Source: a virus. From it: a stretch of 41,343 nt of DNA. The stretch spans positions 1-41,343 of the IMG/VR virus record IMGVR_UViG_3300010370_000004; one strand, given 5' to 3'. This document shows positions 1 to 41,343 of the stretch, one piece after another (the stretch's first letter is position 1; each line of letters starts with the position of its first letter). Under the pieces are notes generated by a model. That model saw only the letters and a program-made list of their open reading frames with translations, searched no databases and was not told the DNA's origin. The position numbers and the translations under genes were made by a program.

Positions 1-830
1 ATGCGTCCAGCGGAAACTGCACCAGAGGCGTTTTTAACGAGCCACCGAAGCGGCACGACGTTCTGTGCGCCTGTCGATCCTGTTCCGTTCAGTGATTGCA
101 TGGCCGCAAGCGTCGCAAGCTGCACCTTACCAGCCACGGTTTCTTCTGCGTTGGCAGTCGTACCAGAAGCCTCTGCTGTCCACGATCCACCGATATACTT
201 GTAGCAAAGTCCTGTTGCGGTCACACACGCTGTTCTTACCGGACCCCCCGGGTTCGCTCCTAGTGCTTGATCCCTAGCCGCAGTAGTGGCGAATGTTGGA
301 TAAGCGAACGATCCCGAGCCGGAGAAGGAAATTGAACCCGATGCAGTGAATATGTTGGCCCTGTCCTTATTGGCTTTGAAATTAAGCAACCGAGCGTCTA
401 CGTTGAGTTCTACGATTGAACCCTTCGAGAAAGAAAGACCATTACCGCATGAAACAATACTGTTGGCAATATTCCAGCAGATATTCCGGGTTACTCCAGC
501 GAGAGTTACGACTTTCGTCGAGCTATTGACTGTAGCTCCTGTAAATGACAGGTCTTCTACCCGAGTACCAGAACGAAGGCGCAGAATACCACCCGTCATG
601 TTTGGGAAAATGACGGTCGTTCCGTTGCGCGAAAGGGCGGATAGCTTAATACCTGTCGTCTGCGTGGAAGTAATCGACACGTCCAGGTACATCTGGGGAT
701 TGTTCGTTACGTCATAGCTCGTCGTCTGCGTTGCGGCAGCGGAGGCGAGGCTGACCGAAATAACAAGGATTGCAAGAGCCGTGTAGGTTCTCGCCATGCT
801 ATCGAACAGCCATGAGAAAAAAGACTTCAT
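1..830 (-). CDS. Tail fibre / receptor-binding protein, N-terminal part (gene continues across the circular junction)
   Basis: N-terminal 276 codons of a 638-residue protein whose remainder lies at 40134-41220. I read the minus strand by hand: the ATG at 830 overlaps the stop of the upstream tail gene as ATGA, and the frame is open to base 1 and continues through the repeated end. The first ~35 residues (MKSFFSWLFDSMARTY... followed by ALAILVISVSLASAAA) form a signal-peptide-like hydrophobic segment with an Ala-rich cleavage-like site. A beta-rich, Thr/Ser/Gly-rich region follows. Near the junction the protein reads ETVAGKVQLATLAAMQ, a motif familiar from phage tail-fibre proteins. A fibre role is inferred from that motif, composition and position; the signal peptide is unusual for a virion protein. 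Confidence 0.75.
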   Translation of the reverse strand, partial: MKSFFSWLFDSMARTYTALAILVISVSLASAAATQTTSYDVTNNPQMYLDVSITSTQTTGIKLSALSRNGTTVIFPNMTGGILRLRSGTRVEDLSFTGATVNSSTKVVTLAGVTRNICWNIANSIVSCGNGLSFSKGSIVELNVDARLLNFKANKDRANIFTASGSISFSGSGSFAYPTFATTAARDQALGANPGGPVRTACVTATGLCYKYIGGSWTAEASGTTANAEETVAGKVQLATLAAMQSLNGTGSTGAQNVVPLRWLVKNASGAVSAGR

Positions 831-2632
831 AGTGATGGTTTGAAGGTAGACGAATATTGCTTCCCTGTAAGGGCGAAAGAGGAAAGGGACATGTAGCCTC
901 CGTCTTGTTCGTTTTCGAGTACAAGCTGTACACGGGAGGCTTCCGAGGGAAAAACACCAAATTCCCTACGCCATTTTGACACGAGGGTCGTTTCCGCTTC
1001 CACGCCAGCATCACCGACCGGGACGGCTCCAACGGAGTTATCCTCGGAGTAGGTGTATTCCGTCCCGCTGATAACCTTCGCGGAGCCGGACCGTCTACCA
1101 GAAGTTTCGTTCGTGACGTAGCAGCGAATGTTGATTTGCGAAGGTTGGTTGATAGAACCCTGCAATTGAGCTTTTTCGATCAAGGCGTCTCCAACGTTAA
1201 ACTCTCCAGTTGCAATAATGGAGTAAATCGGGCTTAGGTTATCCGTAAAGGACGTAAAGAAACTGTACACCTTGTCGTCCGAAATATCCGTACCGTAGAG
1301 CACTCCGTTACGCTCAAAAAGTGAGCGCACCGGGGCAATCTGCTGTGGCGGTTGCCATGCTCCGCGTACAAAGTTCGATCCCTGCGTACGGATAATGTTG
1401 TTATCGAAGATAAACCAGTACCACTGTCCCACGATCTTGAGCTGGTAGATCGTCTGGCGACCGCCTCGGTAGTGGAAGCAAAAGGCTCCTGTTTGGTCTT
1501 TGTCCATTTTCTTGAGGTGGTCCCGAATATCCACGTCAAAGTCTTCCTCTGGTGGACTAACTGCGGCACCGGAATCCGTAGCCACAGGAATACGCATGAT
1601 GCGCCTGTCGTTCGTGATGTAAGTCAGGGCGTTATCGCCCATCACACATGCAGAATCCTCATTTAGACAGCCATGAAGCTCATCTTTAAGGTCGGGAATA
1701 GTAAGGCCAATGGCAGAACCAGACGTTGTAATATCGCTAGAAGCAGTTGCGTGTACCTGGTCCTCTGTAAAGAAGTAGATAAAGTCCTTTACTCCGAGAA
1801 TATTTTTGACTGCACCACCACCAGCAACAACAATTTTTGTCGCCCCTCCCGTGCCGTATGTGAAATCAATAATATTTTCAATACCAGATGCGCCCGTTTG
1901 TCCGATCACGAATTGTCCAGCCATGACGGTGTTGTTTGGTTGGTCAGCGTTCGATGCGCTAGGGAAACCCATTATGTGTAGGCGTGATTTCCAGAAAAGC
2001 AGCTTCGAGGGCTTTTCAAGGCTTCCGTACGGGCCGTCAATGAAAATAGCGACGGCGTTATCCGGGTAAACAGCAGTAGATGTAGTATCAAGAACTCCTG
2101 TTGATACTGTCACGCTTGAAAATGCCTCGCTCACGCCATTAATACGGATGTTTCCCGTTGTGTCACCAAATACCGAAAGCCTTGCGGCACCGTCTACATC
2201 AAGAGTCACATCCCCTCCAACGGATACCGCTCCATTCGTCCTCGTAACCATAATGCGATAGATTCCGTCCGTAGTGTTGGAGAGGTAAATATCACCGAAA
2301 AACTCTGCAAATCGCGTGGTTGTACCTGTCGTGAGGGTGATTCCTGTATCGTATGTTGCTGCATTGGTGAAATCTCGATAATACAACTTACTACCCAGAG
2401 CGAAGAAGGCGACATCATAGGTCTTATGGTAGAAGGCTGTTGCAGCTTGCCCGTCCACGCCAATGCTAAATTCCTCCATGTAACCCGTCCTGCTCTCAGC
2501 AATGCCGTTATCGTTCACCAAGCAATTCTGGGACGGCGAAGAAAGGTAGTCAGGTGACGAATTTTCGGGATCACTCGTGTATCCCTTGAATCCCTGGGAG
2601 CCGAAGGGCAAGCGCTGGAAGAAATCAGGCAT
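827..2632 (-). CDS. Tail hub/tubular protein (podovirus-type tail component)
   Basis: 601 residues starting MPDFFQRLPFGSQGFKGY, beta-rich, without a signal peptide. Its place directly after the head-tail adaptor and directly before the fibre, and its length, match the tail-nozzle or stabilisation proteins of podoviruses (T7 gp12 or P22 gp10 class). The assignment rests on gene order and length, not on a specific motif. It contains the motif DNIIRTQGSNFVRGAW and several aromatic-rich strands as expected for a beta-propeller-like nozzle. The ATG overlaps the end of the adaptor gene by 8 bases and its TGA overlaps the fibre ATG, indicating coupled translation in the late operon. Confidence 0.65.
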   Translation of the reverse strand: MPDFFQRLPFGSQGFKGYTSDPENSSPDYLSSPSQNCLVNDNGIAESRTGYMEEFSIGVDGQAATAFYHKTYDVAFFALGSKLYYRDFTNAATYDTGITLTTGTTTRFAEFFGDIYLSNTTDGIYRIMVTRTNGAVSVGGDVTLDVDGAARLSVFGDTTGNIRINGVSEAFSSVTVSTGVLDTTSTAVYPDNAVAIFIDGPYGSLEKPSKLLFWKSRLHIMGFPSASNADQPNNTVMAGQFVIGQTGASGIENIIDFTYGTGGATKIVVAGGGAVKNILGVKDFIYFFTEDQVHATASSDITTSGSAIGLTIPDLKDELHGCLNEDSACVMGDNALTYITNDRRIMRIPVATDSGAAVSPPEEDFDVDIRDHLKKMDKDQTGAFCFHYRGGRQTIYQLKIVGQWYWFIFDNNIIRTQGSNFVRGAWQPPQQIAPVRSLFERNGVLYGTDISDDKVYSFFTSFTDNLSPIYSIIATGEFNVGDALIEKAQLQGSINQPSQINIRCYVTNETSGRRSGSAKVISGTEYTYSEDNSVGAVPVGDAGVEAETTLVSKWRREFGVFPSEASRVQLVLENEQDGGYMSLSSFALTGKQYSSTFKPSL

Positions 2633-3500
2633 TGTCCAGCGGGAAGTAGAATCCGTTTACGGTCGTATAGTCTCGCGTAATCCTGCCAAGCGGCCTCGTT
2701 CGGATTTTTTTTCCAGTATTTCTGTTCCTAAGCGCCTCTTGCAAGAGCTTGTTTGATTCGTTTTGTGCGAAAAGCATTTTGTTGGCGTCCTGCTCCCTTC
2801 CCATGTAGGCAAATGCAACGAGGTGCCACACAAGGAAGAATTGAAATTCCTCCGGCACGTCTACGGTGTCGTCAGTCGAGTCGATGGTTGTAGAGGTTTT
2901 GTTGTAAAACACTGAAGCAGAACCAGTAGAACCCCTCGGAAGGATCAAATACTTGTTCGTTCCATCGTCATAAATGGAGAAGTACCCGGCCACAGGAACA
3001 CCATTCATGTATTTCAATGGAATTCCGTTCAACAAGACTCCATCCCCATGCGTCGGGGATTCCCTAAAGGACGCAAAGTTTGACGGGAGGGCGTAAATCT
3101 TTTGCACGATGTCCCCGTCTTCGTGGGCAAAGCCTATTCCAGTAACTCCTGTAAGGTTATTTGACGTTTTTCCAGTGTAGGATACGAAATCTGGCATGTT
3201 TTCATCCCAGACAATGACAACACCGGAGGAATCGAGGTTTGTTGCCGAATCGACGTCAAAATCTGTCGTCGCGGTCGTAATTGCCTCCGCGAGTGCTGTA
3301 TCGGAAAAAAGGTCAAAACCCGTTTCGCGCTGAAATACAAGAGGATTACCCTTATTGTGCGCCCTTGCCCATTTCAGATTCCCGTCTGAAAGCGCGGTAA
3401 GCATGAAGGATTCCCCGATAACGGGTACGTCACTTCCTGATTCCTCGCGCAATACGTCCCTCGCCAGGCCGATGATGGTTTCTGCGGTCGGAGAGGCCAT
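2625..3500 (-). CDS. Head-tail adaptor / tail tubular A-like protein
   Basis: 291 residues beginning MASPTAETIIGLARDVLREE. The helical N-terminus (AETIIGLARDVL...) followed by a beta region and a helical C-terminus (FLVWHLVAFAYMGREQDANKM) is the usual layout of podovirus head-tail adaptors (P22 gp4 / T7 gp11 class). It lies between the capsid cluster and the nozzle gene, as expected. The start follows the C/T-rich leader CTTACCAACC with no Shine-Dalgarno. Family assignment is inferred from architecture and synteny. Confidence 0.6.
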   Translation of the reverse strand: MASPTAETIIGLARDVLREESGSDVPVIGESFMLTALSDGNLKWARAHNKGNPLVFQRETGFDLFSDTALAEAITTATTDFDVDSATNLDSSGVVIVWDENMPDFVSYTGKTSNNLTGVTGIGFAHEDGDIVQKIYALPSNFASFRESPTHGDGVLLNGIPLKYMNGVPVAGYFSIYDDGTNKYLILPRGSTGSASVFYNKTSTTIDSTDDTVDVPEEFQFFLVWHLVAFAYMGREQDANKMLFAQNESNKLLQEALRNRNTGKKIRTRPLGRITRDYTTVNGFYFPLDNA

Positions 3501-3515
3501 GGTTGGTAAGAAGAA

Positions 3516-3803
3516 TTACTCCCAGGACACCGTAATATCCGCAGCGGTCCCCGTTGCAGTAATGATGCGGAGGCCGTTCACGAAATTGATGTCAAAAGTT
3601 AGCGTGCTTCCGGCTGCTGCGGTGCCGTTGATAATTGCAATGGGGCTCGTGGTGCCGGAGGTTGCATCGTAAACGGAAATAGTGTTGCTTGAAGCTCCTG
3701 CGGTGTTGATCGTGATCGTGTGCAAGTAGCCAGCACCAGACTTCACCTGCGTCGTGGTGTTCGAGTTAATATTCGTATAGAAGAACGACTTGTAGTTGTT
3801 CAT
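3516..3803 (-). CDS. Small beta-sandwich structural protein
   Basis: 95 residues, MNNYKSFFYTNINSNTTTQV..., rich in Thr/Ser/Asn/Gly, with alternating hydrophobic residues and no Cys. Its length and composition suggest a single beta-sandwich domain of the head-decoration or tail-spike-base type. ATGA overlap with the preceding gene and its location in the capsid/tail block support a virion role. I do not recognise a specific family. Confidence 0.55.
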   Translation of the reverse strand: MNNYKSFFYTNINSNTTTQVKSGAGYLHTITINTAGASSNTISVYDATSGTTSPIAIINGTAAAGSTLTFDINFVNGLRIITATGTAADITVSWE

Positions 3804-4150
3804 GAGAGTGAGGGGGAAGATTTTGGCTTGCGACCGCGCTTCTTGGAAGTTTCCTCCACCTCTACAGATTCCTCTGCTTTCTTCTCTTTGTTTGCAATAA
3901 TCTGTCGGAGATCTTCCATGGAGATATCGCCGTCCTTCAGTGCTTCCTCTGCCTTCGTTTCCTCTTGCTTCAATTCCTCTTGGTATTTGGCCATTTTCTT
4001 GTCATACACTTCGCGTAGCCATTCGGACTCTTTCTTGTCCGTAACTGCCAGCTTGGCAATTTCCGAGTCAATAAAGACCTTGTGTTCGGGAATCCACGGG
4101 TGCATACGGATTTCTTTGAAGATTCGGAGGTGTGATTCGTAGTTGCTCAT
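3800..4150 (-). CDS. Charged helical protein, possible head-completion or chaperone
   Basis: 116 residues from ATG 4150 (MSNYESHLRIFKEIRMHPWI); the longer open frame upstream is not needed. Its centre is a long charged coiled-coil-like helix (EEELKQEETKAEE, LRQIIANKEKKAEE). The C-terminus is very basic (KKRGRKPKSS), resembling an AT-hook-like RGRKPK motif. The leader CCCCTTCCACTCT is G-poor. It lies between two structural genes; its exact role is unknown. Confidence 0.55.
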   Translation of the reverse strand: MSNYESHLRIFKEIRMHPWIPEHKVFIDSEIAKLAVTDKKESEWLREVYDKKMAKYQEELKQEETKAEEALKDGDISMEDLRQIIANKEKKAEESVEVEETSKKRGRKPKSSPSLS

Positions 4151-4217
4151 AGAGTGGAAGGGGTTAGAGAGCGTTACCCGCTCATCCCCGCCCTCCGGAG
4201 AGGGCAGAGGGAAAGGG

Positions 4218-4862
4218 TTACTCTGCTGTAGTAGCGAAGTATTGAACGCGGAGCTTTGCGGCGAATGAAGTCGTCGGTGTTCCGAGAGTTCCACACTTGA
4301 TATAATCAGCGGAGTTCCATTGAAGGGAGCCAGTTCCGAACGTGAACGTTAAACCTGTGCCTGTAGCGATGTTTCCGAGGTTCGTAAAGCTCGTACCCGT
4401 ACCGGATACAAGACCTTTTACAAAACCACAGTCAACACCAACTGCGACAGGAGAGGCCGAAACCATAAGGCTAATGCTTTGAATAGAACCCGTCGTTGTA
4501 AGAGGGTTCTTAACAATGCATGTGTCGTACTTCGCTCCAGCAGCGGCACCAGCTCCGACTTTGACGTTTCCGCCAGTGCCAGTACAGGTAACGATGCGTG
4601 TTGCGAAGGCGACTGTGCCGTTGTCCTTAATGACAGCGCCGGATTGCGAGCCGTTAGTCCTGAAGTCAAGACCGGAAGCGGAAAGATTAAATACTTCCTG
4701 TGCATTGACGTAGATTTTTGGCGTCGCGTTATTCGTCGTATCAAAGAACAAGTTACCCGCTAGGATCTGCGACCCCGGAACCCATGCAGACAAGGCCATG
4801 ATCGCCGCCGTTACGGCAGTGATCGTTCCAGTGGCCAGTGCAGCGAAGAATGTTGGGATCAT
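4218..4862 (-). CDS. Structural protein with N-terminal membrane/signal segment
   Basis: 214 residues. Residues 1-28 (MIPTFFAALATGTITAVTAA...) are hydrophobic and signal-peptide or TM-like. The rest is Thr/Gly/Ser-rich beta structure with four Cys (VTCTG, DTCIV, VDCGF, IKCGT) that could form disulfides. Cys residues plus an export-like N-terminus are unusual for a gene directly downstream of the major capsid protein. It may be an exported or virion-surface adhesin-like protein, or the hydrophobic segment may sit in a membrane during assembly. No family recognised. Confidence 0.55.
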   Translation of the reverse strand: MIPTFFAALATGTITAVTAAIMALSAWVPGSQILAGNLFFDTTNNATPKIYVNAQEVFNLSASGLDFRTNGSQSGAVIKDNGTVAFATRIVTCTGTGGNVKVGAGAAAGAKYDTCIVKNPLTTTGSIQSISLMVSASPVAVGVDCGFVKGLVSGTGTSFTNLGNIATGTGLTFTFGTGSLQWNSADYIKCGTLGTPTTSFAAKLRVQYFATTAE

Positions 4863-4882
4863 GAGTTAAGGGTGGGGAAGAA

Positions 4883-5908
4883 TTACGTCGTTGTCGGCTT
4901 GGTCGTGCTGTAGCTGAAGCCAATGCCCTGCCAGCGCGGAGCGCCGTAGACCATGCGACCGTAGACGATGATCGAGGAATCGAGGTTCTTATCCATGAAC
5001 TTCGGAACGACACCACCCTGCTTCACATCCGAAGGACGAACGGCCCAGCGATACTTAATAGCTCGCTTGATAGCCTTCTTGTTGCCGAGAGCCCAATAGT
5101 ATTCCTTTGCCGTGCTGTAAGAGCCGTCAGCGGCACGCGGAGCCTGCTTCAAGACCACAACATCGAGGCGACCGCCGCGATAGATGTTGACGGCGTTGTT
5201 GGCGGTTTCCGGCGAGAGCGTGGAACCCGTGAGCTGCATTGCCTTCTTAATCATCGTCGCGTTGTCGGGGACAATAAGAACGTCGGCGGTGAATGGGCGG
5301 TTCGTACCAGCATCATCCACAAACGACTCTTTGAGCTGCTGTTCAAGCAAGTCAAGGTTGGAGTCGGAAAGCGGACCAGCGCCGGAGAGGATGTTGCTGT
5401 ACGTCGAACCAGGCTTACCCGGTACGGTGTGCGAGGCAGAACCGAGCGCGAGCGTGTCAGCACAAGAGATCGTCTGAACAACGTTACCAGGGAGAGTCTG
5501 CGTCGTGGCGTTGGAGTTGTTCAAGAGCTGGCCCGACAGAGCGAGCGAGGCTGTGAACATGGCCTTTTCCACGAGATCGCTCGAACGGTCGAGCATAAGA
5601 TCAAGTTTGTTGTGGGCGTACGCTTCGTATTCCACAACCATGCGGTCCTTAATGGAGAAGTACGTGCGGGCAAGCTGATCGCCTTCCACAACGTTCGACT
5701 CGGGGATGTCTCCACCCGGCGCGACAATCGGTGCGTAACCAGAAAGCGTGTCAGAAGTGAAGTTCACCGTGTCACCCGTCGAGGTGTCATGCGACTGCTC
5801 ACCGAGCAACCCGAAAATCGGGTCATTCTCCATGTCCTGCATCTTTTCGATCAGGCTGTAGACCGTGCTGTTGAAGAACGATCGGTAGCCAGCGAGAGAG
5901 AGAGTCAT
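4883..5908 (-). CDS. Major capsid protein
   Basis: 341 residues (MTLSLAGYRSFFNSTVYSLI...). It is located directly after scaffold and decoration genes and is of typical MCP size. N-arm helices are followed by a mixed alpha/beta core, including LARTYFSIKDRMVVEYEAYA and a C-terminal region with IIVYGRMVYGAPRWQGIGFS. This agrees with the HK97-like capsid proteins of podoviruses (P22-like/N4-like DUF4043 class), but I cannot test which. The leader (TTTCTTTTACTCTCACTC) is pure pyrimidine-rich with no Shine-Dalgarno. Confidence 0.75.
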   Translation of the reverse strand: MTLSLAGYRSFFNSTVYSLIEKMQDMENDPIFGLLGEQSHDTSTGDTVNFTSDTLSGYAPIVAPGGDIPESNVVEGDQLARTYFSIKDRMVVEYEAYAHNKLDLMLDRSSDLVEKAMFTASLALSGQLLNNSNATTQTLPGNVVQTISCADTLALGSASHTVPGKPGSTYSNILSGAGPLSDSNLDLLEQQLKESFVDDAGTNRPFTADVLIVPDNATMIKKAMQLTGSTLSPETANNAVNIYRGGRLDVVVLKQAPRAADGSYSTAKEYYWALGNKKAIKRAIKYRWAVRPSDVKQGGVVPKFMDKNLDSSIIVYGRMVYGAPRWQGIGFSYSTTKPTTT

Positions 5909-5932
5909 GAGTGAGAGTAAAAGAAATAGAAA

Positions 5933-6346
5933 TTACGTCGTTTGGAGGTTTACTCCAGGCGAGCCGTGCGCGAGGTTTTTAAAGACACCGAAGCATTGAG
6001 AGGTTGTGACACCATCCCAATCAGTGATGACAACATCACCATTTGATTCGGTTAGCGTAAGGCCATCCGGCGAGTTGAGGTCTGCCTCATTGCCGATTTC
6101 GCCAGCAGCCATTGTTCCGGTCTCAATAGGGAAAACGCACTCGTCGCCGGGGCGGAGTACATCGACGGTAACGGTGGTCGAGGAAGTAGCATCTTCAAGA
6201 GCGATGCCAAGCACTTCCTTCGCGGTCACAGCCGCAATGATTTCACCTGCCTCGTCGTATTGTACGGCGTCACCAGCAGAGATCGTCCCCGCAGAGTTCT
6301 TCACAATGACATGGCGTTCGCCAGTCCTGCGTTGGATTTTCGTCAT
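5933..6346 (-). CDS. Head decoration / capsid-stabilising protein
   Basis: 137 residues, MTKIQRRTGERHVIVKNSAG..., predominantly beta with the segment ISAGDAVQYDEAGEIIAAVT followed by VLGIAL. The pattern 'G-D-x-V ... G-I-A' is typical of short phage capsid decoration or DUF2190-like proteins that lie between scaffold and MCP genes. Start at 6346 follows TACCTTTCCTAGCAC. Decoration role is inferred from position and fold-like pattern. Confidence 0.6.
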   Translation of the reverse strand: MTKIQRRTGERHVIVKNSAGTISAGDAVQYDEAGEIIAAVTAKEVLGIALEDATSSTTVTVDVLRPGDECVFPIETGTMAAGEIGNEADLNSPDGLTLTESNGDVVITDWDGVTTSQCFGVFKNLAHGSPGVNLQTT

Positions 6347-6369
6347 GTGCTAGGAAAGGTAGTAAATAA

Positions 6370-6888
6370 TTACACCCCCTCTACATAATCTTTGAACTTC
6401 TCAATGGTTTCCTGCTTCACGTTCATGGCTTTGGCGTAGGGGTTAAGCGTAATGGGCTTACCACCTGACCTATCCACTTCGGGAGCGGGGAAACTACTGT
6501 CCGAAGGCGCGGCTGTCCGAATGTTGGATGATGCCTCTGCGAGCTTCAGGGCCTTTTCACGCAATTCATTCGTGACTTTGGCTCCTGTAGCAGCGAGTTC
6601 GTCCAGCTCCTTTTGGTAGGTGTCCTTCACGAGTTTGATCCTGTCCACGTTTGCGATCTTCCAGTCCAGGTCTTCCTCGGAAATGGATCCTTCTTTCTTG
6701 GCCGTCTTGGTGGCCTTTTCAACCCTACCTTTCCAGCGTTGCGCTTCGGTTTCTGCGGCTGCGAGCTTTTTCTTCAATTCCTCCACCGATTCAGTGGGCT
6801 CCTGTTCGGAGGGTTGAACGGTTTCGGTTGGCAGTGGTTCCGTTTCCGGGGTTGCCAGGGATGGGTCGAGGGTGTCCTCGGTGGTCAT
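6370..6888 (-). CDS. Scaffolding protein
   Basis: 172 residues from ATG 6888. The N-terminus is acidic, Pro/Thr/Glu-rich and disordered (TEDTLDPSLATPETEPLPTE). It is followed by a heptad-rich coiled coil (SVEELKKKLAAAETEAQ to about residue 115) and a C-terminal helical capsid-binding-like tail (AKAMNVKQETIEKFKDYVEG). Composition, length and placement just upstream of the decoration and capsid genes are those of phage scaffolds. An intrinsic terminator lies just upstream at 6905-6925, so expression may depend on readthrough or a local promoter. Confidence 0.75.
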   Translation of the reverse strand: MTTEDTLDPSLATPETEPLPTETVQPSEQEPTESVEELKKKLAAAETEAQRWKGRVEKATKTAKKEGSISEEDLDWKIANVDRIKLVKDTYQKELDELAATGAKVTNELREKALKLAEASSNIRTAAPSDSSFPAPEVDRSGGKPITLNPYAKAMNVKQETIEKFKDYVEGV

Positions 6889-6904
6889 ATAAAAGCGGTT
6901 AGAA

Positions 6905-6925
6905 TAAAAACGAGCTATGCGCTCG
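6905..6925 (-). terminator. Intrinsic terminator between the small HTH gene and scaffold
   Basis: On the minus strand: stem CGAGC / GCTCG with loop GCATA, followed by five T (bases 10 to 6 of this line). It lies within the late operon, 17 bases ahead of the scaffold ATG. It would attenuate readthrough from portal into scaffold/capsid, or separates two transcription units. Confidence 0.6.
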
Positions 6926-7029
6926 GACGCGGGGAGGATTGGCGTACTCCCCACATCGCAGCGCACAGTCGGTTACAAACGATCATGTGAGAGAGCTGCA
7001 AAGATAGTGCAGCACTCTTTAAAATGCTC

Positions 7030-7191
7030 TTATGGCAAAGTGGTAGCCGATTTCCCGCTGTACTTGTGTTTTATCTGGTTCACTCTCCTGACGGTAATAT
7101 TCAAGAGCGCGGCCAACTGCTTTGGGGAAGCACCTGGGTTGTGCTTTATGAGAATAAGGATTGCAGCTGCGGTTCCTTTAGGCTTGTCCAT
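7030..7191 (-). CDS. Small helix-turn-helix protein
   Basis: 53 residues, MDKPKGTAAAILILIKHNPG followed by ASPKQLAALLNITVRRVNQI and a basic end. The pattern of a first helix, then S-P-K-Q-L-A-A-L-L (helix 2), turn, then T-V-R-R-V-N-Q-I (recognition helix) is a winged-helix/HTH of the kind used to sense or bind DNA. It overlaps the upstream small ORF by 14 bases. Location between portal and scaffold suggests a late regulator or a TerS-like DNA binder; function unknown. Confidence 0.6.
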   Translation of the reverse strand: MDKPKGTAAAILILIKHNPGASPKQLAALLNITVRRVNQIKHKYSGKSATTLP

Positions 7192-7357
7192 TGTTTGGAT
7201 GGAAAAACTTTTTGCGCCTGTCGTTTATTTCGTCAACGATAGTCCTGTCTGATTCTATTTCATTTGCCCTAGATGGGTGCAGAGTTTGATTCATGTAGTA
7301 CTTGCGCAGCTTTACGGCTGTTTTCCTGCAACATTCATTCTGTTCTGTCAAACACAC
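7178..7357 (-). CDS. Small charged hypothetical protein
   Basis: About 59 residues if GTG at 7357 is the start (VCLTEQNECCRKTAVKLRKY...). The frame is open further upstream, but that would run back into the portal gene. It has a CC pair, many charges and a basic centre. The downstream HTH gene overlaps its end by 14 bases, which supports it being read. Start codon uncertain; no family recognised. Confidence 0.4.
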   Translation of the reverse strand: MCLTEQNECCRKTAVKLRKYYMNQTLHPSRANEIESDRTIVDEINDRRKKFFHPNNGQA

Positions 7358-7370
7358 GTGCTCCCCCAAA

Positions 7371-9437
7371 TCATGCAATGCCTGGCGGTACTCCCGCGAG
7401 GCCCCCCGCAGGAGGTTGAGTTGTTCGCTCCTGGGCTGTAGGTCCTTGAGCTGTAGCCGCCTGGACGGGAATAGCAGATTGAGCCATCGCATTTGGGTTG
7501 GGGGTAGAGAGTGTTTCGAGGTTTCCTAATACTTTTTCCGCTGTCTTGAGCGCATCTGACTTCTCGGACTTCTCAATAACAGCGTCAATGTCCAGTCCTG
7601 AATTTTCCGCGTCCTGCTTCCACAATGTAAAGATCATTTTCGGGGTGATTTCCGGTACGGCTTGCATGAGTCCGGCTCCTGTCGTAAGGCTACGATTAAT
7701 CGCTTCCGAGTCCTTTACGCGAAGTTCCCCAAGCATCGTCTTGCTGGTAACTTCCACGGTAAAGGCAAGCATGTGGGCAATTTCACCCTTCGGGAACAGG
7801 TATTCAGGAACGGCTGGCACCTTTCCACTCGCGCCCTTTTCCTCTTTCATTTCCAGGGTGTTTTCCGTCTTCTTTGAGTCAAGTACGCGCTTTTTGGACG
7901 TGGAGAAGTTCTCATTGATCTTAAAGCCCGGAACGTCAAAGTACTCCACGAATCGCTTGCTCTTTACCTTTCCATTCTCAAACTCAAAATCGTCCGTCGA
8001 AATATCCCCACTGTCGATGAGTTTGGCGAGGCTCTTAGCTTCCGTTTCCGTTACCTGTTCCCATTCGTCTTTGCTCACCTGGGAAAGAGTGTTGGCAAGC
8101 ATGAGCGTCCAGCTTCGTTTTATGGGTCCGTTCTCCAGTCCCTTCAGTCGGGCTAGTGCGCGGTTGCTGTTTGCCTTTAGGCGCTGTGCAAATTCATAGG
8201 CAGTCTTGCTCTGGTCCCCTCCGAGCTGTTGGAAGTTGTAGCCCGTGATCCAAATACACATGTTATTGATCCACTCCCACAATACCGTATTGCTTGAAAG
8301 GTCTGCGATTCCGAGGGATTGAGGGCTAAAGGAACCTGGGTACACACGACCAGATTCGAGGAATCCGATATTGTCCAGGTCGATGAAGTCCGTTTGACCC
8401 TGGTAGGGCTGATAGCCAACGGGAACGGTATTCTTGAGACGCATGTTATCTACCGTCATGTTGAACAATCCCTCCATGATCATTTCCATGCCCTGCACAA
8501 GAGCAGGAATACCAATTCCGTAGAGGGAATGATGCTTGTAGTCCGGCGTAAGTTGGTCGTTGAGCGTTCCAAAGCTCATGGGGACCATTCCCAGCGGGTT
8601 TACGTCAGTCAGCAGCTTGTCGCATACAGGAATGCCCAACTCGTCGCTTTGGGGCTGTTCTTCGTATGCCGCCTCGGCCATGACGCCAAAGGGTAAACAA
8701 TAAATTCTATAGGTATTCTCCAGCTCGTTCGCAACGTGCGTCAGTTTATACTTTGATGCTACGGGGATTTTGTCACAGTTTTTGAAATCCGGCCTCTTGG
8801 CGTACTTCGTAATCCATGCTCCATGCGAAATAACTTCCTCCCAGGCTCCACTCGGAACATCATCGGGGTCAATAACGTTGGGATTGCGGAATGTGTACCA
8901 GATAGAGCGGTGCCTTAGTCCGGTCCTAGCCGTTTTTGCTAGGCGGATGAGGAACAACGAAGGATCCTCCTTGGGGCGACGTAAAACGGGGTTCACAAAC
9001 GCCTCCAGCGGGGAAGATCCAAAGATATGCAGATCAGTCGTCCACAGTTTTTGGTGTGCCCTCCAGTTGCTTTTGTTTAAAGTGTGTTTGGCGAGGGCAT
9101 CCCAGAGAACGCTGATCTTCGTGTCGGATGGTCCGAGTGGCTTGAAGGCTCCTTCTGGTTCCCCTTCGTTAATCATGGAAATACCAGCGTCAATGATCGT
9201 TCTTGAAAGACCAACGGCATAACGCGAAATCCCATCAAGACCTTCGCCGGATTGCACGATGTTGTAAAAGTTTCCCGCCTTCGTCCAGTCTGGGTGTTGC
9301 TGCTTGTGGTGCTCCTTCATCCCCTTTACTTCTTCGTAATCCCTTCGGCGGCGGGTTTCTTCCTCGTCGTCCAAATACACTACGGGTGAGTCCTTTCTCT
9401 CTTTCGCTTCGTAGTACCAGTCAAAGTGTGAGGGCAT
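7371..9437 (-). CDS. Portal protein
   Basis: 688 residues. Size, position after the terminase genes and before the scaffold, and the layout of charged N-terminus, 'wing' alpha/beta region (LHIFGSSPLEAFVNP), long stem helices and a Pro/Ala/Gly/Gln-rich C-terminal tail (AQSAIPVQAATAQGPTAQER) fit a podovirus portal. Aromatic-rich N-terminus (MPSHFDWYYEAKERKDS). No Shine-Dalgarno: the leader reads GTCACCTTCCAAACGCC. Assignment is by synteny and architecture; I see no diagnostic catalytic motif because portals have none. Confidence 0.7.
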   Translation of the reverse strand: MPSHFDWYYEAKERKDSPVVYLDDEEETRRRRDYEEVKGMKEHHKQQHPDWTKAGNFYNIVQSGEGLDGISRYAVGLSRTIIDAGISMINEGEPEGAFKPLGPSDTKISVLWDALAKHTLNKSNWRAHQKLWTTDLHIFGSSPLEAFVNPVLRRPKEDPSLFLIRLAKTARTGLRHRSIWYTFRNPNVIDPDDVPSGAWEEVISHGAWITKYAKRPDFKNCDKIPVASKYKLTHVANELENTYRIYCLPFGVMAEAAYEEQPQSDELGIPVCDKLLTDVNPLGMVPMSFGTLNDQLTPDYKHHSLYGIGIPALVQGMEMIMEGLFNMTVDNMRLKNTVPVGYQPYQGQTDFIDLDNIGFLESGRVYPGSFSPQSLGIADLSSNTVLWEWINNMCIWITGYNFQQLGGDQSKTAYEFAQRLKANSNRALARLKGLENGPIKRSWTLMLANTLSQVSKDEWEQVTETEAKSLAKLIDSGDISTDDFEFENGKVKSKRFVEYFDVPGFKINENFSTSKKRVLDSKKTENTLEMKEEKGASGKVPAVPEYLFPKGEIAHMLAFTVEVTSKTMLGELRVKDSEAINRSLTTGAGLMQAVPEITPKMIFTLWKQDAENSGLDIDAVIEKSEKSDALKTAEKVLGNLETLSTPNPNAMAQSAIPVQAATAQGPTAQERTTQPPAGGLAGVPPGIA

Positions 9438-9477
9438 GGCGTTTGGAAGGTGACGCCAATCTCTTAAAAAATAAAAA

Positions 9478-9729
9478 TTATTGTGGATAGATTTCCTCCT
9501 GCGACTTGGGCAAGACGCCCCTTTTCACCATACGATTCGTAATCTTATTGTCACGAGTCATTTGCTCCATTTTCTCCAGCCTTCCAACACCAGAACGGGA
9601 GCCAGCCTCAAACTGCGGGAAAACTTCGGCTTGCGACTTTGGCAGCCTTCCAGATCGCACAAGACGATTTGTTATCCTGTTGTCGCGCGTTTGCGTTTTC
9701 TTTGGCGATTTACCTTTCTTCTGTGGCAT
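9478..9729 (-). CDS. Small basic protein with an internal tandem duplication
   Basis: 83 residues from ATG 9729 (MPQKKGKSPKKTQ...). Two ~26-residue units, TRDNRITNRLVRSGRLPKSQ (+AEVFPQ) and TRDNKITNRMVKRGVLPKSQ (+EEIYPQ), are separated by a 15-residue linker. The duplication is also visible in the DNA (9482-9560 against 9620-9690). The unit is highly basic and may bind nucleic acid or the portal. C-rich leader AATTCTCCCCCCAACG. Function unknown. Confidence 0.6.
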   Translation of the reverse strand: MPQKKGKSPKKTQTRDNRITNRLVRSGRLPKSQAEVFPQFEAGSRSGVGRLEKMEQMTRDNKITNRMVKRGVLPKSQEEIYPQ

Positions 9730-9763
9730 CGTTGGGGGGGAGAATTTACAGAAAGAATACCAT

Positions 9764-10144
9764 TTACCAGTCACCGGGCAAGAGGAAGCCGCTAGGAGCC
9801 TTCGGACGTTCATATCCGCGACAATTACACGGCCCTTCAACGTCGATTGTCTCGCTTCTGCAATAGAGACAGCGGAAAAGCCTTTGGTACTCTCCGGCTT
9901 CGTCAACTCTCTTTTCTCCAGTATTAGACCATCCATTCAGCTTTGCGTACATCACTTGTGCGTAAGCGTCCTTGATCCTTTTTGGGCTTTCCTCTTTCGC
10001 GTCTTGCAGCTTTGAAATGGAGTACTCGCCGTTTATACGAATGGCGAAAGCCCACTTTTCATCTTTGGTGTAAACGGTAAATATTTCCCCATCGGGAATA
10101 TCCTTTGACTCGTAATTTATTTTATCAAGTGGGACGTACTGCAT
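9764..10144 (-). CDS. Zinc-ribbon-containing hypothetical protein
   Basis: 126 residues from ATG 10144, immediately after the large terminase stop. The N-terminal half is mixed alpha/beta (IFTVYTKDEKWAFAIRINGE). The C-terminal half has CLYCRSETIDVEGPCNCRGY, a C-x2-C ... C-x-C cluster consistent with a small zinc site. Its place between terminase and portal suggests a packaging accessory, but this is inference. Confidence 0.55.
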   Translation of the reverse strand: MQYVPLDKINYESKDIPDGEIFTVYTKDEKWAFAIRINGEYSISKLQDAKEESPKRIKDAYAQVMYAKLNGWSNTGEKRVDEAGEYQRLFRCLYCRSETIDVEGPCNCRGYERPKAPSGFLLPGDW

Positions 10145-10145
10145 A

Positions 10146-11429
10146 TCAAATCTTACCAGTAAGGTAGCGGGGGAGTTGGGGTTTGTGAAGCAGCTGCATT
10201 GGTTTCTTGACGGGAAGCATCGACTGACCAATAGCCATGAAGGCATCCGCCCCGTGGCTCCATGGCGTGTCATGGTCCGGCTCACGGCTTACCCTTCCTG
10301 TCTCGTCCACCTTATAGGCATACTTACGGAGACAGGTGATGCCGTCGGCGCAAAGGGTCTTGTCGAACACGCAACGATCAAAAATCCCACGGGCGGCGTC
10401 AATTGCGAGAGCCTTTTTGGGTATCCTGTCAATTTTGACGTAGCTATTCGGACCAAATGCGTCGATCACCTGCATTTTGATGGTCTTCTCTGCTGATACG
10501 TGCTCGTTCTCCGCATCGTGCGGCAAATACTGTCTTCCGTATGCGTAGGGCAATTCCTTTGCAATTTTGATGTAATGGCTGAAATGCTGTCCGTTGTTTT
10601 CGTAGTAACGGAGAATCCTAAACTCGTAGCCGATCTGCTGAACCCACCACATAGCTGTTTTGTCTGCTCGTCCTAGGTCATAGAAAATATCGACAGGCTT
10701 TGATTTATCGTAGGGAACGTGCGTGATGCGGCTGTCGGGATACTCGGGCGTTCTTTCCGATGCCTTATCCATTTCGGAAGCAAAGATCGCTCCCTCCACA
10801 GCGGCCTTGCAATGCCCCTCCCAGACGTTCAAGTAGGCGGCGTGGTCCTTTTCCTTCAGGTAGTCTTTCTCTTGCTTCAGCGTGTCAGGAAACCACGGGT
10901 TATCACTCCAGTTTATCTTGGTGATGATGGAATCAGGCGGTGGGCTAACCACAAAGCGTTGGTAGGTTTCGTCTTCTTCAAGCTCCGGGTTAAACGTGAG
11001 CCATATTTCCGAACCTTCTTTGCGGATGGTGGGGATCAAAACGTCCCACGAGGATTTGGAAACGGTGTGGGCTTCTTCCACCCAGCAAATGTCCGCGCCT
11101 TCCCACGACTTAATGTTTGTGATGTTATGCTTTAAGCCTTCAAATCCGAATTGCGTTCCGTTCTTCCCGACGATAGCCGTATTTGTGACTGAATAGAACG
11201 ATTCCAGACTAAGTGCAATGATCTGGTCCTTTAAGAGCTGATGAACGGAGTCCTTAATGCTCTTTTGGATCTCACGGGCGCAGAGGATGCGGAGTTGCTT
11301 GCTTGCCCCAAGAATCAAAAGTGCCCTGGCAAACCCCCAGGACTTCGCGCCGCCACGACCACCGTAGGCGACCTTGTAACGCTTCGGTTCAAAAAGAAAC
11401 TGGAGCTTGTCGGGGAACTGTACCGTCAT
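10146..11429 (-). CDS. terL: Terminase large subunit (PBSX/Terminase_3-like)
   Basis: 427 residues. Packaging ATPase: Walker A-like GGRGGAKS (residues 23-30), Walker B-like ICWVEEA (114-120) and the coupling segment WLTFNPELEEDE. The C-terminal RNase H-fold nuclease carries YDLGRADKTAMWW (first acidic residue) and a late acidic motif in HGADAFMAIGQSM. Length is normal for the PBSX-type Terminase_3 family. The ATG overlaps the small-subunit stop (ATGA), so translation is coupled. It pumps DNA into the prohead through the portal. Confidence 0.9.
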   Translation of the reverse strand: MTVQFPDKLQFLFEPKRYKVAYGGRGGAKSWGFARALLILGASKQLRILCAREIQKSIKDSVHQLLKDQIIALSLESFYSVTNTAIVGKNGTQFGFEGLKHNITNIKSWEGADICWVEEAHTVSKSSWDVLIPTIRKEGSEIWLTFNPELEEDETYQRFVVSPPPDSIITKINWSDNPWFPDTLKQEKDYLKEKDHAAYLNVWEGHCKAAVEGAIFASEMDKASERTPEYPDSRITHVPYDKSKPVDIFYDLGRADKTAMWWVQQIGYEFRILRYYENNGQHFSHYIKIAKELPYAYGRQYLPHDAENEHVSAEKTIKMQVIDAFGPNSYVKIDRIPKKALAIDAARGIFDRCVFDKTLCADGITCLRKYAYKVDETGRVSREPDHDTPWSHGADAFMAIGQSMLPVKKPMQLLHKPQLPRYLTGKI

Positions 11430-11767
11430 TTCGGTTTAACGAACGTAACGGTAAGGCTCGCGTCAATTGGTCCGCCATCCGGGCCGGATACTTCAAGACC
11501 TTGCAAGGGCATCCCATCCACATAGTTGAAAATCAGCTTCATTGCCTGCATGTCTCCCTCTTTCGCCTTTGCGAGAAGGGTTCTGACAAGCTGGACGTCT
11601 TCAGGCTCACTCCCTCCATCACTCACTCGAACAATCGCCTCCATGATCTTTGTGGTCATGTGCCGTGTCCCTGGCTGCTTTCCATTAGGATTACCAGAAA
11701 CACCCTTCGGGAACGTTCCGTCGGGGTTCCTGGGAATATCCTGCTTTGATCCTGTTTTAGCTGGCAC
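11426..11767 (-). CDS. Terminase small subunit-like protein (DUF5681-type)
   Basis: 113 residues. The N-terminus has RNPDGTFPKGVSGNPNGKQP, the G-N-P-x-G motif of DUF5681 proteins that precede large terminases in many phages. A helical C-terminal part follows (LVRTLLAKAKEGDMQAMKLI), including the G-D-x-x-A-x-K-L helix typical of this family. Position immediately upstream of terL with a 4-base overlap supports DNA recognition during packaging. Confidence 0.75.
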   Translation of the reverse strand: MPAKTGSKQDIPRNPDGTFPKGVSGNPNGKQPGTRHMTTKIMEAIVRVSDGGSEPEDVQLVRTLLAKAKEGDMQAMKLIFNYVDGMPLQGLEVSGPDGGPIDASLTVTFVKPK

Positions 11768-12044
11768 GGCTCATACTATGCTCTTTGTGCTGCATATTGG
11801 CAAGGCGAGCCGCTTCTAGTGCTTCGTCTCTCGTACGGAAGTAGCCTACATGCTTGAGAGTTCTATTTGGTCGGATCATTGCGGCCCAGGGACGTTGGAG
11901 ATTCCTTCCGTGCTTCCTGTAGGCTCCAATGAATGGCTTTGATGGTTTGGGTGTATGGCGTTGTACAGGACGATGGTACACACAGTCCTCGTAGAGACTT
12001 AAAGGAAATGAGACAGGAACAAGAGTGTGATACGAACTGTGCAT
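11757..12044 (-). CDS. Orphan AP2-like DNA-binding protein
   Basis: 95 residues. Residues ~38-80 read FIGAYRKHGRNLQRPWAAMI followed by KHVGYFRTRDEALEAARLAN. The W-x-A-x-I ... G-x-F-x-T-x-x-E-A-x-x-A-R pattern is that of AP2/ERF-like domains, usually attached to HNH homing endonucleases. No HNH is present here, so this looks like a domesticated or decayed homing-endonuclease DNA-binding half. It overlaps the small terminase start by 11 bases. Function unknown. Confidence 0.6.
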   Translation of the reverse strand: MHSSYHTLVPVSFPLSLYEDCVYHRPVQRHTPKPSKPFIGAYRKHGRNLQRPWAAMIRPNRTLKHVGYFRTRDEALEAARLANMQHKEHSMSRAS

Positions 12045-12049
12045 AGGTA

Positions 12050-12193
12050 TTATCGTTTGCGTGATTTTTTCTTTTTCTTGCCAGCTTTGTGTAAAGCAAT
12101 GGCGATGCTCTGGCGTTGTGGATAGCCCTCGTGCATGAGTTTGGAAATGTTTTTACTGATGGTCTTCTTGGATTTTCCTCGTTTGAGTGGCAT
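12050..12193 (-). CDS. Small basic protein (DUF6496-like)
   Basis: 47 residues found by hand: [20 protein letters not shown], then [20 protein letters not shown] and a Lys/Arg tail. The pattern M-P-x-K-R-G-K-S-x-K-x-I-S-x-N-I ... G-Y-P-Q-x-Q-x-x-A-I-A-L matches the short basic DUF6496-type proteins common in environmental phage and CPR-associated genomes. Starts 3 bases after the upstream stop. Probably nucleic-acid-binding. Confidence 0.6.
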
Positions 12194-12196
12194 GGT

Positions 12197-12370
12197 TTAA
12201 TTATTCTCTTTTGGTTGGGAGTTGGCAAGTTTTGGTTCTACGCGACATCCACAGTCATTGCAGAAGTGTGCGGCGTCTACAATAAGCTCTTTACACAGAA
12301 GCGGAGCAAACTGAAGGAAGGTGATCTCGCCGTTGTGCTTACAGTCCTTGGTCATTGGTGGGTGGGTCAT
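12197..12370 (-). CDS. Small Cys/His (zinc-binding) protein
   Basis: 57 residues from ATG 12370 (MTHPPMTKDCKHNGEITF...), or 52 from ATG 12355. It has C-x-H near the N-terminus and HFCNDCGCRV later, giving a plausible four-ligand zinc knuckle. It overlaps the upstream 38-residue ORF by 32 bases in another frame. It belongs to the run of tiny coupled genes before the terminase; function unknown. Confidence 0.5.
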   Translation of the reverse strand: MTHPPMTKDCKHNGEITFLQFAPLLCKELIVDAAHFCNDCGCRVEPKLANSQPKENN

Positions 12371-12455
12371 TGTTGTTTCGTTGGTACGTGGTTAATTTTG
12401 CAATTTGGATATCCGCAGGTTTGGCATCCCATTGCTGTGAGGGGTTTGGGGTCAT
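12339..12455 (-). CDS. Tiny hypothetical ORF
   Basis: 38 residues, MTPNPSQQWDAKPADIQIAK... Its ATG overlaps the previous stop as ATGA, the main evidence that it is translated. Hydrophilic, with an Asn/Pro-rich end; no family recognised. Confidence 0.4.
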   Translation of the reverse strand: MTPNPSQQWDAKPADIQIAKLTTYQRNNNDPPTNDQGL

Positions 12456-12643
12456 AGCTTTTCGACTTTAAGTGATGTAATCGGTACTGGAGTGTAGATA
12501 ACACGCTTCCAGTCCTTAAACCATTTGAAACGAGAAACCCATAAATCCTTCGTCTGATTGACTGATACGCTTAATGGCAAGTCTCCTGGCGGTAGTTCGT
12601 CAAGAATCAGTGTGATTATTAATTTTTCCTTTTGATTGGTCAT
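12452..12643 (-). CDS. Small hypothetical protein
   Basis: 63 residues from ATG 12643, which overlaps the upstream stop as ATGA; the open frame upstream is disregarded. MTNQKEKLIITLILDELPPG, then a Trp/Lys-rich stretch WVSRFKWFKDWKRVIY. Probably a small alpha/beta fold; function unknown. Confidence 0.5.
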   Translation of the reverse strand: MTNQKEKLIITLILDELPPGDLPLSVSVNQTKDLWVSRFKWFKDWKRVIYTPVPITSLKVEKL

Positions 12644-13071
12644 GGGGTGGGGAGAAGATTTTTCTCCGCGAGGTAGCAATAGACCTCAGCAACTAGATCT
12701 GCTCCGTTTTCATGACGAGCGTCACGAGGGAACTCTTTTAGGATATCGCTTTTGTCCTCTAATCCGATCAGGGAATAGTAATCCCACGATTTGTGAAGCA
12801 TGTACCATTTTCCATTCACCTCCACATTCGGAATGTCTCCATCCTCATCACGGAGGCTATTTTCAATCTCTTCCGCAGTGGGCATGGCCGTGTCGTAGAG
12901 CATATAGGTCGCGTGGGTTCCCCTTGGGGCTATCACACCGTTCACTCCGTCAACGTCATGCAGAACAAAACAGGAATCATCTTGCGGCCATCCCGCCTCC
13001 TTCAATCGCTTGGACATTTCCAGGGAGGTGACAATTGACTCTGGGCCTGATACTGTCTGTTCGTTCTGCAT
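12640..13071 (-). CDS. Conserved phage hypothetical protein ('LKEAGWPQ' family)
   Basis: 143 residues from ATG 13071. The start MQNEQTVSGPESIVTSLEMS followed by KRLKEAGWPQDDSCFVLHD matches a widespread phage/plasmid protein family whose N-terminus reads L-E-x-x-K-x-L-K-E-x-G-x-P-Q-x-S-x-F. Function unknown for the family. A promoter-like TTGCCA-N16-TACGCT ends 8 bases before this ATG, which favours it over upstream in-frame ATGs. The terminator at 13133-13157 isolates it from the gene before. Confidence 0.6.
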   Translation of the reverse strand: MQNEQTVSGPESIVTSLEMSKRLKEAGWPQDDSCFVLHDVDGVNGVIAPRGTHATYMLYDTAMPTAEEIENSLRDEDGDIPNVEVNGKWYMLHKSWDYYSLIGLEDKSDILKEFPRDARHENGADLVAEVYCYLAEKNLLPTP

Positions 13072-13099
13072 ACAGGAACAGCGTACTCTCATTGTCAGA
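13072..13099 (-). promoter_or_regulatory. Promoter abutting the start at 13071
   Basis: Minus strand TTGCCA, 16-base spacer, TACGCT, then 8 bases and ATG. Geometry like the other near-leaderless promoters of this genome; same -10 sequence as the promoter ahead of 31033. Confidence 0.45.
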
Positions 13100-13132
13100 A
13101 ATGGCAACGGGTTTACGCTTGACGCACATAGC

Positions 13133-13157
13133 AAAAAGCACCGTTTGAATGGTGCTT
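13133..13157 (-). terminator. Intrinsic terminator after the basic protein gene
   Basis: Minus strand stem AGCACC / GGTGCT with an 8-base loop followed by TTTT. Confidence 0.65.
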
Positions 13158-13178
13158 ATGCTGCTTTTTCTATAACGC

Positions 13179-13316
13179 TTAATAACCTTTCTTGATCTTC
13201 GAGACCTTGCGAGTAGCTGCCTTGCGGGTCGCTACTTGCTTGGCGTTGCGACGAGCAGGAGCCTTGCGGCCCTTTGGCATCTTCACGCTGGTCTTCTTGC
13301 CACGAATGGTGGGCAT
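13179..13316 (-). CDS. Small highly basic (histone-tail-like) protein
   Basis: 45 residues found by hand: MPTIRGKKTSVKMPKGRKAP, then ARRNAKQVATRKAATRKVSK... About 40 percent Lys/Arg, no acidic residues, with repeated Lys/Arg-Ala/Val-Thr units. Such proteins bind DNA or RNA nonspecifically; a DNA-condensing role is inference. The leader CCCCCTCTTCCC is G-free and a terminator follows. Confidence 0.6.
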   Translation of the reverse strand: MPTIRGKKTSVKMPKGRKAPARRNAKQVATRKAATRKVSKIKKGY

Positions 13317-13334
13317 GGGAAGAGGGGGTAGGAA

Positions 13335-13496
13335 TTAAATAGCTGCGGGGATATTGGTCGTGGTTCGCTCAATATTGACGCGAAATATAATGCGACCGAA
13401 GAAAACGTTAATAGCCAGTCCGATAAGAAAACCAGTGATGAGCGACTTCAGAAACCAGGGATTGGCGCATTCGCCGTTGGTGCAGGAGTTGTCCAT
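13335..13496 (-). CDS. Small membrane protein
   Basis: 53 residues found by hand: MDNSCTNGECANPWFLKSLI, then TGFLIGLAINVFFGRIIFRV and a polar tail. One TM helix (about residues 15-38) with a Cys-containing N-terminus. Located just downstream of the minus-strand tRNA-like element. Possible holin-like or envelope protein; function unknown. Confidence 0.55.
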   Translation of the reverse strand: MDNSCTNGECANPWFLKSLITGFLIGLAINVFFGRIIFRVNIERTTTNIPAAI

Positions 13497-13526
13497 AGAG
13501 ATGGGAATGGTCAGTGAGTGCTTGGG

Positions 13527-13649
13527 TCTGCGAGGTTCGATTTGAACGAACGATGTGCTGGTATTCCCGGATATTTCCAGCCGCCCCGCGATCTATCCAC
13601 CGTAATGGACACACCGGGGAGCAGCTCGCCAACACTGCGATGCTCGCAG
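13527..13649 (-). ncRNA. tRNA-like RNA with greatly enlarged anticodon/variable region
   Basis: On the minus strand: acceptor 5' CTGCGAG (13649-13643) pairs perfectly with CTCGCAG (13534-13528). Next are CA and a D-arm TCGC/GCGA with loop AGTGTTG. A ~73-base insertion holds a hairpin CCCCG/CGGGG with inner TCCA/TGGA, and a second hairpin GCTGG/CCAGC. Last comes a perfect T-arm GTTCG-TTCAAAT-CGAAC (canonical T-loop). No CCA is encoded and no ordinary anticodon loop is visible. Either a tRNA with an insertion, a tRNA mimic, or a degenerate tRNA. Confidence 0.5.
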
Positions 13650-13761
13650 GCCTAAAAACTCAAAGAACAACCAAATACTACAGCAAAAGAATCAAAAGTG
13701 TATGCAGAATGGGTTGCGTGATTAGTCATTCGGGTCGTTGTTATCTGCAAAGGTACATCAA

Positions 13762-14205
13762 TCATTCAAGTACGTCTGCAAACTGTTTGAAGTTACCTCC
13801 GCGCGTTGGCTTTGGAACGAATTTCTCGTACCCACTAACGCCGAGTTCGGCCATGTAATCGTGTAAATCCTTCCAGTTCAGCCCGTACAGCTTCTCGCGT
13901 CCGTGTGGCTTAAGTCCGATGGCTGCGTCGTAGAGTTCGGGCATTTTCCAGTCTGGGTGATCGTGGCTCAAAAGGTCGAGTAACATGCAGAACTTGATGT
14001 GGTTCGTCACGGACTTGCCACTCGGATCGCGGACGATTCGCCAGGTGCGTACGGAGAATGTTTCCCCGTCTTTGCCTTCGGTTATTTCGTCGTTGTATCG
14101 GATAAACGCAGCCATGCATAACTGCGTCAGGTGCGGATAACATTCGGGAATAGGGCCGACGGGGGAACCGATGCGCGTGGACTTTGCGAGTAGTGCCGTG
14201 GTCAT
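13762..14205 (-). CDS. Hypothetical protein, probably replication-associated
   Basis: 147 residues, MTTALLAKSTRIGSPVGPIP..., with an aromatic/His-rich middle (LLDLLSHDHPDWKMPELYDA). The ATG overlaps the stop of the DnaD-like initiator gene (ATGA), suggesting a shared role such as a helicase-loader partner, but no motif shows this. Function unknown. Confidence 0.55.
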   Translation of the reverse strand: MTTALLAKSTRIGSPVGPIPECYPHLTQLCMAAFIRYNDEITEGKDGETFSVRTWRIVRDPSGKSVTNHIKFCMLLDLLSHDHPDWKMPELYDAAIGLKPHGREKLYGLNWKDLHDYMAELGVSGYEKFVPKPTRGGNFKQFADVLE

Positions 14206-14891
14206 TGTGAACGGGGGAATGGGGTAGAAGCGCGTTGAAGCCAGGTGGAGAGTCGGCGGCGAACCTCAAATGCCTTTTCGGTTTCCCACCGTTGCTTTGT
14301 GCCGGATTTATTTCGCTCGGTCCAGTAGTAACAAAACTTTCGTACTTCAGCGCGGGCGAATTCTTCCGTGGTTCCGCTAGCGATTAGCTTTGCGATGATT
14401 TCTTCACGAGATTGTTCGTCGTCAAAAAACTTTCGAGCTTCTTGTGCAGGGGTAGGAGCGCTTGGCGCGACGACTGTACTATCGTTTATTTCTTTCTTTT
14501 CATTCTTATCATTCTTTAGTTGTGGTTGTTTGTTGGTTATTTGTTGGTTAGCTGGATGGTTGATTTGCTGGTTGGTGTTTTCCGTAGACTGGTATTCTTC
14601 GTATTTATTAACCTTTACGATGGAAAATCTGTTTGTTGATTTGATGGTTATTTCGTTGGTTGATTTTAGCCTTTCTAGACAAGTGCGCAATTCTTGTACA
14701 GAATAGCATAATTCCTCTGCGAGCTTGTCTCTCCCGAATATTCGTTCGCCACGATCAACAGTAATTCCGTGCCACTGCTTCTGTTCGTGGTTTGCCGTTA
14801 TGAGTAAATGGATGAACAATTTAAAGGTCTTCGGGTCGTCGTACCACTCCCAGCCAAGTATCTGCCTGTGGAGTTTTATCCATCTGATCAT
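14202..14891 (-). CDS. Replisome organiser / DnaD-like replication initiator
   Basis: 229 residues. The N-terminal ~100 residues match phage replisome-organiser domains: WIKLHRQILGWEWYDDPKTF, then LFIHLLITANHEQKQWHGIT and a winged-helix region with LAEELCYSVQELRTCLERL and STN repeats. A Gln/Asn-rich linker (NTNQQINHPANQQITNKQPQ) follows, then a helical C-terminal domain with KFCYYWTERNKSG, like the C-terminal domain of DnaD-type proteins. It probably binds the origin and loads the host helicase. No phage helicase or polymerase was found. Confidence 0.75.
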   Translation of the reverse strand: MIRWIKLHRQILGWEWYDDPKTFKLFIHLLITANHEQKQWHGITVDRGERIFGRDKLAEELCYSVQELRTCLERLKSTNEITIKSTNRFSIVKVNKYEEYQSTENTNQQINHPANQQITNKQPQLKNDKNEKKEINDSTVVAPSAPTPAQEARKFFDDEQSREEIIAKLIASGTTEEFARAEVRKFCYYWTERNKSGTKQRWETEKAFEVRRRLSTWLQRASTPFPRSQ

Positions 14892-15064
14892 TGTGCTGTG
14901 TACTTTGCCGTGAGGTGGTCTAGTTGTTCGGCTGCGTAGTGATCTTGGTCTGTTCCGCAGAGTCGTCCTCGAAGTGGTTCTCGGTGGCGAGACTTCCCGA
15001 GTGGTTCAGAATCATCATCGTCGTACCACGTCGCCGATGCAAAAAAGGTGTTGATCCTACTCAT
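14888..15064 (-). CDS. Small hypothetical protein
   Basis: 58 residues from ATG 15064 (MSRINTFFASATWYDDDDSE...). Its ATG lies inside the end of the upstream gene, and its end overlaps the initiator ATG by 4 bases. Contains a four-Asp run and a basic Arg-rich middle. No family recognised. Confidence 0.45.
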   Translation of the reverse strand: MSRINTFFASATWYDDDDSEPLGKSRHREPLRGRLCGTDQDHYAAEQLDHLTAKYTAQ

Positions 15065-15350
15065 GCAGAAACTTGGGATCGTATTGGCGAGAGGATGCCT
15101 TGGCGATACGAATAACGTCATCCGTCGTTCCTACAAATCCGTTAGACCATGCGACGTAAAACGCAAGCCCATACCGTCCTAGACGGTTGGCAAGAGCCTT
15201 TGTGTGGCGAAGGCTTTTCTGTAGCTCGTGCTTGCTTGCACGTTTCATCTGGCTTTCGGTCAAGACATGTTTATCGAATGAGCGCATAAGGTCAAATACA
15301 GCCTTTTGGTTATCATCGAGTGTGCCGATGGTAGAGAAGATGTTACTCAT
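15057..15350 (-). CDS. Helical hypothetical protein
   Basis: 97 residues, MSNIFSTIGTLDDNQKAVFD..., mostly alpha-helical with basic patches (MKRASKHELQKSLRHTKALA). Starts 2 bases after the upstream stop and overlaps the next gene. Function unknown. Confidence 0.5.
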   Translation of the reverse strand: MSNIFSTIGTLDDNQKAVFDLMRSFDKHVLTESQMKRASKHELQKSLRHTKALANRLGRYGLAFYVAWSNGFVGTTDDVIRIAKASSRQYDPKFLHE

Positions 15351-15352
15351 GG

Positions 15353-15613
15353 TTATATTTCGTAAACGCTACCGCCCAGCCATGTAGAGCGTTTGCAGGT
15401 GAATTGCATCGAGGCGATATCGTGACCGTCGGGATTATCCCATATTGCAATGACAGCATTGATAGCTGCACCCTGATCGGGAGCGAACACAAATGCATGA
15501 GAAATTAAACCGTCACCCTTTACGTTGGGTACTTTCACAATAACGTGAAACGGTAAAAGCTCCGGCGGAGGAGTATACGTATAAGAACCTGTGCTTGATG
15601 TGGCTTTCGCCAT
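15353..15613 (-). CDS. Small hypothetical protein
   Basis: 86 residues from ATG 15613 (MAKATSSTGSYTYTPPPELL). Alpha/beta pattern with VIVKVPNVKGDGLISHAFVF. Upstream lies a near-leaderless TTGCAG-N16-TACCTT and a GGTACT/AGTACC palindrome that could be an operator. Function unknown. Confidence 0.5.
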   Translation of the reverse strand: MAKATSSTGSYTYTPPPELLPFHVIVKVPNVKGDGLISHAFVFAPDQGAAINAVIAIWDNPDGHDIASMQFTCKRSTWLGGSVYEI

Positions 15614-15617
15614 AATG

Positions 15618-15663
15618 AAGGTAGGTAAGTAAGTAGGTACTGCAAGTCTACAAGTACCCTTTA
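15618..15663 (-). promoter_or_regulatory. Promoter with palindromic operator-like element
   Basis: Minus strand TTGCAG-N16-TACCTT ends 4 bases before ATG 15613. Overlapping the -35 region is the inverted repeat GGTACT-N11-AGTACC. Tentative. Confidence 0.3.
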
Positions 15664-15672
15664 TGAATGACA

Positions 15673-15704
15673 ACAAAAAGCCCCTTGATTTCTCTTGGGG
15701 CTTT
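15673..15704 (-). terminator. Bidirectional intrinsic terminator
   Basis: Stem AAAGCCCC (15677-15684) / GGGGCTTT (15697-15704) with a 12-base loop. Read on the minus strand the stem runs into TTTTT; on the plus strand it ends TTTCC. It would stop minus-strand transcripts coming from the noncoding stretch above. Confidence 0.6.
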
Positions 15705-16020
15705 CCTCTAGAGTGCGAGTGCTGAAATCGCTGGAAGGATAATACATCCACTCCAGCATAGAAGCAATAGCATCCCCGCCCTTGTTAGAAGGTGCGGAAC
15801 CAGGATGGTGCCAGCGTTAAAGTGCAGCTACGGCTGTAGACTGGCAGGGGCCTCTAACACCTCTCACTCCGACTAACCCACGCGGGATGGATGAGAGCCC
15901 TACTACCTCCTACGGAAAACGATGGATGGGCCGGTGTGAGCTTGCGACTGCGAACTAAAATCCAGCTTGGGGGGTAGGGGGGCCTATACCTCCACACAGC
16001 CGATCTTCCCTTCGGGATGA

Positions 16021-16500
16021 ATGATTCATGCAAACGATAAAGCACTGATGACCTTGAGGTTTAAAGAATTGGGATTCACAAACTACAAGGACTACCAATC
16101 CTCGTCACACTGGAAGCAGCTAAGAGCAAAGATTAAACCAAAAAGATGCTACGCCTGTGGAAAGCAAAAGCGTTTGCAACTTCACCATATGACGTACGAG
16201 CGATTGGGAAAAGAGTTAAACGCGGATTTATGTTTCTTATGTGATCGGTGTCACAAGGCCGTCCATCATGCGTACATGGATTTGTTTGCTAAAAAGCCCT
16301 GGAATGTAAATTTGCTCACGTATGCAACGAATTGGTACCGCTTGACGTTTCTTAAAGAAAGAAAGGCGAATCGCGTAAGGCCGGAGCCGAAGCCACGTAA
16401 GAAAAAACAAAAGCCTGGTCAAGGTGTTCGGAAGGCTCTTAAGTGTGGAGGCTATGGTGGCGGTTACGCTGTGCTCGAAGTTCCCCGTCCTCGACATTAA
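16021..16500 (+). CDS. HNH endonuclease (stand-alone, plus strand)
   Basis: 159 residues. HNH/zinc layout: C-Y-A-C (43-46), L-Q-L-H-H-M-T-Y (HH at 55-56), N-A-D-L (N67), then C-D-R-C-H-K-A-V-H-H (74-83). The C-terminus is Lys/Arg-rich and then Gly/Tyr-rich. It is the only plus-strand gene in a long minus-strand region and directly follows a structured noncoding stretch, as expected of a selfish homing-type endonuclease. It could alternatively be a packaging-linked HNH, but the terminase genes are far away. Confidence 0.75.
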   Translation: MIHANDKALMTLRFKELGFTNYKDYQSSSHWKQLRAKIKPKRCYACGKQKRLQLHHMTYERLGKELNADLCFLCDRCHKAVHHAYMDLFAKKPWNVNLLTYATNWYRLTFLKERKANRVRPEPKPRKKKQKPGQGVRKALKCGGYGGGYAVLEVPRPRH

Positions 16501-16540
16501 TTCTCTTAAACGAAGGTCATCCGTCAAGGATGAGAGGTTG

Positions 16541-16906
16541 TTACACTACACGTTCTAACAATCCTTCTACGTTGAAGTTATCCGCTTTAAACACCTTTGG
16601 AACACCATCGCCAAAGATTTGCAGGCGACACATGCCATTACTTTCAATAGCAAGTGTATAGAACGCTCCGTACTTTCGTGAAAGTCTTTCGTAGGGGTTC
16701 TCCTGGGTGATGGTCACCTTGGGCTTAGGATCGCTTGAGACGCATTTTGTGGTAAAACCATGAGAAGGTGGCTTTTGAGAAAGTGGAGCCATGTTACGGG
16801 CCTTCAAACACGTTTTACAGCTAGAGCGGTAGCCGTCCTTAGACGTGCAGTCACGCTGAAACTGAGCGTACTCTTGAACCTTTTTGCAGCGAAAACAGGG
16901 CTTCAT
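16541..16906 (-). CDS. Zinc-finger protein, paralogue of the gene at 26995
   Basis: 121 residues. MKPCFRCKKVQEYAQF...KDGYRSSCKTCLK gives two C-x2-C pairs (zinc ribbon), followed by a second domain (NPYERLSRKYGAFYTLAIES). The same layout and residues occur in the plus-strand gene 26995-27297. Start choice is supported by a promoter TTGACT-N17-TAGACT ending 9 bases before the ATG. Possible HNH-derived or transcription-factor zinc module; function unknown. Confidence 0.6.
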   Translation of the reverse strand: MKPCFRCKKVQEYAQFQRDCTSKDGYRSSCKTCLKARNMAPLSQKPPSHGFTTKCVSSDPKPKVTITQENPYERLSRKYGAFYTLAIESNGMCRLQIFGDGVPKVFKADNFNVEGLLERVV

Positions 16907-16915
16907 GGGCGCGAT

Positions 16916-16944
16916 AGTCTAGGGGTGTTGCGAGAGAGAGTCAA
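16916..16944 (-). promoter_or_regulatory. Promoter for the zinc-finger gene at 16906
   Basis: Minus strand TTGACT, 17-base spacer, TAGACT, then 9 bases to the ATG; predicted 5' UTR of about 2-3 bases. Confidence 0.6.
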
Positions 16945-17100
16945 TGATTTATGTAGCACAAATAATAGCTTGTGTGTGTGCGTTCGGTGGTTTAGAATCA
17001 TATGCAGTTGATGAATTTGGAAATAGAACTTTCTCTTAGCCGGGACGGTTCGTTTCCTTATGAGGACCAGCACGAGGCTTGAAGGCATAAAGAGTCAATG

Positions 17101-17129
17101 AAAAAGCCCCCATCTTTTCGGATGAAGGC
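17101..17129 (-). terminator. Intrinsic terminator
   Basis: Minus strand GCCTTCATC / GATGGGGGC (9 pairs, two G-T) with loop CGAAAA, followed by TTTTT. Ends the transcript carrying the gene at 17137-17334. Confidence 0.75.
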
Positions 17130-17136
17130 GGTCTAC

Positions 17137-17334
17137 TCACACATCCCCTCCTGCGACGGATTCAGCGAGAGACTTGGCTATCAGCTTGTCCACGAATGGT
17201 TTGCCGAGGATCTTTGGCGGTAGGCCATCCTTCGCAAGCCATTCAAGCACGTCGTCCGCTACGTCCGACGCCTCATCCCACAACCCCTGTTCGATGGCAG
17301 ACACAAGGTTTTGCCACGCTACCTGGATGTCCAT
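17137..17334 (-). CDS. Small acidic helical protein with a genuine Shine-Dalgarno
   Basis: 65 residues, MDIQVAWQNLVSAIEQGLWD..., acidic and helical. Upstream on the minus strand is GGGAGGTGGATC-ATG, one of the very few strong Shine-Dalgarno sites in this genome. It is preceded by an attenuator-like terminator at 17353-17378, so it appears to be controlled separately from rusA. Function unknown. Confidence 0.55.
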   Translation of the reverse strand: MDIQVAWQNLVSAIEQGLWDEASDVADDVLEWLAKDGLPPKILGKPFVDKLIAKSLAESVAGGDV

Positions 17335-17352
17335 GATCCACCTCCCTTGTGT

Positions 17353-17378
17353 AAAAAAGCAGACAGGAACAGCCTGCT
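17353..17378 (-). terminator. Terminator/attenuator between the RusA-like gene and the next gene
   Basis: Minus strand AGCAGG / CCTG(T)CT hairpin with loop CTGTT and a following TTTTTT run, just ahead of a strong Shine-Dalgarno. Confidence 0.55.
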
Positions 17379-17381
17379 CCT

Positions 17382-17741
17382 TTACGCAGAAGGTGACAAT
17401 GAGACTTCGATACGCGGTTCCCCTACCTGCACGGGCTCGAAGGTGATTCGTCCGATTTGTTTCTGTCCGTCGTTTTCGATCATTCTTTTTTCGACCATAG
17501 AGTCTAGACAGAACTTACAAAATATTGTGTACACGTTATCAGGATCTTTCCGCTTATCCTTTAGAAACGCCTGGAACGTCACGTCGATTTTGTCGGTGAC
17601 TCGATCGCTCGGGAGCTGCCACATGATCCGCTCCATTTCCTCCCGCTTGATCTTCGCAGCCATGAAGCGATTGCTACGTTCCGCATTGATGTAGGTATTG
17701 AGGTCTACGGATTCGCCCATGATGGTGAAGCGAAGCGTCAC
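17382..17741 (-). CDS. RusA-like Holliday-junction resolvase
   Basis: 119 residues from GTG 17741. The N-terminal strand MTLRFTIMGESVDLNTYINA and the acidic motif KDKRKDPDNVYTIFCKFCLD...MIENDGQ carry the Asp residues (D66, D68, D80, D91) typical of RusA metal-dependent resolvases. Length is normal for RusA. The GTG overlaps the TGA of the overlapping zinc-ribbon frame as GTGA, suggesting coupling. Likely resolves branched replication or recombination intermediates before packaging. Confidence 0.8.
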   Translation of the reverse strand: MTLRFTIMGESVDLNTYINAERSNRFMAAKIKREEMERIMWQLPSDRVTDKIDVTFQAFLKDKRKDPDNVYTIFCKFCLDSMVEKRMIENDGQKQIGRITFEPVQVGEPRIEVSLSPSA

Positions 17742-18205
17742 CCCTGGAGGTCGGTGAAGTGCTTACAGTGTTGGCACTGGCCCAAAGATCCTTTCGACCA
17801 CAAGCCGCGTTCTTTGCAGTGTCCACAAGTGCGGGTGGCGAGCCAAAAACGTCCGATCTCCGTGCCTGTGGATGGCCTCATGGCACTCGAAACAGACGCG
17901 CCAGCAATTCGCTTCGTCCCACCTGGCTTCTTTGTTCCTGCGTCTCTCAAGGTGATGCCACGTGGTTTGCTCGGCCCATCGACCGCAACCTTCGCACGCC
18001 TGCTTTTCGCCGTTAGCCTGAAACGCCTTATCGCGGCTTCTTGTCGCATAAGTTCTTCTACTCGTTTTTTTGACGGGCGTTTTCCTTTGGATGGGCTTTC
18101 TTGCTTTAGACTCTCGCCGGGCAGGTTTGGGGATTGGTCGGAAAGAAGCCAGTCCCATAACATTTGAGGGGTAACGTAGCCGAGTAGAACGTACTTAGTG
18201 GCCAT
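17738..18205 (-). CDS. Alternative-frame ORF overlapping the HNH gene, ending in a zinc ribbon
   Basis: 155 residues from ATG 18205 (MATKYVLLGYVTPQMLWDWL). Its ATG overlaps the end of the upstream gene by 11 bases. Its C-terminus (TCGHCKERGLWSKGSLGQCQ then HCKHFTDLQG) has two C-x2-C pairs. Its TGA overlaps the RusA-like GTG. The middle lies entirely over the HNH gene in another frame and may be non-functional. Possibilities: one overlapping protein, an N-terminal small protein plus a 47-residue zinc-ribbon ORF from ATG 17881, or a frameshifted fusion. Confidence 0.4.
   Translation of the reverse strand: MATKYVLLGYVTPQMLWDWLLSDQSPNLPGESLKQESPSKGKRPSKKRVEELMRQEAAIRRFRLTAKSRRAKVAVDGPSKPRGITLRDAGTKKPGGTKRIAGASVSSAMRPSTGTEIGRFWLATRTCGHCKERGLWSKGSLGQCQHCKHFTDLQG
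17763..18158 (-). CDS. HNH nuclease domain protein
   Basis: 131 residues from ATG 18158. A basic N-terminus (ARRESKARKPIQRKTPVKKT) leads to an HNH core: C-E-G-C (55-58), T-T-W-H-H-L (HH 68-69), D-E-A-N (N84), then C-F-E-C-H-E-A-I-H (89-97). Zinc-type HNH of the kind found next to RusA or NinG-like recombination genes in phages. The gene nests inside another open frame (see 17738-18205). Confidence 0.75.
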   Translation of the reverse strand: MGLASFRPIPKPARRESKARKPIQRKTPVKKTSRRTYATRSRDKAFQANGEKQACEGCGRWAEQTTWHHLERRRNKEARWDEANCWRVCFECHEAIHRHGDRTFLARHPHLWTLQRTRLVVERIFGPVPTL

Positions 18206-18338
18206 TCTTGCAAAGGGAATAGGGAGGGATGTCTGATTCCTGGCGGGTGATTTCGTTTTGAATGGCCTGCATGTGCCTTTTAAGTCGGCTGATACGGCAC
18301 TTTGCACAATCACAGCCTTCATCGTTCTGGTACATCAT
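18195..18338 (-). CDS. Small Cys-containing protein
   Basis: 47 residues from ATG 18338 (MMYQNDEGCDCAKCRISRLK). C-D-C-A-K-C near the N-terminus and a late Cys may bind zinc; the centre is a charged helix. ATGA overlap with the upstream gene. Function unknown. Confidence 0.5.
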   Translation of the reverse strand: MMYQNDEGCDCAKCRISRLKRHMQAIQNEITRQESDIPPYSLCKNGH

Positions 18339-18517
18339 AGGTAGAACGGGAAAAGCCAAATTCTCTCGACGCATTCCTCCCACAAGCCCAAGCGGTAAAA
18401 GGAAACGGGGTTGTAGCGAAGGTCGAGATAGCACGAGACGGTGCCAAACCCCCGCCTGGTAAGCTCTAAGGCGAACAGGCACAAGAGAATGCCGAGGATG
18501 GCGTTACGCTTTTTCAT
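18335..18517 (-). CDS. Small membrane/secreted protein
   Basis: 60 residues from ATG 18517: MKKRNAILGILLCLFALELT, a basic start and hydrophobic helix like a signal anchor, followed by an aromatic-rich tail (YNPVSFYRLGLWEECVERIW). Overlaps the upstream gene by 14 bases. Function unknown. Confidence 0.5.
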   Translation of the reverse strand: MKKRNAILGILLCLFALELTRRGFGTVSCYLDLRYNPVSFYRLGLWEECVERIWLFPFYL

Positions 18518-18650
18518 CGGCAATGAGTAAGTCGAAGTGATCCTGCACGATCTTGGAAATGGTCGTGCGGTGTTTCTTCGCGTACTTCTTGGCGTTCTTT
18601 TTTCTCGCTTCAGACGCCCATGATAGTTCCATCGTGTGTTTTGCTGGCAT
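18504..18650 (-). CDS. Ribbon-helix-helix/antitoxin-like DNA-binding protein
   Basis: 48 residues found by hand: MPAKHTMELSWASEARKKNA, then KKYAKKHRTTISKIVQDHFD... This fits the DUF6364-like ribbon-helix-helix layout (short strand, then A-K-K-Y-A-K-K-H-x-T-T-I-S-K-I-V-x-D). Its ATG is 6 bases after TATTAT of a leaderless promoter. As first gene of the leftward unit in the divergent promoter region it is a good candidate for a repressor acting on that region (inference). Confidence 0.65.
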   Translation of the reverse strand: MPAKHTMELSWASEARKKNAKKYAKKHRTTISKIVQDHFDLLIADEKA

Positions 18651-18685
18651 GGTCGGATAATAAGGAAGGCCCAGGCCCGTTGCAA
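18651..18685 (-). promoter_or_regulatory. Leaderless promoter, leftward
   Basis: Minus strand TTGCAA, 17-base spacer, TATTAT, 6 bases (CCGACC), then ATG 18650. Confidence 0.7.
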
Positions 18686-18706
18686 GTTTTTGTCAAGCTG
18701 TAGTGT

Positions 18707-18741
18707 TAGACAAGGGACGGGGGCCGTGGCACACTGTCTAC
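18707..18741 (+). promoter_or_regulatory. Leaderless promoter, rightward
   Basis: TAGACA, 17-base spacer, CACACT, 6 bases (GTCTAC), then ATG 18742. The -10 is weaker than TANNNT. It faces away from the promoter at 18651-18685; the inverted pair TTGTC/GACAA lies between them and may be an operator. Confidence 0.45.
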
Positions 18742-18999
18742 ATGACGCTCACCATCCAAGAACGGCAATACAATCGAGACCTCTACGAATACGTTTCCCA
18801 TATCCGCTGCGAACGCTGCCCGATGGTTCTCGTGGATGACGACCCGAAGGAATGGGAAGCAGACAGGCAAGCAAAGGGCGTGTGCTCAAAGTGCAGGAAG
18901 CGATCACTCCCGGTTTCCTACTATGGCGTAGTGCTTGAGTCGATGTCGTTTGATACGAATACGTGGAAGCCGGACTGGCGAACAATGCCTCACGATTAA
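18742..18999 (+). CDS. Small zinc-ribbon protein, first gene of the rightward unit
   Basis: 85 residues from ATG 18742 (MTLTIQERQYNRDLYEYVSH). Two Cys pairs: C-E-R-C and, after a 20-residue charged segment, C-S-K-C, a zinc ribbon. The leaderless promoter 6 bases upstream supports this start over the upstream in-frame ATG. As the first early gene it may be a regulator; function unknown. Confidence 0.55.
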   Translation: MTLTIQERQYNRDLYEYVSHIRCERCPMVLVDDDPKEWEADRQAKGVCSKCRKRSLPVSYYGVVLESMSFDTNTWKPDWRTMPHD

Positions 19000-19017
19000 T
19001 ACTTCCGACCCTCAATA

Positions 19018-19398
19018 ATGCCCACCACGAACAGCACCGAGCGGAACATTCATAAAATGACTCGCCGTGACTTCAACACGCTTCCTCACCGTGCGTCGTG
19101 GGACATGGAAACGATCTACGACAGCATCTTATTGTTCCCAACGAAGCGTAAACACGATTCTGGCTATGCTTGCATGAGGATCGTCGGAGTAGTTGACGGT
19201 CAAGCTGTAGAAATCGCCGCCGAAGGCCCAGACGACATTTGTTGGCACTTGCCCCCGAAGAAACACGAATACATTCCGAATATTAGGAACGACTGCATTT
19301 TGAAGAACGGAGCATTGCAGTTTCATGGCTACGGAAAGTTCAAAGTTGGTAGCTGCCTGTCGTCTATCGACGTGACATTCCTCCCCTCCAAAGAATGA
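19018..19398 (+). CDS. Hypothetical protein
   Basis: 126 residues, MPTTNSTERNIHKMTRRDFN..., beta-rich C-terminal half (YACMRIVGVVDGQAVEIAAE). Leader ACTTCCGACCCTCAATA lacks a Shine-Dalgarno. An alternative start is Met14. No family recognised. Confidence 0.5.
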   Translation: MPTTNSTERNIHKMTRRDFNTLPHRASWDMETIYDSILLFPTKRKHDSGYACMRIVGVVDGQAVEIAAEGPDDICWHLPPKKHEYIPNIRNDCILKNGALQFHGYGKFKVGSCLSSIDVTFLPSKE

Positions 19399-19517
19399 TT
19401 AACGTTTTGCACAACATCTGGTGGGGATTGCTCGCAATGCTCATCTCGTTGTTCTTTTTGTGCGCATTTGCAAAGTACGCCTACGGCGAGTTTGATAGCG
19501 AAAATAAGGAACACTAG
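19395..19517 (+). CDS. Tiny membrane protein
   Basis: 40 residues found by hand: MINVLHNIWWGLLAMLISLF, then FLCAFAKYAYGEFDSENKEH. One TM helix with a charged C-terminus. ATGA overlap with the preceding gene supports translation. Function unknown. Confidence 0.5.
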   Translation: MINVLHNIWWGLLAMLISLFFLCAFAKYAYGEFDSENKEH

Positions 19518-19550
19518 ACGGCTGTCAAAGTAATCGTCACTCTTATATGG

Positions 19551-19586
19551 ATGACTGGCTGGATCGTCTTCCTCCTCTCCCTATGA
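19551..19586 (+). CDS. Possible 11-codon leader peptide
   Basis: MTGWIVFLLSL, hydrophobic. Its TGA overlaps the lipoprotein ATG as ATGA, and its ATG lies 2 bases after TTATAT. The same arrangement (A/T-rich -10, tiny ORF, ATGA coupling) precedes the ParB-like gene. Speculative. Confidence 0.25.
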   Translation: MTGWIVFLLSL

Positions 19587-19837
19587 CCTCCCGAACCCTC
19601 CTACTGGCAACGCTGATGGCCTGTTGCATTCCACTTGTGGGATGTGAGGAGCGCAGCTACTCCTCCGACACCATCTTACCCGCCGACACAATCGCCACCG
19701 AAACTGGCACTGGACAGTCGCTAATTGTACACCTCTACCCACACCCCTGTGATCCATCGAAATCGATACTTGTTCCCGAAACCATCGCACCTATGGCCAA
19801 CGACTGCGGTATGACTCCTTCTAATAACCGACGATGA
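19583..19837 (+). CDS. Lipoprotein
   Basis: 84 residues from ATG 19583: MTSRTLLLATLMACCIPLVG-C, a clear lipoprotein signal peptide with lipobox L-V-G-C. The mature part is short, Thr/Ser/Pro-rich with three more Cys. Predicted envelope-anchored protein made early in infection; possible superinfection exclusion or host-surface modification, unproven. ATGA couplings at both ends. Confidence 0.65.
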   Translation: MTSRTLLLATLMACCIPLVGCEERSYSSDTILPADTIATETGTGQSLIVHLYPHPCDPSKSILVPETIAPMANDCGMTPSNNRR

Positions 19838-20019
19838 AACCCATTAAGTTTACACTAGTCATGATCGCCAGTGCGATTGCTACGGTTACCGCCTCGGTCA
19901 TTTTGTCCGAAGATAAAAGCATGAAGCAATCTCAGTGCTATAAGTGGTCGGAGTGTAAACCAGTATGCGGATGGGTGTGTGCGAGAGAGTGCCTCGTACG
20001 ACTCTACCCCAATCACTGA
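19834..20019 (+). CDS. Small secreted Cys-rich protein
   Basis: 61 residues: MKPIKFTLVMIASAIATVTA is a signal peptide or anchor. The rest has five Cys (QCYKWSECKPVCGWVCAREC). Overlaps its neighbours by 4 and 1 bases. Probably exported and disulfide-bonded; function unknown. Confidence 0.55.
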   Translation: MKPIKFTLVMIASAIATVTASVILSEDKSMKQSQCYKWSECKPVCGWVCARECLVRLYPNH

Positions 20020-20195
20020 TGCCGCACATTGAAGCACCACCTCCGGCCCCTCTCCCCTTTGGCTTCCGTCGTGTCTCTATTGAAGAAGCAATAGAGCTAG
20101 CCAATAGGGAAAGAAGTGTGGAATGGCATCAGAAAGCGGCATTTCCGTACGTTGCAAACCTGTGCCGTAGGAATATGCCGGGTGTCAAGGCATGA
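20019..20195 (+). CDS. Small protein, truncated paralogue of the gene at 26362
   Basis: 58 residues from ATG 20019, TGATG overlap with the upstream stop. SIEEAIELANRERSVEWHQK ... VANLCRR aligns with SLEDAIALVHSNAHQEWKDE ... VRLLCQT of the 112-residue protein at 26362-26700, but the C-terminal winged-helix part is missing. Likely a partial duplication. Confidence 0.5.
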   Translation: MPHIEAPPPAPLPFGFRRVSIEEAIELANRERSVEWHQKAAFPYVANLCRRNMPGVKA

Positions 20196-20198
20196 TGC

Positions 20199-20233
20199 TT
20201 GCGCTGATATCTAAGCTGATATACAATGTACCC
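20199..20233 (+). promoter_or_regulatory. Leaderless promoter
   Basis: TTGCGC (20199-20204), 17-base spacer, TACAAT (20222-20227), 6 bases (GTACCC), then ATG 20234. Confidence 0.7.
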
Positions 20234-20395
20234 ATGACCAACACTTACCTGTTCCGGCTCGCCGAAATGGACAAGCGCAACCGCAAGACGGTAGAAGCGT
20301 ACGTCCGCAAGCAGCTCGGAATCAAAGTCCCGTTCCGCGATATTCTGTCCGCCATGCTCGCGGAGGGTGCGGAACAAGCGAAGAAAGCGAACTGA
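20234..20395 (+). CDS. Small ribbon-helix-helix-like protein
   Basis: 53 residues from ATG 20234 (MTNTYLFRLAEMDKRNRKTV). An N-terminal strand and two helices (EAYVRKQLGIKVPFRDILSA MLAEGAEQ) resemble a ribbon-helix-helix repressor. The leaderless promoter fixes the start. It is the last gene before the 1.1-kb noncoding RNA locus. Confidence 0.5.
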   Translation: MTNTYLFRLAEMDKRNRKTVEAYVRKQLGIKVPFRDILSAMLAEGAEQAKKAN

Positions 20396-20409
20396 TCCTT
20401 ACATCTAAC

Positions 20410-20511
20410 CGGCATTGAGAGTCGATAGCTGGCGGCAAGGTGCCGGGGCGTGTACATGCCCTCACGGGTGCAATTCCCAGAAAGCCAGCAGCTACCGGCC
20501 CTCACAGCCGA
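20410..20511 (+). repeat. RNA module 1 (R1...R2 repeat-bounded)
   Basis: Bounded by the 16-base direct repeat R1 and the R2 repeat shared with module 2. Inside: GCTGGC (20428-20433)/GCCAGC (20484-20489) enclosing GGCA/TGCC, GGGGC/GCCCT and a GGG-TGCAATT-CCC hairpin whose 7-base loop resembles a tRNA T-loop with position 55 changed. Confidence 0.55.
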
Positions 20512-20516
20512 AAAGA

Positions 20517-20673
20517 CGGCATTGAGAGTCGAGAGAGGGCGAGGCGTCGTAGAAGACGCGAGCCATAAGCCGCAGCGTAGTGCGCGGATGGTTGCCGCTA
20601 CCTAGCAGGGTGACAAACGGATTAATTACCCGTTGAAATCCCTGCCGCCCCCTCCCGGCCCTCACAAAGCCGA
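20517..20673 (+). repeat. RNA module 2 (R1...R2 repeat-bounded)
   Basis: Same R1 and R2 boundaries as module 1 but an unrelated, longer insert with at least two strong hairpins (20544-20559 and 20605-20645). Confidence 0.55.
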
Positions 20674-21009
20674 CGAACCTTCACAACATCGCAAGAACGT
20701 GTCCCGTCCTGGCGAACCTTGAACTAGGGCTGGAATTACAAAGTACCGTAATCCCTTGTGTGGCGAAGTCTGGGTAGTACCCACAATAAGGCCGGGTGCC
20801 AGCAAAACGGCGACAAACTCCCCCAGACGCCGAGCGTGCATGGCGTCGCCTCAATAGACGATGGCCATTTCCGCCGCCAGGACCGGGCACGTTCACAATC
20901 AAGCCACCCTTTGAGAGCCGCCAGAACATCACTAACGCAAAATAAAAGCGTTGTGGAGGAAGGAAGCTGGCGGTTCGCATGGGTGGGCTTGGATAGAAGG
21001 TTGTCTGAT

Positions 21010-21080
21010 GGGGGCGTGGCGGCGAAAGGCCGCGTTACAAAAACCGTGTGAAAACGCCCGTGCAAATCGGGCTGCCCCTG
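21010..21080 (+). ncRNA. tRNA-like cloverleaf with altered U33 and U55 positions
   Basis: Acceptor GGGGGCG/TGCCCCT (two G-T), linker TG, D-arm GCGG-CGAAAGG-CCGC, anticodon-like arm TTACA-AAAACCG-TGTGA, 4-base variable loop, T-arm GCCCG-TGCAAAT-CGGGC. All stem and loop lengths are those of a tRNA, but position 33 is A and T-loop position 55 is G, so it is unlikely to be a normal elongator tRNA. Confidence 0.4.
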
Positions 21081-21317
21081 TGGCGTTACGAATCCGATCG
21101 TTTGCATGGGAAAGTAGTCCGGCCCCTGGCTCTTGGAGTAGACAAGCGGAGTGTAGTGCTTCGCCCCGGCTCCATTAAGGACATGCTCAAACGGAGGTCA
21201 GGCTACCAGCGCATCGAGCAAAGCTGGTGAAAAACTTGACGCACGGAAAAACATGCCATTCAGGTGTAATCCCTGGACGCTCCCACCGGGCAACCTTCAC
21301 ACAGTCGAGGATAGGAT

Positions 21318-21413
21318 CGGGGAGTACCTCAGTGTTTAGAGGGCCCGACCGCTGCCACTGCAAATAGCTTATGGCATGTCAGGAAGTCGCAGGTTCAAAT
21401 CCTGCCTCCCCGC
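21318..21413 (+). ncRNA. tRNA-like RNA with extended anticodon arm
   Basis: Acceptor CGGGGAG (21318-21324) pairs perfectly with CTCCCCG (21406-21412). Linker TA, D-arm CCTC-AGTGTTTA-GAGG, variable AAGTC, canonical T-arm GCAGG-TTCAAAT-CCTGC. The anticodon arm is replaced by ~40 bases: CCCGAC/GTCAGG (one mismatch) then TGCCA/TGGCA around a 14-base loop. That loop begins CTGCAAA, identical to a tRNA-Cys(GCA) anticodon loop. Shares its D-loop (AGTGTT) and T-loop with the element at 13527-13649. Confidence 0.5.
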
Positions 21414-21439
21414 CCTTATTCTCGGCTTGAAAATGACAC

Positions 21440-21468
21440 TTGCGCTAATTGACAAAATGCGCTAAACT
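21440..21468 (+). promoter_or_regulatory. Promoter for the 21499 gene
   Basis: TTGCGC (21440-21445), 17-base spacer, TAAACT (21463-21468). Here the ATG is 30 bases downstream, behind a C-rich leader. The 8-base direct repeat TGCGCTAA lies within. Confidence 0.55.
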
Positions 21469-21498
21469 TGTGACATATACAAACTTCCCCCAATACAC

Positions 21499-21621
21499 AT
21501 GGTCCAACTTATTAAGGGAACCTGGCTACCGATGGCCGCTGCATTCGTCATCGTAGCTGTTGTTTCATTCCTTGTCGGATGGGCTTTTGCCCCTACGTTT
21601 GATCCGACACCCGGCCTTTAA
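21499..21621 (+). CDS. Tiny membrane protein
   Basis: 40 residues found by hand: MVQLIKGTWLPMAAAFVIVA, then VVSFLVGWAFAPTFDPTPGL. One TM helix, short polar ends. Leader ACTTCCCCCAATACAC without a Shine-Dalgarno. Function unknown. Confidence 0.5.
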   Translation: MVQLIKGTWLPMAAAFVIVAVVSFLVGWAFAPTFDPTPGL

Positions 21622-21641
21622 TTCCTACCTCTAACAACACT

Positions 21642-21992
21642 ATGAACACCAACACGATCAAAACATACGGCCCTCTCGTCATCGTCGCCTTTGCCGTCCT
21701 TATGGCATACGGCATATCGAGTACGAAGGCGGAAGAACCCTGCAAGACTCCCGAAGCTCTTTCCCACCTGGCGAACGTCAAACAGAACCAACCGCGTATC
21801 GCGGAGAACAAGGACGAATATGATCGCCTTTCCGCATCGTTTAACTCTAGGAAAGAGATTAGCCCGGATGATCTAGACGGCTATAACGAGTACGTCCGCA
21901 ATCTCCAGTGGAACGCCAGTGAGGATGCGGCAGCCCACAAACTAGGATGCCGCATTGATTGGGATAACCTCGTGTTGGTCCCTTTACAATGA
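21642..21992 (+). CDS. Exported or membrane-anchored protein
   Basis: 116 residues. A TM/signal segment at residues ~10-28 (YGPLVIVAFAVLMAYGISST) is followed by a charged helical domain with two Cys. Its end overlaps the transglycosylase gene by 4 bases (ATGA), so the two may act together at the envelope. Function unknown. Confidence 0.55.
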   Translation: MNTNTIKTYGPLVIVAFAVLMAYGISSTKAEEPCKTPEALSHLANVKQNQPRIAENKDEYDRLSASFNSRKEISPDDLDGYNEYVRNLQWNASEDAAAHKLGCRIDWDNLVLVPLQ

Positions 21993-22504
21993 CCGTCCAC
22001 GACCAAACGCCGCAGCCAGCGGCGGGAGGCCAAACGGTCTGGCAATGGAAGGACGCAGAACCCTATAAGAACGATATTCTGAAGCTTTATCAGCAGAAAC
22101 TTCACGAGCGAGGTGTCACCGATACCCAAATCTTTGTCGCTCAAATCGTGCAGGAAAATGGAAAGCTGGAGGCTGATGTCATCGGGGACCACGGCTGCTC
22201 CATTGGCATCCCACAATACAACGCCTGTGCAAAGCACAAGGTATCTGCAAGACGCTGGATTGAGTTGCATCCCGAATGGGCAACTGTCGATCACCAGCTC
22301 GATTGGCTTGCGGATCAAGTAAAGCGTCGAACCGATACATTCTCGTCTGAATGGTCCAAAATCGTTGACCATAACTGTCCGCTCTGCGTCACGATCAAGC
22401 CAGGTCAGGTCGTCAACGGTAAAACTTACGCCGATTGGAAAGCAATCGGAAACAGATACTACAAATCGGTAAAGTCCCGAACCGCACTTCTTGTGCAACA
22501 ATAA
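21989..22504 (+). CDS. Lysozyme/transglycosylase-like (SLT-fold) protein
   Basis: 171 residues. The segment FVAQIVQENGKLEADVIGDH followed by GCSIGIPQYNACAK matches the SLT core: a catalytic Glu in Q-E-N-G (E56) and the S-I-G-I-P-Q-Y-N motif (71-78). No signal peptide. Cleaves peptidoglycan glycan strands if active. It lies in the early/accessory strand, far from the M15 endolysin, and may be an exolysin or envelope-remodelling enzyme. Confidence 0.65.
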   Translation: MTVHDQTPQPAAGGQTVWQWKDAEPYKNDILKLYQQKLHERGVTDTQIFVAQIVQENGKLEADVIGDHGCSIGIPQYNACAKHKVSARRWIELHPEWATVDHQLDWLADQVKRRTDTFSSEWSKIVDHNCPLCVTIKPGQVVNGKTYADWKAIGNRYYKSVKSRTALLVQQ

Positions 22505-22540
22505 CCATGTCTTTATTCACCCCCTTTCCAACCCTATACC

Positions 22541-22834
22541 ATGAAGTACCTTTCTATCCTCTCCGTCTTCGCTCTCTTGGTCCTTTCCGTCCCGTCCGCT
22601 TCCGCAGCCTCGTACGGCAACGCTGCCTACTTCGACAAGACGCTCTCGATCACGAAGCGTTTGAACGATGGCACGATGCTCCCCCGCGTCCGTGAAGTGC
22701 AAACGATCACGATAAATGGGAAAAAGTACACCTCGGAACCCGCCGTTGACAAGAACATGAGCCACCTTCGCCGCCTCTCGGATTGCTCGGTGCGACCGAG
22801 TGAATGTAAGAAGTCCACGGCCTGGGAACTTTGA
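22541..22834 (+). CDS. Secreted hypothetical protein
   Basis: 97 residues with a textbook signal peptide (MKYLSILSVFALLVLSVPSA-SA-A). The mature part is basic with two Cys near the end (SDCSVRPSECKK). C-rich leader CCCCCTTTCCAACCCTATACC. Followed by a terminator. Function unknown. Confidence 0.6.
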   Translation: MKYLSILSVFALLVLSVPSASAASYGNAAYFDKTLSITKRLNDGTMLPRVREVQTITINGKKYTSEPAVDKNMSHLRRLSDCSVRPSECKKSTAWEL

Positions 22835-22876
22835 GACACTAACGGTATACCCTCAATAAGCATGTACTTGCTTTTG

Positions 22877-22905
22877 GCCCCGCCTTCTCAAAGCGGGGCT
22901 TTTTT
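22877..22905 (+). terminator. Intrinsic terminator
   Basis: GCCCCGC / GCGGGGC with a 9-base loop, followed by six T. Confidence 0.85.
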
Positions 22906-22906
22906 G

Positions 22907-22934
22907 TTGTGTACCAAAAATACAGGCGTACCAT
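22907..22934 (+). promoter_or_regulatory. Promoter for a putative small RNA
   Basis: TTGTGT, 16-base spacer, TACCAT, directly after a strong terminator and before a hairpin-rich stretch that ends in another terminator. Confidence 0.45.
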
Positions 22935-22940
22935 GATGGC

Positions 22941-23026
22941 GTGACTGTCCTCTAGGACAGTACACGAACCCCCGTTCTCTCCTTCGTGAAAGACGGGCGA
23001 GGCCAGCTAACACTGGCCTCATTTTT
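22941..23026 (+). ncRNA. Putative small regulatory RNA
   Basis: About 86 bases between a promoter and an intrinsic terminator, no ORF. Contains the hairpin ACTGTCC-TCTA-GGACAGT, a CCCGT/ACGGG hairpin and the terminator stem GAGGCCAG/CTGGCCTC. Confidence 0.45.
22999..23026 (+). terminator. Intrinsic terminator
   Basis: GAGGCCAG / CTGGCCTC, 6-base loop, followed by ATTTTT. Confidence 0.8.
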
Positions 23027-23037
23027 GTTTGTGTCAA

Positions 23038-23072
23038 TTGCTTTGCGTGGCAAGCGGCGCTAGTGTCGTCGC
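23038..23072 (+). promoter_or_regulatory. Leaderless promoter
   Basis: TTGCTT, 17-base spacer, TAGTGT (23061-23066), 6 bases (CGTCGC), then ATG 23073. Confidence 0.65.
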
Positions 23073-23408
23073 ATGAACACAGCAACATTTACCGACCCCA
23101 TGACGGCTCAATTGGTTATCGAGCACCGTATAAACAAAGAGTTCTTCACCGGGCCTCAAATAGCGGAGGCCATTATCCGTGATGCTGGCTCGAAGGTGGC
23201 CGACCATATTATCGCCCATCACCTGCCGGAAATACTTGAGAAGATAAGCCCGGATGCGATTGCGAACATGGCGATTGCGGAAGCGGGTGCGGCGGTAAAC
23301 AGGACGCTGAAAGAGAAATTGCCCGACAAGATCGTTGAGGTAGTTCGACGCGAACAGCCGCACGTCTACCAAAAGGGTTTGCTCGGTGGCCTCAAACGCA
23401 TTTCCTAA
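23073..23408 (+). CDS. Hypothetical helical protein
   Basis: 111 residues, MNTATFTDPMTAQLVIEHRI..., almost all helical, Ala/Ile-rich without a TM segment. The start is fixed by the leaderless promoter. First gene of the unit leading to the SSB-like gene. Function unknown. Confidence 0.55.
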   Translation: MNTATFTDPMTAQLVIEHRINKEFFTGPQIAEAIIRDAGSKVADHIIAHHLPEILEKISPDAIANMAIAEAGAAVNRTLKEKLPDKIVEVVRREQPHVYQKGLLGGLKRIS

Positions 23409-23416
23409 CCCTCTAT

Positions 23417-23617
23417 ATGATCCCTCTTAAAGAATGGTGCGAAAAGCACAACGTAAAATCAGTCCGTACCGCCGTGGACAAGGCGACAAAGGGAACGCTT
23501 CCGGCTGAATTAAAGCCGTACGAAATCGTCTCTACGCGTAAGGTAAGGGTTTTTGGCTACATGATTGACGAGAATGTGGACCCGAAAGAATACGGGCTGA
23601 AGGTCAAGGGTAAATGA
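23417..23617 (+). CDS. Small hypothetical protein (HTH-like N-terminus)
   Basis: 66 residues, MIPLKEWCEKHNVKSVRTAV... The pattern 'L-K-E-W-C-E-K-H-N-V ... V-R-T-A-V-x-K' resembles the start of small MerR/excisionase-type HTH proteins. Leader CTAACCCTCTAT. Low certainty on function. Confidence 0.5.
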   Translation: MIPLKEWCEKHNVKSVRTAVDKATKGTLPAELKPYEIVSTRKVRVFGYMIDENVDPKEYGLKVKGK

Positions 23618-23646
23618 TTGCGCGGCGAGCAACGCAAGCGTACACT
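23618..23646 (+). promoter_or_regulatory. Promoter
   Basis: TTGCGC (23618-23623), 17-base spacer, TACACT (23641-23646). The next ATG (23671) follows a C-rich 24-base leader, so this transcript is leadered but lacks a Shine-Dalgarno. Confidence 0.6.
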
Positions 23647-23670
23647 TAGAGCATCACTTCCCCATCCTTC

Positions 23671-23811
23671 ATGTACTCGCTTGTCCAACTACTCACAGTA
23701 GCGTGCCTAGGAATCCTTGGAATGGAGCTAGCGTTCTTGCTTGCCGTTTCTATCGTGCAAAGAATGACCCACAATCGAACGATGAAAGCACTGGAGTCAT
23801 TCACAGTCTAA
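23671..23811 (+). CDS. Small membrane protein
   Basis: 46 residues found by hand: MYSLVQLLTVACLGILGMEL, then AFLLAVSIVQRMTHNRTMKA... A single TM helix and basic C-terminus. Function unknown. Confidence 0.5.
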   Translation: MYSLVQLLTVACLGILGMELAFLLAVSIVQRMTHNRTMKALESFTV

Positions 23812-23842
23812 CAGCGTTCTACTTCCCACTTCCTACCCTTCT

Positions 23843-24418
23843 ATGATCAAACTCGAATCCTATCTCAAGTCCGGCCCGGTAGACGTTGAATATGTGTCTC
23901 ATGTTGGCCCAGTGAGCAAGGTTAGCAAAGCGGGGAAGCCCTACACGGCATACACCTACACGTTCCGTCTCCGCTCTACGGGAGAAACCTTCGAGCAAAT
24001 GCTGTTCGACTCCGACCATCGAAAGATAGGGTACGTCGGGCCTAACGCTCTCATTCGCGTCATGGCGAAGGCCAACGGATACCCGGACTACTTTGTACTT
24101 CCGACAGGTGAAGCGTCCATGAACGTGCCGCAACCGTCGAACACAAAACAGGTGCAGATCGAACGGCAAATCACCCACTCCGTGCAGGAACAGTCACTTG
24201 AACAGAAGGCACGCCAAAAGCAAATTTCCCTCGCTGGCGTCTACCAGGCTCGGCTCTCAGCAGGAATGGAAACGGAGAAAGCACGCGAGGCTGCAATAGC
24301 TGATGTGGCATGGTTGGAAAGGACCGCTGCGAACCTCGCCGTGAACGATGGGGTGAACCAAGAGCCAGAGTTTGCGGATGAACCCGCCAAGCGAGACACA
24401 AGCAACTTGCCATTTTAA
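23843..24418 (+). CDS. Single-stranded-DNA-binding-like protein
   Basis: 191 residues. The N-terminal ~90 residues are beta-rich (VDVEYVSHVGPVSKVSKAGK, then YTAYTYTFRLRSTGETFEQM), compatible with an OB fold. A helical linker follows. The C-terminus is acidic and ends EFADEPAKRDTSNLPF, the aromatic tip typical of SSB proteins that recruit partners. Leader is C-rich and lacks a Shine-Dalgarno. Likely coats ssDNA during replication. Confidence 0.65.
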   Translation: MIKLESYLKSGPVDVEYVSHVGPVSKVSKAGKPYTAYTYTFRLRSTGETFEQMLFDSDHRKIGYVGPNALIRVMAKANGYPDYFVLPTGEASMNVPQPSNTKQVQIERQITHSVQEQSLEQKARQKQISLAGVYQARLSAGMETEKAREAAIADVAWLERTAANLAVNDGVNQEPEFADEPAKRDTSNLPF

Positions 24419-24440
24419 TTCCACTTCCCCCCTTATTCCC

Positions 24441-24782
24441 ATGTCCAAACAACTCGCAAATGAAATCAGGCAGTACGCAAAGAAGCACAAAATGTCCCTA
24501 GGTGACGTGCTGAAAATGACGAATGTTCATTCTTCGCAACTCTCCAACTGGGAAAACGACGAATACAACGCTAGGCCAGAAACGGAGTGGCGCGTACGCA
24601 GTCTCCTCGGTACAGAAGTAGCAACATTTTCTGTCAACAGAAATGTGACCGTGGAGGATGTGCCGTTCCCCGAGGACGAGAAAACTGTATACCGCATTAA
24701 TCTCATTGGCGACGTAATGGAAAAAGACTCGTACACGGCATCGTACAAGATCGAATTGATCCGCTTCCTCATCTCGAAGTAA
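24441..24782 (+). CDS. Cro/CI-like helix-turn-helix regulator
   Basis: 113 residues from ATG 24441. The N-terminus ANEIRQYAKKHKMSLGDVLK followed by MTNVHSSQLSNWENDEY is an XRE-type HTH (L-G-D-V-L ... S-S-Q-L-S-N-W-E). The C-terminal half is beta-rich and may dimerise. The start follows a G-free leader. Candidate transcriptional regulator of the early region. Confidence 0.65.
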   Translation: MSKQLANEIRQYAKKHKMSLGDVLKMTNVHSSQLSNWENDEYNARPETEWRVRSLLGTEVATFSVNRNVTVEDVPFPEDEKTVYRINLIGDVMEKDSYTASYKIELIRFLISK

Positions 24783-24892
24783 TGGACTCCCAACTCTCCC
24801 AACTATCGGCAGAACACGAAGAACTGCATAACCGTCTTGCTATCGTGAAGACGGAAACCGCCAAGGAATACCGTTCCACCACGTTACAATGA
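24782..24892 (+). CDS. Tiny coupled ORF
   Basis: 36 residues found by hand, MDSQLSQLSAEHEELHNRLA..., helical. TAATG overlap upstream and ATGA overlap downstream are the evidence for translation. Confidence 0.4.
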   Translation: MDSQLSQLSAEHEELHNRLAIVKTETAKEYRSTTLQ

Positions 24893-25275
24893 ACGAACAA
24901 GACATCATCACCACCCGCAACGAAGCCAAAGAGGCACACGAAACAGCAAAGTTCGTGCTTACCAAAGATTCCGCTCCCGACGCGGAGCAACAACGTGATT
25001 TGTGTGAAGAGAAGAAAAACGGCGTGATCTCGGTCATCAACTTCTGCGAGGACCAGCTCGAAGCCCTGCGGAAAGAGAAGCGTAAGCTCGACGATAAAAT
25101 GGCCGACGTTCGATCTCTTCAAAGAGAGTTTGATGGCCTCAAGGCAGACCTAACGACCGACTTTAAACGGCTCAATAATCACTTTTGGGATATTAAGAAG
25201 GGTAGAAACGAACCAAAGAACGAACAGAATGCTGAAATGCGAAACTTTGGCGGACGTTCCCCAAACAATCCATGA
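24889..25275 (+). CDS. Coiled-coil protein with AEMRNFGGRS tail
   Basis: 128 residues, strongly helical with heptads (EDQLEALRKEKRKLDDKMAD). Ends AEMRNFGGRSPNNP; the same AEMRNFGGRS tail closes the next protein, encoded by a 31-base perfect DNA repeat. Coupled by ATGA on both sides. Function unknown. Confidence 0.5.
   Translation: MNEQDIITTRNEAKEAHETAKFVLTKDSAPDAEQQRDLCEEKKNGVISVINFCEDQLEALRKEKRKLDDKMADVRSLQREFDGLKADLTTDFKRLNNHFWDIKKGRNEPKNEQNAEMRNFGGRSPNNP
25231..25261 (+). repeat. 31-bp direct repeat, copy 1
   Basis: Identical to 25440-25470; encodes the same C-terminal peptide tag in two consecutive genes. Confidence 0.9.
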
Positions 25276-25484
25276 CCAACCCCGTCCCATCCCCGGCAGA
25301 TATTGCACGGTTTGGATTGAAGCCAATCCCGATGGTGTTCAATCATGCGGATTTCATGGGCCAACCCATGGGCGAGCGGGTGAACCTCTACCACGAATCG
25401 TCCGTTGCTAGTCTGATCGCCAGAATCCATTTGCTCGAAGCTGAAATGCGAAACTTTGGCGGACGTTCCCAATCCAACCAATGA
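25272..25484 (+). CDS. Small protein with AEMRNFGGRS tail
   Basis: 70 residues, MTNPVPSPADIARFGLKPIP... The N-terminal part is unrelated to the preceding protein but the last ~14 residues share AEMRNFGGRS. ATGA overlaps at both ends. Function unknown. Confidence 0.5.
   Translation: MTNPVPSPADIARFGLKPIPMVFNHADFMGQPMGERVNLYHESSVASLIARIHLLEAEMRNFGGRSQSNQ
25440..25470 (+). repeat. 31-bp direct repeat, copy 2
   Basis: Identical to 25231-25261. Confidence 0.9.
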
Positions 25485-25621
25485 TCATCTCTGCTCTCCA
25501 CTGGCTTTTCCTGACTCCGTATTGTGAACAAACTCTCGCCCATGCACTCGCCTACGCATCCATGTTCTTCGCCGCTCTCAGCTCTCCGTACCTATTGCTT
25601 TTATGGCTTACAAGAAAGTGA
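25481..25621 (+). CDS. Tiny membrane protein
   Basis: 46 residues found by hand: MIISALHWLFLTPYCEQTLA, then HALAYASMFFAALSSPYLLL... Two hydrophobic segments. ATGA overlap upstream, 19-base overlap with the zinc-ribbon gene. Function unknown. Confidence 0.45.
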   Translation: MIISALHWLFLTPYCEQTLAHALAYASMFFAALSSPYLLLLWLTRK

Positions 25622-25815
25622 CCTCCACCAAGACATCAAAGGGACCGAAGGCTAAGTGGTCGATGCCATTCAGGGAATGCCCTGACTGTGGCACAAAGAC
25701 GAACAGCTATTCTGGTACGACGTGGAACTCGAAAGATTCAAGAGGGATGTTTCACACGTTTCTTTGCATTAACGATGATTGCGGACAGACATTTCAGTAT
25801 CCACCACTACCATGA
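25603..25815 (+). CDS. Zinc-ribbon protein (Ogr/Delta-like layout)
   Basis: 70 residues. C-P-D-C-G-T-K-T ... F-L-C-I-N-D-D-C-G-Q-T-F matches the C-x2-C ... C-x4-C-x3-F layout of Ogr/Delta-type late transcription activators. It could be an activator of the minus-strand late operon; this is an inference from layout alone. Confidence 0.5.
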   Translation: MAYKKVTSTKTSKGPKAKWSMPFRECPDCGTKTNSYSGTTWNSKDSRGMFHTFLCINDDCGQTFQYPPLP

Positions 25816-26096
25816 CCCCCCTCCCCCCACCATCAGGAGACATGGAGAAGCCACGCCTTTTGTCGGATGAAGAAGTGCAAGGAATAAGACGCCGAACCGC
25901 TAGAGGTCGGACACTGACTATTGATGCGGAAACGATTGATTACCTTATCGGCTATATTGACGCCCTCCTCGCCGACCGTCATGCACGCATAGAGCAAAAC
26001 AGGAAAGGAATTGAAACGATGTTCGAAAAAATGTGTGAACTGGACACCCCGAAGCGCGGGGAATTGCATTTACTTCTTATCTCACTGTTCTCATGA
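25812..26096 (+). CDS. Small helical hypothetical protein
   Basis: 94 residues, MTPLPPPSGDMEKPRLLSDE..., helical, charged; ATGA overlap at both ends. No family recognised. Confidence 0.5.
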   Translation: MTPLPPPSGDMEKPRLLSDEEVQGIRRRTARGRTLTIDAETIDYLIGYIDALLADRHARIEQNRKGIETMFEKMCELDTPKRGELHLLLISLFS

Positions 26097-26365
26097 CTCC
26101 CCCCATTGACCACGCAGCTGCCCACGAACCGCGAGAGGTAATCTGCCGATGGATTGTGATGCACTTACTTCCGATCCTGGCACACGAAGAACGGTTGAGG
26201 CTCCCGCGAACAAGGTTTAGAGTCACGCCCCTGGGTCAATTTGTCTACATCGACAAGAGCAACCTCTCCACTCGGTTGGCAACGTGCGTTTGGCTCCTCG
26301 GAAAGCCCCTCTCCGACCAATCCGACGAATGCAAAAAGTTTCTCCATTCCCTCCTTAAAGAATGA
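26093..26365 (+). CDS. Hypothetical protein
   Basis: 90 residues, MTPPIDHAAAHEPREVICRW...; mixed alpha/beta; ATGA overlap at both ends. No family recognised. Confidence 0.5.
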   Translation: MTPPIDHAAAHEPREVICRWIVMHLLPILAHEERLRLPRTRFRVTPLGQFVYIDKSNLSTRLATCVWLLGKPLSDQSDECKKFLHSLLKE

Positions 26366-26700
26366 CCTCCTTCACCGAACAAATCACCGAACGGAACGAC
26401 CAACAGCTTTCCCTTGAGGATGCCATCGCCCTCGTCCACTCCAACGCACACCAAGAGTGGAAGGACGAAGCGTACCAAGTAGTACGCCTCTTGTGCCAAA
26501 CACGGCAATTCTTTACCGCAAACGATGTTTGGGAACGCATGACGAAAAGCACACCTGATGGACGGGCTCTCGGACAGGTAATCATTAATGCAAGCAAAGC
26601 GGGCCTATGCCGAAAAACAAATCGCTACGAACCCTCTAGAATCAAGAAGCAGAACATGAGGCCAATAGCGATTTGGGAATCACTACCACCGAAAGCATGA
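26362..26700 (+). CDS. Winged-helix-like phage protein
   Basis: 112 residues. SLEDAIALVHSNAHQEWKDE then VRLLCQTRQFFTANDVWERM, followed by a G-x-x-I ... A-x-x-x-G-L turn and P-I-A-I-W-E-S. This order matches small phage proteins with an 'F-x-x-x-D-V-W' helix and a terminal W-E-S motif, thought to be winged helices. A shorter paralogue lies at 20019-20195. Function unknown. Confidence 0.55.
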   Translation: MTSFTEQITERNDQQLSLEDAIALVHSNAHQEWKDEAYQVVRLLCQTRQFFTANDVWERMTKSTPDGRALGQVIINASKAGLCRKTNRYEPSRIKKQNMRPIAIWESLPPKA

Positions 26701-26909
26701 GCGAACGCAGTACGATTTGGCAGTGGATTAACCGTCTCTTCGATCCTGACCAGGAAAAGCGTATGAAGCGGTTTAAGGAACGAATAGAGAGGAATCCAGT
26801 CCGAGAGTTGGAGGTACAGACAATCCAGAAAATCATCCTTGAACGAGATGACTCCGAGGATGCTGCACTGGAAATCGTCGAAAGATACTTCCCTGAACAT
26901 CGATCCTGA
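26697..26909 (+). CDS. Small helical hypothetical protein
   Basis: 70 residues from ATG 26697 (ATGA overlap). MSERSTIWQWINRLFDPDQE..., all helical, highly charged. Last gene of the overlapping chain. Function unknown. Confidence 0.5.
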   Translation: MSERSTIWQWINRLFDPDQEKRMKRFKERIERNPVRELEVQTIQKIILERDDSEDAALEIVERYFPEHRS

Positions 26910-26956
26910 AGCGAACCACAAGCGGAATGAGCGTGCTGACTGATTCTAAAATAAAC

Positions 26957-26985
26957 TTGCCAAACAATCCCACCATCCCTACTAT
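26957..26985 (+). promoter_or_regulatory. Promoter for the second zinc-finger paralogue
   Basis: TTGCCA (26957-26962), 17-base spacer, TACTAT (26980-26985), 9 bases, then ATG 26995: the same geometry as the promoter of the paralogue at 16906. Confidence 0.6.
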
Positions 26986-26994
26986 TCCCGCCCC

Positions 26995-27297
26995 ATGAAG
27001 ACCTGTTTTCGATGCCAAAAGAACAAGGACTATTCCTGCTTTGCCAAGGATAGCCGAAAGAAGGACGGATACCGTGCTTCCTGTAAGGAGTGTCTTAAAA
27101 AGACCCGCAATTCGCCCAGGATCGTTCCTGATCCCGGATTCGTAAAAGTACCAATCATAAGCGAAGAACGCACTACGGACGAACAGGATGTCATTTTCGA
27201 GGCTCTTTCCAGGAAGCTGAACACTCACTACTCAATTAGCGTAAATAATGGCTTTGCACGTATCCAGGCCCATTACAACGGCTATACGAAGACCTGA
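26995..27297 (+). CDS. Zinc-finger protein, paralogue of 16541-16906
   Basis: 100 residues. MKTCFRCQKNKDYSCF...KDGYRASCKECLKK repeats the two C-x2-C pairs of its paralogue nearly residue for residue. The second domain (EALSRKLNTHYSISVNNGFA) is also alignable. Own near-leaderless promoter. Possible regulator; function unknown. Confidence 0.6.
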   Translation: MKTCFRCQKNKDYSCFAKDSRKKDGYRASCKECLKKTRNSPRIVPDPGFVKVPIISEERTTDEQDVIFEALSRKLNTHYSISVNNGFARIQAHYNGYTKT

Positions 27298-27410
27298 AAA
27301 GGACAGAGCGCGAAGGACGTACTTCAAAAGGTGTTAGCGTAGAAAATAATAAAGCGACACAAGGAATGAGTTCGTCTACTTGTTATGCTTCTATCATTCG
27401 ATAATTCGTG

Positions 27411-27416
27411 TATTAT
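27411..27416 (+). promoter_or_regulatory. -10 box of the cassette promoter
   Basis: TATTAT, 7 bases (CTAAACA), then ATG of the leader peptide at 27424. The -35 region is weak (CTTCTA/TTCTAT). Confidence 0.45.
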
Positions 27417-27423
27417 CTAAACA

Positions 27424-27504
27424 ATGCTTCTGGGTAAATATTATTTACAGGCCCATACGGATTCCCAGAAGCTTTTGTATGGGTCTATAAATGATATTTT
27501 ATGA
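27424..27504 (+). CDS. 26-codon leader peptide
   Basis: MLLGKYYLQAHTDSQKLLYG then SINDIL. The ATG follows a TATTAT box by 7 bases (leaderless), and the TGA overlaps the ParB-like ATG as ATGA. The coding sequence coincides with the interleaved inverted repeats described separately, suggesting a translation-dependent switch. Not recognised as any known leader. Confidence 0.5.
   Translation: MLLGKYYLQAHTDSQKLLYGSINDIL
27426..27483 (+). promoter_or_regulatory. Pseudoknot-capable regulatory RNA in the cassette leader
   Basis: Stem A: GCTTCTGGG (27426-27434) pairs perfectly with CCCAGAAGC (27464-27472) and is followed by TTTT. Stem B: CCCATAC (27452-27458, inside the loop of A) pairs perfectly with GTATGGG (27477-27483, outside A). 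A third hairpin GTAAAT/ATTTAC (27434-27448) lies in the loop. A and B interleave, so they form an H-type pseudoknot or two alternative states. Confidence 0.65.
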
Positions 27505-28640
27505 AAAAAATCACAAAGCTAACGTCAGAAATTGTCGACGAACTGAAGAACCTTTCCGTCGATGAAAAGATAGAAGCGCTAAATAGCGTCAAACTTGCCT
27601 TGCACGAGGCAAGTCCAATGTCTGGCGAACCAGTCGATTGCGTTGTTTGGGTAAAGAACGAAGAGGTAAAGGCAAACGATTACAATCCAAACAAAGTTGC
27701 CCCTCCAGAAATGAAGCTTCTTGAGGTCAGTATCCTTGAGGACGGATATACACAACCGATTGTTGCATGGCGCAACGAAGACAAAATAGAAGTCGTGGAC
27801 GGATTTCATCGAAGTCGCGTTGGGAAGGAAAGTAACGTAGTTCGACAAAGGGTACACGGTTATTTACCCGTTGCTATTATTAATGATGGAAAGACCGGGA
27901 AGACGGAGCGTATTGCGTCAACGATTCGCCATAACCGCGCCCGTGGAAAGCATATGGTGGATGCAATGTCAGATATTGTTATCGAGCTGAAGAATAGGAA
28001 CTGGAAAAACGACCGAATCTCACGCGAGCTTGGAATGGATGAAGACGAAATCCTACGCCTTATGCAGATCACCGGACTTGAATCACTATTCAAGGATGAG
28101 GACTTCAGCAAATCATGGATGATTGAGGATAGTGAACTTGAGTTCGACGAACTGACAGACGAGGTTTCGCAAGAGGAGAAGCAAGCAAATAAGTGGAGAA
28201 CCATTAATACAAACGACGAAGACCGCATTTTCCATACCTATGACAAATGGGAGTGTTACGCAGCTGGTTTCTACAACACCACGAAGGAAGGAATGACGGA
28301 ACAGGAGTGTGAGCAAGAATACAAGAAACTTCTAACGAATGATAAGGAGTTTAGGTCGGCACTGGATGGTGTTATCAATAACTGGAAACACTCTTGTGAG
28401 CACTATCTTACAAATAAGTCTATGAACAGGATTGCATGGCTCGGACAAGCCGCACTGTGTTACTCGCGCGGAATACCATCAATTTACCGTGGAGGGTTTA
28501 ACCTTCTAACGAAAGAGGAACAGGAAAATGCAAATTCGATTGCGCTTGAATATCTTAACAAGTGGCTTAAGAGTAATGGTCGCGAAGAAGTCACTATTGA
28601 GGACGGCCTTTTGATCGACAAACAATCCGAAATCTACTAA
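27501..28640 (+). CDS. IbrB-like ParB/Srx-fold protein
   Basis: 379 residues. The ParB-N/sulfiredoxin-like domain at ~45-150 contains NPNKVAPPEM (62-71), DGYTQPIV, VVDGFHR (98-104) and STIRHNRARGKH (140-151), close to the IbrB type found next to PAPS-reductase-like IbrA. An HTH-like helical segment (~155-190) follows. A C-terminal domain of ~140 residues (HTYDKWECYAAGFYNT...) goes beyond the minimal IbrB. Translation is coupled to the leader peptide. The ParB/Srx fold can bind nucleotides; here a partner role for the PP-loop protein is inferred from conserved pairing. Confidence 0.8.
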   Translation: MKKITKLTSEIVDELKNLSVDEKIEALNSVKLALHEASPMSGEPVDCVVWVKNEEVKANDYNPNKVAPPEMKLLEVSILEDGYTQPIVAWRNEDKIEVVDGFHRSRVGKESNVVRQRVHGYLPVAIINDGKTGKTERIASTIRHNRARGKHMVDAMSDIVIELKNRNWKNDRISRELGMDEDEILRLMQITGLESLFKDEDFSKSWMIEDSELEFDELTDEVSQEEKQANKWRTINTNDEDRIFHTYDKWECYAAGFYNTTKEGMTEQECEQEYKKLLTNDKEFRSALDGVINNWKHSCEHYLTNKSMNRIAWLGQAALCYSRGIPSIYRGGFNLLTKEEQENANSIALEYLNKWLKSNGREEVTIEDGLLIDKQSEIY

Positions 28641-28648
28641 CCACTCCC

Positions 28649-29878
28649 ATGAAAATTAAAGAATATCAAAGCTACAATGTACTAGAAGCTGCGCGAGAGC
28701 GTGTAAGGATCGTATTTAATGAATTTGAGAGAGTGTATGTTTCGTTCTCTGGCGGGAAAGACTCGACGGTTATGCTCCACCTCGTTATGGAGGAGGCGAA
28801 GAAGAGAAATAGGAAAGTAGGCGTTCTTATTATTGACCTAGAGGCACAGTACAAGGACACGATAGACCACATCGAAAAGACCGTCGAAATGTATAAAGAA
28901 AATATTGATCTTCACTGGGTTGCCATCCCCATGCTTCTTCGGAATGCTGTTTCAAACTTTGAGCCACGGTGGATTTGCTGGGACGAGGAAAAAAAGGATA
29001 TGTGGGTGAGAGAGAAGCCGAAATTGGCAATAAATCCTGAAGTCTACCCGTTTTACACTCCTAAAATGGAGTTTGAAGAATTTATGGTTATTTGGGGGGA
29101 CTGGTACTCGCAGGGAAAGCTAACCGCTGGATTTATTGGAATCAGGGCAGACGAAAGCCTACATCGATATTGTGCAATTGCGAGAAATAAAACAGGACTT
29201 ACGTATAAGGGATACAAATGGACAACCAACGTAACGCGAAATTTGTTTAATATTTATCCAATTTATGACTGGAGGACGGAGGATATATGGGTTTTCCATG
29301 GTAAGTATTCCAGTCTTCCGCACAACAAAATTTATGACAAGATGAACATGGCTGGTGTAAAACTAAGCCAACAACGCCTTTGCCAGCCCTACGGGGACGA
29401 TCAGAGGCGCGGACTGTGGCTGTATCATATTCTTGAGCCTCAAACGTGGTACAAGGTTGTCGCTCGCGTTAATGGGGCGAATTCCGGCTCTTTATACATA
29501 GAGGAAAGCGGGAACATAAACGGATACAATCATGTCACGAAGCCAGACGGACATACATGGCAAAGTTTTTGCAATCTTCTACTTAAGACTTTGCCTAAAA
29601 AGACGCAAGAGCATTACAGATACAGATTTAAGAAGTTTATAGCTGGTTGGCATGATAGGGGATACACAACCATCCCTGACGAGTCGCCGCCAGAGCTTGA
29701 GGCAAAATGCTGGGCACCATCCTGGCGCAGAATGTGTAAGGTAATTCTTCGCAATGATTATTGGTGTAAGGGCCTTGGCCAAACACAGCCAAAGTCCGAG
29801 GCGTATATGCTCTATAAGGCTATACGAAAAACACGGAAAGAGAATGAAATCCTAAAGGAAAGCCTTGTAGCTGTATGA
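28649..29878 (+). CDS. IbrA-like PP-loop / PAPS-reductase-family protein (DUF3440-type)
   Basis: 409 residues. ATP-pyrophosphatase PP-loop SGGKDST (34-40), then LIIDLEAQY, GIRADES (163-169) and YPIYDWRTEDIWVF (202-215), the hallmarks of the PAPS reductase/IbrA group. A C-terminal DUF3440-like extension has several Cys/Trp. The family activates a substrate with ATP for sulfur transfer or reduction (TtcA, DndC and CysH are relatives); the substrate here is unknown. Starts 9 bases after the ParB-like stop. Confidence 0.8.
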   Translation: MKIKEYQSYNVLEAARERVRIVFNEFERVYVSFSGGKDSTVMLHLVMEEAKKRNRKVGVLIIDLEAQYKDTIDHIEKTVEMYKENIDLHWVAIPMLLRNAVSNFEPRWICWDEEKKDMWVREKPKLAINPEVYPFYTPKMEFEEFMVIWGDWYSQGKLTAGFIGIRADESLHRYCAIARNKTGLTYKGYKWTTNVTRNLFNIYPIYDWRTEDIWVFHGKYSSLPHNKIYDKMNMAGVKLSQQRLCQPYGDDQRRGLWLYHILEPQTWYKVVARVNGANSGSLYIEESGNINGYNHVTKPDGHTWQSFCNLLLKTLPKKTQEHYRYRFKKFIAGWHDRGYTTIPDESPPELEAKCWAPSWRRMCKVILRNDYWCKGLGQTQPKSEAYMLYKAIRKTRKENEILKESLVAV

Positions 29879-30531
29879 GATACGCTGAAAGCCCATCCTC
29901 GTGCTACACTTACGACCATTGCCCCAGAAAATATAAGTTTCGATACATTGAGAAGCTTCCCGATCCTGCTGGGCCAGCTGCGGAGCTAGGAAAGATGTTT
30001 GAGGATGCCGTCTATCCCGCCTGGAATAATCGGAATATCCCGAATCACAAAGACCCGAAAATCGAAAAAATGTTATACACACTTTTTACGTCTATAGAAG
30101 TACTATCTTTGCCCATCGCTTCCGGCTTTCAAGAAAAGATTGATGTTGTTTGTGGTAGAAGTCGTTTATTGGGATACATGGACATGCGACATGTAGACAA
30201 TTCAATTACCGATATAAAAACGTCAAAAAAACAATGGGACGAAAAAAAGCTGTCTGAATCGGAGCAGCATGTTGCATATCCGTACGGGGCCGTAAAAATG
30301 GGCTTGCTACAGCCGATATTTCCGATTGTCTTTAGATATGTAATAACAACGACAGGAGAAAATCCTATTGTCCAGGTGATAGAGTTAAACATTACCGAAA
30401 TGGATTTTATGGAATACGAGAAGCGATTTTCCGAAAGGATAAAAAAGATAGAACTAGAAATTTTTCCAACAAAAAGGTGTTACGAGTGCAACTGGTGTCC
30501 ATATAAGAAGATTTGTCCCGCCTGGAATTAA
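29875..30531 (+). CDS. Cas4/RecB-like PD-(D/E)XK nuclease with Cys cluster
   Basis: 218 residues. CPRKYKFRYI near the N-terminus (C16), GKMFEDA in place of the usual G-x-x-x-H helix, GYMDM (D103), DIKTSK (D113, K115) and a Q-x-x-x-Y motif in EQHVAYPYG. C-terminal CYECNWCPYKKICPAW gives four Cys that with C16 could bind an Fe-S cluster, as in Cas4/AddB. ATGA overlap with the PP-loop gene places it in one translational unit with IbrA/IbrB-like genes. Likely a DNA (or nucleic-acid) nuclease. Confidence 0.75.
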   Translation: MRYAESPSSCYTYDHCPRKYKFRYIEKLPDPAGPAAELGKMFEDAVYPAWNNRNIPNHKDPKIEKMLYTLFTSIEVLSLPIASGFQEKIDVVCGRSRLLGYMDMRHVDNSITDIKTSKKQWDEKKLSESEQHVAYPYGAVKMGLLQPIFPIVFRYVITTTGENPIVQVIELNITEMDFMEYEKRFSERIKKIELEIFPTKRCYECNWCPYKKICPAWN

Positions 30532-30535
30532 AAGT

Positions 30536-30724
30536 GTGGGCTTCCATGCCAACGCTCTACCTATTTCCTATCCTCGGAGTTCGGCGCATTTTCATACGGT
30601 TTTTGTGGAGCAATTAGTGGACTGGGATTTTCCTATGGATAGAATGATTGCAACCAAAAGTGGATTGCCACCCGCACATTACTCCTGTTCAGAAACGTTC
30701 GCTATTGAATTGTTGGAAGGCTAA
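30536..30724 (+). CDS. Doubtful small ORF after the cassette
   Basis: 62 codons from GTG 30536 (GFHANALPISYPRSSAHFHT...), 4 bases after the nuclease stop. No recognisable motif; composition is unremarkable. It may be a degenerate remnant. Confidence 0.25.
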   Translation: MGFHANALPISYPRSSAHFHTVFVEQLVDWDFPMDRMIATKSGLPPAHYSCSETFAIELLEG

Positions 30725-30832
30725 CGACAGTAGCGAGAGTTAAGAAGGATATGCAGAAGAAATGCACTAAAAGAAGAGATGTACTAGGCTTGCAAACAAA
30801 CCGCATACATGTGGAATTGGTGAATAAAAGAA
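30725..30832. other. Convergent intergenic gap
   Basis: Purine-rich 108 bases between the end of the plus-strand cassette and the end of the minus-strand late operon. I see no convincing intrinsic terminator. Confidence 0.5.
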
Positions 30833-31033
30833 TCACCGCTTGGCGAACCAACCGGGAGCCGTGGCAACTGCTCGACCGTAGAAGGCAAGCACGAGGCCAA
30901 CGATAGTCACGACATCCTCAGCACTTTTCTCAAACTCGCCAGAGAACGAGTCGGAGACGTCGTACCCGAGAAGGTTAGCAACAGTCGGGATGAGAGCGAC
31001 CAGGATGCCGATGTAGGTCTTGTATCCATTCAT
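30833..31033 (-). CDS. Holin-like small membrane protein
   Basis: 66 residues, MNGYKTYIGILVALIPTVAN..., two hydrophobic segments (residues ~7-22 and ~41-58) separated by an acidic linker, with a basic C-terminus (WFAKR). This resembles short two-TM phage holins encoded next to endolysins. Leaderless promoter 6 bases upstream, so it can be made independently of the late operon. Confidence 0.55.
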   Translation of the reverse strand: MNGYKTYIGILVALIPTVANLLGYDVSDSFSGEFEKSAEDVVTIVGLVLAFYGRAVATAPGWFAKR

Positions 31034-31067
31034 ACGACCAGCGTACTACCAGCAATCCGGCTGTCAC
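31034..31067 (-). promoter_or_regulatory. Leaderless promoter for the holin-like gene
   Basis: Minus strand GTGACA, 16-base spacer, TACGCT, 6 bases (GGTCGT), then ATG 31033. Confidence 0.6.
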
Positions 31068-31073
31068 TTGACG

Positions 31074-31247
31074 CTAGGCCGTATGCGTTTCAAGGTGTGG
31101 AACTTCGTTGTAGCGGCGTTCAAAGGCAACCATAAGTCTATAACGTTGTTTTCCGTGTGTCTTCTGGATAAATTGACGGAATCGTTCTTTCTCCGCGAGT
31201 GCTTCAGCGGAAAGAGTTGGTGGTATGTCTTCGAGGTGTGAGTTCAT
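31074..31247 (-). CDS. Small hypothetical protein in the lysis cluster
   Basis: 57 residues found by hand: MNSHLEDIPPTLSAEALAEK, then ERFRQFIQKTHGKQRYRLMV... Its ATG overlaps the endolysin stop as ATGA. Charged and helical, no TM segment. Could be a lysis regulator; function unknown. Confidence 0.5.
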   Translation of the reverse strand: MNSHLEDIPPTLSAEALAEKERFRQFIQKTHGKQRYRLMVAFERRYNEVPHLETHTA

Positions 31248-31777
31248 TGCTTTGATTGAATTTCCTCTATCCTAGCAAGGATTCTCTTCTTTGCCGAATC
31301 GGTTTTTGCAATGCGGTATTGCCGTTGCAATTTCCTCATGGCCTCTTGCGGTGTGGCGGGGATCCGTGGCTCTGGCTTCCTCTTCGCATTCTCAAACGTG
31401 AAGTGCGGAAGGTCAATGAACCGACCTTTTGTGTAAGGCTGTTCTATTCCATACTTTTTTCCAATTTCAGCAATATCACGGTACCAGTCTGCCTGCTTGT
31501 CTTTGGAGCAGTTTGGGTAGATGTCTGCGGCAAGTCGTAGTTGGTGTTCCGAAATCTTCGTTACGCCATCACGTTCCGTCACGATAGGCCCAGGCTTCGT
31601 TCTCCCTTGGGCGTAGAGAGCCTTTTGACGTTCGACGGTACGGAATACCTCAGAAACGGTAAAAGGCCGCCCTAGGGCAAAGCAATCATTCATCCAACAA
31701 AGAGCGGCCCATTGTGCTTCTGGCACAAGTTCTTCAAACTTCTTTGCATTTGCCATGAATATAAACTCTTTTCTCAT
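31244..31777 (-). CDS. Endolysin, M15C-type L-alanyl-D-glutamate/D-Ala peptidase
   Basis: 177 residues. VSEVFRTVERQKALYAQGRT, then TKISEHQLRLAADIY (H78, D85) and LPHFTFE (H125) reproduce the zinc-binding S-x-H-x-x-x-x-A-x-D ... H pattern of M15 peptidases such as phage Ply500-type endolysins. A helical C-terminal extension (RKLQRQYRIAKTDSAKKR) may bind the cell wall. No signal peptide, so release needs a holin. ATGA overlap upstream. Confidence 0.85.
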   Translation of the reverse strand: MRKEFIFMANAKKFEELVPEAQWAALCWMNDCFALGRPFTVSEVFRTVERQKALYAQGRTKPGPIVTERDGVTKISEHQLRLAADIYPNCSKDKQADWYRDIAEIGKKYGIEQPYTKGRFIDLPHFTFENAKRKPEPRIPATPQEAMRKLQRQYRIAKTDSAKKRILARIEEIQSKQ

Positions 31778-32115
31778 TTTATGAATGAATCAAGCGCAAC
31801 TTTTGCAACAGCCATGAGCACAAGTGCAACACCTCCAAAGACGATAGATCGAATAAGTGTGTATTCTCCTCCTTTCTTTACAAAACTTTCATGCTGTATA
31901 TCCGATTCCTTTCTATTATTCAAAATCATTTCTTTTATTTCGGCAATATCCTTACTGATATTTGTTATACTCAAACAAATCAGCGGTATTCGCTCAAGGT
32001 CGATAAAGCGTTTGTTTCCTACATTTTCTTTAATTGCTAGAGAAATAGCATCCCCTAACACTTGTAGAGTGTTTTGATCTATTTCGTGCTGATTTTTCGG
32101 CGTCATATTAGTCAA
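31774..32115 (-). CDS. Small coiled-coil membrane protein (holin/XhlA-like)
   Basis: 113 residues. A helical, charged N-terminal two-thirds (ITNISKDIAEIKEMILNNRK) is followed by one C-terminal TM helix (TLIRSIVFGGVALVLMAVAK). The layout matches XhlA-type lysis accessory proteins next to endolysins. ATGA overlap with the endolysin. Lysis role inferred. Confidence 0.5.
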   Translation of the reverse strand: MTNMTPKNQHEIDQNTLQVLGDAISLAIKENVGNKRFIDLERIPLICLSITNISKDIAEIKEMILNNRKESDIQHESFVKKGGEYTLIRSIVFGGVALVLMAVAKVALDSFIK

Positions 32116-33250
32116 TGATAATCATTTTAGGGCGAGCGGGGGCTACGGAGGCTGCATGTACGACGACAAGTTTCGGGTCACTTGTCGTACCTGCTGTATC
32201 TGCGGAAGCTGCTTGTGCGTAGTTCGCTCCTGTCGGTGATGCTGCAGAAATATCACCCGTGAGTCGGAAACCAAATTTGGAAACCCCTGTCTTGCTGACC
32301 TTTGTTAAGTCCGTAAGTGTGTAGTCGTTATAACCAGTGGTTGAGAACGAACCGACTGCGATTTCGTTGGCAAGTGAAGTCGTTCCAAGCGTGGAATAGT
32401 CACCGATTGCAAGTGCTGTGTTACTAGCTGGTGCAGACGTAACAATACGTGTGTTATAACTGTTCGTATTTCCGATAAATAGCCCGCGAAGGCTTAGGAT
32501 TGCACTTGAAACGGTATCTGTATCGGGAATGGAGGATGAATCAAAAAGAGTAATACCACGTTGAATGTTGCAGTCCGTACCGTTATCCGAATATTGAGCA
32601 ATGACGTTTGTTCCTGCATCGTTTGCAGTCGTTCCGTTCGCCGCCGCTTGCATGGTCGTACATGTCCCCGGATCGGCATAGTTTTCAATATAACCGTCTA
32701 CCGACGTACTTTCGACGTTCGGATCGGGGTAAAACGTAGAGGTAGTATTACCGACCTTCCCCGGAACGATGCTTGAGCCATCCTTCCCGGTGGCGCTGAT
32801 GATGTGTGCTAGTGTTTCTTCCAGTGCCCTTTTCGGGTCTTCGCGGTAATGGAAAACGTGAATTTTGCCCGTCCCAGCATCCTGCACTTCGCGCTCGATG
32901 TCCCCGTTCGGATCGTCTACGAGAACGGGTGGGTTAAAAATGCGGAAGCGCTCAATCTCAACGGTGCCGTCAGCACCAAAACCTACAGGATTTCCATTCT
33001 TCCATGCTTTGGCAAATACTTGAACTCCACCATCAATTTGTTCAATATTGACTATTTCTATTTCCATGTTTTTCTTCTTAAACTTGCCCTTTTTTGCGTT
33101 ATCAAAAATCTCCTTTGACTTAATAGAAACTACTTCATCACGAGTCTTTCCATGTAATTTCGTATCTATATCAAGTTTTGGTTCTGGCACCAATACTGCC
33201 GTGAGCAACACGGAGCCAGTAATAGCCGATGCTATTAATGTTCTGTTCAT
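32108..33250 (-). CDS. Fibre/appendage protein with signal-like N-terminus
   Basis: 380 residues. N-terminus MNRTLIASAITGSVLLTAVL is signal-peptide-like. Then an alpha/beta domain (~30-150) and a C-terminal Thr/Ser/Ala-rich beta domain with paired Cys (GTCTTMQ, TDCNIQ) resembling DNRLRE-type stalk/adhesin domains. Overlaps its neighbours by 4-8 bases in the fibre operon. Probably a surface or tail appendage. Confidence 0.55.
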   Translation of the reverse strand: MNRTLIASAITGSVLLTAVLVPEPKLDIDTKLHGKTRDEVVSIKSKEIFDNAKKGKFKKKNMEIEIVNIEQIDGGVQVFAKAWKNGNPVGFGADGTVEIERFRIFNPPVLVDDPNGDIEREVQDAGTGKIHVFHYREDPKRALEETLAHIISATGKDGSSIVPGKVGNTTSTFYPDPNVESTSVDGYIENYADPGTCTTMQAAANGTTANDAGTNVIAQYSDNGTDCNIQRGITLFDSSSIPDTDTVSSAILSLRGLFIGNTNSYNTRIVTSAPASNTALAIGDYSTLGTTSLANEIAVGSFSTTGYNDYTLTDLTKVSKTGVSKFGFRLTGDISAASPTGANYAQAASADTAGTTSDPKLVVVHAASVAPARPKMIIID

Positions 33251-35202
33251 GGCTTGTAGAAGTCTAGCAAAATGACCATAGGGGACTTTGGGGCTGTCGT
33301 CGTGACGGTGGGAATGTCGAAGAACAAGCGGTCCAGGGCGCCAACTTCACGGGTGTTAGAGTCAATGACAACCTGGCCAGAACCAAATCGCCTGTCGTCA
33401 AGAGTTAGAGGTGTGGAAAACAGCTTCCTAAATCCCTTTTCGGCATTACGTACCTGGACGGACGTTGAACCCGTATAGCCGCCAGTACCAACGGAAACCC
33501 ACGCACGGGACAATAGGTAGCCGCTCATACTCCAGGGAACTGTCATAAATGCCTTTCCTGACCCTGTTGTAATCGTTGAGCCAGAAGCGAAGATCTCCAT
33601 TGACAATTGACGCTGAGAGAATTGTCCACCACGAATGACGTTTCCTGAAAGTGTTGTCGCGCGAACGATGGAGCCGGAGATTGTGCCCACTACTTCGAGC
33701 TTCGTTGTCGGTGTCTTTCCGATACCGACGTTACCAGCAAAGAAGTTGTTACCAGCCCCGTGCTGCGTTATAAGAGCACCTGATATTGTTCCGAGAACGT
33801 CAAGTTTCGTGTTAGTGGAAAGTGCTGGCTTTCCAATAAAGAGCGAACCGAAGTAAGCAGTCGCGCCAGAAGTCGTACTTTCTACAACAAGTCCACCAGA
33901 AGACCGCAGTGTTGTTCCTGCCCAAATAACAGTCCCCGAGTGCGAAGCATTAAGCCTGAATGACGTTGAAGTAAGCGTAAGCCCCTGTCCTGCCGTGTAG
34001 GTCGTGTTCGTGTCGGTATCCGTCCCACAGCTGAACCGTCCCGTCGTCGCGTTCCACAGCAGTTTGCTCGTGGTTGCGTTCTGACAATCTACAAGACCAG
34101 AACCTTTAATAGACGTTCCGACAAACAATGATGCACCAGACATTGCCCCTTCCACGACAAGTGTGCCGGAGCTAGCTAAAGTCGTCTTCCCATATACAAG
34201 AGAGCCGGATACCGTGAGGAATCGCAGCATCGTACCAGTGAGGGTGTCATTGGTACTGAAAGCTGTGCTGGTAAGCGTTAAACCTTTACCCGCTGTATAC
34301 GTTGTATTCGTATCGGTATCCGTGCCACAAGAAAACCGTCCTGTAGTAGTATCCCACAATAATTTTGACGTTCCTGCTACGTCGCAATCCGTAAGACCAG
34401 CCCCCTTGAGGAATGTTCCGAGATACAGCGACGCACCACTTCCGGCACCTTCCCAGGTAATGGAACCAGAGGAACGAAGCGACTGAAGTCCGTATAGAAC
34501 TGTTCCAGATACTGTTCCGTTTACTTCTAGCTTTGTTTCTGGTGAAGAATCGCCAATGCCTACATTATTCGAAGATGAAAGAAGCATTGTCTGTATTCCT
34601 CCGTTATGAATTGATGCGATACCAGGACCGTCGAAATGAATACCTGTCGTTGTATCCGCTGCTGTGAGCTGTGGATTTGCAGAATACCCGACGAATGACA
34701 TCAGGCCGTCTACGTTAAGATTATCTTCAACAACGACTGATCCTGACACGGTTAGGAGCGTATTTGCATGGAGTTTGGATGCGGAGGCCGTCTGCACTAC
34801 TTCAAGCGCGTCTGTGCCCGTTGTGAGGTTAATTAAGAGCTTGCCAGTCATGGTGTCTCCCGCTGTGTTGACGTAGCGAGGATCGAAGTAGGTCTGAAGT
34901 GCGCCGGTGCCTGACCAGGCTCCTGCACCGGCTCCACCGTCGTCCGTACCACAGACAAGCATGCCAGTAGAGGTGCCGTCGATGGTGTTGCAGTTTGCGA
35001 GTGTCTTGCTGGCAATAACCCCGCTTTGTGTTGATTGCCCCGCTAGGTTCACTTGCCACTTCACCTGGCCACCACTGTCTCGGACCTGAAAGGCGGGAGT
35101 GGAGACGGCAACACCGACGATAGCTGTGATAATAAGACCTACCCCTGCTCCACCAAGAAGAATCTTATTTGTAGTACCAGTGACGTAATCCTTGAGTGCC
35201 AT
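33247..35202 (-). CDS. Repeat-rich tail fibre/adhesin with membrane-like N-terminus
   Basis: 651 residues. Residues ~12-34 are hydrophobic (KILLGGAGVGLIITAIVGVA). The body is Thr/Ser/Gly-rich with repeated units such as TGRFSCGTDTDTNTTYTAG followed by LTLTST (two clear copies, DNA 33965-34060 and 34265-34360) and several copies of 'LEV-x-GT-[IV]-SG'. These resemble surface fibres of Patescibacteria and their phages. Short inter-repeat linkers include a Cys (VDCQ, TDCD). Likely a trimeric fibre. Confidence 0.6.
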   Translation of the reverse strand: MALKDYVTGTTNKILLGGAGVGLIITAIVGVAVSTPAFQVRDSGGQVKWQVNLAGQSTQSGVIASKTLANCNTIDGTSTGMLVCGTDDGGAGAGAWSGTGALQTYFDPRYVNTAGDTMTGKLLINLTTGTDALEVVQTASASKLHANTLLTVSGSVVVEDNLNVDGLMSFVGYSANPQLTAADTTTGIHFDGPGIASIHNGGIQTMLLSSSNNVGIGDSSPETKLEVNGTVSGTVLYGLQSLRSSGSITWEGAGSGASLYLGTFLKGAGLTDCDVAGTSKLLWDTTTGRFSCGTDTDTNTTYTAGKGLTLTSTAFSTNDTLTGTMLRFLTVSGSLVYGKTTLASSGTLVVEGAMSGASLFVGTSIKGSGLVDCQNATTSKLLWNATTGRFSCGTDTDTNTTYTAGQGLTLTSTSFRLNASHSGTVIWAGTTLRSSGGLVVESTTSGATAYFGSLFIGKPALSTNTKLDVLGTISGALITQHGAGNNFFAGNVGIGKTPTTKLEVVGTISGSIVRATTLSGNVIRGGQFSQRQLSMEIFASGSTITTGSGKAFMTVPWSMSGYLLSRAWVSVGTGGYTGSTSVQVRNAEKGFRKLFSTPLTLDDRRFGSGQVVIDSNTREVGALDRLFFDIPTVTTTAPKSPMVILLDFYKP

Positions 35203-35203
35203 A

Positions 35204-36022
35204 TTATCCAGCGGAGCGAATCAGATAAGAGCCGTTGTGTGCGAAAATTCGTAGATCGGTCCATTGCTGCATCAAATATGACGTTTCTCCTGACAGCGTT
35301 TCGCTTCCCGTTGGAACCACGGTTACTGTGTTGGATGATCCGTCAATTCTGATGATCTCAAACCAGAAGTTTTCCCTTCCTGCTGCGCTAGGTACGGTAA
35401 TCGTTATGTTTCCTGCAGTAGCGTCCACCACGTAAATTGCCATTTGCTCAATGGTTTGGCTTGATGTGATGGGGTAGCTACGGAAGTTTGAAACTCCTTG
35501 CGAGGAAACCCAGGTGCGAAGGCCCTGAATATCGGGCATTTGCATTTTGATTCCCACCAGCTTTTTTCCTTTCACTTGCAGAATGTCACCATCCTTTAAG
35601 GTTGTTTGATCCAGCTCGTACTCTCCGAGCACCCTTGAATCATGCAACAGTTTATGGTCGTGCTCTTTTTCATGTTCTTCTACCTCATGTTCCGCACATT
35701 CTTCCGCACATTCCATTACTTCCTCCATGTTGGCGTTTCCGTTCTCTCCGTGCTCTCCCTTAAATCGCCCATCCTTCGCCATTTCTTCGACAAGAAGCCT
35801 GACGGGGATCTGCGGGGCATCGTTCCCCCTGTCTCCCTTTTCACCCTGCGGACCACGGGGGCCAACGGGGCCGATTGGGCCAACAGGACCACGCTCACCC
35901 TTGTCACCTTTCACCCACGTAATGTTTTTCATAAGGGCTGATAGCACGGTGGATTCCGTCACCGTGTTTTTCTTGGTGGCGAAGCGTTCAAGGGCCGAAA
36001 TGAGTTGGGCGCGGTTGGTCAT
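35204..36022 (-). CDS. Collagen-like fibre protein
   Basis: 272 residues. About ten G-X-Y triplets (GDKGERGPVGPIGPVGPRGP...) at ~residues 39-68 form a collagen-like trimerising shaft. An acidic His/Glu-rich segment (HEVEEHEKEHDHKLLHDSRV) follows, then a C-terminal beta domain ending TDLRIFAHNGSYLIRSAG, like phage fibre tips. The acidic/His stretch may bind metal. ATGA overlap with the gene before it. Confidence 0.7.
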   Translation of the reverse strand: MTNRAQLISALERFATKKNTVTESTVLSALMKNITWVKGDKGERGPVGPIGPVGPRGPQGEKGDRGNDAPQIPVRLLVEEMAKDGRFKGEHGENGNANMEEVMECAEECAEHEVEEHEKEHDHKLLHDSRVLGEYELDQTTLKDGDILQVKGKKLVGIKMQMPDIQGLRTWVSSQGVSNFRSYPITSSQTIEQMAIYVVDATAGNITITVPSAAGRENFWFEIIRIDGSSNTVTVVPTGSETLSGETSYLMQQWTDLRIFAHNGSYLIRSAG

Positions 36023-37575
36023 TGTTCGTCAGGAATTGCCTGTACTGCCGTAAGCCCAGGAATGCTTCCTAGAATCTTTCCAATTTCAGAAACATCACTA
36101 TTGGCTAATGCTGTAGCAAGTCGGTTCTTCAGCTTGGCACTCACGAATCCCCATGCGGGAGAGTCGATAAGAGAAGCCACCATATTGAATCCGAGCGCCC
36201 CAATAATCTTTCCCGAAAATGTGTTACCAGTGGTAGCTCCGCCCAGAGTTGCCAGACCCTTCATAAACTGCTTTTGACCTGTCTTCCGTGCGACGGTCTT
36301 TTCTAATACTCCTTCTAGGCTAGACCAGAATGTGTACTCCTTGTTGAGTTTTGCTACCTCGGGATGGGCTTCTGCTAGGATGCTGCGAATCTTATCTGCT
36401 GCCTTCTTCTTGAAATTGAGCGTGGAGGTCTCTGCTGCTGACTTCGCAATGTTCTTTTTGCCTTGATAAAACTCAGAATCAAATATCTTACGAATGTCTC
36501 TAAGGACTTCATCATCTACATCATCTCCATATTGAGCGATGATTCGTGTCACTTCATCTATACTTTCCACCCCCTCTTTACTTACGACTTTACCCCCAGC
36601 CATAAATTGCTGTTTTTGGGATTGGAGATAGTCAATCAGCGCCGATGTCTTGGTTCTTCCAGGGAGCGGTCCTGCCTGCTGAATTGCCTCGCCAGCTACT
36701 TCCGCTGCTGCTCCTGCCTTTGCCTGCATACCTTTTCGTGTAAGTGCAAGGGTTTCCTTTAGAGGACGATCAACTAGCTCTCCGGCGATGTTCTGTGTGG
36801 TCTGCTTCGTAGCAATAGTCGTAGGGTTAAGTGTTCTGGCAACACTCGCCTCTGCACTCTCTCTAGCGGCCTTTCCCAATCCCTTTGCCACGTCATCAAC
36901 GCCAGTGGACGCGAGCGCTGTCTTCCCTGCCCGTGCCCCTTTTCCTATAGGAAGAAGAGAGGCAATATTAACGACCGCTTCCAGGTTCGCCGCATTTACG
37001 GGGTCTTTGGCTTTCCATTGATTGTAAAACTCTGTTCCTTTTTCAATTGCGGCGAGTCCAGCCTGTCCTGCCGGTGTTTTGAGAATGGACACACCCACTC
37101 CCTTTGCCGCATCAACAACTGGTTTTTCGATAGCATCAGGAGTAAGAGCGCTTATCGCCCTACCGCCAAGAACAAGACCAGCCCCAGTAATATCTCCGAT
37201 TAATCCAGCACCCTGACCACCGATTTGAAGAACTGTTGAGCCGAGTCCTTGCTGCCCCCTAAGCATTCTTCCTGCTGCACTATCCGTCTCGGATGTTCGT
37301 GACGGATTCAAAGCAGACTCGATAAGTCCCGTATCACTTCCGAACGCAGCCTGATTTCTTTTCTGCAAGGCGCTTGAAACCGTGGAGAAAAAACCCTCTT
37401 TTGCACTTGGATTATCTTTCGGCTGTGCCGAGCTGAATTGTGAAAGCTCGGGCGGTAAGGAATACCCTTTTTTCTCAATGGATGCGGCGATAGATTGTGC
37501 ATTGATCCCAGAACCCGGCGGCGCATTACGCACCATGTTTTGGAATTCTTCGTATGTAAGAGTTCGCTTTTGCAT
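36019..37575 (-). CDS. Internal virion/ejection-like protein
   Basis: 518 residues. Gly/Ala-rich hydrophobic stretch (GQGAGLIGDITGAGLVLGGR) and long amphipathic helices, like podovirus ejection proteins that insert into the host envelope. No enzyme motif. The neighbouring 851-residue coiled-coil protein supports a pair of internal proteins. Role inferred from composition and position. Confidence 0.5.
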   Translation of the reverse strand: MQKRTLTYEEFQNMVRNAPPGSGINAQSIAASIEKKGYSLPPELSQFSSAQPKDNPSAKEGFFSTVSSALQKRNQAAFGSDTGLIESALNPSRTSETDSAAGRMLRGQQGLGSTVLQIGGQGAGLIGDITGAGLVLGGRAISALTPDAIEKPVVDAAKGVGVSILKTPAGQAGLAAIEKGTEFYNQWKAKDPVNAANLEAVVNIASLLPIGKGARAGKTALASTGVDDVAKGLGKAARESAEASVARTLNPTTIATKQTTQNIAGELVDRPLKETLALTRKGMQAKAGAAAEVAGEAIQQAGPLPGRTKTSALIDYLQSQKQQFMAGGKVVSKEGVESIDEVTRIIAQYGDDVDDEVLRDIRKIFDSEFYQGKKNIAKSAAETSTLNFKKKAADKIRSILAEAHPEVAKLNKEYTFWSSLEGVLEKTVARKTGQKQFMKGLATLGGATTGNTFSGKIIGALGFNMVASLIDSPAWGFVSAKLKNRLATALANSDVSEIGKILGSIPGLTAVQAIPDEQ

Positions 37576-37577
37576 GG

Positions 37578-40133
37578 TTACGGAAGGAAGGAATCGACGT
37601 ACGTATCGGCGTTATTGCCTCCGGGGTTTGTCTTGTTTCGTTTCAGATAATTGAAGTATGCCTCACTGATGCCGGATTGAGAGGCTGTATCAATAACTGG
37701 CTGGTACACCTGATCATCGTAAATCCTTGCGGTTGCTTCGTAGACTTCATTTGCGATCCTTGCCATTTCATCGCGTGTTGCCTGCGGGAAGGACTCACCA
37801 CCCAAAAGCACGCCCTCCGCGTAATCCCTGTTTACCTTGTCGCGCAGGGCAGCGGCCTTCATAAGTAATTTCTGATCCTCTGCGCGAACAGCTAGACCAG
37901 GATCAACAATGCCGTTCTGGTAGAAGTTCAAGAGAGCAACGTCACCAACACCGCTCGCCGCATCGCTCGCAATGTCGATTTTCGGAACCGCCATTTTCAT
38001 CGAATCTAGCTTCTTCGTGATATCGCTCGTTTTGATGGATGTGCGAAGGGTAGCAAGCTCCTTTCTTTGCTCTGGCTCAAGTGCTCGGATATCCCCGACC
38101 TTCGATCCTTCTGTCCTAAGTATCCCCGTATATGTCGTTACGTCCGCTACGGAAACACCGTATGCCTTTGCAGCATCTTTCACCGTGAGATCGCCTCGAA
38201 GGTAGGCATCCGCTGCGGCATCGACGTTCGGATTGCCCGAAGTAATATTCTGGAAGTTTGGCGCGGAATATTGATCGTATTCCGCCTGTAAATATGTATC
38301 GTTTGCTTTCAGGAATTCCTGCCTACTCTTTTCGTTCATGGTTTGGCCTAGTTCCTGCTCCTTCTGGGCAATTTTTTGATTATTAAATTCATCACGAGTA
38401 ACAAGCGGAGCATTTTGCGATTTTCTCGCTAGTTCCATATTAATTGCCTGTTGTCGGGCAAGCGCCGCCGCTCGTGCTGCCTTAATTTCCTCGTTCGACT
38501 TCGCATTAAGCATTTGCTCGACGCTGAACGATTTTACGTCCTTTCCGAGTCCAAGAACGATGTCACGGACTTCGGATTCTGGGAAGTCGTTAAGTAGTTT
38601 CGTGATCTGTGATAATGCACGATCCTCCTTGTCGAGTTCTTCCTGTTTTGCCTCTTTGATAAGTCCCTGGATTTGCCATGCCGTATCAAGGTTTTGCTTC
38701 GCAAGTGTATTCCGAAGATTCACCTGGTTATTCCATGCAGTCGTGATAATCCCCTGCTCCGCTTGCTGCCTCGCTGTGGCATTGCTGATACCCTGCATCC
38801 CGATCCTTTCCAGGGCACTTCGCAATTCTTTCGTGTTTGCAATGGTTTCGCTGATGTAGTTGTTCTGATTCTCGTTATAGAGTCCAGTAAACTTCGCAGC
38901 GAGGTCGGTTCTGGCGTAGGTGAATTGAATGGCGAGGTCTGACAATTTGCTTTCAAACTCCGCGTCGGATTCCATGACGGCCCTGATTCCTGCATCCTGT
39001 CCGAATCCTCCGGCGAGGGCGATCTGAGCCACCATTGCATCGTGTGATTCACGCTTTTGCTTTTGGAGAGTAGAACGTCCCTTGTATTCCTCCCATGCCA
39101 AACGGTCTTCCTCGGCCTTCCGTTGCTTTGCAATCGTTTCTTCGTTGTTGTTACGCACTTCCTCCAATAAACCATTCATCGCCTCTGTAGAGTCAATGTA
39201 GCCCTGCTTCATAGTATCCAGTTCCGACTGGATTCCTCCGTAGGTCTTTTCAATGTCTCCGAGCAAGCCTTGTGTAAGATTTGCGTTTTCCGTCAAGCTC
39301 TGCTGGATGCTCTGCTGGAATTGGGCGAGGTACGGAGCGAGGAATTGAGCTTCGGGGGGGAGGTTGGCAAACGCCGCTCCTGCTCCTGCTGCCGTTGGGT
39401 CGGGAGGTGCAGGGGTTTCAGTACCTGGAATTGTTGGCGCTCCTGCTGTTGTCGGAGTCGTTGGTGCTGCTGTTGTGCCGGGAACGGTTGGAGGTGTTGA
39501 TAACGCAGCCCCCTCTTTCTCAATATTCTTTTGCTTCATTAATTCATTAAGTTTCTGTTGGTTAATAAGATCAACTTCTGGTGTTGCGCCTCTTGCATTG
39601 CGTAACTCATCGATTTGTTGATCTATAGTTTTTCCAGTCGTTCCTACCTGGTTAAACGCACCCTGAACCGCCGCTCTATTCTCCGTAATCTTTTGGTTTG
39701 CTTGCTCTGGTGTCATCCCAGCAGCAATGAGGCGATCTCGTGCAGCAGCGTCTATTTGTCCTGTTACAACAGGCGTTGTATCTGATCGAATGTTTCCTGT
39801 TCTTTGGTTAAAGTTCGTGCGGAGTCCTTGGGCACCAATAGTCGCCTGATCCATGATGTCGGCGTAGCTTGGGCCTGTGCGAGTGCCACCTTGGACGGCG
39901 TTGTATTCCGCTCCTGAAGCAATATTCTGAAGGTTCTGGGTTGCTTGCTGTCCTGCTGTGCTCGTTGTGGTAAGCGGCCCCCCCGTTGACGTAAGGCTCT
40001 GCGCCCGTTGCATTTCCTGGCGTGCTGCGTTCGCTTCGGCTACACGGCGTGTGTATCGAACATTCGTGTTTGCGTCCTCTGCCAGCAAAAAGCAGAGTCT
40101 ATTTTCACGGCCTATGGCGTTAAAGTGGCGCAT
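37578..40133 (-). CDS. Large coiled-coil internal virion-like protein
   Basis: 851 residues, predominantly helical with Gln/Ala/Glu-rich heptads (QSIQQSLTENANLTQGLLGD, LEEVRNNNEETIAKQRKAEE) and a Pro/Thr/Ala linker near residue 220-250. The ATG follows the fibre stop with no gap (TAAATG). No lysozyme motif seen. Comparable in size and character to podovirus internal core/ejection proteins. The exact start is uncertain because the first ~45 residues are unlike the rest. Confidence 0.5.
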   Translation of the reverse strand: MRHFNAIGRENRLCFLLAEDANTNVRYTRRVAEANAARQEMQRAQSLTSTGGPLTTTSTAGQQATQNLQNIASGAEYNAVQGGTRTGPSYADIMDQATIGAQGLRTNFNQRTGNIRSDTTPVVTGQIDAAARDRLIAAGMTPEQANQKITENRAAVQGAFNQVGTTGKTIDQQIDELRNARGATPEVDLINQQKLNELMKQKNIEKEGAALSTPPTVPGTTAAPTTPTTAGAPTIPGTETPAPPDPTAAGAGAAFANLPPEAQFLAPYLAQFQQSIQQSLTENANLTQGLLGDIEKTYGGIQSELDTMKQGYIDSTEAMNGLLEEVRNNNEETIAKQRKAEEDRLAWEEYKGRSTLQKQKRESHDAMVAQIALAGGFGQDAGIRAVMESDAEFESKLSDLAIQFTYARTDLAAKFTGLYNENQNNYISETIANTKELRSALERIGMQGISNATARQQAEQGIITTAWNNQVNLRNTLAKQNLDTAWQIQGLIKEAKQEELDKEDRALSQITKLLNDFPESEVRDIVLGLGKDVKSFSVEQMLNAKSNEEIKAARAAALARQQAINMELARKSQNAPLVTRDEFNNQKIAQKEQELGQTMNEKSRQEFLKANDTYLQAEYDQYSAPNFQNITSGNPNVDAAADAYLRGDLTVKDAAKAYGVSVADVTTYTGILRTEGSKVGDIRALEPEQRKELATLRTSIKTSDITKKLDSMKMAVPKIDIASDAASGVGDVALLNFYQNGIVDPGLAVRAEDQKLLMKAAALRDKVNRDYAEGVLLGGESFPQATRDEMARIANEVYEATARIYDDQVYQPVIDTASQSGISEAYFNYLKRNKTNPGGNNADTYVDSFLP

Positions 40134-41343
40134 TTATTGAGAGAGGGCGAAAGTAAGGCTAATTCCAGATGTTCCAGTGTTGCCAGTAGAACCAGTGGAC
40201 CCTGTAGCTGCGCCCGTTCCTCCTGCACCACCAGATCCAGGCGTACCAGGTGATCCACCAACGACAGACGTTGAGCCTGTCCATGACGTATCGCCATACA
40301 CGACAACAACAAGCCCGCCTGCTCCACCTGACCCGCTCGCACCACCGCCACCACCGCCACAGGTCGAGGATGCAGCACCGCCATTTCCTCCGTTTCCGCC
40401 ATTGCCTCCCTTAGCATAAATGCTACCTGGACCACGAATCATGTTTGCGATAACAACAACGATTCCAGCATTACCGCCAGATCCACCACCGCCACCTCCT
40501 GCTCCAGCGGAATCTGATCCTTCACCGTTGCAGCTACCAGCACCACCTCCACCACCACCACCAGCACCAGCGTTGACGTAGTACACAATGGAGCCAGTCA
40601 GAGTATTGAGCCTGTTGGTAGTCGCAGGAAGAAGGAAGCGGAACGAACCATAGGACGCAGGATGCGCTGCAACCGAACCAGCTGCGCCAGCACCACCGCC
40701 CGAACCAACGGCACCAGAAGCATCGTCGTCTTGTCCTCCTGCGCCACCAGCAACACCCGCTACTCCGTTGCTTCCAACGGCCTTGCCCTGAAGTCTTCCA
40801 GGGTTTCCGGGGACTCCTGCAGCACCATCGCCGTTGTTCACCGTCAATCCTCCACGTCCTCCCATAGACCCAGCGATACCACCCATAAGGAGCGAATCAG
40901 CGAGAACCGCACCAGAAGCACCACCAGAACCAGGCGTTGTCGCTGAAGCTGCCGTTCCATTGCTTCCTGCGTTACCGTTTCTAACAATAGATCCAGTGGA
41001 ACCGTAAAGCGTGAGTGTTCCAGCGACGAAAATACGGAAGCCGCCTGGATTGATGTAGGCACCCGTATTGATCGTGAGGTTGTTGTACATCATGTCCCTG
41101 CTCAACGTCGTAGCGTTGGATATAGTTACGTTTCCGTCCGATCCGTCACCGAAGAACCCAGCACCGATTTGACTTGGAATAACTGATTGCGACAAAAGAC
41201 CGTTCGATCCAAGAGTTGGGATGCGTCCAGCGGAAACTGCACCAGAGGCGTTTTTAACGAGCCACCGAAGCGGCACGACGTTCTGTGCGCCTGTCGATCC
41301 TGTTCCGTTCAGTGATTGCATGGCCGCAAGCGTCGCAAGCTGC
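40134..41343 (-). CDS. Glycine-rich receptor-binding fibre, C-terminal part
   Basis: C-terminal portion of the fibre begun at 830-1, entering through the terminal repeat. From ~residue 440 it is dominated by poly-Gly/Ala/Ser stretches (GAGGGGGGGAGSCNGEGSDS) alternating with beta strands (YGSFRFLLPATTNRL, LVVVVYGDTSWTG), like the polyglycine-II sandwich of T-even gp38-type adhesin tips. Likely the host-recognition tip. The matching bases 41221-41343 duplicate 1-123. Confidence 0.7.
   Translation of the reverse strand, partial: QLATLAAMQSLNGTGSTGAQNVVPLRWLVKNASGAVSAGRIPTLGSNGLLSQSVIPSQIGAGFFGDGSDGNVTISNATTLSRDMMYNNLTINTGAYINPGGFRIFVAGTLTLYGSTGSIVRNGNAGSNGTAASATTPGSGGASGAVLADSLLMGGIAGSMGGRGGLTVNNGDGAAGVPGNPGRLQGKAVGSNGVAGVAGGAGGQDDDASGAVGSGGGAGAAGSVAAHPASYGSFRFLLPATTNRLNTLTGSIVYYVNAGAGGGGGGGAGSCNGEGSDSAGAGGGGGGSGGNAGIVVVIANMIRGPGSIYAKGGNGGNGGNGGAASSTCGGGGGGASGSGGAGGLVVVVYGDTSWTGSTSVVGGSPGTPGSGGAGGTGAATGSTGSTGNTGTSGISLTFALSQ
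41221..41343. repeat. Terminal direct repeat (identical to 1-123)
   Basis: 123 bases identical to the start of the window, inside a coding region. This marks a closed circular assembly (unit 41,220 bp) rather than an obvious physical phage end. Confidence 0.95.

Follow-up and report, generated by a model that had tools for sequence, protein, structure and literature searches.

A long leader hairpin overlapping a 26-codon ORF ahead of a phage ParB/PAPS-reductase-like/nuclease cassette, a candidate for translational coupling

The leader of an accessory operon in a viral genome holds a long, near-perfect hairpin whose structure is genuine and not a product of chance, and which is overlapped along its entire length by a short ORF ending at the first gene of the operon. 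We tentatively favour, as an explanation still somewhat short of probable, a translation-limiting hairpin that ribosomes translating the overlapping leader ORF would open. The window (the whole 41.3-kb stretch of viral DNA that was analysed) carries three accessory genes, all on the plus strand, which form a ParB/PAPS-reductase-like/nuclease cassette (Table 1). The intergenic region ahead of this cassette spans 203 bp at 36% GC, and the cassette itself has a GC content of about 43-45% versus about 50% elsewhere in the window. The gene directly upstream of the cassette (26995-27297, +) encodes a small CxxC zinc-finger-like protein, with an apparent paralogue at 16541-16906 (-) that shares the pattern MKxCFRCxK...KDGYRxSCKxCLK. 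Elsewhere in the window, the Rfam model for tRNA matched 96 nt at 21318-21413 with 47.6 bits, where ARAGORN makes no call, possibly an unusual or decayed tRNA.

Table 1. Features of the leader and of the cassette behind it
Feature	Position	Strand	Basis or remark
TATTAT, possible -10 hexamer	27411..27416	+	Sequence; 7 bases before leader ATG
26-codon leader ORF MLLGKYYLQAHTDSQKLLYGSINDIL	27424..27504	+	Sequence; stop overlaps ParB start
Repeat A, 5' strand GCTTCTGGG	27426..27434	+	Sequence; adjoins foot of long hairpin
Long near-perfect hairpin	27436..27499	+	Inverted-repeat search; arms 27436-27461 / 27474-27499
Promoter-like pair TTCCCA 27462-27467 / 18-nt spacer / TATAAA 27486-27491	27462..27491	+	Sequence, 9/12 consensus
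Repeat A, 3' strand CCCAGAAGC	27464..27472	+	Sequence; within apical loop of long hairpin
ParB-like (IbrB-like) gene, 379 aa	27501..28640	+	PHROG 2159, E 1.1e-70
PAPS-reductase-like PP-loop/DUF3440 (IbrA-like) gene	28649..29878	+	Pfam PF01507, PF11922; PHROG 2302
PD-(D/E)XK nuclease gene	29875..30531	+	Pfam PF12705

The hairpin reached an ungapped inverted-repeat score of 45, whereas 300 shuffles of the region averaged 17.5 and never exceeded 28. It is also the top-scoring inverted repeat of the whole window (runner-up 34). Of the first-pass proposal, an RNA structure that overlaps a short ORF immediately in front of the cassette is supported, and it is beyond chance. Its two arms of 26 nt form 21 Watson-Crick and four G-U pairs, with one C-A mismatch at 27448/27487, around a loop of 12 nt (27462-27473, TTCCCAGAAGCT). 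A single base separates the end of the stem from the ParB ATG (27501); the 25 pairs of the stem occupy -65 to -2 relative to that codon. When folded as RNA, positions 27418-27504 had a minimum free energy of -27.3 kcal/mol (z -4.2) that was equalled by none of the shuffles; it is the strongest plus-strand structure in the window once GC content is corrected for. The first-pass annotation had described two interleaved perfect inverted repeats here, A of 9 bp and B of 7 bp, and both are found in the sequence at the positions given. Repeat B (CCCATAC 27452-27458 / GTATGGG 27477-27483) is, however, only the core of the long hairpin, whose extension to 26-nt arms had been missed.

Several features bear on the level at which the hairpin might act. 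The sense strand folds more stably than the antisense strand (-27.3 vs -21.8 kcal/mol). The arms differ at five positions, each time by a transition, and four of these differences are G-U combinations that keep pairing in the sense RNA, a proportion that is not significant alone (binomial about 0.19); together, these asymmetries lean towards an RNA role. Nor is the hairpin a by-product of the peptide encoded across it, because none of 1000 synonymous recodings of that peptide attained the observed fold energy (average -10.2 kcal/mol, minimum -22.1, vs -27.3 observed).

The ORF that spans the hairpin was likewise read in the sequence as first proposed, with 26 codons that cover the whole element and an ATGA (27501-27504) in which its stop overlaps the start of the ParB-like gene. 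An in-frame TAA lies just 5' of it (27418-27420). An ATG ORF of at least 26 codons ending at the ParB start arose in 2.9% of shuffled intergenic sequences. Its codons gave a log-likelihood of 0.5, set against 4.65 +/- 3.1 for in-frame and -4.9 +/- 3.3 for out-of-frame pieces of the genome, and the coding evidence is equivocal. An N-terminal extension of ParB into the leader is ruled out by an in-frame TGA at 27492-27494. As for the -10 box claimed ahead of the ORF, what is present is no more than a hexamer match, since the promoter scan found no -35 partner and did not report the hexamer. The same hexamer is surrounded by an operator-like dyad, TTCGATAAT-6-ATTATCTAA (27397-27420). An exact direct repeat, ATGCTTCT, occurs at 27385-27392 and again, 39 bp apart, at 27424-27431, where the second copy opens both the leader ORF and repeat A.

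Shine-Dalgarno motifs are nearly absent from the gene starts of this phage: a Shine-Dalgarno-like motif was found at one of 35 gene starts in the window, the ParB-like gene start has none, and the 20 bases upstream of the window's gene starts contain much C and T and little G. The host of the phage may use a different mode of initiation; CPR genomes (WWE3, Parcubacteria) contain relatives of the cassette, at most a clue to that host. The 20 bases upstream of ParB (-20 to -1) are the most paired among the 36 starts tested, with a mean of 0.11 unpaired, the next lowest being 0.28. The stem does not quite reach the ParB ATG, which is 0.73 unpaired when a longer RNA is folded freely. A ribosome footprint modelled at the leader ORF stop leaves the ParB start clear, a result that is partly built into the construction. 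Close upstream ORFs are common for the ParB-like gene: in 36 of 77 relatives an upstream ORF ends close by, placing the ParB start at -26 to +7 nt from that end, a count in which starts were chosen by a heuristic and ORFs were called mechanically.

Taken together, these data suggest a mechanism in which the sense RNA of the accessory operon would carry the long leader hairpin and the 25-pair stem, as predicted by folding, would close the upstream initiation region of ParB. Independent initiation at ParB would probably be poor, because the stem closes this region in a phage that lacks Shine-Dalgarno signals and has C/T-rich leaders that are mostly more open. The leader ORF may instead be begun leaderless, or nearly so, at 27424, with the ribosome traversing the whole hairpin; released at the ATGA overlap, it could then reinitiate on ParB, so that ParB output would depend on translation of the leader. 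Unfolding of a structure over a second start by translation of the first ORF has been described for translational coupling in a review (PMC12548453). A metabolite or stalling input to the leader would be pure speculation. We favour coupling on indirect supports: a hairpin beyond chance that does not follow from the peptide, mostly G-U asymmetries and a more stable fold in the sense strand, the most paired region upstream of any start at ParB, a start left clear by a ribosome at the leader stop, a leader ORF with a chance of 0.03, and close upstream ORFs in many relatives. Counting against it are that none of about 90 related cassettes has the element, that the codons are equivocal and that the ParB ATG is largely unpaired. 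If real, the arrangement would represent a hairpin and micro-ORF serving as a simple restraint on an acquired accessory operon in a phage without Shine-Dalgarno signals.

Turning to conservation, related cassettes were found at 80 IMG/VR loci, with PAPS-reductase-like genes 68-82% identical and ParB about 57-70% identical to those of the window, as well as in named phages and on 16 contigs from bacterial genomes, WWE3 and Parcubacteria among them. The search of IbrB/IbrA-like leaders that the first-pass annotation had put forward as a check recovered no conserved counterpart: none of about 90 related cassettes, covering relatives of at most 70% ParB identity, has a corresponding hairpin or leader ORF, so that they offer no covariation and the outcome of this check speaks against conservation. 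The best upstream hairpins in the relatives are ordinary terminator-like hairpins. A covariance model of the single element was used to search about 180 loci and 50 whole viral records, where it convincingly matched only the element itself and its reverse complement; one partial match, in locus L177 (14.8 bits, E 1.6), lies outside the leader and is at chance level. No convincing further copy emerged from exact and gapped pattern scans of IMG/VR and GTDB genomes or from blastn of phages and plasmids, and the 41.3-kb window holds no second copy. A search for close phage relatives found none: terminase queries reached no more than 61% identity, queries with the portal and upstream genes had no matches, and the cassette was present in 0 of 50 terminase-related records, many of which are fragments. 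Since the cassette occurs in many, widely differing phage contexts, absence of the element from related cassettes does not prove it inert in this phage. In phage Mwe-JY13 (locus L003, 4004-5090), the annotation splits the ParB-like gene into two neighbouring ORFs, which match residues 4-221 and 235-369 of the window's 379-aa ParB-like protein.

Two rivals of coupling remain live. The better placed of these, if somewhat unlikely, is that the hairpin is palindromic DNA without a regulatory job, created by an inverted duplication through template switching in replication or by insertion of a palindrome at the left edge of the cassette, and since decayed by transitions. The exclusive occurrence of transitions among the five arm differences is consistent with such decay, the low GC of the intergenic region and cassette relative to the rest of the window fits an acquired block, and the element is missing from all relatives. 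Against this, no second copy was found in the window, in the pattern-scanned collections or in the blastn searches, and a palindromic repeat or MITE-like element, of which several copies would be expected, gains no support from the window or the collections searched; moreover, four of the five differences preserve pairing in the sense RNA, and the hairpin fits exactly between the start of the short ORF and the ParB ATG. If the element is not functional, it would illustrate how interleaved repeats picked by eye can be pieces of one longer palindrome.

ParB-like proteins are often DNA-binding, and the second live rival, an unlikely one, is that the repeat is a DNA dyad acting as an operator or promoter, to which a regulator, perhaps the ParB-like protein, would bind as a dimer. 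The repeat overlaps the weak promoter-like pair (Table 1), which is positioned for transcription to start at or just before the ATG. Judged by its sequence, this pair inside the hairpin would yield a leaderless ParB mRNA, and leaderless starts are plausible in a genome without Shine-Dalgarno motifs. Usual operators, however, are much shorter than these 26-nt arms and their 12-nt spacer, weak promoter matches of this kind are no commoner than in shuffles, and sense-RNA pairs are kept at four of the five asymmetries.

The first-pass annotation had proposed that repeats A and B could form a pseudoknot or compete as a two-state switch read by ribosome position or a ligand. The smaller parts of that proposal are present as described: a TTTT directly after repeat A (27473-27476, four T only), a third hairpin at 27434-27448 (GTAAAT-ATT-ATTTAC), and the lack of a match to any known riboswitch class, no Rfam family coming near its gathering score at the element. 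The pseudoknot does not survive. Repeat A has its 5' strand ending one base short of the long stem's foot and its 3' strand in the 12-nt loop; judged by this geometry, a single molecule can form either helix A or the full stem, and steric exclusion would be lifted only by opening the greater part of the stem. An H-type pseudoknot was thus rejected on geometry and energy.

Competition between the two stems fared better in one respect. In folds of the nascent RNA, A has the lowest energy once transcription reaches about 27472 and up to about 27480, after which it would be displaced by B, whose loop is filled by the A 3' strand and whose foot is abutted by the A 5' strand. The energies are nevertheless lopsided, with the fold containing A at -16.3 kcal/mol, 11 kcal/mol weaker than the long stem (-27.3 kcal/mol). 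Repeat A alone is not significant and near the level of chance, a 9-bp perfect repeat of its kind being present in 4.75% of shuffled 203-nt regions; the window holds six such repeats, with no excess over its shuffles (5-18). When A was enforced, the ParB start was not cleanly opened, remaining partly paired (0.50 unpaired over 27481-27504, 0.34 over 27498-27506). With just four T after A and no covariation available, we consider a two-state RNA switch decided by ribosome position or a ligand to be distinctly improbable. Still more doubtful is a phage-specific switch in the nascent RNA of a genome nearly devoid of Shine-Dalgarno sequences, where stem A would form transiently and give way to the 25-pair hairpin, gating the accessory operon via leaderless translation of a 26-codon ORF.

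Equally doubtful is a transcription terminator or insulator for the upstream genes, which would find parallels in four relatives (L124, L151, L089, L159) that carry terminator-like hairpins and T-runs just before ParB, as if insulating the cassette from upstream transcription, but here the stem is directly followed by ATTTTATGA, which is no real T-run, a lack on which a terminator was rejected, an intrinsic terminator scan (which takes loops of at most 8) gave no match at the hairpin, and no space is left for a promoter between stem and ParB.

Compared with known systems, the cassette resembles the IbrB/IbrA-type cassette of Microcystis phage Mwe-JY13 in its order of ParB-like, PAPS-reductase-like and exonuclease-type genes, whereas Mwe-JY13 and other IbrB/IbrA-type cassettes lack the hairpin leader. 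Its complementary segments are interleaved as in H-type pseudoknot and riboswitch leaders, but here the long stem and helix A are sterically exclusive and match no Rfam family. In erm-type translational attenuation, a short leader ORF and a hairpin control the next start, and both components precede the next start here; this leader differs in that no clean alternative hairpin frees the start, and ribosomes would run through the hairpin instead of stalling ahead of it. Finally, in comparison with translational coupling by RNA unfolding and/or termination-reinitiation (PMC12548453), the first ORF here has 26 codons, lacks a Shine-Dalgarno motif and shows no conservation, and coupling is predicted; the likeness is that a structure lies over the initiation region of the second ORF, and that the first ORF passes through this structure to end in a stop/start overlap.
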